Positions 1 to 64,000 of a DNA stretch of 64,000 bases are shown here, one piece after another (position 1 is the stretch's first letter; each line of letters starts with the position of its first letter). The translations under genes were made by a program, and so were the position numbers. The stretch is from Manis javanica. Taxonomy: Eukaryota > Chordata > Mammalia > Pholidota > Manidae. The stretch is taken from assembly GCF_040802235.1 (NCBI RefSeq), contig NC_133166.1, positions 114,156,991-114,220,990 of the forward strand, given 5' to 3'. The notes below the pieces were generated by a model. That model had not been told where the DNA came from. It was given only the letters and a program-made list of their open reading frames with translations, and did not search any database.

Positions 1-123
1 AGGCTGACTCAGTGGCCCCTCTGAGAGGCCCCTGGTGATGGGGCTCTGTCAGACCCCCTCCTGAGGTTGAGGAGGAAGGCTGGCAGGACCTGGTGTTTGA
101 AGGGCACCCCTTCCCCACCCCAG

Positions 124-791
124 GTTACTGGGAGGTGAATGGCTTCGGCCTCTTTGGGATCTACAAGTCTGACTTTGACCGCATTGGAGGCATGAACACT
201 GAGGAGTTCCGGGACCAGTGGGGGGGCGAGGACTGGGAGCTCCTGGACAGGTGATGCCTCCCCACCCTGCAGAGCCCGGGACCCTTCCGGATCCTCCTCT
301 GAGTGGGGAGGGGGGACCCACAGCTGTCACATGCTGAGGGGAGGCTGTCGTCTGTCTCCCAGGATTAGAGCCCACCTCTCTCCCTGAAACCCCTTCCCAC
401 CCCCAGGGTCCTGCAGACTCAGGCACCGCCTTTAAACCAATTCTGCCCCACATCCTGGCAGTCTGATGGTGGCCCTGAGTCCCCATCCTCCCACTGGGGT
501 ACTACAGCAGTAGAGGCCCTGTCCTGACACCCTGAGCCCCTGGACCAGGGTCCTGACCACTTCCATCCCACCCCACCTGGTTCCCAGGACCTGTAGGCTC
601 AGGACAGCCCCGTTCCACTCACTAAGGCCCTACAGGCCCAGGTTCCTGACACCCCCTCTGCCCCCAGGGTCCTGCAGGCAGGGCTGGAGGTGGAGCGGCT
701 CCGACTGCGTCACTTCTACCATTTCTACCACTCCAAGCGGGGCATGTGGGGCACACGCAGTCAGAAGGGCCCCCGTAAGGAGCGACCCTGA
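124..791 (+). CDS. B4GALNT4: B4GALNT4, last two coding exons (gene starts upstream of the window)
   Basis: The exons are 124..250 and 668..791, ending in TGA at 789-791. The first opens after a CAG acceptor, completes a split Gly codon and reads [19 protein letters not shown], then [18 protein letters not shown]. The second reads [17 protein letters not shown], continues with [10 protein letters not shown] and ends in a basic tail KGPRKERP. The phase joins across the intron (AG+G, Arg). This matches the C-terminal catalytic region of the large beta-1,4-GalNAc transferases B4GALNT3 and B4GALNT4; the [10 protein letters not shown] stretch is typical of the chondroitin-synthase-like fold. The family transfers GalNAc to terminal GlcNAc in the Golgi, making LacdiNAc. 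I chose B4GALNT4 over B4GALNT3 because PKP3, SIGIRR and ANO9 follow in the human 11p15.5 order. The rest of the roughly 1,000-residue protein lies outside the window. Confidence 0.93.
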
Positions 792-1690
792 GGACCAGGC
801 GACCCGGCCCTGGCACAGTCCTGTGGTGGTGGCTGGAGGCCAGGGTGCCCGGGGACTCGTGATGGGGCACAGCCACCTCCTGTGCCTGCCCCTCTCTGGC
901 CCTCTGTGCCCCTGCCCAGAGAGGCAGCCTTCACAGTCGGGGCCCAGCTTGGTCCCACACTCTGTGCGATGATTTCTGTGAAATTTTGCAGTAGCGATGA
1001 CATTGTTTTCAGGATTTCCAAGAGTCTGTCTGTCCCGTTTTTTATTCAGAGTGAAATGAAGTATTTTTTTAGTTCTGACTCACCCTCCGCGTGGTTCTGT
1101 TGGGAGGGCAGAGACCAGCCTCGGTGGCCAAAGCATCCGCACTGTGGGTGGCCCTGGCTCTGTCCCTGCGCTTGATGTCCTTTTCCTGCCCTGCAGCTGC
1201 AGCCACCATGCTGAGCCCACCCTTCACACCCCACAGCCACATGCCCCTTCTTGCCTGTGCCTTTGAGCCTGTGTTGAGGCCTGGAGGGAAGGCTGCAGAC
1301 CTGCCTCACCACCCTGTGCCTGTGGCACCCGTAATGGTCAGCGCAGGGCCCCCAACCTGCAAGCAGGCCCCTTCATTTAGAAACTGAACTTGACGTCCAT
1401 CCCACCTCCTCCTCCTCAAGGGAGAAGGAGCACCCGGCATCCTGGTTGGCAGCATCCTGCACCAGACCGGGAGGCCAGGGGTGTCAGGACTCAGTTGCCA
1501 GAGACAGAAAACCCAGCTCGCACTGGGGTAAGCCATGTGGTGAGGGGAGGGTGTCCTTGCTGGACCTGCGCTCGTGTGGCTGCAGGTCAGGGTTAGGAGC
1601 CCCCCGGGAGAGCTCTGGCCGGAGGCTGGGTCAGCTCCTCCTTGGGGGTTCCACAGGGGAAGGCTGGTGCCTGCCCGTGTGACCTCTCTG
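792..1690 (+). other. B4GALNT4 3' UTR and downstream spacer
   Basis: No further coding exon is visible. The first 200-300 bases after the stop should be the 3' UTR. I see no canonical AATAAA; a T-rich stretch near 1037-1071 may mark the 3' end, so cleavage position is unknown. The rest is GC-rich unique-looking sequence in which I recognise nothing. Confidence 0.4.
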
Positions 1691-2160
1691 TAGCTGCTGT
1701 GACGGATTCCCACAGACATGATGGGATTTGCACGTCTGGAGGACAGAGGTCCTAAAATTAGGGCTTCCACAGGAGGGAGGCTTTTGGACCGGGTCTGCTT
1801 CCTTCCTTTTCGAGCTTCTAGAGGCTGCCTGGCTTTCCAGGCTCATGTGTCCTCCTCGGTCTGCAGAGTCAGCTGCTTACCATCTGCATACCCATCTCAC
1901 CATCTCCCCTCACCCCCCTCTGCCCACCTCTGCTTCCATCGTCACATTTCATCCGTGGCTCTGACTCTCCCACCTGCCTCCTACAAGGAGCCCTGTGATT
2001 GCACTGGGCCCCTCCAGACAACCCAGGATAATCTCCCACCTCAGTCAACATCCTTTGCTTGATCACGTTGGCAAAGTCCCTTTTACGTCCCTTTTACATG
2101 TAATATGACAGTTGCAGGTTCCAGGGATTAGGGCATGGACATCTCTGGGGCCCTAATTAA
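1690..2160 (-). mobile_element. MLT1-type (ERVL-MaLR) LTR fossil, reverse orientation
   Basis: The stretch resembles, in reverse, the mammalian MaLR LTR consensus: the region around TCTGGAGGACAG at one end and GGATAATCTCCCACCTCAG with a 'caaagtccctttta' block at the other. It is strongly diverged, so it is an old placental-wide insertion. No internal region is seen. The family name is from memory. Confidence 0.5.
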
Positions 2161-3169
2161 GTAATACTCCCTCACTGACATTCACTAGGGAAGCAGTACC
2201 TGTGTTCAGCAGCCCAAACTGTCCTCATGAAACTTACCCAAATTGTATCCTCATGTCATACCTCACTATGAACACAGGGCAGCAGGAAGGATTTCAGTTG
2301 CAGGATCCAGATGGACAACCTGCCCAAGAAGATTCTAGAAATCTCCCTGCCAGAAGGGATACACAGGGGCATTCGGCTCATGGCTGTTCACCAGATATTC
2401 ATAGACACTAAGTCACCTGTGACATGTGCACTTCACCATAATTCCTGCTGATCCATAGGGGACAAGGGCCCACAGGGCAGAGGACACAGCTAACCTGCCA
2501 CATACTACTCAAAAGCCACCAGATGCCCCCAGCTCATACTGCCACTATCTAGCTCATACTTCTCCCTAAGTACCTAGTTCAGATGGAATTGTCTCCATTC
2601 ACAGGTGTTTCATAATAGGAAAAAAACTAGCGCTGGACTTAAGAACACATTCACATGAAAAAGGCAGGTGAAGCATACACATCAGAAGAATTATTACCTC
2701 AGAAAGCAGAAGAAAATTTCAGATAAAATCCCACATAACCTGAACTACATTTATGCCATAACAATATAATTAATCTATTTTAGCAACTATTTATTGAACA
2801 CCCACTATGTGCCAGGCACAGAGGAAAAAGGCAAACAAAACAAGATCCCTGCCTTTGCAGAACTTATGTTGTAGTGAAGGTTTAGGAGCAGACAACAAGC
2901 ACAATAAGGAAAATGTTTGGTATGTTAGCTTAGCTGATGGCAGCTGTTGTAAAGAAAGATAAAGCCAGGAAAGAAAGTGAATTTGAGAGAGGCTACACTT
3001 ACAAAACAGTGGTCAGAAAAAGCAAGTCTGAGAAAACGACGTCCAGGGAAGACCTGAAAGTTTTGGTAAAGGCCACCAAGGATGCAGATGGGGAGGGGGA
3101 AGGGAGGAGAAGAGGTAACATTTGAGGAAGTTAAAAAAAATGATGCCTTTTTGTTCTGCTGATGGTGTC
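2161..3169. other. Intergenic sequence with an ancient repeat at about 2770-2900
   Basis: Around 2787-2820 lies the motif TTATTGAACACCCACTATG followed by 'tgccaggcaca', shared by old MIR/L2-class mammalian repeats, with a degenerate continuation to about 2900. The rest is AT-rich and unremarkable. A short basic open stretch at 2937-3125 has no recognisable family resemblance and is not called a gene. Confidence 0.35.
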
Positions 3170-3230
3170 CCCCCTTTCAGCTTCATACTGGAAGTCCTAG
3201 CTAAATACAATTAAGACAAAAAAAGGAAAT

Positions 3231-3248
3231 AAAAAGCATACAGATTGG
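3231..3248 (+). repeat. 5' target-site duplication of the nested L1
   Basis: The sequence AAGCATACAGATTGG plus preceding A residues occurs at 3231-3248 and again at 4799-4816, exactly bracketing the younger L1. This is the 15-18 bp duplication expected of target-primed reverse transcription. Confidence 0.9.
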
Positions 3249-4799
3249 CTCCCTGACTTCAAGCACTACTACAAAGCCACAGTAATTAAGACAATTTAGT
3301 ACTGGCACAAGAACAGACCCATAGACCAATGGAACAGACTACAGAGCCCAGATATAAACCCAACCATATATGGTCAATTAATATATGATAAAGGAGCCAT
3401 TTTCATACAATGGGGAAATGACAGCCTCTTCATCAGCTGGTGTTGGCAAAACTGGACAGCCACATGGAAAGAGAATGAAGCTGGATTATTGTCTAAGCCC
3501 ATACACAAAAGTAAACTCAAAATGGATCAAAGACCTGAATGTAAGTCATAAAGCCATAAAACTCTTAGAAGAAAACGTAGGCAAAAATCTCTTGAATATA
3601 AACATGAGCAACTTTTTCCAGAATGCATCTCCTCGGGCAAGGGAAACAAAAAATGAACAAATGGGACTACATCATTCTAAAGCTTCTGTACAGCAAAGGA
3701 CACCATCAGCAGGACAGAAAGGCATCCTAGAGTATGGGAGAGTATATTTGTAAATGATATCTGACAAGGGGTTAACATCCAAAATACATGAAGAACTCAC
3801 ACATCTCAACACCCAAAAAGCAAATAATCCTATTAAAAAATGGGTGGAGGATATGAACAGACACTTCTCCAAAGAAGAAATTCAGATGGCCAACAGGCAT
3901 ATGAAAAGATGCTCCATATTGCTAATGATCAGGGCAATGCAAATTAAAACCACAATGAGATATCACCTCACACCAGTTAGGATGGCCACCATAGAAAACA
4001 CTAGGAGCAACAAATGCTGGCGAGGATGCAGAGAAAGGGGAACCCTCCTACACTGCTGGTGGGAATGTAAGCTCCTTCAACCATTGTGGAAAGCAGTATG
4101 GAGGTTCCTCAAAAAACTAAAGATAGAAATACCATTTGACCCAGGAATTCCACTCCTAGGAATTTACCCTAAGAATGCAGCAGCCCAGTTTCAAAAAGAC
4201 ATATGCACCCCTATGATTATCACAACACTATTTACAATAGCCAAGAAATGCAAGCAACCTAAGTGTCCATCAGTAGATGAATGGATAAAGAAGATGTGGT
4301 ACATATACACAATGGAATATTATTCAGCCATAAGAAGAAAACAAATCCTACCATTTGCAACAACATGGATGGAGCTAAAGGGTATTATACTCAGTGAAAT
4401 AAGCCAGGCGGAGAAAGACAAGTATCAAATGATTTCACTCATCTGTGGAGTATAAGAACAAAGCAAAAACTGAGGGAACAAAACAGCAGCAGAATCACAG
4501 AACCCAAGAGTGGATTAACAGTTGCCAAAAGGAAAGTGACTTGGAGGGTGGGTGGGAAGGGAGAGAGAAGGGGAATAAGGGGCATTATGATTAGCACACA
4601 TAATGTGTGTGGGGCCACAGGGAAGGCAGCATAGCACAGAGAAGACAAGTAGTGACTCTATAGCATCTTATTATACTGATGGACAGTGACTGTAATGGGG
4701 TATGTGGTGGGGACTTTATAATGGGGGGACTCCAGTAACCACAATGTTGCTCATGTGATTGTATATTAATGATACAAAAAAAAGAATTATCTTTAAAAA
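3249..4799 (+). mobile_element. Younger L1 inserted into the L1 at 3170-6995
   Basis: This is a 5'-truncated L1 of about 1.55 kb in the same orientation as its host. It begins within ORF2 at 'ctccctgacttcaagc', holds a 233-codon open stretch at 3754-4455 coding for the ORF2p C-terminal region ([37 protein letters not shown]), and ends with a 3' UTR and an A-rich tail. It is flanked by a target-site duplication at 3231-3248 and 4799-4816. At least one stop lies in the 5' part of the retained ORF2, so it is not mobile. The older element reads continuously if this segment is left out. Confidence 0.88.
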
Positions 4800-4816
4800 A
4801 AAAGCATACAGATTGG
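4799..4816 (+). repeat. 3' target-site duplication of the nested L1
   Basis: This is the second copy of the duplication at 3231-3248. It directly follows the A-rich tail, so the exact left edge within the A run cannot be fixed. The older L1 ORF2 resumes immediately after it. Confidence 0.9.
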
Positions 4817-7004
4817 AGACAAAGAAATAAAACTGTTTGCAGATGACATTATCATCTACGCAGAAAACCCAAAAGAAAGAGAAAAAATAGCCACCACCTC
4901 CTGGAACTAGTAAGTATAATAGCAAGATTGCATGATACAAAATTAATATACAAAAGTCAATGGCTTTACAATATTCAATGGGCAACTGGAATTTGAAATT
5001 TAAACACAATACCATTTACATTAGCTTAAAAAAATACTAAGGTGTGAATCTAGCAATATACGTACAGGTCTATATGAGGAAAACTACAGAACTCTGATGA
5101 ACAACATCAACTAACTACATGGAGAGATATCCCATGTATGTGGACAGGAAGATTCAATATTGTCATGGTGTCAGTTCTTCCCAACTTGGTCTATGGATTC
5201 AATGCAATCAATCTCAGTCAAAATCACAAGTTCTTTAGGTGATATCAACAAATTGATTCTAAAATTTATATGGAGAGCCAGAAGACCCAGAATAGTCAAT
5301 GTAATATTGAAGAACAAACTTGGAGGATACTACCCAACTGCAAGGCTGACTATAAACCTACAGTCATCAAGACTATATGGTATTGGTTAAAGAATGGACA
5401 AATAGACCAATGGAACAAAGTAGAGAGCCTGGGAAAAGACCCACATAAACATGGTCAACTAATCTCTGACAGGAGCAAAAGCAATATAATGGAGCAAAAA
5501 TTGTCTTTTCAACAAATGGTGCTGGCACAATGGGACTTCCATGTGCAGAAAAATGGCTCTAGACACAGACCTTACACCCTTTCACAAAAATTAACTCAAA
5601 AGGGATCACAGTCCTAATTATAAAATACAAAACTGTAAAACTAGAAGATAATGTAGGAGAAAATCTAAATAACCTTGGATATGGCAGTAACTTTTTGATA
5701 CAATGCCAAAGCCATGGCCCATAAGGAATTGATAAACAGGACTTCTTAAAAGTAAAACATCAATCTCTTGCAGGTAACAATGAGCAACTTCATGAACATA
5801 TCCCCCCGGGTAAGAGAAGCAAAAGCAAAGATGAACAAGTGGGACTCTATCAAGCTGAGAAGCTTCTGTACAGCAAAGGACACCACCAATAGAACAAAAA
5901 GGTATCCTACAGTATGGGAGAATATATTCATAAATGATGTATCTGATAAAGGATTGAGCCAAAATATATAAAGAGCTCACGCACCTCAACAAAAAGCAAA
6001 TAATCCAATCAAAAAATGGTCAGAGGAACTGAACAAGCAGTTCTCCAAAGAAGAAATTCAGATGGCCAACAGACACATGAAAAGATGCTCCACATCACTA
6101 GTCATCAGAGAAATGCAAATTAAAACCACAATGAGATATCACCTCACACCAGTAAGGATGGCCACCATCCAAAAGACAAACAACAACAAATGTTGGCGAG
6201 GTTGTGGAGAAAGGGGAACCCTCCTACACTGCTGGTGGGAATGTAAATTAGTTCAACCATTGTGGAAAGAGGTATGGAGATTCCTCAAAAAATTAAAAAT
6301 AGAAATACCATTTGACCTAGGAATTCCACTCCTAGGAATTTACTCTAAGAATGCAGTATCTCAGTTTCAAAAAGACAGATGCACCCCTATGTTTATTGCA
6401 GCACTATTTACAATAGCCAAGAAATGGAAGCAACCTAAATGTCCATCAGTAGATGAATGGATAAAGAAGGTGTGGTACGTATACACAATGGAATATTATT
6501 CAGCCATAAGAAGAAAACAAATCCTACCATTTGCAACAACATGGATGGAGCTAGAGGGCATTGTGCTCAGTGAAATAAGCTAGGTGGAAAAAGACAAGTA
6601 TCAAATGATTTCACTCATCTGTGGAGTATAAGAACAAAGAAAAAACCTGAAGGAACAAAACAGCAGCAGAATCACAGAACCCAAGAATGGACTAACAGTT
6701 ACCAAAGGGAAAGGGACTGGGGAGGAGGGGTGGGAAGGGGAGGACATGGGGGGAAAAGAGGCATTACGATTAGCAGACATAATGTGGGGGGGGCACAGGG
6801 AGGGCTGTACAACACAGAAGTGATTCTACAACATCTTGCTATGCTGATGGACAGTGACTGTAATGGGGTATGTGGGAGGGACTTGGTGATGATGGAGGGA
6901 GTCTAGTAACCATAACGTTGCTCATGTAATTGTAGATTAATGATACCAAAATAAAAAAATAAAATAAAAAAAGAAAGACAAAAAAATAAATAAATAAAAT
7001 AAAA

Positions 7005-8075
7005 CGTCAGCTCTGTGAAAGACAATGTCAAGAAAATGAGAAGACAAGCCTCAGAGTGGGAGAAAAAATATATGCAAAAGACAAACCTGATAAAGGACTG
7101 TTATCCAAAGTATAGAAAAAAATTCTTAAAACTCAACAATAAGAAAACAACCCAATTAAAAAATGGGCCAAAGATATTAACAGACACCCCACTAAAGAAA
7201 CTCAGATGGCAAAAAAGCACATGAAAAGATTCCCAACATCATGTGTTGTCATGCAAATTAAAACACTCGTGAGATCCCACTACACACCTGAGAGTGGCCA
7301 AAATCCAGAACACGGACACCACTGAACGCTGGTGAGGGACCCTCACTCATTGTGGTGGGAATGCAGCACAGTGCAGCTGCTTTGGGAGACGTTTTGGTGT
7401 TTCTTACCACGTGATCCATCAATCGTGCTCCCTGGCATTTACCCAAATGAAAGTTTACATACACACAAAAACATGCACACAAGTGTTTACAGCAATGTTA
7501 TTCATAATTACCCAAACTTGAAACCAACCAAAATGCCCTTCAATAGGTGAGTAGATAAACTGTGGTACATGCAGACAATGAATATTCAGCACTATAGAGA
7601 AATGAAAAGATATAGAGTAAACTTAAATCCATATTAGTAAGTGAAAGAAGTCAATCTGAAGAGGCTCCATGCTGTATGATTCCATCTCTAAGACATTCCT
7701 GACAAGACAAAACTATGGGGACAGCAAAAAGATGATTGCCATGGGTTATGGAGTGCGGGAGATATGAATAGGCAGATTCTTAAGACAACGAATCTACTCT
7801 ATATAATGATGGATACAGTCAAAGTCACAAGATAAACAATATGCAACACCAAGACTGAGGCCACAGCGGGGTCTGGGTGATTATGACGTCAATGCAGGCT
7901 TATCAGTTGTAGCAATATACCGATCTGCTGTGGGATATGACAATGGGGGAAGCTATGGCTGGGTGGGGGACAAGGAAATCCATGCATTTTCCTCTTCGTT
8001 TTGCTGTGAACCTCAAACTGCTCTAAAAAAATGAGTGTTTTTTTTAAATCAATGATAAAAGCAAAAGAAATTAAA
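7005..8075 (+). mobile_element. Old L1M-type LINE, 3' part
   Basis: From 'cagctctgtgaaagac' at 7009 the sequence follows L1 ORF2 C-terminus and then an older L1 3' UTR ending in 'ttttgctgtgaacctcaa' and 'ctgctctaaaaaaatgag' near 8035. It carries many frame breaks and is much more diverged than the two L1s just upstream, as expected for an L1M-class element. Confidence 0.75.
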
Positions 8076-9235
8076 ATTATCTGACAACACTTGAGGAAAA
8101 AAATGGAAGAGGACAATAAAACCTTTACAGAAATAAAAGCCACTTGGAATTTCAAAAAATAGGGGTAGCCATTGTTGAAAACACAGTCAGAAACAGAAGG
8201 TTGGAGAAAAGCACACAAAATGAAATGGAAAAGAACAGAACTAAGAGTGATTCATGAGAAACAACAGACTACGAAGTATGGGCGTGCAAGAACACGAGAC
8301 AGGAAATGGGAGAGAAAAGATGTGACAGAGCACAAGAAATCTCTTCTGAAATAAATACCGGCCAGAATCTAAAGTCAGGAACATTGGTTCCCAAAAATTA
8401 GCCAGTACGTGTGCGCATGAAGTCACTGGGCTTCAGAGGTAAAGCCCCCTCTGGGCACCTGGCGTGAGTGATCTCCTCCCTGGGCTAGGCTAGCTCTGGC
8501 TCTCCACGGTGCAGAAGCCAGCGAGACACCTGCCAAGTCCGTAGGGAAAGACAGTAAGAGCCCAAGGTCGCACCCAGCCCTCGTGTGGGTCAAGCAAAAG
8601 GGCGACTGGAAGTCTCAGAGCAGTCAAAAACTCACAGCCCCTCGCCCTAAGCTGGCTAAGGCGGGTAAGAGCGAGGCCTCCAAGGTGGCAGTGGTCGGCG
8701 GAAAGGACTCGCAGCAGCAGGACTCTTTAAATGAACACAGTAAGTGACCCAGACGTAGCTTGAGGACCACTGCAGGCTCAGCCAAGACCACCATCGCACT
8801 GCCTGCACTGACCCAAGGCTACTCCTGTCCCGCTGTCGCTCAGGGTGAGACATTTCTCTGCCCTGGCTTGCACTGTAACTTCAGGAAGTTTATTTTGCTT
8901 TTGGAGCCTCAGTTTCCCCATTTGTAGAATGGAGGCAGTCCTGTTTGGCCCTCACAGGCTGTGAACAATTTAGACCCCGCCTGAACCCAGGCATCCTTCC
9001 AGAATGGTGCCTGGGGTTGGATGTTTTCCCCAGGACCCCTGGCAGGCATCCCGATGGAGGCGACAGAAGCCCTTGCTCCTCCAGGAACAGGGAACTCACT
9101 GCCGCTTCTCTCCGCCCCCAACCTGGTCCAGGTGGGGAAGGGGGGACACCAGCCACTGGCTCCCATTTATTCATTCGTACAGACGCTAGCGCCCTTTTGA
9201 AACACAAGTCTGATGTCATTCCCCTGAAAATCACT
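8076..9235. other. Intergenic sequence, nothing recognised
   Basis: The stretch is AT-rich to about 8400 and then of mixed composition. No exon, RNA gene or clear repeat family was recognised. Confidence 0.4.
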
Positions 9236-9239
9236 CTTA

Positions 9240-9720
9240 GGATTCCCCATCCGCGGCCCCACCGATCTCCTAGCGCCCCATCCATCCGCTGGTTCCCGCC
9301 AGCTGACGCCTTTTGGGGCCCAGACCTCCGCCCCGAGGTTTGCGAGGGCGGGCGGGTATGCGGCCGGAAGAGCCCGGAGCGCGCAGGGCAGGAGCGGGGC
9401 CTCCGGCTGGCGGGCGAGCTGCGTCCCCACACCTGGCGCCCCACACCTGGTCGGCCAAGTCTCGGAGTGCGGCGGCACCCCCACCCCGCGCGGCTGCTGG
9501 CTCCGCGCCAGCGCCCTCCCGGTTTGGGGTTGAACGTTGTTTTGCGTTATCATCTCCAAGCTCCTCGCCCAACCGCCTCCTCTGGCTCGAACCGCAGGGC
9601 GGGGTTTGCCCTCTGTGCCCCGCCCCATCATTAAGGGGTCTTCCCTCCACCCCTCCCCATCCCCCGCCTCCTGTCTGTCACCCCCAATTCCTCCCTTTGA
9701 GACTTTAATAGCGGCAGCCT
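9240..9720. promoter_or_regulatory. Orphan CpG island between B4GALNT4 and PKP3
   Basis: This stretch is GC-rich with many CpG pairs, unlike its flanks. It lies about 2.5 kb upstream of the PKP3 start codon exon, with no coding exon recognised in it. A TATA-like TTTAATA sits at 9704-9710. It could be an alternative upstream first exon of PKP3, an enhancer, or the promoter of an uncharacterised transcript. Open frames on both strands here are a by-product of the base composition. Confidence 0.5.
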
Positions 9721-12160
9721 GGGGGGTCGCAGCTTCCACAGACACCCAGCCCGCCCTCTAGGCGCTGTTGGATGCAGGGGTGCAAATGCTGACCCGCCTG
9801 CTCAGGCCCCCATGGCCTTCTGACTCCCCGGCGGAGTGAAGACCCTCCCCCACAGCAGCCGCTTCTCTAGCAAGAGTGACTCTGATCCTTCCAGGCCCTC
9901 GGGGTCCAGGTTCTCAAGCCTGAATGTGCACCAACGGTCCCCTGGAGGGGTTAAACACAGATTGCCAGGCCCTGCCACACAGCCAGCCCTGTCACCTCTT
10001 CTCTGACATCCTGGGTGAATCCTCCATCTGCCACAGACTCACCTCCTCCAGGAAGCCCATCTTCAAAAGCCCGCCCTGAATCCTCCCTCCTTACGCACTG
10101 GCTCCAGGTACAGGGAGACTCAGGCGAGACAGAGCAGGTGGTCCCAGGGTTCAGAGGAGGCCCGTCGGGGTGAAAGCAGATGGGACAGGCTGTGGCCTGT
10201 ACCTCTGGCCCTGAGGGGTTGGAGAAAGTGTGCCCAGGATCCCAGGCTTTCCAGGGACACTGATCCACCGAAGCAGGAAGTCCTGGTGGGGAGGGGTCCA
10301 CACGTCTTCAGGGAGACTCCCCACAGCTCTGGGGCACCTCCCTGCCAGGGGGAGGAGGCAGCCCCACAGACCTGGCCCTGAAGGCCCTACCGGCTGTTGA
10401 AAACCAGCCATGGGGGTGTCTCCCTCACTCCACCCCCCGCTGGTACCTCCTCTCCCTCTAATGGCCCACCCCCTGTAGCTCCCCGCCACCCCTCGGACCC
10501 CTGCCTGCAGCCTGCCCCCCCCACCCGGCTGGATTCCCCTAGCCATGCTGCTGGGCCAGGCCTCTGGGGGGTTCTAAGCCGGCCCCAGGCGGACCCCAGT
10601 GGAGGGCGGGCCCCAGGCCTGTGCCAGACGTGCGCCTCCAGGCGCGCTCAGCGCCGCACAAACTTGTCTCCCAGGATTTTTCCACACAAAACACGTCTCC
10701 CAGGGAAGCAACCGGTCTGATGAGCTGGGCATGCAGGCGTTCCCACCCCGCCCTCCTGGTGCCCCCACAGTTCTGTCCTGCAGTGAGAGGCTGCCCCAGA
10801 CAGATGCACCTGGCTGAGGATGGAGCCCAGGACCCCTCAGCTGGCAGCAATGGACTCCGGGATGCGCCACAGGGCCTGCAGTATCCTGACCGCAAGCAGG
10901 GTAGGTCTCCTTCCCCGGCACCCCATGCCCCACCCCAGATTTCAGCCTACCTTTCTGGGGGTCTTTCCTTTCCCCCTCACTGCCACACTGGGTCCCCCAC
11001 AGGGCTGCCTCCTCCTCAGCTCCAGGCCACTGCCCCCCAGCCACCATCCCCAGGACTGATTGCAGATTAAGGCAAATGTGTTCAGGGGCCAGGGCCCGGG
11101 TGAGGGCCTCTCACGGACAGAGGAAACTGTTAGGGTGGGCCCCACGGTGACTTGGCCAGGGAGGCCCAGGAAGTACATGAGGCCACTAGCTCCCATCTGT
11201 CCAGCCCTCCTGGGCTCACCCCGCACCCCCAGTCCACAAGGGGCCTGTCCTCTAGGTCTGGGCCTTTACTCCCCGGCCCTGGCACCAATCCTCCTGGCCC
11301 CTGATCCCCTGGGCTTCTGGGTTCTTCCTGCACACCCCAGCTCCTGTCCCTCCAGCCCTGCAGAAAGGCCCCTCTGAATCAACCCTGCCCTACAGAGCCC
11401 TGAATCACTGTTGGGAAGGTCTTCCACCCCTACAGCCCAGGGGCAGGAGCCCAGGAAGCGTGCCAGGGAGAGCCAAGCCAGCCCTGTGGAGGCCTCTGCA
11501 GAGGGGGGGGCCTGGAACTAACTCTCAGGGTATACAGGATAGAGGTCTGGAGAGTCCGGACCCAAAGGTGGCCTCTCTATCCACATGCTTCTGGTGTCTC
11601 CCGGGACCAAAGGCTAGGGCAGGGGCTCCATAAGGAACCCCTCCACCCTAAAGCTCCACCCAAGCCCTTTATCTTCAACCCTGCCCCTGACCCTGGGCTC
11701 TCAGAGTGACTCGATGCCAGCCCTCGCTTGTGCCTCACCCAGTCTCATGGTTGGGCTGCCTGGTCCCTGGGGCTCCCTAGAGCCCCCAGCCCGGCAGAAA
11801 TCCCTCCCCTTCAGACTGCAGAGGCGGCCGCCGTGGCCCTTTCCTAACACTCGGGACAGCAGAGCCTGGCTAGCCCACCCCCACACCAAGCCCTGTGGCC
11901 TTTACAGGCTGGGAACAAAGCCAGGACCCGATACCCCTGCCTAGTTCTGGCTAGCGTGGAAGGCAGGCCAGCCCAGGACCTGGGCCACACAGTGCCTGTT
12001 CTTCCGCCCGAACTCCACCTTAAGCAGGCAGTGGCCCCTCCCTCCCACCTAGCCCAGGTGTCCCCGCCCAGAGCTGAGCTCGGCTGGGCGGGCGTCGGAT
12101 CCTAGGCTGGTTCTGGGCGAGGCCAGCGGGGAGGGGACTTTAGGACAGGGCCGCCCAGGA
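9721..12160. other. PKP3 upstream region, no gene seen
   Basis: This is GC-rich unique-looking sequence. A short L2-like segment ('cctcctccaggaagccc') lies near 10,040-10,060. A moderately CpG-rich zone from about 12,060 leads into the PKP3 first exon and is the likely core promoter; no clear TATA box sits close to it. Confidence 0.4.
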
Positions 12161-12239
12161 CAAGACAGTGAAGACAGCGCAGGCTGGAGGTGGCTGCCTC
12201 GGCGCGGCCTGGGGAACCCAGCTCCGCGCGCCTGCCGCC

Positions 12240-15200
12240 ATGCAGGACGGTAACTTCCTGCTGTCGGCCCTGCAGCCTGAGACCGGTGTGTGCTCCCTGG
12301 CACTGCCCTCTGACCTGCAGCTGGACCGCAGGGGCGCAGAAGGGCCTGCAGCTGAGCGGTGGCGCGCAGCCCGTGTCCAGGAGCAGGTCCGCGCCCGCCT
12401 CCTGCAGCTGGGCCAGCAGCCACGGCACAATGGAGCGGGGGAGACCAGCAGGGCCGCGGAGGCAGCCAGAGGTAGGGGACAGCAGGGGGTGGGCGCCGGG
12501 TGAGCAGGGGTAGCCTGGGGAGGGTGTGGTGGTGGGAGGGCCAGAGGCCACTGTGAAGCTGGCTCTGGGGTTCAACTGCCTGACTCACTGAGGCCTTGCA
12601 CTGAGTCACCTGCCCCGCCCCACCGGGCCTGGGAGAAGCCATGGGTGGGGCCTCCCACCACCCAGCAGGGACCCCAAGGTTCCTCTCACGGAGCCTGGCT
12701 AGGCCCCACCTGGCCCACTGGCCAAGCCCCACCATGGGGTCAACGGGCAAATCAGCACACGGCGGTCCCACATCTGTCAGTAAACCCAGAACATGCACAC
12801 GTCATGCGCCATGTAACACTGGCACACACATGGTCTCAGATGCATCCAGACACGTCAGTCCCACAGATACATAGACGCCCAGACTCCAGCGTCCCTGCCC
12901 CGCCCCCAGGGAGGAAGCAGACCAGTGTGAGGAACGGGTCTGGGGAGGCTGGTCAAGACCCACCGGCCTGTCTGGACCAGGGTCTCTCTGCGGAATTGTG
13001 GGGAGCCCACCAGAGCAACCCCCCCGGTGCCAGGCAGATTCCCCAGCCTAGCAGAAAGCCTGGCCCCCATGTGTGAGTGTGAATGTGAGTGCATGTTAGT
13101 GCGTTTATGTGCACACATGAGAGTTAAAGACCCCACACTTGGCAAGTTCAGGACATTTGTTCTAGAAACATCTCTCCTTTGCCTGCTACAGCAACAGAGA
13201 CCAAGGGAGACAAAAAGAAGGATCCCCACCCGGGTGCTGAGACCAGTCACAGTGGTTCACATGATGACTAGAGGGCCCTTCCCTGCAACTGGCCTCTGGG
13301 GCAGCCTGGATGCCAGGGTCCTCCCTCCCTGGGCCTCAGAGCTGGGTGCCCAGGGATCATGGGGTGCAGGAGGGACAGAGAGGGGTTAATTGCCACCCTG
13401 GTTACCCTGCCAATTAGGGGAGGAGGATAATTTGGGGGTGGGGTGAGGTCCCCAGGCTGAGCCTCACTGGCATCAAAGGGTTAATAGCCCTGCCCAGCAG
13501 CCCCATTAACCAGGGCAGGTCTAGGGAATGTACTGGCAGGGGGAACCCCCAGACCACCCAGCTCCACAGAGGCTGGGGGTGGGGGGAACCGAGGCCACCT
13601 TCCCTTGACCTCCATGAGAGCCCTCAGCAGCTCTCTGCCCTGGGCCCCAGGGAGGGACAACTCTTCTCCCCAAGGCAAGGCCCACCTGGGCCCCTGACAA
13701 AAGCTGAGCCCCAAGGCACCCCATCTGGGCATCTCCCAGGCACCCACCCGCCGCAGACCATTCCCACTGCTGTGCCTCAGTTTGGCCATCACCCAGCCCT
13801 TCTCGGTGTTTTCCAGTTCTTGTTAGGCAGCCATCATCTGTCCTTCTGTCCATCCCTCCATCCTCTGGCTTAGCTCTCTCTACCCACCGGGCTGCCTGTC
13901 CCTCCAACCCCCATCCTTCAAACAATCTGAGCAGCCGCACACACCCACCTCTCTGTCCACTTACCAGTCTGGCTGGCACCAGTGCCCTCACTTTCTGTGT
14001 GGCTGGATGGGGTGCGTGTGGCTTTGCAGGTGGGACGCTGTCCTCGGCAAGTGCAGTCACTCCTGTGTGACCACAGTGCAGGATGGGCGCACAGGAGGTC
14101 AGTGTGGCTCCCTGGAGCAGGGGGCTGAGTGTTGGGCCCTGGAAGGGACTGAAGAGCACGTTGCCCAGGCAGCCAGGAGGCCAGCTGGGTGAGTCAAGGG
14201 GCAGGGGCCACGGGCTGAAGCCTAACCCTAGCCCAAGTCCACCGGCCACCCAGTCCTGGGTCCCAGGATCACAGAGAAGAGACAGGAGGCCAGTGCTGCA
14301 CCACCTGGCATGGCCAGACTGCCACTGTCCCTGTCTACAGGCTCATCCCAGGGTCAGTACCACACCCTGCAGGCTGGCTTCAGCTCCCGCTCCCAGGGCC
14401 TGAGTGGGGACGCGTCGGTGAGTGACACCCTCTGCATCCCCTGGAGAGTCTGGGCTCCACAGTCATATGGGGAGGCTCTGGGGGAGGCTGGGGACGCCAG
14501 GCGAGCCCCTGCAGGCCCTCAGCGCCCTCCCCTCCCCACCCTACAGACCTTCCGGCCCATCGCCAAGCCTGCCTATAGCCCCACCTCCTGGTCCTCCCGC
14601 TCTGCTGTGGACCTGAGCTCCCGTCGGAGGCTGAGCACTGCCCACAACGGGGACGGTGCCTTTGGGGCTGGGGGATTCGGGGGAGCCCAGCCTGCTGCCC
14701 CCATGCCTGCCCGGCCCTTGTCCTTCCATGAGCGTGGTGGGATGGGGAGCCGGGGCGACTATGACACCTTGTCCCTGCGCTCGCTGAGGCTGGGTGCCGG
14801 GGGCCTGGACGACCGCTACAGCGTGGTGTCTGAGCAGCTGGAGCCCCCTGCCACCTCCGCCTACAGGGCTTTTGCCTATGAGCGGCAGGCCAGCTCCAGT
14901 TCCAGCCGTGCTGGGGCCCTGGAGTGGCCGGAGACCACCGAGGGGCCACCCAGCCGGACCATCCGGGCCCCAGCCATGCGCACCCTGCAGCGATTCCAGA
15001 GCAGCCACCGCAGCCGGGGCGGGTCTGGCGGGGGGCCAGTGGGGATCCTGGAGCCCGTGACCCGAGCACCCTCTGTGCGCAGCCTCAGCCTGAGCATGGC
15101 CGACGCCAGCCACCTGCCTGACGTGCGTGGCCTGGACGGCTATGACAGCCGCCGCACTCTGCAGAGGCTCAGCAGTGGGTGAGCTGGGCCTGGCTCAGGG

Positions 15201-18200
15201 AGAAGCCTCTGCCCCTGGCCTGTCCCTGAGGTCAGCCTGACCCCTGACCCCATCTCTGCAGCTTCGATGACATTGATCTGCCCTCAGCAGTTAAGTACCT
15301 CATGGCCTCGGACCCCAACCTGCAGGTGCTGGGAGCAGCCTACATCCAGCACAAGTGCTATAGTGATGTGACGGCCAAGAAGCAGGTAGCCTGCTGCCCT
15401 GTGGACACCCCTACTGCCCACCTCCCTGGTGATCCCCAAGCTGACTTGGCACACCCCATCTTGCCCAGAGCCTTCTCAGCAGAGAATGGGTGGGAGGGGA
15501 GGATGTGCACACACCTGCACACTTCTGCCCACACCTGTGTACACCTGCCCACCTCTGCACACACCTGCATATACCTGCACACTTCTGCATACACCTGCAC
15601 ACATATATATCATCTGTGCACACCTTCACACATGTGCATACATCTGTACACACTTGCATCATCTGCATAGACCAGCACCATGTACAGATATCTACATATG
15701 TTTGCACATACCTGTTATATATTTGCATTCATTTGCATGTATCTGCTTACATATGTGTGCATCTGCCTGGATCTGCAACACATCACCTTTACAGGTTTTC
15801 ATATACTTGAATACATCTACCTACCCCTGTATCATCTGCACACACCTGCACACACCTGCAGGTACACACACAAGCACTAACACCCACATAAACATATAGG
15901 TTTGGTCCCAGCCTTTTTATTAATTTTCAATAGAATTACACATACAAGTATCCACCCCCCAGTGAAAATGCCCTTCAAGTTATTACAGGACCAAAAGGAG
16001 CTGGTGTCAAGCATGCCAATAAGGCAGCAAATAACACCTTGCTAAGCCACACCCCCACGGGAAACAGCAGTGATAAAAATTAAGCCATAAACGAAAGTTT
16101 GACTTAGCCATATTGTACCGGGTTGGTAAATTTCGTGCCAGCCACCGTGGTCATACGATTAATGACCCACAGGCCCGCAGTCTTCATGCTGTGCCCAGGC
16201 TGGTGAAGCTCTTCAACCATGCCAACCAGGAGGTTCAGCGCCATGCCACGGGTGCCATGCGCAACCTCATCTATGACAACGCCGACAACAAGCTGGCCCT
16301 GGTGGAGGAGAACGGCATCTTTGAGCTGCTGCGGACGCTGCGTGAGCAGGACGATGAACTTCGCAAAAATGTCACAGGTGGCCCAGCCCCACCAACCTGT
16401 TCCGTCTTTCCTTGGTCCCCATGGCTGTTCTTATGTCTCTGGAGCCAGCCCCCGGCCCACAGGCCCATGTCCCCAGGGGTCCTCTGCTCTGCTGCAGCCC
16501 GTGATCCTGCAGGTCACACTCAGTCTGTCCCTGGTGGGGCTCCTGGGTGAGGTGCACATGCTAGGTAGGACCTGGGAGCTGTTGCTGACCACGGCCTCCA
16601 CCCCACCTGCCAGGGACCCTGTGGAACCTATCCTCCAGCGACCACCTGAAGGACCGCCTGGCCCGAGACACACTGGAGCAGCTCACAGACCTGGTGCTGA
16701 GCCCCCTCTCTGGGGCAGGAGGGCCACCCCTCATCCAACAGAATGCCTCTGAGGCAGAGATCTTCTACAATGCCACGGGCTTCCTCAGGTACACGGGACA
16801 ATGGTAGTGGGCTGGGAGAGGCTGAGGTGGTGGCCATGGGGAGGCTGGAGAAGGGGCATTAAATCCAAGGTCTGGATAACAAGGTGGAACCAGCCACGGG
16901 GCAGGTGACATGGCCAAACCAAGCAACACTAGAGGCTGGAGGGAAGCAGGCCACCAGGTGCAGCCACCCAGTGGAAGTCAGCACTCCAGTGGCTGCAAGC
17001 TCAGGTTTCACTAAACCAGAGACTCAGTCTGACATTCATAACCCACCCTGGGCACTTCGAGGAGTCAAGGGCAGGTGGGCGTGCAGAGGGACCGGGGCTA
17101 GGGGCAGGACTTGCTGGGGGCAGGGCCCAGTCACAGGGAGGAGGGGACCAGCACTCAGGATCTCAGCCCTTGCGTTTGGGTTCCTGTGGGGGTCTCTGAT
17201 CTACCTCCACCCCCAGGAACCTCAGCTCAGCCTCCCAGGCCACCCGCCAGAAGATGCGTGAGTGCCACGGGCTGGTGGACGCCCTGGTCACCTACATCAA
17301 CCATGCCCTGGATGTGGGCAAGTGCGAAGACAAGGTGAGGAGAGGGGGTAAGACAGTTACCAAAGGGGCCTGGGGCTTCCTGGCCTGCTCTGAGCACGTC
17401 CGCCCTCCAGAGCGTGGAGAATGCTGTGTGTGTACTGAGAAACCTGTCCTACCGCCTGTACGATGAGATGCCACCGTCAGCCCTGCAGCGGCTGGAGGGC
17501 CGGGGCCGAAGAGATGTGGACGGGGCACCACCCGGCGAGGTGGTCGGCTGCTTTACTCCCCAGAGCCGGCGGCTCCGAGAGGTGGGTGACAGCCTGGGTG
17601 GGTGGGAGCAGGGGTCGCAGCCTGACCCGGGCTGACCTCAGCACTCTCCCGCCAGCTGCCTCTCGCCACTGACGCACTCACCTTCGCCGAGGTGTCTAAG
17701 GACCCCAAGGGCCTAGAGTGGCTGTGGAGCCCCCAGATCGTGGGGCTGTATCACCGGCTGCTGCAGCGCTGTGAGCTCAATCGGCACACAACCGAGGCAG
17801 CCGCTGGGGCGCTGCAGAACATCACCGCAGGCGACCGTAGGGTGAGGGCGGCCCTGGGCACCACGGAGCAAGTGCCCCACCTGACAGGACCCACACCTGA
17901 CCATGTGCTGGGAACAGAGGGTGCCCAGGGGATGGGAGCCTGATCTCCAGCTCACAGCCAGCTGGGGAGGGTCAGGGAACTCATGCAGACACGCGGTGGA
18001 GCCAGGAGAGAGGCAGAGAAGGCAGGGCGTGCAACTGAGGTGGTGGCTATGAGCAGGGCCGGAGGAACAAGAAGGCGGGCGTCCGAGGGCTGACCAAGAG
18101 AGTGAAGTCAGCTTCCTGGACAGGACAGACCTCCGGGACCCCTGAGGACAGGTTTAAGGGCAGGTGCCTGGGAGGTCTGTGGTGTGCAGGCAGAAGCAGG

Positions 18201-19225
18201 GATGCCCAGCAGGTAAGAGGCAGAGGCCAGCCCTGCCTCAGAACGCTGTAAGGACCGAGGGAGGAGGCCCAGCCTGGAATGCTGTGGGCGTCACGCTCTC
18301 CCCGGCCCCTCTCCGACCTGCAGTGGGCGGGCGTGCTGAGCCGCCTGGCTCTGGAGCAGGAGCGCATCCTGAACCCACTGCTGGACCGCATCCGGACTGC
18401 AGACCACCACCAGCTGCGCTCGCTGACCGGCCTCATCCGAAACCTGTCTCGGAACGCCAGGAACAAGGACGAGATGTGTGAGTCAGGTCCTCCACAGCCC
18501 GGGGCCCGCCTGCACACCGCCCAGCTGAGCTCATACCTGGATCCTGCCTGGGCTGGCCTCAGTGAGCCAGAGCCTGGGGGAGAGCAGCCCAGCCCCCTGG
18601 GGCAGCAGGGGACTGACAGTGCTGGGGGATGGAGGGTGGAGACTGACCCCAACCTCCCGGCAGCCACCAAGGTAGTGAGCCACCTGATCGAGAAGCTGCC
18701 AGGCAGCATAGGTGAGAAGTCTCTTCCAGCCGACGTGCTGGTCAACATCATAGCCGTGCTCAACAACCTGGTGATGGCCAGTCCCATTGCTGCCCGGGAC
18801 CTACTCTACTTCGATGGGCTCCGAAAGCTGGTCTTCATCAAGAAGAAGCGAGACAGGTGAGCCCCACCCCTGATCCTGGCCCAGCGCCCCCTCCCTGCCT
18901 TCTGGCCACGCCTGTTACCCAGCTGACCCCTCTCCCCCAGCCCTGACAGTGAGAAGTCGTCACGGGCAGCCTCCAGCCTCTTGGCCAATCTGTGGCAGTA
19001 CAACAAGCTGCACCGAGACTTCCGGGCGGTATGTTCCAGCAACCCAGGGCCACGGGCACAGATGTCCGGGAGGACAATCTGGTGGAGAGGGAGACACAGG
19101 AAAGGGGACCAGGAACTTGGGAGGAGCAGGGCTGGGCAGGCAAGCCTGCCCCCTGACTCTGGGCCTTCTCTCCCCAACCCCCGCTGCAGAAGGGCTATCG
19201 AAAGGAGGACTTCTTAGGCCCATAG
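12240..19225 (+). CDS. PKP3: PKP3, plakophilin-3, complete coding region (13 exons, 796 aa)
   Basis: Exons: 12240..12471, 14341..14417, 14547..15178, 15262..15385, 16173..16377, 16614..16788, 17217..17334, 17411..17581, 17656..17841, 18324..18477, 18664..18856, 18941..19028, 19190..19225. All junctions are GT-AG, all phases close, and the total is 2,391 nt (human: 797 aa). The start has a strong Kozak context (GCCGCCATG) and gives MQDGNFLLSALQPE. Residues 1 to about 290 form the Ser/Gly/Arg-rich head (YDTLSLRSLRLG, FHERGGMGSR). The rest is the armadillo-repeat region, with blocks such as GAMRNLIYDNADNKLALVEE, LWNLSSSDHLKDRLARD, CVLRNLSYRLYDEMPPSALQ and LTGLIRNLSRNARNKDEM, ending HRDFRAKGYRKEDFLGP. 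Plakophilin-3 sits in the desmosomal plaque of epithelia, linking desmosomal cadherins and desmoplakin. The odd point is the NUMT ending about 8 bp before exon 5 (16,173). Confidence 0.97.
15490..15883 (+). repeat. Degenerate CACACCTG tandem repeat in PKP3 intron 4
   Basis: Many imperfect copies of an 11-12 bp unit close to 'cacacctgcaca' fill this stretch, grading into 'catatatctgcat' variants. The open frames across it, rich in Thr, His and Cys, are artefacts of the repeat. Confidence 0.85.
15884..16164 (+). pseudogene. NUMT: nuclear copy of mitochondrial tRNA-Phe 3' end plus 5' 12S rRNA
   Basis: From 'cataaacatataggtttgg' the sequence follows the mammalian mitochondrial L-strand order: the tRNA-Phe acceptor end, then 12S rRNA from its first base. 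Diagnostic blocks are 'ggtttggtcccagcc', 'agtatccaccccccagtg', 'agccacacccccacggg', 'aaattaagccataaacg' and 'ttcgtgccagccaccg', ending at 'gtcatacgattaa'. It is nearly colinear with real 12S rRNA, so the insertion is not very old, though 'accgtgg' where mitochondria have 'accgcgg' looks like CpG decay. It lies in PKP3 intron 4 directly after the CACACCTG repeat and about 8 bp before exon 5. It is not a working rRNA gene. Confidence 0.93.
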
Positions 19226-19549
19226 GTGAGGCCTTCCTGGAGGAGGAGATGGACGTGGCCCAGCCTCCGAAGGACAGGCTCAGTTCTGTGCTGCCCACCG
19301 GCCAGCCTGGAGGAAAAGGCAGATGGCCCAGGGCCCCTCACGGAACCTTGTGCTACTTCGAAGGACCAGGGCCACCAGGGAGGGGGAGGGGGCTTGTGGC
19401 TGGGGACTTGGCTTCTGCAGGGCAATGGGTGGGGCAAGGCTTCAGGCTGCTCTGGTGCTCGGGGGTGACGGGTGACCAGGTCACGTGGGCAAACGTGGAG
19501 CTGGCCACAACCAGCAGTGCCTTGGGACAGCCAGCACTGGCACACTGGC

Positions 19550-19555
19550 AATAAA
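19550..19555 (+). terminator. PKP3: PKP3 polyadenylation signal
   Basis: AATAAA lies about 325 bp after the PKP3 stop codon, followed by a GT/T-containing stretch. It gives PKP3 a short 3' UTR and places its end about 700 bp from the convergent SIGIRR 3' end. Confidence 0.85.
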
Positions 19556-19579
19556 GTGAACACAGCAGCTTCAGCGCTG

Positions 19580-20280
19580 AGGGCTTCCTTGGCTGGGTGA
19601 CCTGGGAGTCGGACCCAGGGTTCTCAGCGGCATCCCTAAGTCACACCTGTCCCCGAGGACACTCACTCCCTGGGCTCTTGGGCTCTCCAGCTCAGGCAAC
19701 CAAGTACAGGGAGGGAGTACCCAATGGGGGAGAGCTGGCCAAGAGTGGAGGAGATGGGGCAGTCAGGAGAGGCAGCTTCGGTGCCCAGTGAGGCAGAGAC
19801 TCATCCTGGGGACCCACATGCAGAGCAGTGATCCTCCTGGGGCACCTGCGGCAAGTGCACCTAGCACCACCTCTCTCTGCCCTGCCCCTCAGGCCTGAGG
19901 GTGCCCTGACTAAGGACTCTCATGCATCTGTCTGAAGCTTGGGGTCCAGTAGGCTCTAGGACCCCTCCCCCATCTCGCCAAGGAGGCCACTTGGTGGCGA
20001 AGTCCCCATTGATGGTTTTACAACAAAAGGCTTCTGCAAAGCTCAGAGTCAGAATCCCTAAGGGACCCGGATGTGTCTGGGTCAGAGTGGGACTGAGGAT
20101 AGTCACGCCCCTACATGGGGAACCTGAGGAGCTGGCTGGGATGGGGGAGGATGGAGACAGCAGGATTGAGTGGATGGCCAGATTTGCTGACCAGGTGGCC
20201 ATGGGGATGAAAAAGGTTGGGGTGAGGGGGCCCATCCAGGATGCATCCCCACTCCTGCCCCAGGAGAGACCAAGGCCCAG
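19580..20280. other. Spacer between the convergent PKP3 and SIGIRR genes
   Basis: About 700 bp of moderately GC-rich sequence with no exon, repeat family or RNA gene that I can recognise. Confidence 0.5.
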
Positions 20281-20297
20281 ACAGGATCCAAAATGAC

Positions 20298-20303
20298 TTT
20301 ATT
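20298..20303 (-). terminator. SIGIRR: SIGIRR polyadenylation signal
   Basis: TTTATT on the + strand is AATAAA on the minus strand, about 115 bp after the SIGIRR stop codon. Confidence 0.8.
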
Positions 20304-20416
20304 TTCTGGCACAGGGAGGGGCGCTACTGCACTCACTTTCCCCAGTGTCTCAGGGCCTCCCCTGCAACCCTACCCCACATCCCTGGTGACCCTGCTGCTT
20401 GGGCAGGTGATGGGGG

Positions 20417-23400
20417 CTACACATCATCCTCAGACACCAGGCAGTAGAAGTCCGTGCGGGCACCATAGTTGCGGGACCCAAGGTCCGAGATGTCCACCTC
20501 GCTGCCCCGGCCCCCTCCAAGTGAGACCCCACTTGCATGCGGTGGTGCTGATGGCTCCCCAAAGATGGGCCCTCGGACACCTGGGGAGGGGTCCACCATG
20601 CCTAAGCCTGGGCTGCCCTCAGCCTGACGGTCATCCCCTGCTCGCCCCTCTGTAGGGTGGCACATGAGATCCTGGGGGGTTCCCAGCCAGGCCTTAGGCC
20701 CAAGTGCCTCCAGGAAAGAGAGAGTAGGGAGTGCTGGGGGGTGGAGCCCATCCAGGGGCTGCAGGAGGGAGTCCCCGCCTGGACCCCTTTGTGGGCTCCT
20801 CCACCCTGTACAGCACCCCTCCACCCCAGGTGGAGCTTCTCAAGGTCAGGCGTGAGGCCAGGTGTGCATACCCAGGTCCCCCTCGGGGTCAGGATCCAGC
20901 TCCGGGTCCAGGGCCCGACCCTCTGGGGCATGGCCCCGCACAATCAGCATGGGGTCCTTGTCATCCTGCAGCCGCGTCTGGGGGTCGCCCTCCATCGCCC
21001 TGTACTGCATCTTCCGTGGCAGCGCCAGCTGGAGCTCCTTCCAAAAGTCGGAGGAAGGCGTCTGGGGGCAGGGTGTGGCAGTCAGCCTGTGTGCACGCAA
21101 GGTGGGATGCAAACACCGAAGCCCTTGGCCACCTGGGCCCCAGGAAGCACACCCACCGCGCGCGGTCCCAAGGCTCCGGGGACCTCTAAGGAGGCCCTCA
21201 TCAGACAGCAGACCACGGAGCCCACCCTCGGGTCCTGTTCCCAAGCCCCCAGTGCCGCAGAGCTCTGTGGAAGCCCCTCTGGGGGGCCCACCCCCTCCGC
21301 ACCACAGAGCCGGGCCTCCAAAGCAGCAGCGTCACCAGGTGGCGGTGCTGGCGCAGCAGGCGGAGCGCTGGGTGCGCGGAGTCGCGCCTCTGGCCCTCGA
21401 AGGTGATGAAAATGGGTCTGCGTGTGAGTTCCAGCAGCCGGCACAGGCCCTCCCTGCGGGGCGGCACCGTCAGCGGGGGAGCGGCTGGGTCCCCCCAACC
21501 CGGTGCGGGACCCACCGGAAGCTGTGGCTGCACCAGGCCCGGCCCAGGAAAGCGTCGGACAGCACCACGATGAGGCGCCGGCAGCGACTCAGGTTCACCA
21601 GCAGGTCCGCTGAAGGCTCTGCGGAAGGCGGGCGTGGGCGGCTGGCGGGGGGTGGGGGCGGGGCCTGCGGGGAGGGGCTGCTCCAGGGGCGGGGACAGCG
21701 AGGGACAGCGCTCCAGCCCACGGCGGCTGCGGGCCCGGGCGGGGCCTGCGGGGAGGGGCTGCTCCAGGGGCGGGGACAGCGGAGGACAGAGCTCCAGCCC
21801 ACGGCGGCTGCGGGCCCGGGCGGGGCCTGCGGGGAGGGGCTGCTCCAGGGGCGGGGACAGCGGGGGACAGAGCTCCAGCCCACGGCGGCTGCGGGCCCGG
21901 GCGGGGCCTGCGGGGAGGGGCTGCTCCAGGGGCGGGGACAGCGGGGGACAGAGCTCCAGCCCACGGCGGCTGCGGGCCCGGGCGGGCGGCGCGGGGCGGG
22001 GCCCGCGGCGGGCAGGGGCGGGGCGCGCGGTACCCGCGCGGGGCAGGAGGTCGCGGTCATCCAGGAGGAGCTTGTAGCCCCGACGCCGCTCCAGCTGCGG
22101 CTTCAGAATGAAGTTCACGAACTTCCGGTCCTCGGGGCTGTCGCTGTAGGAGACGAAGGCGTCGTAGAGCTTCCCGTCTGCGGACAGCGGCGGGTCAGAG
22201 CGGCCGTTCTCTGCCCAGGGCCCCTGACCCTCTGCCCACGCGCGCTTGGGGCTCAAGCCCCTCCCCCGGGCCGTGCCTCGACCTCTCCCCAGCACACGAC
22301 TGCACCAGCCCTTAAACTAGCTGCCCACCCTGCTTCCGCTGCCCCTATGCCCTCCAAGGCCTGGAGACACCCCCTTTCCTAACTGCTTACCAGAGCCTCT
22401 CCAGGGACTAAGGCCTCGACTCCACCTCCAGAACGCCCCCAATTACTGGGACAAGCAGTCCCAGAACTGAGCTACAGAGGCCCCGTACTTGACACCCCCG
22501 ACCTCCCTCCTGGCCTACGCACCGTTCATCTCCACGTCCCCGTACACGTCTTGGTACCAGAGCAGCACATTGAGTCGACACTTAACGTAGAGCAGCGCCG
22601 CGAGAAGCAGGGCCAGCAGGACTAGGAGTGAAGCCAGCACTGCGGCCACGTGGCCCGCCGGGCCTGGGGACAGAGCTGCAGCCTGAACCACCACACCCTT
22701 CAGCACCCTCCAAGCCTCAAGGTCCCCAGGCCCCCCTCCTGCCCCCTACCTCAGTGTACCCCCTCACCAGCTCTCCAAAGAGTGAAGGAGAAAGAGCTGA
22801 CGTTCTGGACGGAGCAAGTGAAAGCCCCGAAGTTCTCAGCACTGGTCAGGTTGACCTCCATGATGCTGGACACAAACACCTCTGACAAATTGGCCTTGAC
22901 CCTGCAGAGACCAGGCCCCCTCCTCTCACCTGAGGCCCAAGAACATCAGTGAACACCCCAGAGCCCCCACTATGTGGGGCTCACCCAGAGAGGCTGCAGA
23001 TGTGGGCTTCCTGGTAAGTCCTTGGGTCATAAACTGAAACAAGTGGCTGGAGCCTGGAGAGGGCGTGGGTCTGCTTTGGCCAGTCACCTGCATCCTGGGT
23101 CTGGGCCCTGGGGGTCCTCTGATCCTAGCCTCGGCCCAATAGTCAAGGCCTAATTCAGGCTGTCAGACTCTGCTGGCCCCCATGGCCTCGGGTGGTCTAG
23201 ATGAATGTCTACAGGGCCCATCTGTCTCTGTGTTCACCAACCCTCAGACTGTCTCCAGAGTGTCATGCTGCCCATGTCCAGGCGGTTACAGACCAGGGTG
23301 TACGTCAGAGAGGCCACTGGCCATGGGTATACCCAGGGTGGTCCCTGACCCTGGACACCCCAGGCTCTTACCAGGAGTCCTCATGGTGGTTGTAGTGGCT

Positions 23401-24435
23401 TCCATTGGCCAGCAGCTGCCCATCTTTCAGCCACTGCACAGAGGGCAGGGGACAGTGGGGCCCAGAGACCACCCAGGCTGTGCAGTTCAGAGCAACTACA
23501 CTGCCGAGGGCAGGCCCCAGGACCTGGTTTCCGGACGGGGAGAGGAAGGTGGGGGCCCTGTCACAGACACCTGCAGAGAGAGGTCTGGGTAGATCCTTGC
23601 AATGCACAGGATTCCGGGCTCCCACTGCCCACAAATAGTCTGTGGGCCAGGAAGAACAAAATAGCCAGTGGCGCATGTTGCTTAATGGCCACACCATGTC
23701 CATCAATGAATCCCACGGGGGACAGAACCTGGCACTCGGCTCAACCTCCCCCAGCATTAGCTCGTCCTCAGAGAAGGTATTGGCATGGGGGGCAGTGGCT
23801 AGAGTCATGACTGAGCTGACTCCCCTCAGCCGCCGGGCCCACATGGCTGCTTGTTCACTCAGGACGTGAGCCCGGCCCCCACACTTCCTGCACCTGTTGC
23901 TCACAGCTGTGCTGTCCACCCCAGGTGAGGGGCCCAGCTCTCCACCCCTCACCCAGGGGCCTCTACTGGGGTTGCTGCAGCGAGTATGAAGACTGGTGGT
24001 TTGGGGACTCAGGTGCTGGATGTGCTAGCACCTCCCACCTGGGACACGAGTGGTTGCAGGACACTCTAGACCTCACCATGGGCAAGCCTCCCACCATCCT
24101 GACACCTGAACTTCCTCAACTTTAAATCAGGGTGCTGAACCCTAGCAAGAGGACCACCACCCTCATGGTAGTGCAGCCTCCAGGCCACCTCTCCCTGCAG
24201 CTCCCCACCATCATTCCTTCCCGGTATCCCTGGGCTTTACTGACCCCCCTGAGCCCTAGAGGTCTTGGGCAGGAGAGGGCTCAGGGGCCATCCTAACAGT
24301 GGGGTCAGGACCTCAGGTCATGGGGGAGGGGGGGATGGAAGCCTTTGAGCCCAGGCTACATCCAGCACGGAGCCAGCCCAAGGGCAGATAAAAGTGGGGC
24401 CCATGCTGTCCTTCTCTGACCCATCTACCTGCCAT
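20417..24435 (-). CDS. SIGIRR: SIGIRR (IL1R8/TIR8), complete coding region (9 exons, 410 aa)
   Basis: Minus-strand coding exons, 5' to 3': 24435..24429, 23570..23372, 22901..22768, 22663..22523, 22177..22034, 21618..21516, 21453..21303, 21061..20872, 20580..20417. Total 1,233 nt, the human length. The first exon codes only ATGGCAG, in a strong Kozak context, giving MAG then [14 protein letters not shown] single Ig domain has cysteines in ALNCTAWVV and [10 protein letters not shown], with NxS/T sites. The membrane segment is near residues 118-139 ([20 protein letters not shown]). A TIR domain starts at about 163 ([19 protein letters not shown]), and a roughly 100-residue tail ends in [16 protein letters not shown] dampens IL-1R/TLR signalling and, with IL-18R1, responds to IL-37. 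NLSRC and KELQLALP keep the Cys and Leu known to replace conserved signalling residues in this family. The intron at 21454-21515 is only 62 nt. Confidence 0.96.
21657..21985. repeat. 81-bp tandem repeat, about four copies, in SIGIRR intron
   Basis: The motif 'gcctgcggggaggggctgct' recurs at 21663, 21744, 21825 and 21906, exactly 81 bp apart. Copies differ at only a few bases (for example 'gcgagggacagcg' versus 'gcgggggacagag'). Because 81 is divisible by three, every frame repeats as a 27-residue unit on both strands. It lies in the 415-nt intron between the two exons that code the middle of the TIR domain. Confidence 0.95.
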
Positions 24436-27400
24436 GGTCTGGCTGGGGCCTTCTCTGGGCACGCTGGGCACTGGTCCACCCCTGGCTCCACGGGGCTCCT
24501 TGGCCGAGCAGACTGGACCCCCAAGGGCTGAGCAGGACTCACTCTCTGTCCTTGTGGCTGGTCAGTCAGGGCACCAGGACAGGGCAGAGGCTGCTGCCAT
24601 CCCCAGGGAGCAAGTTAAACAAGAACAGGATGAGTTAACATGTAACTTTGGCCACAGACCACACTGTGGCCAGCACAGACCCTGCACCAGCTGCTTCATA
24701 GATGCTGGTGGGGGAACAGGACGCCAGCACAGCAGCTCTAAGCACCTCATACAGCTGGAATGGGCACTGCCCTGCACAGCCCAGGGGGCTGGGAGGGGCC
24801 TTTGGACTGACCTTCACCTGCCCCAGGGCCACCATGACAGCCCAGGGTGAGCCTGTGGGCAGGTAAACCCTGGCACCCCTCAGGAGGCCTGGAGTTGGCC
24901 TCATTCCTCTTGTTCCCTGGGAAAAGGCTGCCTCATGTAAGGGGCTGCAGCAGTACAGGTTGCACTCAGGCAGGCTGGGCCTGGGGGGCATGAGCAACAT
25001 GGTGAGTACCACGTGGCCTGACTCAGCCATGCTCCCAGCCATGGTTTGGTTCTGGACCCATGTGCCTGAGGCTGAGCCAGGCCTAGGCTGGAGGCAGGAG
25101 GGCCCCATGGGGGCCAAGCTGGACCGAGTCCTCTCCAACGGGCTCACAGGGCACCCCTCTTTCTAGGTCCCATGCCCTCATTCCCCCACTCATCTGTCAT
25201 TTCCCAGCCAAGACACTTTTGTTCACCTATCCAGTTCCCCATGGGAGGCCCCATCCCACCCATAGGTGACTCTCCTACATAAGGTCTGGGACCCTCCCAG
25301 TATAGATAGGCATGAGCCACATGTCTTCTGACACAAAAAGCTCCACAGTGACCGGGGCTGAAAGGAGGGGGCCCTGTTGAGGGAAAGGGGGAGCCTTTGT
25401 TGAGGGTCTCCTGACAGAAGAGCCTGGGGCCCCTCCTCCCGGCGCCCAGGTCCATCCAGTTGACCGAGCAAGTATCTATTGAGCAGATACTCTGCTGCCC
25501 CCAGGGGTTGTACTCCCTGCCCCAGGGCCCCAGAGGCTTTGCAGGGACAAGTCTCAGCCTCCCCACCCTTCTGCTGCAAGGACCCAGCCTGGCCTAGCCT
25601 CTGCACAGCCAGAAGCCCCAGGTTCAGCTGGGTGTAATTTCCTCAGGAACTGGTGAAGCATCAGGCAGGGGGCTGGTGAGGAGGGTCCTTCCAGGAGCCC
25701 TTTGGAGTGGAGGACAGTCCTGGGAAGTTCCGTGAACTAGTCCGCTGGGGTGCTGTGGAAGGTGAGGCAGCTCACACCCCTCCCCAGCGAGCCCAAAGGA
25801 TGTGCCCCAGCCCAGTGGCTCCCAGGCACCTACAGGGGCCCCTGCACCTTCCCAAAATCAGAAGACCAGCTTTCCCTGGAAACGCAGTCTCTCACCCTCC
25901 TGGAGGTTAAGGCTAAACTGCACAGTCAGGGCAGGGGTCCTCTCTCTGCAGTCTCTGCGTTGCACACCTACCCCTGCACGGCCCCCCAGGCCTCTCCCTA
26001 TGCACACCTGCACTAAGCTCCCGTCTCAGTCCGTGTGCCCACAGGCACACTCCCCACTCTTGTGGCCACACACCCAGCACAGAGCACACTTGTGACAGCT
26101 CTGGCAGGCTGTGTGGCCACGAGCATCTGCACACACCCCGTACCATGTACCTTGCTCTGCACACCCACCTTGCCTGCCAATAGCACACTCACGGCCCCCA
26201 TCACCCGCCCCTGCACACACATGAGCACATACATGCCTCAGGCCCTGCAGGCCTCCCTCAGCCAGGCCTGACTCCGAGGACAGGACTCAGGTCAGGAAAG
26301 GCGTCCAAGGATGTGGACACAGGCTTACCCAGGGCAGCAGGGCCGCTGTGGGAAGGCACGAAGTCACCTGGCTCCGGCTCTTCCCTCCTGGGTGGGTGTC
26401 AGTCATTGAGGTCATTGACGTGTGCTTGGGAGGACCCCTTACCCCGTCTACAGTGGTAGAAGCGCTGCCCCAGACACATCGCCAAGCAGTGAGGACCTGG
26501 CCTTTGTTTGTGTGTACTTAATCAGAAACTCCCTGTAGCTTCCTGGCCTTGAAGTCACATCCTCTCCTAAACCTAAACCCCACCCAGGCACCCACCCTCC
26601 TCCTGCTGCTGGTGGCTGGTGGTTCTCACCCCGCCTGCCTGCCCAGCTTCTTCCTGTAACTGTGAGTCAAGCGGCTCCTTCCTCTGGGGCCCGCCCCGGC
26701 CCACCCAGGCACCAAACTTCCCGCGCAGGCCAGGCCTGGAGGATAGGGGAGGTTGTAGGGGGCCCAGGGCCTAGGGCCCAGGGTGGTGTGTGGGGGTCTT
26801 GCACACACAAGCAGAGGGCCAGCTGTACTGTGTGGTCTGCTGCCTGGACACCTCCAATGAGACCAACTCGTGGTGGGGCGGGGAGGGGTGGGGGTTCTCC
26901 ATGTTGCTCCCCTGACCCCAAGTGAGCAACCCTGATGTGTCTCTGACCTCTGATCTGCTGGGGTGGGGGTGGGGGGTCCTGTGGAAATTGCTGACAATAT
27001 TGGGGCCATCTCCCAGGAATAGCCCCCAAATGAGGCCCTCTGCCACGGGGCTGGGGTATCATGTGAACCATAGCTACAGGCTGGGATGGGAGGGCAGTGC
27101 CCCCTTTTCCAGATAAGGAAGCAAACAGGAGGCTGCCTGACTCAGTCCAGGTGGGGGGCAGCCATCGTCTCCTTTTGTCACCACTGACACCCTCCACCCA
27201 GACTGGCCTGGGACTCAAGGCCCAGCAAAGGTGGCTGGTATTGCTGCCCATAGAAGTTGGGCAAGGGTCCCCTTCATCCTCTGTCTCTGCCCTCGGGGGG
27301 GCAGGGGCCCCCAAGTGGAGCATCCGCAACACAGCGCTGGCTTTCCTACATCCTTAATCTGACCCCATCCACTCTGGTTCAAACCCCGCTGTGGCCCTGG

Positions 27401-27779
27401 GGAGCCTTGAGTGATGGTGCAGTATGGGCTCAGGGTCCCGCAGAACTGGAGGAAGGCCCGATTGCACCCTTCCCCTGAGCCTCCTGGAATCTCACTGGGA
27501 CTGTTACTAGCTCTTCCCCGAAGGTGCCCCAGCCGCTGGCCAAGGAGGGGACAGTGAGAGCGCCTGATGCACAGGGTAAAGCCACTAGCATCTAAAGTGG
27601 CCAGCGTGGGAGCAGCAGGCGGGAAGTCCCACCAGCCCTGGTCCTCTCAAAGCCACTGCCGGACTGTCTGGCTCCCGTGCCCATCTGTGCCTCCACCGAG
27701 CAGCCCCGCGTGGACGCTCCTCCCTCGGCCCCAGGCACACTCCCCAAAGTGAGCATGAAGACGCACAAGGCCTCAGGCA
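24436..27779 (-). other. SIGIRR: SIGIRR 5' UTR intron region
   Basis: This interval lies between the SIGIRR start-codon exon and its CpG island. It is probably intronic, perhaps with untranslated exons I cannot place. A CA/CACAC-rich zone lies around 25,960-26,230. No other gene is recognised. Confidence 0.4.
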
Positions 27780-28890
27780 CTCCCGCGAACAGCCCTTTCG
27801 AGGCCAAGCCCGCCCCCGGCGCCGCCCCGCGCTCTACTCCCGGAGCCTGCCGGCGCCTACAGGCCCCAGCGCTCCTGCCCTCGGGCGGTCTAGAGCTCTG
27901 GCTCCCTGGAAGCGCAGTGGGGCTGCTGTCCCCGAGCCTCGGGGTCCCCTACCCCTGACCAGCGCTGCTTCCTGTTACCCCGCCCCGCCAGTCTGTTCTG
28001 CTGCCCGTGCCCCATTTTCTGAGCGTTCACCCGCACCTCCCACGCTCCGCCTTTCTGGGGGTGGCCCGGACTTAGACCCCTCCAGGTGCGGTGAGCAGGC
28101 CAGTTGGAGGCGCGCTCGCGGGGCCGCGGATGGCGAGGCGGGGCGCGCACCGTGAGCGGGGCGCGGGCGCTGGGACAGGCGCGCGGCTGCGAGCAGGCCT
28201 GGCACGGCTGGGCGGGGACGCGCGGATGGCGGCATCTCCGCCTGGCGATCCGCGCCGCGGCCCCAGCCCGTCCGTCGGTGCGGCCTCGGCGCCCTGGGAG
28301 GAGCCAGGCCTGGGACCCGGGCTCGGGGCGCTGTGGGTGCCCGCGCGCCCCCGGCTCCTCCTCCTCAGCTGGGCGAAGGTCACAAGGAAGCCACGCCCAC
28401 GTCGGGCCGAGCGGGAGGAGCGGCCCTTGCCCCCCAAGCCCCACGAGGCCGGGATCCGAGCAAGCTGCGGGCGACGCGGGCAGCAGGCCCGTCTCCGAGC
28501 CTCTTCCTGCAGGACCGCGATCGCCACGGTCGACGCTCCTCGGGGCAAGGAGCTCCCCGCTCCCCCAAGCCCCAGGCCTGGTCCCGGCTCCCAGGAGCCG
28601 GCGACCTCCACTCACCCCCGTGGGTTTGAGCCGCGGCCGCCTTTCACCTGCTGCCGAGACCTGGGGCCCGCTCGACCGCGGGGGCGGGGCGGCTCACCTG
28701 GGCCAGGTGCGCAGCGGCGACAGCCCCGCGGCGGCTGCGGCAGGTGCAGCCCCGCCCAGCGGCCAGGGCCCAGGGCGGACCCAAGTGTCCCACTTTGCGC
28801 CCAAGGCTGTCCAACGCTCAGCCCCGGGAGCTGCGGCCGCCGGAGCCTGGGGGCAGAGGCCAAACTGGCCCAACCAGCCGGGAGAGGCTC
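27780..28890 (-). promoter_or_regulatory. SIGIRR: CpG island, likely SIGIRR promoter and 5' UTR exon
   Basis: This long GC-rich, CpG-dense stretch is upstream of SIGIRR on the minus strand. A good minus-strand donor, CTGGCCCAG|GTGAGCC, has its exon edge at 28,698, suggesting an untranslated first exon of roughly 28,698-28,900. No TATA box is evident. Open frames within it are compositional. Confidence 0.6.
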
Positions 28891-29163
28891 GCTGACGGGT
28901 TTGCGTCGTCTCAGGGGGTACCTCTTGTGGTTCTGTCACCTGCCCCAGCTCCTTTCTCTCCCTACAGTTAGCCTTCCTTGACTCCTGCCCCTAAACCTCA
29001 GCGCAGGTGCAGGGAGTTAGGACTTTAATAAGGTGCCCCTCACTTGAAAGCCCATGGAAAGTCAGAAGAAAGCCAGGAGGCAACCACGTTCCAGGCCTGT
29101 TTCCATCTAGCCCTGAGGGTAGACACAGCCACAGGTCCAGAAATTAACACAGAAAGGTTTAGT

Positions 29164-29169
29164 TTTATT
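29164..29169 (-). terminator. ANO9: ANO9 polyadenylation signal
   Basis: TTTATT on the + strand is AATAAA on the minus strand, about 180 bp after the predicted ANO9 stop. Only about 300-450 bp separate this 3' end from the SIGIRR CpG island, so the two minus-strand genes are tightly packed. Confidence 0.75.
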
Positions 29170-29348
29170 TTAGAAAGTTCTGCTGGCTGAGGAAAGCCAG
29201 AAAGGTGGGGTCAGGTGGGATGGGGGTAGGGCCCAGGCCTGCTTTGCGACTGCATGAGAAGCCCCCTCCCCAGTGCTGTGGGTGGTAGGGATCACTCAGT
29301 TCAGGTTAGGCTGTGCCAAGCCTGAGCTCTAACAGACATAGGTGCCAC

Positions 29349-32300
29349 TCAGGACATCCCAAACCAGGGGCCTGCTGGGGCCCATATGCACGGGGCCTTC
29401 TTACAGCCCACCCCCACTGCCACACACATGTGCAGCCATGGCTGGGGTGGGAGCTGGTGGCAGTGGCTCTGCGTCTCTGCTCCTGGGCTCCAGCCCCTCT
29501 TGACCAGCTCTGGGTCCTCTACACGTCTGTGCTCTTGGGGCGGGAGCTGGAGGCAGGAGTGGGATGGGTGGGGATCAGCGGCCAGGCCCACCCCAGGCCT
29601 GGTGCCAGCACCACCCCGCCCAGCTCCACCCCCGTACCACAGCTTCTCCCTGAGCCTCTGGTATTTCTCCTCCAGAACCTTGTTCTTCACTGCCTGAGGG
29701 ACGTCAGGCACAAACCAGGCAGCGATGAGCTTGATGCACAAGGCTACGTGCTGTGGGCAGAGGCGGGGGGCAGGGGCTGAGTGTGGAGGCCGAAGCAGGC
29801 TGATGGGGGCTCGGGGGCCAAGGAGGAGGACTGGAGGGAGCTGCCCCCACCCCGAAACCCCTCCCCCAGTTCTGGCCCACCTCAAAGAGGATAAGGAAGG
29901 CCAGGCGGACAGCCAGGAGGACCCAGAACTGCCCCGAGAGGTTGTAGTCCTGAGCGCTGCGGTAGTCCCGGTACCTGGGGCAGGGAAGTACCGAGGTCAG
30001 GGGACAGGAGTCCAGAGGGCTCCCAGAGGCCATGGGGGTCCAAACCTGCACTCAGTCACATTCTCCGAGCCCTCTATGCGGACAGGGTCCTGGAAGTCCT
30101 TGGTGTAGAACACAGACAGACTGTGGTTGACGTAGCCCGTGAGGCAGCTGAGGGAGGGGAGAGGTGCAGGCTGCAGGGTGGCCCCTGACTCCTGGAACTG
30201 ACCCACATCTGGTGGGGGCACATCACAGACCCCTTCCCTCACTTCCCTGCAGAGCTGGGTAAGGACACAACTCTGCCCTCTTGGGCAGAGCAGGCCCTGA
30301 AGGGTCTGCCGTGAATTTGGCATTCCTGTAGTGCCTGCTCAGAAAACAGCTGGTTCTGGGACCTTAATCCTCACTGGGGGTCTCAGCACTCCTGGGTGCC
30401 AGCCCTAGGTTCTGCAGGTAAGCACTGGAGGGCAGGGCCACCTAGGCCCAGACTCATGACAGGCACCAGCAATGTGATGGTGCTGCGCTGTGGATGGGTC
30501 TCTGGACAGCTTGAGGGACACCCAGGGGCTGACTGGCATCACCCCCTTACTCGACTGCAGGGTGGGCCCCCTGTCGGCATGGGCCATAGTGGTACTTGTA
30601 CACCACTCGGGGGATGAACTCAGATGTGAAGGCGATGACCATCCCATTGGCAATGACCGCCAGCACGCCGATGGTCTCCAGCACCTGCAGCCAGGTCCCT
30701 GGGCCACAGCAGGGGGGAGGCCATCTGGTCCCTTAGGCTCTGATCCACTGGTACCGCCCGCCCCACCTCCACCCGCCGGTCATCCAAGGCAGGTCAGGCC
30801 GCAGGGCCCAGCTTACTGGTGAGGAAGGCTGGGGACAGGGCTGGCGGATAGCAGCCTCTGCTCTCCTGTACCCCCTCCTTTGTGAGGTAGACAGGGAGGG
30901 GCCAGGTCTCCTCCGCCCCCCACCTTCCTGAACCCCTAAGCTGACCCCAAGCCTGCTCCCCCTTGTGGGCCCACAGCCCAGGGAAGAGTCCCTTAACTGG
31001 GTCCCGGTTGGACCCTCCCTCACGCTTCACCTCCTCTGCCCTCATCCACCACCCGGCCCTGTCCTTCCGACCCCTGTCCCTCTCAGGCCAGTCTGGGTGA
31101 CAGGCCATCTGCTGGACTCCTCCTTCTCGTGGCTCTTTGCTCTCAGAGTCCAGCTGTCCTACCTGGGCCTCCCTGGCCTGCAAAGTGCACGGCAACCCCT
31201 TCTGGGGCCTGAGCCCCTAGGGCCAACTCCCGTGCTAGGCGGGACCGAGGGCGGGCCGGGGGCTCCGAGTGCTTGCTTCTCAGACGGGGATCGGCCTGGG
31301 GGTCCCCAGGGCCCCCTGCCCCCAGGCACCCCGCCCTGTCGGGCCCTGACCGATGTCCTTTGCCTTGCGGGGCACCAAGCGCTGCCTCAGCCGGACCATC
31401 TTGATGGCGTCCAGCCGGATCTCCACGAGGTTGCTGAAGAGCGCGAGGAGCGGGGCCAGCGGGAAGGCAGCCACGAAGACCGTGGTGAAGCTGTACTGAA
31501 TCACTGGGGGGCGGGCCGTCAATTCCTCCTGCCCCCTGGCCCCCCACCTGCCCCCCACCCCATGACACATCGTGCCCCGTGCCCCAGGCCCTTCCACGTA
31601 CTCATCTCCATGAACTCATCGAACAGGCTGAAGGTGTTGACTGGGTTCAGGCAGTAGTTGCGCTCCCAGTCCCTCAGCTCTGGGTCCCGGGACCTGCAGC
31701 CCCGCTTGACCCTCATCAAGCGACACTTGTGGGCCAGCCACCTGGGGCGACAGGGAGGGGTGCTGGGGGCTGAGGGCCCCTCAGAACTGCTGGCTCTGGG
31801 AAACGGGGAGCATGGGAGGGAACTGGGGGCTCAGGTGGGGCTGCAGGAAACTCCTGGGAAGGGGGTGGTCCTCACGGGCCCAGGTACTCCATGCAGTTGC
31901 TGAGCGTTTGTTTCAGACCCATGATAATGGCCATCTGCAGGAACAGGTCCATCATGCAGCCACTGAGATGGCACTGTGGGGGTCAGAGATGCACATCAGG
32001 CATGGGGAGGGGGAGGGCAGCCCTGGCGGCAGGGAGGGCAGCTCAGCGACACTGCATGCAGGACAGACTGACCTCCTCCAGCTTCCACTGCCCTGCCAGG
32101 AGCACCAAATTCCCAGGGTGACCGTTGATCCTAGAAGGAAAGGGAGGCTGGGGTGGGCAGGACAGAAGGGGAGTGGATGGCAAGGGGCAGTGGAAGGAAG
32201 GAGAGAGACTCGACCTCAGGTGAGCACAGGCTCTGCTGGATGCACACCTGTGCTTAGACACAGCCCCTCCGCACACCCGCTTGCACGCCCAGCCTCAGAC

Positions 32301-35300
32301 ACACATTCCAGACAAGGCCCTTTAGGAATAGCCTCAGTTTCTCCCAATGGAAACTGCACATGGCATTACCTTGTGTTTAAAAATCACCTGCTTTGCATTG
32401 TCTGACAGGAAATACAAATTTTATTAAACCAGGCTCCAGCTCAGACTCTGGTGAAATCCCAGAAGCACACCTATTATAGTCATGACCACTACTACTGGTC
32501 TGGAATAGTATAAATTTGCAAAGGGAAAAATGACTGTTTTTGGAAATATAATGATATATCTGGAAAACCTAAATAAACTAACCCTTTGGAGTGGATATCA
32601 AGCTCAACTGGAGCTCCTGTGTGCCACTAAGCATCAGTCAGAGACTGGTGACAATTACAAAATAACAGGTAACGGTCTAAGAAATTTGAGGACCCCTAGA
32701 AAGAAAACTACAAGACTACTGAAGAACATTTAAGAAAGGACACGGACAGAGAAAACTTATTCTTCCATAGAAAAACTCAGGATTGTATTTTTGTGGCAGA
32801 CAGAACGAAGGCCCCCAGGGGTGTCCACATCGCAGTCCCTGGAGCCTGTGAATGTGTCTTACAAGGCAGAGGGTGTTAGGGTTGCTAATCAGCTGTCCTT
32901 GAAACGTAGAGTCTCGTGGATTTTCCAGGCGCGCCCAGTGTGATCACAGATGCCCCTCAGTGGGGAAGGGGCTAACAGAAAGGAGACAGAGTAGGACTCA
33001 GCCAGACACTGCTGGCATTAAAGATGGAAGACAGGGCCAGGAGCCAGGGAATTAGGGTGCCTACAGCAGCTGAAAAGAGTGAGAACAGATTCCCCACCCC
33101 ACTCCAGCCCCCAGATGGAACACAGCCTGCAGACACCATTGAGACCCCTTTGGACTTGTGACCCACAGAACTGTAAGGTAATGAATTTGTGTTGTTTATA
33201 GCCACTAAGTTGGTTACAGTGGCAATAGAAAATTAATACAGAATCCAGTTCGATTCTCCCTAAAATAATGTGTAAGTTTACTGCAGTCTTAAGCTAAATC
33301 CCACAGAACTTTGATGTAGTTGGACAGAGAGATTCTGAAGTTCACCTAGAAGAATAAACATATAAATAACCGTAAAAAAGGAAAAGCAAAAAGGGTCACG
33401 AACGGTGGCCCCAAGTGTAGTGTAATGTGGGGACCAACAGAGAGGTACTGGACACACAGGAAGACCAGAACGTAAAGAGGGTGGCGGAGTTTGCAATAGG
33501 AAAGGACGGTGGTGGTGACATCAGCAAACAGCTTGGGACAACTGGTGGTTATTTGGAAAACAGTACAACAGGGTTCCCTCCTCTGTACCTTGCTGCAAAA
33601 CAAATGCCTTAAGACTGTTTAATATGCTGCAACCATAAACATCTAGATGAAACCACAGCTGAACACGCTTTTAATCTTGAGGACAGGGAGGCCTTTTAGA
33701 GCCTTGCATGAAAAATTAACCAAAGAGGAAGATATGACAAACCTCACGAACTAAAGACACCTTGCCTCCAGAGGAACATGAGCATCTGGATAAAGTTTGC
33801 TCTCCCTTTTCCCAGAGATGTCCCGCACCAGGGGACCACGCACACGAGGAGCGAGAATCTGGAACCAGACTCTGGCTTCTGTCTGCTCCAGCCCCTGCTG
33901 ACGGTGTGACCCTGAGATTGTTTCCCCAGCCGTCTCATCTGTAAACAAGGATAAGACCATCCCTCTGCCACAGGGCTGCGTGTGGGTCACAGCTGGTGTG
34001 TGCCACAGACGTGAGTCTTCACTGTGAAGACCTGGCCTGTCCGCCAAGGAAACCAGCTTGACAAGGAAACCATCGTCAAGACAAATGGGTGGCGCAAATA
34101 CCTGCCACGGGGAGGAGGAGCTGAACAAAGGGAAGGACTATGACAAGGAGTCAGAAAAACGGACCCTCTAGGAAACAAGAGGTAATTGGGGAACAGATGG
34201 GAACTTCAGGGGAAAATAGCAACAGCATCTCGAGGAGGGCATGAGAAAGACACTACCCGGAGCCAGAGAACCAGGGAGAACTCTGGGACATGAAGGCTCC
34301 GTGAGACCTAAAAAAAAAACCAATAGTCAAAAAGGGAAAATGAGGGAGATCTCCCCAGATGTCGATATAAAGACAGAGATGGCATATGTGAGATAAGAGG
34401 GTAAAAATGCAGGGGACAAGCCCAGGACCAGACGCTCCATAAAGAGCAGAGAGAAAAAATTTTTTAACCTAAAAAAAAAATTAAAAAGAAAATGTAGGGA
34501 GTCTATGCAGGACACGGGTTTTTCAACCGGAAGGATCCAACCATTGCCCAGGGTGGGCATGAAGACCCACCCCTATATTGTCCACACTGCAAAGAGAAAA
34601 GTCCTAAAACCTCTGGAGGGGAAAAACCAGGTCAGTGGGGAAGCAACAGAAGTCAGATTTTCCACCCACTTCTCAGCCTCTTCGCGTGGGCAAGGACAGC
34701 ACAGCAGGTGCCGTTCAAGTTCTGGGGTAGTGGTTTTGCAGGTAGGTTCGGTACCACCGTGTCAAGCATATGATACAGAAATAACAGTAGTAGGTATACA
34801 CGAATCCAGAAAGCTTACGTCTCAGGTGTACTTCCTGGGTAAACGAAAACAGACTAAAAAAGAGAAGGCAGCTTAGGATTCAGGAAATGGGGGCACCAGC
34901 CCAGGAGAGCAGCCCGTGCAAGTCGCAGGGCAATGGCTGCACAGGATCTGAGAGAGCAGCCCGCCCAGCATGGGCAGGAGAGTGGAGGGCTCCCAGGGAA
35001 GGTCTGTGGGCAGAAAGGGGCTCCATGCATTAGACAGGGCAGCGAGAGGCTAGGGAAAGTCATGTGAGGGAAAAAAGGCAATCAGAAACCATAGGAAAAA
35101 TACAGAGCTGTACAATAAAGAAATAGCCAAATGTGAAGCAAAGTAAAATATGATGTGGTTTTAACAAACTGGTGGTCAAATAAGAGAATTCATTTGACCT
35201 TGATGCTGCAATAAATAACACAGATGCTCAGATGACATGAATAATTTGTAGGAAAAGAAACACAAGGACTGATATATACCTGGGAACACGCTGGACTCTC

Positions 35301-38300
35301 ACTACTCATTTTTTTAAAAGGCACCTTTCAAAATGGGAAGCTCTTGCCTACCAGCCCAAGATGGGATGCGTGGTCGTGCACTGTGGGCAGCACGCACAGT
35401 TCCGGGGGAGGCTTAAGCAGTCCTCGCCAAGTATAAATGTGCTCCCCTAACTTCCAGTTAGACCATCCACCAGGCACCTCCTTGCCGGGAGCTGGGGAGG
35501 CCCGCAGCCCGCCGGTGACATCAAGTGGGCCCTGAACCTGCAGAGTGCACATGGGCGTGTGGCCCAGCCCTGCCTGGGAGCCCTGGGACACCCCAGGACT
35601 TGGGTGCCTCTGTCAGACTGGGGGCACCTGCTGGGCACTCCTGGGCCCCCGACCCAACCCGTACCTGCCCTAGGAATACAGAGGCTCATGTCTAGGGTGT
35701 TGAACAACCAAAGACTCAGATTGCAGCGTTGGGCCAGTGGACACGAGGAGCCCATGCTGACAAGCATCCTTCTGCCTCCAGGAATTTTCCTCCAGGGACC
35801 AACTGAGAACAAGGACAAGAGAGACGTGGCCCAGAGCAAAGCCAGTCTCTGCAAAGTCATATGTCTTTCTCAGGAGCAGGTGGCCATGAACTAAGGACAC
35901 CTAAGCAAAATCTCTAACATCAAAATCAGAGGCCAAGCAAAGAAAGACGGTAACAGAAACTTGGAAGGAACAGAGGCACCTCCTCAGACAAGAAAAACCA
36001 TGGTGTCCAGGTGGTATGGAGAGGAGGCTGCAAAGAACCTGCAAACAGCAGAAAGGGGCCCTGAAATTAAGAATGTGAGCAGGTAAAACACACAATTGAA
36101 GGTTTGGAAAACAGATTTGAAAAAAACTCTCAGAAGCCGGGACAAAAATAGGAGAAAAAAAGCAAAGAAAATTAGATGGCCCATTCAGAGGTCCAACTGC
36201 CAAACAGTAGCAGATGGAACCGGGCAGGAGTGTGTTCAACACAAGATGTAGGAAGACCACTCAGGACTGAAGGACCTAAGGCCCACACACAGTGGGCGCC
36301 TGGCAACTTCTCCCTGTTTGACCGACACTGGCTGCACATGGCAGACCTGCTGCAGCTGCTGAGAACGCGCTCAGGACAAGCCCCCACACCCATCTCCCTT
36401 CTCTTGAGAGGGACTCTGTGAGTGAACGAGGGCCCCGAGTGTCCTGGCCAGCAAGGCCTGGGAGCAAAATGGCAGCAGGCACAGGGGGCCTGGGGGGAAG
36501 AGGGGTCTCGGGGCCAGGGTTCTGGGCTGACCACCTGGAGGTTGGGACGCCACGTGGCAGGGGACACAGTAAGGTCAGGCCGCTTGCAGCATCGAGCGGA
36601 AATGAGGAGGCCCCTGGATCTGCGAGTCTGGGCTCCAGGAAGGGGTGTGGGCTGCACTCAGGAGCTAGCCGCACTGGCCTGTCTACACAGTGCTCCGGAT
36701 GCGCCTGAAATCACCAGAACAGATACTGAAGCATTCTGACATTCAGAGTTCAGGAGAGAGGAGAAAGCAGCCCCCAGAGTGGGTAGGCGGTACTGGGCAG
36801 AGTGGGGAGGGGGAGGGCCGAAGCTGGACATGGCAAGAGGATTCTAGTAGGGGCTGTGCAGGCCCACTGTGTCAGGGTGGGGGCCGTCCGCACCAGCCGA
36901 GCAGGAACCAGAGAGGCACAGGAGGACACCCTGCAGAGACAGTCTGGTAGGACAGAGCATGTGCCGTCAGGGCCACAGAGGTGAGGGGATCCTCCCGAAG
37001 CCAGGTGGCTTACTAGCATCTCCCCCCAGCGCCCAACAGGGCCCCGATAAAGAGGAACCAGGCACATTGGATTCCCCGTGGAAGCCCCTGGAAACCCGGA
37101 GCCCCACTTGGCAGGGTTGAGGGCTCTCTGACGAAAGGGCTGCGCACAGCCCCCAGGGGAGGGGACTGGCGTGGAGGCATCACCAAGGCCGGACCAGGTG
37201 GAGGGCCTATCTGATGTCTTGGGAGGAGCTGGTTTTTTCAGTTCTGCTATGGAGTTTGGAGTTAATTGGCAAAATATACGTACCTTGCAAAATGTAAGCA
37301 AACATAGAACAAATGGGGCAACTATTTTCTTCAGAAAAGACCAAAAAAATGTGTATCGATTGAAACAAAAGGTTCATTTCACTATACAGGCAAGGGGGAC
37401 GTGTGCGTGTGTGTGCACTCGTGTGTGCTTTACTTGTAAATAAATGCTCCTGGCGGCTTTATTTACAAAGCTCAAACCTGGAAACAACCCAAACGTCCAC
37501 CAGCTGAGGTGGTTAAATCAATTCAGCACATCCCACAAAAGAATGTTCATAGCATGGCTTGAAGGCGAGGCCTCACCACCCACGCAGACTCGAAGACGCC
37601 CGCAGCGTGTTTTCAGTGTGAAAAGCAGATAATTATATACAGGACAAACCTTTGGTGTCCACAGGGGTATGTGTGTGTACTTAATCGTGTAAAAAGTCTG
37701 GGAGGACCCGCCAAGCGGTCACAGCTGTCACCCATGGGGTTTCACCTGTTCTGAGCATGAAGTTTTTTAAAAATTAGAGCAGGTATTTTCCTTTCTTTCT
37801 TGGGGGTGTTGAGAGGAGGTGGGTGGCAGGGCCTCACCTGCCCAGGATGAAGGCGATGTAGATGAGGGAGGAGAAGTGGGCGAAGAACTGCAGTGTGAAG
37901 AACTTGATGGTGAACTTGCTCTCTCGCTCCGAGAAGGTCCTGGGCTTCTCTAGAATAAGAAGAGGGCCCTTCCTTGCCCAACCCAAGGACAGTTCCACGC
38001 TCAGCCTGTCCCCATCCTGGCAACTCAGGAACACATGCCACCCTCACCTGTCTCCAGGGAGAGGCAGCAGAGACAGCTGGAAGGGCCCCGTCCCTCCCCT
38101 CCCAGGGCTTCAAGACCCCGACCCCGAATCCTTCCAAGGGTCCCCTGGAAGGCAGAGAGGGGCTGGGGACCCTCCTCTCACCAAAGTCACAAAGCCTCAG
38201 GGCCACACACTTGTTGATCTGCAGGAGGGGAGACCAGCAGATTCATTTTGGGCCTCAGTGGAGAGCCCCCGCCTTTCCCCACCCCCACCTGCCCACCTTG

Positions 38301-41300
38301 GTCATGATGACGACAGTCACATAGTGGACCAGCGCCCCAGTCACGGCCACAGCCGTGGTCACCTGCCTCCCCAGAAAGGGCACGGCTGCGTTGAGGAGGG
38401 CAGCAGCCAGGACGCGGTAGACCACCAGGACGTGGGCCATGCCGACCATGAGGCAGACCTGGGGGAGGGGGCAGCCGAGGCAGGCAGTGCCTCAGGGGGG
38501 CCGTCCGCGGCCCAGGCCTTCAGCCTCACCATGCGTCCCCCAGGAGTACCATGAACAGAGACAGGATGAGGATGATGGTGCTTCTCAGGTAGGAGTGCTG
38601 GTGTGGCCGCAGCTGGTAGTTGGGGCAGTTAATGAGCTCAAGTGCCATCTCCTCCTGTGGACACGGGCACCAGGCCTCAGGCACAGCAGACCCAGGTGTG
38701 GGGCCAATCGGCCACCGGGAACACAGCCCCGCCTGGATCACCACCCACCTCACCTGGTCCTCATCCCACCCATACAGGTCCCAGTGCAGGACCACACAAG
38801 CTCGCTGCCGCTTCCAGATCTCCAGGAACACCGTGGCTGCAGCCGAGAGGAAGAGACATGTAATGGTGCGTCCCTGGGTGGGCTGGGGGCAGCAGCAAAG
38901 GGCACTGGGGGCAGGACTGGCCCTGGAGCTCAGGCTGGCCCCACCAGGGGCCTGCAGTGACTCACCCCACAGAGCCATGAATATGGCAAACAGCACAGTG
39001 CCCTCGTTGTCAAAGAGGTGGGTGAGCTGGGGAGAGGGGCATGCAGGGCTGGGCAGCCTTCTGCCCACTTCGTGCTCGGGGGGAAGGGTGAGCCCAGCTC
39101 TGCAGGGGCTGAGTTCAGCTCCCCCTTCTCCAGAAGGACAGGCAAGCCAGCCCTCCCACAGGGTGTGCAGGGCCTGGAGTGGACCCCCAGAGGCAGCAAA
39201 CCTTGGCAAAAGTGCAGGTGTCCGAGAGCCGCTGGTACCTGCGGCTGTTGTCACCACGAGGGCACAGAAGGATGTGGTGGGCCTCACAGATCTCCTTGCT
39301 GAGGGTGCGGGGACCGGGCGGGTGCTGGGACAGCCACAGCCCCTCCCTGGCCCCCACGCCATCCTCGCCATCCTTCACCCCGCCCCCAGCCCCCCAACTA
39401 CCATCCCCCGCTCTGACCCCCCATGTCATCTGGTCCTCCACCCCTCCCCACCCCTCCACGCCATCCCTCACCCCATCCCAGCCCTTCCACACCCAGGCTA
39501 CCAGCCCCGGCCCCCACCTGATCTGGCTTGCCTCGAACAGGGCGAAGCCACTCAGGAAGACAATGAGGCCCATGGCGGCAGCAGGCACCAGCATGTAGGT
39601 GTACCAGCCCAGCCAGGCGAAGTACAGGGCCGCCTTCTCACCAAAGTAGTCCCTGCCGGCACAGCTTCCCATCAGGGCCGCCCCCAGTAGGGCGACCGTC
39701 ACAGGCCAGTGCCTAGATGGGACATGCCACGTGGGGGCAAGGAGTGTCTATGGACAGCATCAGTGGGTCTAAATGGGTGTCTGTGGGGGGGGCCACAGGA
39801 GGGAACAGTGGTGTCTACAGGGCACTGGGGTGTCTGCGGGGTACTGGACTGTATATGAGGTGCAGGGGTATTTACTGGGGGCACAGGGCTCTATACATGT
39901 ACACTGGGGTGTCTGGGGGGCATGGGGTGTCTGGAGGGCACTGGGCTGTACATGGAGGCACAGGAGTTTCTGGGGGGTGTTGGGGCAGTACCTGATAGCA
40001 TCAATCGGCTGCTTGTGGACCATGCTTCTCCACTGGGCCCACGTCTTCACCAGTGCCTCGGGCCCCTGGCCACAGGTGCAGACAGTGCGCTTGCTGCCCC
40101 GGGCCCCACCCTCAGGCGCCTCCCAGCCAGCCCAGCCTCACCTTGTGCAGAGCGAATCTGGTCTCAAAGACCCCCTCCCTGACCAAGTCCTCTAGTGTGT
40201 CTGCAGTCACAGGGATTCCGGGGTCACAGGGAGTGAGGGGTGGGAGGACCCAACTGCTCCCCAACGCCAGCAGCCCCCTGGTGGGCTGAGAAAGGACACC
40301 TGCCCCTCTGGCCCTTACCACCATTTGCCATCTTGCTGTTCAGTACAAAGTTGACGATTCGGATTCTGGAACACAAGAGCTGGTTCAGGATGGCCCCACC
40401 CTCAGTGGATATCGCCTGTCTGGCCAAGTCCCAGGACCCTCCCCTCCTGCCCTGCCAGGCGGAGCCCCAGGCCTACCTGCCCTGACTGGAGAATCCAGGA
40501 CTCATCAGGAGCCCATCCCCCCACCTCCTTCGGTCCTCCCGTGGTCCAGCTGTCCTGTGGCTCCACGACGGGCTTCTCAGGGGTGGCCCCACTCCTCCCA
40601 GGACCCTGACCCTCAGTCCTGCACACCATTCCCTGCCAGACACTGGCCCAACCCCGCACCTGCAGCCACACCTCCAACCTGGAGCCCCCATATGTCCAGA
40701 GCATACCCTACACCTTTGTACTCAGGGACCCTCTATTATACCCCTGGCAGCCATTTGCCTATGTGGAGACTGAGGCTCAGAGAGACGGAGTGACTTGCCC
40801 AGTGCTACCAGGACGTGACACAGCAGCGCATCTGACTGCGGAGCCACACCCTTCTGCATCACCCCCTATGAGACAGGGCCTCCCAAATGTCCCAGAGGTG
40901 AGGACCCCCCCGCCTGCTCCCCGCGGCCCCACCAAGGTGTCTCGACCCATCCCTCTTCCCCATGTGCCTCTGGAGATGAGCCAGGCCTCCTGCATCCCAG
41001 GAGGGCCCTCCATCGCCTCCTATCCAGATGCCAGGAGCTTCTTTGCTGGTCTCCCACTAACCAGGCACCAGCTGGGCTGGAGGGACAAGTGAGTGAGGAG
41101 GGACTCGGGGAGGACAGGGGCCAGCGTGGAGGATGGGGGGCCAGCATGGAGGATGGGGGGCCAGCGTAGAGAGCTGCTGATCAGTGGGTGGAGAGACAGG
41201 AGGTGAGTGCCTGGGAGGGACAGGTGTCCAGGAGGGGCATTAGGTCTAGAGGAGAGCTTGGGACCCACACTCCAGGTGTGTGGGAGACGACCTCAGAGCC

Positions 41301-44127
41301 CAGAGAGATGGCAGGGAGAGTCCTCCTGGCCTCTCCAGACCATGCCCACCCTTTAAGGCCAGGAACACAGTCACGTGTGATCCCCAGAACACTCTAAGGG
41401 GGGAGGACTCTTGAACCCCCATCACAGACATGGACACTGAGGAACAAAGCCCTCCCCCTGGACCTCTGCCCTGAAACCACACCTTGGAGCCTCCCTCACT
41501 GCTCACCTGGGCCAGGCACGGGGGTGGGCGTGGCCCCCTGGCCCTGACTCTCAGCCAGCCTCTCACCTGGTGGTGGCCAGGATGGGGATGGGCCTGGCTG
41601 GCTCCACCCTGGGGACAGGACCCTCAGGCTCCGTAAGGAGTGTGTGATACAGGGCGAAGACCCTGCTGTCAGCTTGGATCCCAAAGAAGACCTTCTCCTG
41701 GTCCTCTATCACCTGGGAGCAGGGGACAGCTTGGGACCCTCACCCCTCTGTCTACAGGGATGGCCTGTCCCTTCCACCTCAGGCAAGGCCACAGGCCACC
41801 TCTCCAGACCCCTCCCAGGACCCACCGGCCCCGTGACCCCTGCCCCCACTGCTGACCGGTGCCCATGCCGGGTCCTCACCAGCCCACCTTGTAATGGAAG
41901 CCCTTTCCCTCGAGCTCCTCCAGGAATTGCTGCTGCCGGCGGGCCCATCTGGGGTCTCTCTGGGCACGAGAACCGGCCACAAGGACATAGTCCCATTGCT
42001 CAGAGGCCTCAGTCTGGAGGAAAAAGGGTGTGGGGCTGGGACCGGGCTGGGAGGGACAGGCGCAGGGCATGGGGCAGTGGGGAGACCAAGCACGGCAGCG
42101 TCCAAATGGAGACGCACCTCACGAGCGTTCATCTCCATCATCGGGAAGCTGTCCCCTTCGGGCCCCTCCCAGATCTGGAGGCTCTCTTCGTCCTGGGGTT
42201 GGGGAGGCAGACAGAGGGGGCTTGTTCCTGCAGAAGAGCACCTCCTGGGCCAGAAGCTCCAGCATCAGGGGGGTCAAAACATAAAGCTGTGGAAGGGGCA
42301 CGACAGCCTCCGAGTCTCCCCTTTAGTGACAGTGGCAGCATTAATGAATGTCACACATTCTAGCCTCCTCCCTCCAAGACGTGGGCTTCATCCTCCCTAG
42401 TTGAGTGTGTGCGGGACTTAGCGACTGAGGAAGAATGTGTGGAAAGGGAAAAGGAGTCATTTTACAGAGAACCTATTAGATGCACGGGCCAGGTAATGAA
42501 GGTAAAGTCACAGCAGTGTCATTTAGAAGTCAGGACCCCCGGCAGGATGTGACATGATAGTATGTGGCCCCCTCCCTGAAACCTATAGTCCCGTCTCAGC
42601 ATGAGAAAAAACATACTTTCTCCAGAGCCTGGGCAGACTCAAGGGGTCAGATGGCCAAAGACAAGGGGAACACAGGGACCTCACATGGCAGCGGGAGCCC
42701 CACACGGACCCAGGAACAGGGGAGGACACAGGTGGGCAAGCTGGTGAGGCCTTGCCAGGCAACAGGTGCTGGTGTTGGGGGAGTACATGCCCCTCTGCAG
42801 GAATACTCATATATGTGCTAAAGCTGCACAGGCAGGGGGCAGAACTGGCTGGGTCGGGGGAGGCTTGGGCCTCATTTCCTCTCTGTGAGCAAAGGTACAG
42901 CAGGTGCTGAGACTCCCATAAAGTGACCCAGGGCCTCTTCCACAGAGGGTCCAGGCCCTTGGTGGGTGGGGGACAAGAGCAGACAGAGCAGGTCGGGGAG
43001 AGCCCAGGGGCCAAGATGCAGAGAGGGCCCCCGGCTTTGGCACCCAACACAGCAAGACTACCGCCTCTTACAGCCTCCAGCAATCCCAGCGTCTGCCCAC
43101 GGGGCTTTGGGTGATGCCTCAGCGTGGCTGAGCACACAGTGTGCACAGGTGACAAGGACCCCAACCCACAGCTGGCAGCTCCCTGGGGAGGTGCAGGGGT
43201 TCCATAGTGTCCCAGGGGTATGGGTATGGTGTCAGAGGGGGAGTCTGGGGGTTCTGTCCATGGGAGCCCCCATCTCACACTGACCAGGCTGGCAAGCCCT
43301 GCCACCTCCCACCACACCACACCCCCCACCCCCTACACTGGCCCTGGACCCTTGCCATGGCCTTGCCCCCGCCCCCCACCCAGCTGGCCCAATGTGGCCC
43401 AGGGTTGTCTTTCACTGCATCACACCCTACTTCCGTGACCTGTCCTCTCTGTCCTGCCCACCACCTGGCCTTTGACCCTGCTGATCCCCCACCTGCTATC
43501 TCATCCCTTCTCCAACCACATTCCTGCTGAGCTCAAGACCTGCCTCCTCCAGGAAGCCTCACCAGACTGCCCTGGAGGGCTGCCAGGTAAGATACACGCT
43601 GCCCAGTCACCTTTGAATTTCAGATAAACAGACAGTGTTTAGTGTAAGTATATCCCAATTACTGCATGGGACATACTTATACTTAAAATTACTTTTAAGA
43701 AGGGACTAGTGGTTACCAAAAGGAAGGGGGAGGGAGGGCAGGTGGGGAGGGAGGGCAGGTGGGGAAGGAGGGAGAAGGGGATTGAAGGGTATTATGACTG
43801 GCACACATGGTGTGTGGGGGATCATGGGGAAGACAGTGTAGCACAGAGAAGGCAAATAGTGACTCTGTGGCATCTTACTACACTGATGGACAGTGACTGC
43901 ATTGGGGTATGTGGGGGAGACTTGATAATAAGGGTGAATGTAGCAACCACATTGTTTTTCATGTGAAACCTTCATAAGAGTGTATATCAATGATACCTTA
44001 ATAAAAAATAAAATAAAGAACAATAGGAAAAAAAATCAATGAAACTAATAATTGGTTCTTTAAAAAGATTGATAAAATTGATAAACCCCTAGCCGGAGTG
44101 ACTAAAAAAATTCTACATAAAAAAAAG

Positions 44128-44162
<35 letters not shown>

Positions 44163-47100
44163 ATATATATATACACATATACATAAAATGTGAAATTCAA
44201 TTTAACTGGGTGTCTGGTTTTTCTTTTGTTTCACTAAACCTGCAAACCTACTGTGCGCCCACCTCCCCCTTCCACCCCCCGACCCCACCCTTGGCCCAGG
44301 CACCAGGACCTACTGGCTCCAGGACGGGCCTGGCTCGGCGTCTTTATCCCTCTGTTCTACCACGGAAGGCAGGAAATGCACCGAACCCAACGTGAGGAAG
44401 ACAGGCCCTCAGACCCGAGATGCCACACTCGCACGGAGAGGGGGCTCACGTGGACAACCCCTCAACGCCCCGAAGCCTGCAGGATCGTGGGCCCTCCCAC
44501 AATAGCCCACAGATACCTGTGCTCATGTGTGCCTTGTAGCACCTGGAACTTCTCCCTTGCCTTGGGCCAGAGGAGAAACCTGTGGTTCACAGACAGGTTT
44601 GGAGGCCCAGCCTGGGCTGAGGCGCCTCTGTCCCAGGGAAGCGAGTAAAGTCTCAGCTGGACCAGACAGGATGGCGGGACTTGTGTCCCTGACCCTCCGT
44701 TTGGCAGGACCATTTACATGCCTGACTTCAGACCCCGGGGGAGGGCCCTCTCCATCTCGCCATCTCCCCCCAGGCTGGGACTGAGCACCTCCAGCAGAGG
44801 CTGGGAGGCGAGAACCCCTCACATCAGGTGGGCCTGAGAATGAAGGGTGGGCAGGACCAGCAGGGGGGGCGGGACCCCAGGAGGGACAGTGGAGAGAGAA
44901 GCTGGACTGGCCGGGCATCGGGACAAGCAGAAGGAGGGAGTGAGAGGGCGGTCCAAGGGGGACCACAAATGTCGGCACGGGGAGTCTGGCCCCCTGCCCC
45001 CGAAAGGAGGCTGCGCAACCTGGCATAGACAAGCGCTCACCCCACCGGAGGCATCACCCAGCTCGGCGCAGTCCCCACGGCCTCGGGGGAAAAAGCTGAC
45101 TGGCCTTCCCTGGGGGCTGGTTTGTGTGGTCTGGACCGATGGGGGAATGATGCCCCCAGGTGTCCGAAGGGCACCAAGCCTCACCGCCGATTCAGGCCAC
45201 TGGAGAGGGAGACTGCCCCAGGGCAAAGCTACACACGCACCTGAGGCTGCCCTGGTCACCACCTGGTTACCCCTCAGTGAGCAGCCAGGTCAGAGTCCCC
45301 CACGCAGCCCTGGTCTAGCCACCCCTCACCCCACAGCCAGACAGGGACTAGGCTCCTGGAATTGCTTCCTATACACTCTGGGTTCACCATCCCCATACTT
45401 GGGGCCACCTGCTGCATTCCAGGCCCTTCTCTGGGCTGTGGCCCCAGCCCTAGCCTCCATGATCAGGCTGGCAATCTGCCCACCGATCCTCCACTGTGAG
45501 AGGCCTTCAGGAGTGGAGGCTCGGCTCACCTGAAATCATTCCCACCTCCAGCTAGGCAGACTGCTTGGTGCACCTGAAGCAAGATGCTTGGCACCCTCTG
45601 CGTCCCACCCATCAGGCCCCACCTCCAGGAGGCATGTGCCCATCAGGCTCCCAGGCCCCCAGGGCAGGGACAGGGGCTGTCTCGACACACCCAGCCTTGG
45701 CGATCTCAGCAAGTGCAGACCCCCTAGCAGGTCCCTGCACGGGAATGGGGGTGGCAAGGTAGGAACAAAGAAACTTCTGGAGGTGTTGCAGCTCCTGGGA
45801 GATGCAACCTCCCCCCAGGAACTTGAAGAAGCAGAGCTGGGAGTTCCGTGGACGCTGTCTATCCCTTCCCACCCCACTCTCCAGCATCAGGGAGGCGGCT
45901 GGGCCGAAGTGACCGCCACCCAGCTCCTGAGCAGGCTTCACCCAGTGGGCGACGCGGGGCACCACCAGCTGCACGTGGAACAAGTGTGGGCTTCCCCTCA
46001 CTATCCATGGCCCACCTTGCCCTGAGGGCCATGGCACAACCCCCAGGCCTTTGTGGTGGGGCCCCATGAACACAGTGCAGTGAGGGGATCCCCCCATCAC
46101 CACAGAAGTGCACAAATACAGAGAAGCCGACCCTTGTCATCCAGCCTGGATGCCCATGACCACTCTCCCTGTGCCAATCCCCCACCTAGCTGTGCTTCCT
46201 CAGCTTCTAAGCCAGCCAGCCACCCCTCTCTCCTCCCACTGCCCTCTTTTCTCCATCCCTTCAGCTGCTCATCTGGCCTCGGTCAGTGCATGCTTTTGTG
46301 TCCATCCATCCATCCATCCCAACACTCACTGATGTGCCACCTGTTCTGTGTGCAGCCCTCGCAGCCACTGCATGGTGTGAGTGGACACCAGGGCCCGGAG
46401 GGGCGGATGCCGGGGCCCTGAGGTGGGGACACCGGGGCCTGGAGGGGCCCAGAGAAGCAGACGCAGGGGCCCGGAGCAGGGAACACTGGCACCCGGAGGG
46501 ACAGACACCAGAGCCCAGAGGGCTGGACACCAGGGCCTGGAAGGGCCTGGAGGGGTAGATACCGGAACAGATAGGCAGACACTAGGGCCTCGAGCGGAGG
46601 ACACGGGGACCTGGATGAGCAGACACGGGCCTGGAGGGGCCCAGAGGGGTGGATGCCGGGGCCGAGAGGCCTGGAGGGGCAGATGCTATGGCCCAGAGGG
46701 GTGGACGTCTATGGAGCATGGCCTTGTAGGGCAGAGGCTGGCAGGAGGTGAAAAGTGTGGGCAGTATTCCTGGAAGAGGGAAACGTATGGACAGGCCCTG
46801 AGGGTCAGCAAGCAATTCTCACAACTCAGCACCTCCAAGGACTTAGTATCTTCCAGGGTCTCAGTCCTCAGCACCTCAGCTGTGCAGAAGTACAAAGGGC
46901 ACGGCTGGGACATTGGCAGAGGCTAGATGGTGGTGGGCTGCTCAGAGCTTGAACCTCAGCTGGGGACAACGGACAGGTGTCTGAGCAGGGGCAGTGCGTG
47001 CTCAATCTAGCTGGGGGCTGGGGCCGCCAACTCCTCCTGGTGGCCTGTGTCTGTTCTTTTCAAAGCGCTGACTCTTGGCTCAGCCACCCCAAGTGCTGCC

Positions 47101-47909
47101 TCCCCACCCACCCCTAGCCAGCCCCAAGTCTCTCCTGCACCCCAGCCTGGGCCAGCATGGTATAAGGAGCCAGTGCAGTGGCACCTGGCCTGAGCAGCTG
47201 GGGTGCCAGAGCTGGCTCCAGAAGGGCCAGGGAGGCCTGGGCTGAGGCAAAGACAGAGGCCCCCTGCTTGGCCCACACCTGGGAGGCCATGAGGAGGCGG
47301 AGCGGAAGGCAGGTTTTGCTCTACACCCAGGCCAGCCAGGCACTGCCCTGGGCAAGTGACCCTTTCCCTGGTGGAGGAGAGAAAGGGTGTCTTCTCAGGG
47401 GTTTTCCTGCCCCCCTCCCAGGACCCTCACAGCCTCCTGCTCTGCCCCCGTACCCAAGAATCAGCATCAAGCAACCCCCGGGTGGCTTGTGCCTCTGTCT
47501 GGGGCAGAACCCCCAGGAGGCAGAGGACACAATGGGCCACCCTGGGCGTCCCTACCTGGTAAGCCACATTCCCCTCCCCGTTTGCAGGGCAGAGCAAGGT
47601 CTGGGGACCTGCCTAGACTCAGGGCGCGCGCGAGGGTGGACACGCCCTCCCCACCTGGGTCCCACACGCTCACTAACAGCCCGGCCTGGAACCACAGTCT
47701 CTGGCTGGGCAGGAGGACAGCTGCCCTCCCCTGTCCTGCCTTGACACCAGTGACCTGGGTTCTGTCTGGCTGTGGCCACCCTCTCCTCAGCCTTGTGCGA
47801 TGCAGGGGCCCCCACCGGCGCCTTGCAGGTGCGCGGCGTGGCCGGGGCGGGAGGCGGCGGGGGCCGGGGTCGGTGCGCAGCCGGGGCAGCGCGGGCGACT
47901 CACCTGCAT
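29349..47909 (-). CDS. ANO9: ANO9 (TMEM16J), complete coding region (23 exons, predicted 839 aa)
   Basis: Minus-strand exons, 5' to 3': 47909..47904, 42192..42118, 42013..41888, 41712..41567, 40365..40319, 40200..40142, 40065..39992, 39652..39518, 39298..39202, 39026..38966, 38836..38754, 38654..38550, 38458..38297, 38218..38182, 37949..37838, 32130..32073, 31973..31876, 31741..31602, 31503..31351, 30698..30551, 30147..30046, 29974..29881, 29750..29349. All phases close. The first exon codes only Met-Gln in a CpG island; exon 2 starts [16 protein letters not shown]. Family landmarks are [94 protein letters not shown] and [20 protein letters not shown]. Anoctamins are dimeric proteins of about ten membrane helices; ANO9 is linked to lipid scrambling and cation conductance. 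The tail is frame-shifted relative to the human STDV end, extending it about 57 codons (see findings). Confidence 0.95.
32780..33242 (+). mobile_element. MLT1-type (ERVL-MaLR) LTR fossil in ANO9 intron 15
   Basis: The right part follows the consensus end closely ('gacccacagaactgtaag', 'gtgttgtttatagccacta', 'aaaattaatacag'), and the left part is more diverged. It is a solo-LTR-like remnant, old, in opposite orientation to ANO9. The family name is from memory. Confidence 0.6.
33243..37720. other. ANO9 intron 15: AT-rich, degenerate LINE-like remnants
   Basis: Pieces resemble very old L1/HAL1 sequence: 33,243-33,400 ('agaagaataaacatataaat') and 37,455-37,540 ('cctggaaacaacccaaacg', as in the 'sentence' found before L1 3' ends). 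Between them lies weakly structured sequence with A-runs (34,308-34,490) in which I recognise no family. A short GT run sits at 37,400-37,430. No exon is needed here, because the phase of the flanking exons (37949..37838 and 32130..32073) joins directly. Confidence 0.45.
39735..39985. repeat. Degenerate minisatellite in ANO9 intron 7
   Basis: Imperfect copies of a unit near 'ggcactggggtgtctgggg' fill most of the 339-bp intron, with spacing of roughly 20-25 bp. Copies are too diverged to define an exact period by eye. Confidence 0.7.
40735..40850 (+). mobile_element. MIR SINE fragment
   Basis: Core-like blocks 'gagactgaggctcagagag' and 'gacttgcccagtgctacc' match the ancient mammalian MIR consensus. 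It lies in ANO9 intron 4. Confidence 0.7.
41340..41465 (+). mobile_element. MIR-like fragment
   Basis: 'gtgatccccagaacactc' followed by 'acagacatggacactgagg' resembles a diverged MIR. It lies in ANO9 intron 4. Confidence 0.5.
43685..44015 (+). mobile_element. L1 3' end (same family as the copies near 4.8 and 6.9 kb)
   Basis: It starts at 'agggactagtggttacca', contains 'atggacagtgactgcattgg' and ends near 'tatatcaatgataccttaa' with an A-rich tail. Only the 3' UTR is present, about 330 bp. Some polypurine units (ggagggagggcaggtgggg) are locally duplicated. Confidence 0.85.
44020..44115 (+). mobile_element. L1 ORF2 fragment
   Basis: It translates to [24 protein letters not shown] in one frame, a piece of L1 ORF2p upstream of the reverse-transcriptase core. 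It lies directly after the 3' end of another L1, so that element may have landed inside an older L1. Confidence 0.75.
44128..44182. repeat. TA/TG microsatellite
   Basis: A (TA)n run flows into (TG)n and back into (TA)n with CATA variants, right after the L1 ORF2 fragment. Confidence 0.9.
46376..46710. repeat. GC-rich minisatellite in ANO9 intron 1
   Basis: Repeated units resemble 'ggacaccagggcccggagg', with variable spacing of roughly 20-30 bp and frequent 'gcctggaggggcccagagg' blocks, about a dozen copies. Open frames across it on both strands are repeat artefacts. Confidence 0.8.
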
Positions 47910-48500
47910 GGCCGCGGCCCCGCGGAGTCGGCAGCGGCTGGCGGCCCGGTGTGCGCCCGCCCTGACTTCCGCGTGGGGCTCGCCGCTCCCTCCCCACCCC
48001 TGCCACCTGCTCCCGCCACGCCCCTGCCCTTCCCTGGCGCCTTCCGGGGACCCCTCCCGCCTCCGGAGGCCGTCGCCCCCACCGGCGGGGACGCTTCCCG
48101 TTCATTGGGGGGGGGGGGGCTGCCTCAGTCCTCCTTGCTGACCCCAGGACCCCACCCTCATCAGCCCCCGAGGCCGATCCCCTTAGAGGAGAAACCGCGG
48201 CGGGAGGGCCGAGGGTGGGGTAGATGCCCAAGAACCCAGCCTTCTCCCGGCCTGAGCCTAGGCTTTGTGGGCCCGGTGGGGAGGGCAGCCTCGGGGTCCT
48301 TAGGGCGGGGGGCTGGCCCTGGGCTGCAGGACCGAGGGGCGGCTTCACCGCTTCCTGTGGGTCAGCCGCAGACGGCTCCAGGCCCCCATGGCGGGCCTGT
48401 CCTTTGGGAGACAGTAACTGCCCCCGGAGGAGGTTGGGGTGAAGCTGGGACTCGGGGCAGGAGCTCAGCTGGGCAAGGCACACGGAGACGCTGAGCTGCG
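47600..48500 (-). promoter_or_regulatory. ANO9: CpG island over the ANO9 first exon
   Basis: GC- and CpG-dense sequence surrounds the ATG-CAG exon at 47909..47904, whose donor reads CAG|GTGAGTCGC. No TATA box is seen on the minus strand. This is the likely ANO9 promoter. A run of 13 G residues lies at 48,107-48,119. Confidence 0.65.
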
Positions 48501-49639
48501 TGTGGGGGCGTGGCCGGCAGGGAGGCGCCCCGACGTCACGGGGGTTAGGAGCTCCCCTAGTGTCGGGGGGCAGCACTACGCAGCCCATGCACGCCTGGGT
48601 TGATCCGGAGTTGAAACGGGCCACCCCAGGCTCTCCAGGGATAGCATGGCCCCACCCACACTTCTGCTTGGGGGCCCCACGGCAGGCTGGGACAGGACCA
48701 GGGCCGACCTGTGAGGTGGCAGAGGCGGGAGGGGGGGGGCGTCTGGCAGCACAGACCCTGTGCAACTCTGATGGAGCAAATGTGGACAAACACCGCCAAG
48801 GTGGAGGGACAGAAAACCGCCACAAACTGTAGTGGCTTCATTAAGTCTGTCTGTTTCTCGGGAGGCCGCCGGTCCAGGAGGAGCGGCACTTTTTGCTCTG
48901 CCGTCTTGAGCACATAGGCTCACCACACGGCTCAGAATGGCTACTCAAGCACCAGGCATCCCAGCCGCCTTCGAGGCAGGAAGAGGAGAGGGAGGGAGGC
49001 GCGCCCCGCCCTTCACAGGGATGGCCGCCGGCCACACCTCGCTGCAGGGAGCCCGGGAAGTCCGGCTGCCCTCCTGAGGACGAAGGTCGGCAGGTCCCGG
49101 GGGCACTCAGCAGCCTGCTCCGGCCGGAGGGCCTCGGCGCTGTTAGTGCTCAGGAACCGGACTCCGCAAGGGCTTCTGGGCTTCAGCGACTGGAACTCAA
49201 GGTCCACATGCCCACTGAGCTGCTGGACTCTCCGTCACGCCCCCGTCTCAGGATGCTCTGCGCTCACATCTTCACGGTGTTGGGCCGCTAGCCGTCGGGG
49301 ATTGATGGGTCATCTCCCGTGTCTACCCAGCCGCTCTCTTTTTCAGTGTCTTTACTCACAGTCCCTAGGTTATTCCCACAGAAACACTGCTTCTCGCTCC
49401 CACCTTCCCCGGGTGCTAGGGAACCTGAGTTACATGGGGCCCTTGCTGCTCAAGAGCTGCACCTGTGGCCCCCGGAGCAAAGGCAGCGCCTCTAACGCGG
49501 GCGGTTGTGGCGGGGGGTGGGGGCACTGGAGTCATTTCCCGACCCTCGGTGGGCGATGGGCAGTGAGGGCAGATTCTGCCTGGTCCCACCTGAAGAGAAG
49601 CCCCGTACAGCCCTTTCAGAACAAAGGTGAGCAATGAGA

Positions 49640-50060
49640 ACCAAAAGCCTGCAAACTGGTCATACTTTGGTCCATTAATTTACTCTTTGGAAACTATCCT
49701 AAGAAAAAAAATCCAAAAGAATGCAAATATGTTTAAATGTGGTTTTTGAGGCAAAAACTGTAAACCACCTAGATGTTCAGCACTGGGGACAGCATGGGCA
49801 GCCACGGAATACTCATGCTGATTGGGCTGCTCTTAAAAACGACCCTTTCGAAGAGTTTATGACAACGCAGGAAGATGCTCGTGTTACAATTGAAGTGAAA
49901 ACAAGGATTGCAAATATGCACTTTTACAAATCTCAACTAATTTAAAATGCATTAAAATACTGGAAGAGCACATTAAATATTTGATATTTATATTCGCTTA
50001 GTGATTTGAGCTGTGCATAGTGGAGTTCTTGTTTTCTTCCTATATTTGCTTTCTTTGAAC
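49640..50060 (+). mobile_element. Old HAL1/L1-like LINE remnant
   Basis: AT-rich sequence with the LINE-type blocks 'actctttggaaactatcc' and 'aaaccacctagatgttcag', then the sort of tail seen in half-L1 elements. It is strongly diverged. Confidence 0.45.
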
Positions 50061-51330
50061 TTTCTACAACACACATTACTGCTACAAAGTTTATTATTAG
50101 ATTTACATTATCATCATGCTAAAGTCTTTCATTATGAATTTCATTTTCCCCAGACTCAGCCTTGCTCTCTGCATGAGTCATGAGCGCATCTTGTGAAGAA
50201 TATGCAGGCAGGGGGGCCGCCCCGCTGCCGCACAGCCGACCCTGCCCTGTCTCGGGCAGAGAACTTCAGCTGAGGCCCGTGTGGGCCTCCTGCTCTTCCC
50301 CTGTGGACCCTGGACCCTGCTCCCCTTTCCTTCTTCCTCAAGCCCCAGAGAACCCTGTCCCCTGTCCTCTTCCCTCTGAGGGCCAAGGTGCCGCAGGTGG
50401 CAGGCCCCTCACTTCCCACTGTCCCCAGGGTGCCTCAGGCCTCTTTGAACTGTGGGCTGGGGGCCACCTCGTGGAGCAGGTCAGGAGGACAAAGCCACTA
50501 GGCGTGCCCCAGGCGAATCGCACAGGCACGAGTGAGCACGGCTCGTCCCCACCCGGGATCTGACTTCCCAACCCCAGTGGCCTGGATGTGGCCCAAAGAC
50601 GCTCTGATGTCTTGCTGAGGATGCTTCTCAGAGGAAGCACAGCCAGGTCACTGGGGCTTGGGGCCTGCTGAGTTCTCTCTGGGCTGGTCCTGGGCACCCC
50701 CAGTCACCCTGGCTGACAGCACCTGTTTGGGGAGGCAGACCTCCCTGGCCTCAGGCCCCTGCAGGGTTGACCACTGTCCTACAATGGGCCTCTGCTCCTC
50801 GAGCCTGCCAGAAGCCGGTCCTTGCTTGTCACACCAGGGTAGCATTGCGTGGGGACCCAGGCCCCTCACCCCAGGGACACTTTTATCTCCCTGCTGCACC
50901 CCCAACACCTTCTGTGGCCTTAAATTTCCACCAGTTCCTGTTTTCTGTCTTAAGGAGCTTAGAGCTGTTCGTGGCTGAGTTGGCAGCCCTGCTGTTTCCA
51001 ATTCTTTCATCAACCCTGAGAAAACTCCAGGTAGCAGGTGTGCATGTGCAAGGGTGTTTTTTGTGATCTACTCACCTTTACAGATTTGCCACACCAGTGG
51101 GAAGAGCAGTCATTGTTCTTTACAAATTCACAACTTCCTGTCCCTTCCCTGCAAGGATATTTTTAGAAAGCATTTTTGCCAATATTTCCCCTACTTACCA
51201 CCATGAATTCCCACAGGCCTAAGGAGACCTTGGGGTGTAGGCCAAGCCTCACCCACGTGAGCTTTGACCCAGGTCTGTGCAGTCTGCTCTGGAGGGACAG
51301 CAGCTTCCGTGTGTGGACAAAATGAACGTT
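50061..51330. other. Intergenic sequence, nothing recognised
   Basis: GC-moderate sequence without exons or repeats I can name. Confidence 0.4.
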
Positions 51331-51339
51331 CCTGTGGCC

Positions 51340-51760
51340 AGGATCCTCACCTAGCCCTGGCTGGCTTGCTCACTACACACGTGTGAGCAATACGTTGCTA
51401 CTGACTCTACATAAAGAGCACTGCCTAGGGCTCTGGGCGATACGGTGGCACGGCTGCAAGGCTGCAGGAGAGCAGATCAGAGAACTGGCGTGGTGGCAGC
51501 GCTGAGGACAGAGGCCCAGAGGACGGCTGTGCGGGATGACTGCGGGCAGAGAGGCCCAGAGGCAGAGACCGGCTTGCTTCCTGCAGACTCACGCTGAGTG
51601 ATGGATATTAGCGATTGACCTGCCACCGTGGAAATAAAGTTGGGTATAACCCTTTCACCCCAAGAACACTCTACTGTCATTTCTTTGGTCACATTGAACC
51701 ATAGTGAACTTGCCCGGGGCTGAAACCCATTGGCAAGATAATTGGTGACAGTCGGCAGGG
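51340..51760 (+). mobile_element. Possible LTR-retroelement fossil (solo-LTR-like)
   Basis: The layout suggests an LTR: a TATA-like 'ctacataaagagc' near 51,408, an AATAAA-containing stretch near 51,630, then a short T/C-rich segment. No internal region follows and no terminal repeat partner is seen. The call rests on layout only; family and age are unknown. Confidence 0.35.
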
Positions 51761-51989
51761 TTCATTGGTGACAAAGGATAAAACAATAGATTGCCCAGCC
51801 AGGGAGGATTTCCAAGCCAGGCTCTCTCCCCCTAGACACAAAGGCTTTGCTTCTTGATGGAAAACTCTTCTACCCACTAGACCCTGACCAGGTATAGCCC
51901 CCACTACCTCGGCTTATACTTTGAGACACACATTTCTCACTACTTCCACCTTCTTAGATGGTCATTTGGACATGGAATTGTTCATCATA

Positions 51990-52215
51990 TGGCATCTACC
52001 ATTTTTTAAGCCCTTCCTATCTGCCAGGAACCTGCTAGGTCTTTTAATGTCTTAATTTTATGTCTTAATTTAATGTCTAAATAAACAAAGACACCATGAG
52101 GGAGATACTAGGCCAACCCCCATTTTGCAGATAATGGAACTAAGGCACAGAGAGGTAAAGTGCTTTGTCCAGGGTCACACAGCGAGTGCATGAGAGAGCT
52201 CAGGCCTGCAGGCCC
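51990..52215 (+). mobile_element. MIR SINE
   Basis: Blocks 'ccccattttgcagataatgg', 'aaggcacagagaggtaaag' and 'gtccagggtcacacagcg' give a clear match to the MIR core and 3' end. Confidence 0.85.
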
Positions 52216-52439
52216 TTCGTATAACCTTGCAGAAAACGGAACTCTCCTCTCTGAAGGATGCTTGCAGTGTGTGGGTGGGATGCAATGCAAGGAGATGTAA
52301 CCCAGGCCTCCGAGGGCCGAAAGGATGCTGAAAACTGAGCATGTGGTTTGTGTGAATGGTTCCAATGAGCCCTTTGCGCCCTTGACCACCTGGCTGGCGT
52401 GCAGTTATCTCTCAGCCCTGGCCTTCCTTAGATCCTCAG

Positions 52440-52720
52440 ACTCGCTCAGGCTGTGCACAGGCTGCTCCCTCTGCCTGCAAAGCCACCCTCCCTTCACGTG
52501 GTCTCTCCCTTGTCCCCTGGTTTGGGCACATGCCCCCCAGTCGTAGTTAGGCGCCCTCTGCTCCCTCTAAGCAGCCTGCTGGGCGTTTCTCTCCACCATT
52601 GTACTGGCTGTGGGTCTCCCCCAAGGTGCAATTTGCCAGGAGGCAGGGGCTGGTTCCCAGGACCCAGGAAACCCCGTAGCAGGTACTCCACAGATGACTG
52701 CTGACGATTCAGCCCCTGAC
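52440..52720 (+). mobile_element. L2 LINE 3' fragment
   Basis: 'ctcgctcaggctgtgcac', 'ctccctctgcctgcaaagcc' and 'aggaggcaggggctggttc' follow the L2 3' consensus. Old and diverged. Confidence 0.65.
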
Positions 52721-52989
52721 ATTTTCTCCAATTTCTTGCCGCCCATAGTCTCTCCAGGGGCTGCCGACCCCTGCCACCCTCATATGGCCTCCACTGAACA
52801 TATCCCGCCAGATTCCGGTGCCTAGAACACTCCAAGTTCACAGCTGCTCCCTGCCGAGGAGCACAGCGCCCCCCCGGGGCTAAGCCCGGTTTAAACCGTG
52901 AGCAATGCCTGGAATGTTGCCCTGTCCCCTCATCTCCCCGGTGAAGCCTCCCGATGCCCCGTCAGGACCCCCGGCACTGGAGACTGTCT

Positions 52990-53470
52990 GCTGACCCTTT
53001 CTGAGTTAGATGTGCCTCAGAGCAGGGCCCGCAGGGTGGCAGCGCGGGGCGGAGGCGGGAGGCGGCGCGGGCGGGCACGGGCGGCGGGCGTCTTGGGAAG
53101 AGGGGGCGGCGGCCCCAGGACTGGGGGTGGCAGCCGCGGGCCGTGTCGGTGGGCGGCGGGAGCGGCTGTTGGGAGCGCAGCGTCGTAGGAGGGCGGTGGC
53201 GGCCGCTACCGACGACTCCGTGCCCCCAGCGGGTGCCATCAGCGCCAGGCTCCGCGGATCCCCAGTTCGCCCGCCTGCCCCCGCCGCTGGGGCGGCACCT
53301 CCGCGGGCTGACACCGCCGGGGCCCTGCGCCGCCGGCCGCCCCCGCCTCCGGCCTCAGACTCCGCGCACCACCCGCAGGGGGCCGCCCTCCCCGGGGACC
53401 CCGCTGCCTGCTCCCACGCAGACCTCGCCGCCTCCCAACAGCAGCAGCTTGAAGTACGGAGCCGCCCCAA
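52990..53470. promoter_or_regulatory. Orphan CpG island between ANO9 and the ANTXR-like gene
   Basis: Very GC- and CpG-rich, with G-rich units such as 'gcggcgcgggcgggcacgg'. It is open in frames on both strands over about 540 bp, which such composition alone permits. I looked for the PTDSS2 N-terminus expected here from human synteny and did not find it. It may be the promoter of an unrecognised transcript or of a gene whose coding exons lie elsewhere. Confidence 0.5.
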
Positions 53471-53559
53471 CACTGGCGTTTTCTCCGGAAGTTTTGGGCC
53501 GGTGCAGGGCTCATTAGACTTTGGGAGTGTATTCATCTCATTCATTTAACAATATGTGA

Positions 53560-53560
53560 A

Positions 53561-53597
<37 letters not shown>

Positions 53598-53744
53598 TCT
53601 CTCTCTCTCTCTGACACACACACACACACACAGATACACTTACTGTTCAGCCACACTGTGCCTGGTGGTATGGGAGATGGGAGGAGATGGGTGTGTGTGT
53701 GTATGTGAGATGGGAGGAGATGGGTGTGTGTCTGTGTGTGTGTG

Positions 53745-53775
<31 letters not shown>

Positions 53776-53850
53776 TACACTTACTGTCCACCACACTGTG
53801 CCTGGTGGTATGCGAGATGGGAGGAGATGGGAGGAATTTGGGACGCAGGC
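53560..53850. repeat. Duplicated TG/TC/AC microsatellite block
   Basis: A (TG)n-(TC)n-(AC)n string at 53,562-53,632 plus a unique tail ('cagatacacttactgt', 'gtgcctggtggtatg', 'gagatgggaggagatggg') recurs about 141 bp later. TG and AC arms facing each other can pair into hairpins. Confidence 0.9.
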
Positions 53851-54454
53851 CCAGCAATAAACAACATAGGAAAAGGCAGGAAGTGAGGAAGATTCTTAAT
53901 GTCCTCTTCAGCAGACAAGCACTCAGCCCACCTGGGGGGCTGGGCAGGTGGTCTTGTTTGATAGGCTCACTGCCACACTCCCTGCGTGTCTCAGACATGC
54001 GAGTAGAGGCTGTGGCCAAACTTCCCCACGAGGCTCAGGCCAGCCAGGTCCCCTCTAGGGTTTCAGGCTCAGCAGTCACAGCCCCACGCGTTGAAAACAA
54101 GAGCCCAGGGCATTCCAGAGGAGCTGCGTGACAGCTGTTCAGCCGGGTCTAGAGCAGAGGTGGCATCCTCTGTGGCCCTGGATTGGGCACGGACAGCAGA
54201 TCCTGACCCTCTGACTGCCAGGTGTTGGGGGAAGCCACGTACCCTATTGAAACCCCACATTCTCTTTCCTCAAGCACCGGTCTGGATTCTCTGGCTTCCA
54301 TTCTGCCGTAGGCCCCCAGAAAGACGGGGGTGGGGGGAGGAATAGACAATTGACTCCAGGCGACAGAAAGTCCCCAGGCCCCCAGGTGTGCGTGTGCAGC
54401 TCAGACATGACCCAGGGTGACTCACCAGGAGGTCTCGGCTCCTCTCTCAGTTAT

Positions 54455-55085
54455 GTCGGGGTTGCCTGGTCCCTGCCTGCACTCATTAGCGGGCACCTTG
54501 GGATTTCAGAGCAGAAACCCCTGGCTGGGTTTGCACCTATGGAGGGAAGTAGGCCGGGGGCTGGTTCAGATGCAGGCACATCCCCACAAGTTCCTGGGAG
54601 TTCTGTTTTGGGGGCCGCCTGCCATAGTTGTGATCTGAGGAAAACACTTCAGCCCTTCCTCGCACAGACATATGGATGTTACTGTTGCAGTTAACGAGAA
54701 ATCGAAGGTTATCGGAAAAGGCTTCCAAGATGTAGACAACAGGGAGGAAGTTATTTGTCAATTCAGATTTGGTAACGAGAAATTCCCGGTAAGTAGGCCC
54801 TCCTTTCCTCCAGTGACAACCGTCCCGCATCGGGCTGCCTCCCCACAGTGAGCCCAGCTTGGACACCTGCCAGTGACACCCAGGAACTAATCCGTCCCCA
54901 GCACCACCGGGCACCAGGGAGTAGCCTTCACTGCAGCCCACGCTGGGATTGGGGCAGGGTGGCCCTCAGAGCTGCGTCCCCCTCTGTGCGCCCCTGCCTG
55001 CACCCAGTAGGGGGCACCTGGGCATTTCAGATCAGAAACCCGTGGCTGGTTTTGCCCCGAAGGAGGGAAGCAGGGCGGGTGCCTG
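54455..55085 (+). repeat. Segment duplicated at about 62,390-63,065 in the ANTXR-like gene
   Basis: Shared blocks in the same order and orientation: 'gttgcctggtccct', 'gatttcagagcagaaaccc', 'ctggctgggtttgcacc', 'cggcctgccatag.tgtgat', the exon, and a downstream 'atccccagcacca' zone. Identity is high in patches, with insertions between them. It carries a second copy of exon 10 but none of the other exons. Confidence 0.8.
54691..54788 (+). pseudogene. Stray copy of ANTXR-like exon 10
   Basis: Bounded by TTGCAG and GTAAGT, this 98-nt stretch reads NEKSKVIGKGFQDVDNREE then VICQFRFGNEKFP, without a stop. It parallels exon 10 of the downstream gene ([19 protein letters not shown]). The 98-nt length gives a different exit phase from the 93-nt exon 10, so it could not simply replace it. 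No neighbouring ANTXR exons are seen within several kilobases, so it is probably a leftover of tandem duplication, either an exon relic or part of a mostly lost paralogue. A role as an alternative exon of an upstream transcript cannot be ruled out. Confidence 0.65.
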
Positions 55086-55729
55086 ATGTTCCCTGGTGGG
55101 AGTGGTCCAGACAGCAGATTCAAATCCCTCCAAATGTATCTACATATGTAACTTTGTTTTGCTAAAATACTAAGAGAGGTTTAGGAGAGTGGAGAATGTA
55201 TGATATGATTCCAGAATTTACATGAAAGAGCAAGTGGGTTTTCCATGGAGGAAAGTCAACCCGTGCCCGCTCAGACATCTCTGAATTTCTAATCCACAGA
55301 ACCTGTGCGCATATGAAATTTTTCTGCTTTATGTCCCTAGGTCTGCGATGGTTCAATACACAGAGCAGATAACTGGAATGTCCCGCATTCACAAAGGACA
55401 CTGGCCTGCTTTCACAGCCTTCTTCTAGATCCTTCTATCCCTTGGGTGACTTCAGTGTCCCCACAAATAAACTTAGAGCATTCTTCTCTCCACCTCCCCA
55501 CACTCAGTGATGTCTGTGTGGAGGCCCCCTCAGCTGCCCTCTGTCAGTTTACCAAAGGGCCGGGTTTCCTTGAAATTGTAGACTCCCTGGGAGGGTTTGG
55601 GATAAGGGACAAATGGAGGCCTCATCTTACTGCCCCTTCAAACTCCTGCCTGGGGATGCCCACAGGGAGAGCACCGGGCAGAGCTGCAGTTCACAAGGTC
55701 ACCAGGGCAACCTATTGTCCATCATAATG

Positions 55730-55770
55730 GACCTACGTCAGCAGGGCGGGGTGAAGGTGCATAAGTAGCG
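55730..55770 (+). promoter_or_regulatory. Candidate promoter of the ANTXR-like gene
   Basis: Within 40 bp lie a CRE-like TACGTCA (55,734-55,740), a GC box GGGCGGGG (55,744-55,751) and a TATA-like CATAAGTA (55,760-55,767). The start codon follows about 240 bp later. The spacing suits transcription starting near 55,790-55,800. Confidence 0.5.
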
Positions 55771-56005
55771 GGGCCATCACCCCACAGCCCACCACTTGCT
55801 ACTTGGACCCACAGGGCAGGTATCAGGTGGCTGCTGGCAGGTGCAAGGTATACTGATCAGAGCGTGAGTAGAGCTGAGGTCGGGAGTGCCGAGGACCCTG
55901 AGCGCGCGAGGAAGCAGAGGAGGTGTTAGCCTGAGGTGGCCTACAGTTTACGGGGCCCGCCTGGGCCCCCAGGGACTGGGCCGAGGCAAGAACAGCGGCC
56001 CCAGG

Positions 56006-59000
56006 ATGCGGGGCCCCATGCTGGTGGTGTTCCTGCTGCTGCTGCCGCCATCTCCGCTCCCGACCACCAGGAGCACCCTCCGCTACCCCACCCAGGACCA
56101 AGGTCACGACCCCAGCTCCAGGCTCCAGGAGAGCCCAGCAGATGGGGAATCCTGCTGGAGCACTTACGACGTGTACTTCGTCCTAGACTCGTGAGTGGCC
56201 CACCTGCTCTAGTCGCTGCCATAGAACAGTGCTGTCCCTGGGGTCAGTAGGGGGCCCCAGGCTCTGAGAGAGGGAAGCAGGGACTGTCCGATCACATCTG
56301 CGGACTCCCTGGGGCAGAAAGAATGCCCCAGGCATTTGTTCCCTGGGACTTTCCTCTTGAAAAGGATTGAAGGCCACCATGTGGTTTCTAGAGGACTCAG
56401 TCCCTCCAACCACATGGCCCAGATCTGTGGCCTGCATGCCCCTTAATCAGCAGGCGGGGAAATTGCTGTGCTGGGATTGGGGTTCCTGGGGTTCCTGCGT
56501 CTCTGTGTCTCCTGCTGCTTTGGGGTTCCATGTGTGCGTGATCTTTCCGTCCCTCTCTGTATAAAAGGTGGTGGTCACTTCAGTCTCCACTCTTCTTCAG
56601 GGTGAAAGACTCTGCGTGTAAGTGTAGATCTGGTGGAGAAGGTGACTTCAGGCTCTCTCTACTCCACCATTTACCCAGAATCCTGTTTCACTGGCTCTTG
56701 TTACCATTTTTGGCTTAAAGCCTATTTTATCTGATTTAACTATGGCTGATTTCTTCTGATTTCCGCTTGCATAGAATTTCTTCTATCACTTCACTTTTAA
56801 CCGACATATATCTTTAGAACTGAATGAGTCTTTTGTAAGCAGCAAATATTTGGGTTTTATTATGTGCTCAGCCACCCGGTGCCACACACATTTAGAGTGA
56901 TGCTTGGTGTGTAAGGCCTGGCTGTATCATCTTATTGTTTGCTTTCTGCTCCTCTTATATTTTCTTGTTTCTTTTTCCCTCGGTTTCTGCCTACCTTTGT
57001 AGATTGTTTTCCATGGAAGTATAGTGTTTCCAGTTTAAGCCTCTGTTTGGTCAGTGTTTCTTTGTGGAAACTAAGGCTTAGAGCTTCCAAGTCTGTCTTT
57101 TTCACACATCATGCCACTAGTTTGTCTGTAATTTCATTTTTAAATTTATCAAGGAAATGCTTGAACATAAATTTAAGATAGAACACATTAGAAATGCGCG
57201 CACACACACACACACGCACGCACACACACGCACATGCACACACACACACACGCACGCACACACACGCACGCACACACACGCACACACACACACACACACA
57301 CACACCTTGAGGCTCTTGCCCACACCACCCCCTTCTGATCCTCCTCTTCAGAGACAGCCATTTGCAAGTATTCCAGATTTTATTTTTTTGACATTGTGAC
57401 CATGTATCTAATAACGTGTTTATACACTACAGCATGTTTATACTTTATGCTGTTTCTTGCTGCTTGAGGTTACATATTCTCTGTGATCTCCTTACTGGGG
57501 AAGAAGAGAATTTAGCTTTGTTACATCTCAGCTCCCTTATATGATTCTGCTCTGTACTTCCACTCTCCCAGAAGAGTTATATCACCAGGATGTTTTGGCC
57601 TCGAGGTTTAATTGTGGAGCTGCCTATTGATGCCCGTGTCTCCATTCTCATTTAGGAGGGGGGCACTGAATCGTGGCTGGAGCCCTGAGTGCCAGAAGCC
57701 CACGCGTCTGCCCTGTTCCCTACTGCCTCCTTGCTGGGGAACGTAGGGCCCTGTGGCTGCCTGTGAGCTCTCACATTCTTGTGTTATAGAATCTGGAGGC
57801 TTTACCGACCAATGCATCCCTCCTCATTTCCTAACATTCCCAGGTAGCAGGATCAACCACCCGTGTTTGCCACCAAAGCCCCTCATCCGAGAAGTCCCCT
57901 GTCCCCTCCCACGAAGGGCAGATTGGTCAGTGGCTGCCACTCACATTGAATGAAGTCACCACGAGGGTAACCCAGTGATTTCTCTCCCGGTGCTGTGGTG
58001 GCTTCAGCTATTTCAGGAGCTGGGGGCCCTCACGGAGGAGCCTGCTAAGGGCCTGTGGAAGGCAGGGAAGGCAGCAACTCTGCTCACATGATACATGCAC
58101 CTCCGTCTCTGACTCACGTCTTCTTCTTTTTCAGATCACGCAGTGTAGTCAACTGGATGTACATACAGAGCATTCTGAAGGATTTGGTGAACAGATTTAA
58201 AAAGTACGGCTTTTCAGCTCTGTGTTGCAGGGCGTTTTCCTCTCTGAGTGCCTTGCTGTTTAGATGCAGTGGACCCGGGCCTGCCTCAGGTCGCAAAGCT
58301 CAGGGCAGTGTTCTGAACAGGAGAGAAGGACAGATCACACTTGTTTCCTAAGATCTCTGCAGCCCTGCGTGGCTCCTTCCTGGGGGTCTGTCCTTGTTTT
58401 CAGGGGCACATCTTCCCTGGAGGCCCTCACAGATTAGGAAATATGAATGGCTGAGGAGGGAGCATAATTTCTTTGAGGCGAGGGGGAGGGAGGTGGGGAA
58501 GATCGTCCAGGGAGGAGGAGAAGGGAAAGGACCAAGAATCTGTCAGGAGGGGAGAGGGGCGGCCAGCGAGGGAGGCCCTCGTGAAGAGCAGGTAGCTGCC
58601 TGTCTCCTGTGCACGCAGCAGCCCTGTGCGCGTGTGTGTGAGTGAGAGAGAGAGAGAGGCAGAGAGGGAAACAGACTTCCGGGCTTTGGGTCCGCAGGGC
58701 GCTCTGCCGCACTCTGACAGGAGGGCTGCGCGCCTGCCGGGCCTCATGATCCTTCACTAAAGTGATGAGAACTTGTGGAGTCCAGGAAATGGGCTCCACA
58801 CTAAGAGACAGAACGGAGAGCAGGGAACTTGGGGGGCGCCCCCTGCCTGTTGCACATCAGCATCACTTTCACCCTGTGTGTATAGTTGCTCACAAGTCCA
58901 TGTTTCCTCCCAAGCCCTGAACAGCGCATGTCATTCATTACATACTCGACGCAAGGCCACGTCAATATGCAGCTGACCTCGGACAGGTAAGTGTTTCATT

Positions 59001-62000
59001 GATCCCCTAGAGCAGACCCAGCGATCAGGCCACAGGGAGGGCCAGGGAGCAGAGGGGGCCCCTGAGCCACACCGAGGAGCGCACGGGTGTGAAGGCACGG
59101 TGTCCTGGGCCCTCCCCTCTCTGCCCACCCTGACCTTCAGCCCTGGCCACGGGGGCCCCGCTGCCCCCTGTGCACTGGCCCTGGCCGGACCCTGTGCTGG
59201 TAGGCAGACTCTTCCCCTCCGAGCCCAGCCCTCCGTGCTCTACCCTTTCCCTAGAGCAGGCCGACTGCGAAGATTCCCAGATCAGGTGGAGCAGATGTGG
59301 GGGCCTCTAGGGACACAGCCTGGCACCTGCGGTTGTGTGTCACTTTCTGCCCCGGGCCACTGGGGAAGAGGGGACAGTCAGAACCAGGGACGAAGGGATG
59401 GTATCACCCAAGTGTGGGTGCTGCAGTGGAGGGGAGCGTGTTCCCCCCGAGTCTGGTGAGGGGAGCCCAGGAGTGGGTCCTGAACACCAGGCTGGGGCAG
59501 GGTGCTGGAGGAAGGCCCCGTGGGCCTGCATCCCAGGAGGGTCTAGGCGGGAGGCGGGAGGGGATGGAGCTTCTGAGTAGCAGGGAGGTTCAGATTCTCA
59601 TGGAGGAAAATGGCTGGGAGTGGGAGGAGCAGCAGACGGCCCGAGGACCCTGCACTGGAGGGGCCCAGGGCCCGTGGACAGGAGGGGCCACGGTGACCTT
59701 CCCAAGCTCTGCCTTAAGGGTGGGAGAACAGTGTGCCCTCACCAGGGCCCCCGGGGGGCGGTCGTGCTGCCAGTCACACTGTGATGGAATCACACTTGGC
59801 ATCTCCCCATACTCACCGGGGGCAGTCAGGGTGTATCCCGGGGTGAGGTCCCCAGTTCTGCACGGCTTAGACAGAGCTGAGCGCAGAGAGCCCAGGCCAC
59901 ACCTATGGGGCTAGACAGACGCGTGCCCTCCCCACCCCACTCACCGGATACGGGACTGGGACGGTGGGAACCAGGCCAGCCAATGCCAAAGGCACGGGGC
60001 AGAGGGCCGGGCCAGGGCTGCTTGACGTGGCCCTCACCCGTCCCGGCAGGGCTGCTCGTGCAGACGGACAAGGGCAGCCTGGGGCCGCTTGTAAGAGGCA
60101 ACCCCTCATTCCATCTCCCACCTGCTCTGATTTTTTTTTTTCAGAAGTAAAATAAACACTGGTCTTGTCGATCTGTTGAATGTCATACCTTCAGGAGCCA
60201 TAAATATGCAGCACGGATTGAAAAGGGTACGGAATCTAGATTTCTGGGATGTGCCTCTGCTTTATGAGGTTGGCAGAGGGTCATCACTGGGTCGTCTCAC
60301 TGTCCCCCCCCAACATCTTCCTTCCTTTTGCTGCAGGCGAATGAGCAGATGGAAAGAACACGTGCTGCAGGTAAGGGAGCTGCTTCCTCCTTCCTGGCGG
60401 TGGAGTCCCGGGAAAGAGCCAGGCCTGGGCCTTCCTGAGGCCGGGGCGGCCCTGCCCAGGCCGCGTCCTGGCGCTGACGCCGGGACCAGCTGCTTGCCCT
60501 CTCTGAGCGGCAGCCTCCCGCTCTGAGGGGTGGGGCTGAAAGCCACCCCGTGATGTTCCGCAGCACAGCCAGGGGTCACGCGGACGACGCCATGGTTCCT
60601 AGGAAGTGGGGGGCGCTGGCCCTGGAGCCGGGCTGCATGAAGGAGAGAGGGGGAGACCCAGAGGGTCCTGGAGCGGCGGGGCCTCAGGGTGAGGAGGGAG
60701 CCCGCGCTTCCCCCTGCTGAGCAGGCGCTCCGCCCTGACTCCTTCTCCCTCCAGCTCCCGCCCTTGGGCTGAGGCTCCTGCTCTGGGTCTCCCGCAGTGT
60801 GAGCGACTGTGCCTGTCCCAGAAGCATCCTCACCTTGGCTGTAGGGTCTAGGGAAGCTGTGTGGCCCCGGGAGAGGCACTGAGCCTGGGAGGGGGTCTAC
60901 TGCTCACCTGCCTCTTACTCGAGCCCTGAGCCTGGGTGTGCAGGTGCCCGCGGGAGAGCTGTGGGTGAGGCCCAGAGCTGGAACGGGCCTGCGTGGCCGG
61001 GCGGGAGTCGCGCACAGTAGGGGTGCCCCCTCCTGTTTTTGCTCTCCTGGAAGGCTGGTGCTTGTCCTGTGAAATTGCTGGCGTTGCCTTTCAGGGCTAA
61101 GGTTGTGCCATCTGGGAGAAGTGACAGTTCTGTAGGAGGAACCCTAAGCTGGGCTCAGTCTCCTCATCTGCAAAGTGGGTCCTGGGCTGGAGGCCCTCCT
61201 TGTTGCATGATAAGCTGCAAAGCCTTCCAGGCATGTGGGTGGCAGGTGCTCAGGTCGGGGTGGCCTCTCCCCAGGAGGGTGAGGTGTGGGGAGCAGTGCA
61301 CGGGTCCTGGAAGCCGGTGGCCGTTGCTCTCATTGACCCAGTCACGCCCTGCCTCTCCCGCAGGAGAGAGGGTCCCCAGCCTCATCATCGCGCTGACAGG
61401 TGGACCACTCCTACCAGAATCCTTTGCGGAGACAAAAGTTGAAGTGAGTTAAGCCCATTGTTACCAGACTTTGTGTCCACATATTTGGACCAAATTTATT
61501 ATACCCAACACTTCCTCTTTCTCAGGCTGAAAAATCCAGGCAGTTGGGGGCAACTCTGTATTTCGTGGGTGTGCAAGATTCCCAGAAATACCAGGTAATT
61601 CTGAGGAGGGACTGAGGGGTCCCTTGGGAGCCTCGCTGGGGAAAGGTTCAAAGACGGTGCTCTCAGGGTCGCCCAGACGATGGGCCTCCACCCACCAGGA
61701 GGTCCCTGGGGAGTACGGGGGGGCCTGTCCGCTTAGGCTGGGCCCAGGGAGTTGAAAGATGTGCAAGGTGGCCGTTCAGAATGAGTAGCAAGTGTTGTGT
61801 AAGACCTACACAGCAGAGGTGAGGGTGGAAGTGTTTTCCCTCCCCTGAGCGTGGGCTGCTGGAGGTGCCAGGGTGTAGCCCTCCGTGTCTGTGTCCTGGG
61901 ATGGGGACCTCTGGGTCATCACCCCTGGCTGTGGGCCCAGGCTGTCTCCTCTCCCTTTTAGCTCCTGGAAATTGCTGGCAAAGCGGATCATGTGTTTGCA

Positions 62001-62311
62001 ACGGACACTGGATACAGCGGACTGGAAGACATCATTGACCCCGTGAGTGAGGGGGCATGGAGGGGGCTGCACGCCGCGCCCCCGCCGTCCACGCCCGTGA
62101 CCCTGCCACTCCTCTCTCTCTCTATTGCAGCTCATAGCCAGGTCTTGTGTAGAGATTACGTCTGTGGACTTCTCCTCTCTGTGCACTAGAGGTAATAACT
62201 GGGGTCGCTGTTGTAAACGCAGGAGTGTGTGTGTGTGTGTTTTGTGAATGTGCCATGTGTGTGGTGGGAGTGTTGTATGTGGTTCCAGTCTGTGTGGTGT
62301 GTATGAGCGCA

Positions 62312-62363
<52 letters not shown>

Positions 62364-64000
62364 CACGTGTGGTGTGAATGTGTATAATGTCACCGTTGCC
62401 TGGTCCCTACCTGCGCCCATTAGGGGGCACGTTGGGATTTCAGAGCAGAAACCCCTGGCTGGGTTTGCACCTATGGAGGGAACTAGGCTGGGGGTCTTTA
62501 ATGGATGGACTTCATGGGTCATGGGAAGTGGGGAGAGGCACCTAAGGCTGCACCCAGCCCAGTCTCCCGGAAGTACGCCATCAATGACCGAAAGGAGAAG
62601 ATTTGGCCAGGGGATTGCCCAGATGTGGGTTCAGCTACAGCTGCACGCTCCAAAGGTTCATGGGAAATGTGTTGTGGGGGCGGCCTGCCATAGCTGTGAT
62701 CTGAGGGAAATACCGCCGCCCTTCCCCACACAGACATCTGGATATTACTCTTGCAGGGAAAAAGACCGTCAAGGTTATTGGAAAAGGTTTGCAGGGCGTT
62801 CGCAACGATGACGTTGTCTGTCAGTTTCGCACTGGGAAGGAAATCATCCGTAAGCAGCTCCTCCTGTCCCCTGGTGACAGCTGTCCCCCAGCAAACCAGG
62901 GCCCATGCTGTTCATTCACTGTGCACACCCCAAAAACAAGCAGCACAGACGGTGGAAGGGGTCACTGACTGGGCGCCTGGACTCCTGCCGCTCGTGCCCA
63001 GGACTGAATCGATCCCCAGCACCATCATACCCCCGGGAGCAGCCTGTCCTGTAGCCCTGCTGGGGTTTTGGGTGGGGTGCGCCCTAAGAGATGCACCCCC
63101 GCCCTTTCCTGGGCTCTCCCTTCCCTTGGGAGGCAAGGACTCGAGTCCATGAGTCTGAGGGAGGGAAGTCGACGCAGCCCCAGGGCTCTGAGTCTCTGCC
63201 AGGTCTGCCAGGATGGTGTGTTCACTTGAGATTGAAAGATGATGCCATAAAAAACCCTAAAGGCTCCACTCCAAAACTACTGGAACTAATATCTGAATTC
63301 AGCCAAGTCTCAGGATACAGAATTAGTACACAGAAATCTGTTGCATTCCTATACCCTAATGATGAACTAGCAGAAAGAGAAATCAGGAAAACAATTCCAT
63401 TCACAAATGCATCAAAAAGAATAAAATACCTAGAAATGAACCTAACCAAGGAAGTGAAAGACACTCTTAAGAGAAATTAGAGAGGACACTAATAAATGGG
63501 AATTCATCCCGTGCATGTAATACTGGTTTGAAAACTCCTTTCCAGTCGCTCGTGCCTGTCCAGGCCCCTCTGCGTGCTGGGCTGCCGTCCCATCCTCCTC
63601 CTCTCCGGACTGTGCACATCCAATGGGAAAGTCAGTTTGCACCGCTTTGGGTATTTTTGCCCATTTACTCCTAGCCTTTCCCCACCCAGACACCAATCCT
63701 TTCCCCTGACCATACTTAGCATTGAGTTTTCATTCTGAGCTCCAACGAAGGGGTAAGAATGTTCAGAAGGTCGCAGCTGATCTGACAGTCGGGTCAGCAG
63801 CACGGCACTAGGTGTGAGGCAGGTGCTCCCAGGCAGGCAGAGAACGGGAGCCGACATCTGCCAAGGGGCGAGCTCTGCTCGCCAAGGGCCACAGGAGGGG
63901 CGTCGGGGATGTGGGGACACGTCCATTGACATTATCTGCGTGTCACTTTCTTCCAGGAATGAAGGCTGTATCGGTGGAAGACACCTCCGTTACCTGCCCA
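56006..64000 (+). CDS. Anthrax-toxin-receptor-family gene (ANTXRL-like), first 11 exons, continues past the window
   Basis: Exons: 56006..56190, 58135..58203, 58915..58986, 60145..60226, 60337..60370, 61364..61443, 61526..61594, 61962..62042, 62131..62191, 62757..62849, 63957..64000 (runs on). All borders fit GT-AG and phases close, giving 290 codons without a stop. The signal peptide is [20 protein letters not shown] von Willebrand A domain begins at [16 protein letters not shown] and continues [78 protein letters not shown] and [20 protein letters not shown]. The Ig-like ANTXR segment follows ([35 protein letters not shown]). Exon structure and N-terminus resemble ANTXRL more than ANTXR1 or ANTXR2. 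Such proteins are single-pass receptors; ANTXR1 and ANTXR2 bind extracellular-matrix ligands. Membrane segment and tail are not in view, so integrity is unproven. Exon 3 uses an AAG acceptor. Confidence 0.85.
56685..56920 (-). mobile_element. L1 ORF2 fragment, reverse orientation, in intron 1
   Basis: 'ggcttaaagcctattttatc' and 'gtcttttgtaagcagcaaa' match antisense L1 ORF2. Old and diverged; orientation opposite to the host gene. Confidence 0.65.
57197..57305. repeat. CA microsatellite with CG interruptions
   Basis: (CA)n interrupted at intervals by CG dinucleotides (acgcacgcac units), about 108 bp, in intron 1 of the ANTXR-like gene. Confidence 0.95.
62224..62362. repeat. TG microsatellite in the ANTXR-like gene
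   Basis: Two TG-rich runs are present, the main one at about 62,314-62,362 (roughly 24 TG units), in intron 9. They lie just upstream of the segment that is duplicated at 54.5 kb. Confidence 0.95.
62390..63065 (+). repeat. Second copy of the segment at 54,455-55,085
   Basis: This copy includes the working exon 10 with both intron flanks. About 150 bp near 62,490-62,640 is not matched in the upstream copy, so one copy has gained or lost sequence. Confidence 0.8.
63226..63530 (+). mobile_element. L1 ORF2 fragment in intron 10
   Basis: One frame reads [20 protein letters not shown] then [19 protein letters not shown], the L1 ORF2p reverse-transcriptase/thumb region. It is a 300-bp internal piece with no 3' tail visible. 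Confidence 0.85.

Follow-up and report, generated by a model that had tools for sequence, protein, structure and literature searches.

NUMTs, nuclear copies of mitochondrial DNA, are already known at splice sites, and the closest described case is a human lesion in F7. There, a 251-bp MT-RNR1 insertion lies in the polypyrimidine tract near the intron 4 acceptor of a patient with severe factor VII deficiency (Borensztajn et al. 2002, as cited in PMC11393654, PMC515365 and PMC2820518). A second NUMT, 12-89, is present in the human population and is described at a predicted splice donor (PMC515365). Mitochondrial sequence in introns has also been reported in the form of nimtRNAs, intronic mitochondrial tRNAs, one of which raised exon inclusion in a reporter with an acceptor tract of 50% pyrimidines (PMC7722341). 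A further class, the human exons with distant branch points, is marked by an AG-free zone and has its good branch motif a long way upstream (PMC1431707). Here we describe a NUMT in the Malayan pangolin that borders a conserved internal exon of PKP3 on its acceptor side. Among the titles and abstract openings of the matches listed from the open-access literature, we found no report of the PKP3 insert, nor of a conserved internal exon whose acceptor has long carried a NUMT. What is new is therefore not mitochondrial DNA at a splice site as such, but one that has long been tolerated at the acceptor of a conserved exon.

The locus lies in a 64,000-nucleotide stretch of DNA at C11:114,156,991-114,220,990, which was analysed as a whole and which we call the window. 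The exons of PKP3, a desmosome (skin-junction) gene, were located by tblastn with the human protein and joined at consistent GT-AG sites, giving an intact coding region of 13 exons and 796 codons plus stop on the plus strand (12240-19225). The product is a full-length plakophilin-3, identical to a Smutsia gigantea protein (P0242) in 775 of 818 aligned columns with gaps counted (95%), and many matches among the best 120 of 762 in a protein search are named plakophilin-3. Intron 4 is 787 nt long (15386-16172) and exon 5 is 205 nt long (16173-16377); the exon differs from human PKP3 at one residue over 70 aligned (98.6%). With exon 5 as query, no confirmed relative was found in viral_contigs or genome_contigs. 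An earlier reading of the letters without database searches (the sequence-only reading) had given the same start and length for exon 5 and had stated that skipping it would shift the frame; all three points are confirmed. Upstream of the insert, positions 15506-15669 of the window hold a degenerate CA-rich tandem repeat of 10 and 30 bp.

The 3' end of intron 4 consists almost entirely of a 276-bp NUMT (15887-16162) in the sense of PKP3, on the plus strand. It is followed by ten nucleotides of retained intron end, tgacccacag (16163-16172), with the acceptor AG at 16171-16172. The NUMT matches positions 61-337 of the genome's own mtDNA (contig C63, 16,576 bases) at 89% identity (E = 1.6e-97), and PKP3 sequence lies on either side of it. 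The ND2 gene of C63 has its nearest matches in Manis (94% with a cluster labelled M. crassicaudata, 93% with a record of M. pentadactyla), and the African pangolins among the matches listed reach 79% or less. Agreement with mtDNA and with the full-length nuclear copies begins at CATAAAC (15887) and ends at GATTAA (16162), and the sequences diverge on both sides; T16163 may be a changed mitochondrial C, which would move the end to 16163. The sequence-only reading had thus been correct that the insert is mitochondrial and that it makes up almost all of the intron's 3' end. Its limits, 15884 to about 16164, and its figure of about 8 nt of ordinary intron were right as to an insert and a short remnant, and are replaced here by the measured ends and by ten nucleotides. 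The insert holds about the last 8 nt of tRNA-Phe, for which the acceptor stem in C63 served as the landmark, together with the 5' part of what we take to be 12S rRNA from its position in C63 and from the known sequence of that gene. In an Rfam scan no family fitted the 12S piece, and a SCARNA7 match within it (15.3 bits against a gathering score of 65) was taken as chance. Searches with an exact 12S motif found nothing in viral_contigs or genome_contigs, those with the insert found nothing among phages or plasmids, and ARAGORN found no tRNA in the 64-kb window.

The PKP3 insert resembles the F7 lesion in being a 12S rRNA fragment of about 250 bp in the 3' end of an intron, at the acceptor. The PKP3 insert ends 10 nt before exon 5. 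The two differ in history and outcome, because the F7 insertion is described from a patient with severe deficiency, whereas the PKP3 insert is old, stands in a reference genome and is accompanied by a correct spliced product. NUMT 12-89 likewise lies at a splice site, but that site is the donor of a predicted last intron, whereas the PKP3 insert adjoins the acceptor of an internal exon that is conserved. The likeness to nimtRNAs is mitochondrial sequence in an intron and, in one reporter, a poor acceptor as well. In contrast to nimtRNAs as described, however, the PKP3 insert carries only about 8 nt of tRNA, the rest being 12S rRNA, and is the acceptor region itself.

A search of the animal's own genome (2.56 Gb, 63 contigs) with 15884-16172 gave 34 matches, namely the site itself, the mtDNA contig (89%) and 32 further nuclear places (71-94%). 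We aligned the mtDNA contig with 27 of those 32 places, omitting five short matches; some of the copies are partial (e.g., L018 and L021 to L023). Eight other nuclear copies are 91-94% identical to the insert, the best being L002 at 94%. A separate nuclear copy of the same mtDNA stretch, L013 (G000:C4:90823729-90825005), shows a single difference from the mtDNA contig over 277 sites and is therefore a much younger NUMT or insertion.

The PKP3 insert is distinct from living mtDNA. Against C63 we counted 29 differences over 276 sites, and other nuclear copies are nearer, with 16 differences from L002 over 275 sites. Relative to the consensus of the eight close copies it has 15 differences in 276, four of them at CpG sites and one of those four within what we take to be the 530-loop sequence. 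An assembly artefact, in which mtDNA was wrongly joined into PKP3, had been named in the sequence-only reading as a possible refutation and is a general risk with NUMTs. We consider it extremely improbable here, given the 29 differences from the animal's own mtDNA, the closer relation to nuclear copies, the share of CpG sites among the differences from the copy consensus, and an assembly built from HiFi reads at 37.5x (PMC11825179). A search with the intron stretch 15386-15886 found it once in the genome and revealed no second, empty copy in the assembly. We conclude that the insert is an aged copy, which in substance rules out a recent mtDNA chimera.

The age of the insert can be bracketed roughly. 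In a tree of 18 rows (the PKP3 insert, mtDNA and 16 of the 27 copies, with 11 partial or old copies omitted), its terminal branch is 0.043 and arises from a poorly resolved fork. A good clock seems unlikely, because L002, at comparable depth in the tree, has a branch of no more than 0.0037. At a neutral rate near 2.2e-9 per site and year the insert would be about 20 million years old, with a wide error. Published dates are 22.6 Ma for the earliest divergence within Manis (an older study gave 12.9), 2.71 Ma for that of M. javanica from M. culionensis, and close to 37.9 Ma for that of Asian from African pangolins (PMC10551234). Set against these dates, the estimate suggests that the insert is probably common to more than one Asian pangolin species.

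We found that exon 5 is spliced. The best 120 of the 762 protein matches include P0241, a protein of 820 aa with 13 member sequences, from one contig of 2,634 bases; its source code is 'lgn', which presumably denotes the Logan assemblies of sequencing runs. P0241 equals our 13-exon prediction at 795 of 796 residues (the exception is G553S), the join of exons 4 and 5 included. Its 24 additional N-terminal residues correspond to the frame just 5' of the ATG in the window, with a first codon GTG read as M; this 5' leader (12168-12239) is an open stretch of 24 codons that shares the frame of the start codon, and the P0241 contig contains it. The codons of P0241 span 7 kb of the genome (12168-19222), and a contig of 2,634 bases must therefore derive from spliced RNA or from a retrocopy of spliced RNA. 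A single mismatch over 796 residues suggests that the source is M. javanica or a species very close to it. On this comparison, the exon 4-5 join (TAKKQ followed by ARSLHAVP) uses the AG that directly follows the NUMT, provided that the animal that yielded P0241 carried the insert. Among the best 120 listed proteins, those of other mammals included, the join pattern fitted 96 and did not fit 24, and KKQ precedes the join in 91 of the 96. In one squirrel-monkey model (P0324) a few codons of the intron seem to be included, not enough for a comparison of intron 4.

The acceptor that makes this join is poor. Pyrimidines make up a fraction of 0.47 at -20 to -4, and within 40 nt no pyrimidine run exceeds 3; among the 12 PKP3 acceptors these are the lowest values (others 0.65-0.88 and 5-13, respectively), which bears out the earlier statement that no good polypyrimidine tract is present. 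These counts are independent of our acceptor, donor and branch-point matrices, which are approximate and not those of MaxEntScan. By the acceptor matrix the site scores -0.82, second lowest of the 12 after intron 10 (-1.33), and stands at percentile 86 of the 5,090 AGs in the window, with the other eleven PKP3 acceptors at 84-99. The donor of exon 5 is also weak (0.35, percentile 86). We joined the flanks of the NUMT into a predicted empty site, whose acceptor scores a modest 0.68 (percentile 91). If the insertion removed no bases, the acceptor that preceded it may thus have been modest too, and the NUMT may not have destroyed a strong tract. The sequence-only reading had stated that normal inclusion of exon 5 with an intact ancestral tract would remove the interest in splicing. 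No such tract is present in the sense that only tgacccacag stands between the NUMT and the exon, but the contrast is limited to 0.68 for the predicted empty site against -0.82 now. The splicing interest is real but bounded: exon 5 is spliced.

Several neighbouring AGs outscore the true acceptor. The best near the site is inside the NUMT at 15932-15933 (4.25, plus strand), followed by a second NUMT-internal AG at 15987-15988 (3.36, plus strand), and use of either would lead to a premature stop. The others are the AGs at 16198 (1.50, in exon 5), 15962 (0.20) and 16229 (0.05, in exon 5). The NUMT holds 19 AGs, of which 18 lead to early stops and only 16097 keeps the frame open. Positions 16098-16172, the 75 nt of intron 4 before exon 5 and mostly NUMT, thus form an open in-frame extension of 25 codons; as a candidate product we rejected it, since AG 16097 scores -9.85 and P0241 has no such extension. 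With five AGs outscoring the true acceptor, with skipping of exon 5 producing a frame shift and a stop at codon 367, and with a similar insertion in human F7 reported in severe deficiency (PMC11393654), the insertion could be harmful and disable the gene in part: much PKP3 RNA would skip exon 5 or use NUMT or exonic AGs and be degraded, leaving enough correct RNA for the gene to serve. We regard this as unlikely. A full-length correct product, P0241, exists, although it is a weak test because the protein search retained only proteins of 0.55-1.75 times the query length, so that truncated forms could not appear; moreover, the reading frame is intact across all 13 exons.

How exon 5 is recognised turns on the branch point. 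The best branch motif in 15861-16172 is CACTAAC (15875-15881, plus strand), whose adenosine A15880 lies outside the NUMT, six nucleotides from its start, and would be the probable ancestral branch point. In the predicted empty site A15880 stands at -17 if nothing was lost; it now stands at -293, with 19 AGs between it and the acceptor. Its position just upstream of the NUMT suggests that the insertion probably split the branch point from its AG. From one genome it is plausible that A15880 was the original branch point, and CACTAAC may also be a chance match. The locus shares a good branch motif far upstream with the human distant-branch-point exons, but their AG-free zone is absent, and we rejected a distant branch point with plain AG scanning because of the 19 intervening AGs. 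By the AG-scanning rule (PMC1431707), the present branch point would lie at about 16127-16170, and we expect it within 16127-16161 on the plus strand. The candidates in this zone are weak, namely A16129 (-44), A16153 (-20) and A16155 (-18), at percentiles 72-78 of the adenines in the window, and the best candidate of intron 4 at -45 to -15 is the second weakest among the 12 introns, with only intron 9 weaker. Adenines A16162 (-11) and A16165 (-8), in gattaatgac, score above all three. Adenines at -11 and -8 are too close to the AG by usual limits, and gattaatgac, the branch site suggested in the sequence-only reading, was rejected for this reason even though the motif is present. The broader suggestion that exon 5 relies on a branch point supplied by the NUMT survives in part, in that either a NUMT-borne or a remote branch point is required.

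A remote branch point could still serve if the folded 12S RNA bridged the gap, so that A15880 remained in use while hairpins of the NUMT brought the true AG close and hid decoy AGs. In our model the path from A15880 to AG 16172 has a median of 13 steps against 292 nt linearly, AG 16140-16141 is almost fully paired, and RNA structure bridging a branch point and a 3' splice site has been proposed in fission yeast (PMC9508853). However, 18 of 100 shuffles of the NUMT came equally close, and we rejected a special fold of the NUMT on that count; the model also puts AG 15899 closer than the true AG (median 5 steps), with 19 AGs in the interval. We judge this bridging improbable, more so than a harmful insertion.

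The reading we prefer, to which we give a probability of roughly 65%, is that a NUMT insertion split the branch point from its AG and that exon 5 was kept by means of a weak branch adenosine within the NUMT. An ancestor of the Malayan pangolin would have taken up the 276-bp mtDNA fragment ten bases upstream of exon 5, presumably at a double-strand break, and the acceptor AG would thereby have been parted from A15880 in CACTAAC, which was probably the original branch point. PKP3 stayed functional, with exon 4 still joined to exon 5 at the original AG. U2 may now act on a weak adenosine supplied by the NUMT in the last ~45 nt, either A16153 or A16155, or A16129 with AG 16140-16141 bypassed, while the retained CCCACAG and exon definition could compensate for the missing pyrimidine tract. 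Some mis-splicing to the AGs of the NUMT would be expected, nearly all of it leading to premature stops. What the data show is the insert with its limits and divergence, the poor acceptor and a spliced product; the branch point, the mechanism of tolerance, the age, the fixation and the ancestral state are the parts of this account that we infer. A bolder version, which we find unlikely, is that 12S rRNA DNA has for millions of years been the acceptor module of a constitutive mammalian exon: it would supply the branch point, its fold would hide a decoy AG, and its own strong AGs would divert some of the transcripts into degraded forms, setting the dosage of PKP3 in pangolin epithelia.

The PKP3 NUMT is the counterpart in nature of the human F7 lesion, and its outcome is the reverse. 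A comparison of the two would reveal which features allow an exon to persist once its nearby branch site and pyrimidine tract are gone, which is relevant when disease variants close to acceptors are interpreted. The PKP3 case is also informative on how foreign DNA joins splicing signals, here in a desmosome gene of a scaled mammal. On assumed figures of about 200,000 introns with a 40-nt critical zone each, such zones make up about 0.3% of the 2.56-Gb genome. One acceptor insertion among hundreds of NUMTs would thus not be astonishing; what deserves interest is that it has survived in a conserved gene.

Elsewhere in the window, positions 43637-43688 on the minus strand match the mir-1302 microRNA precursor family at 68.4 bits, above the gathering score of 62.
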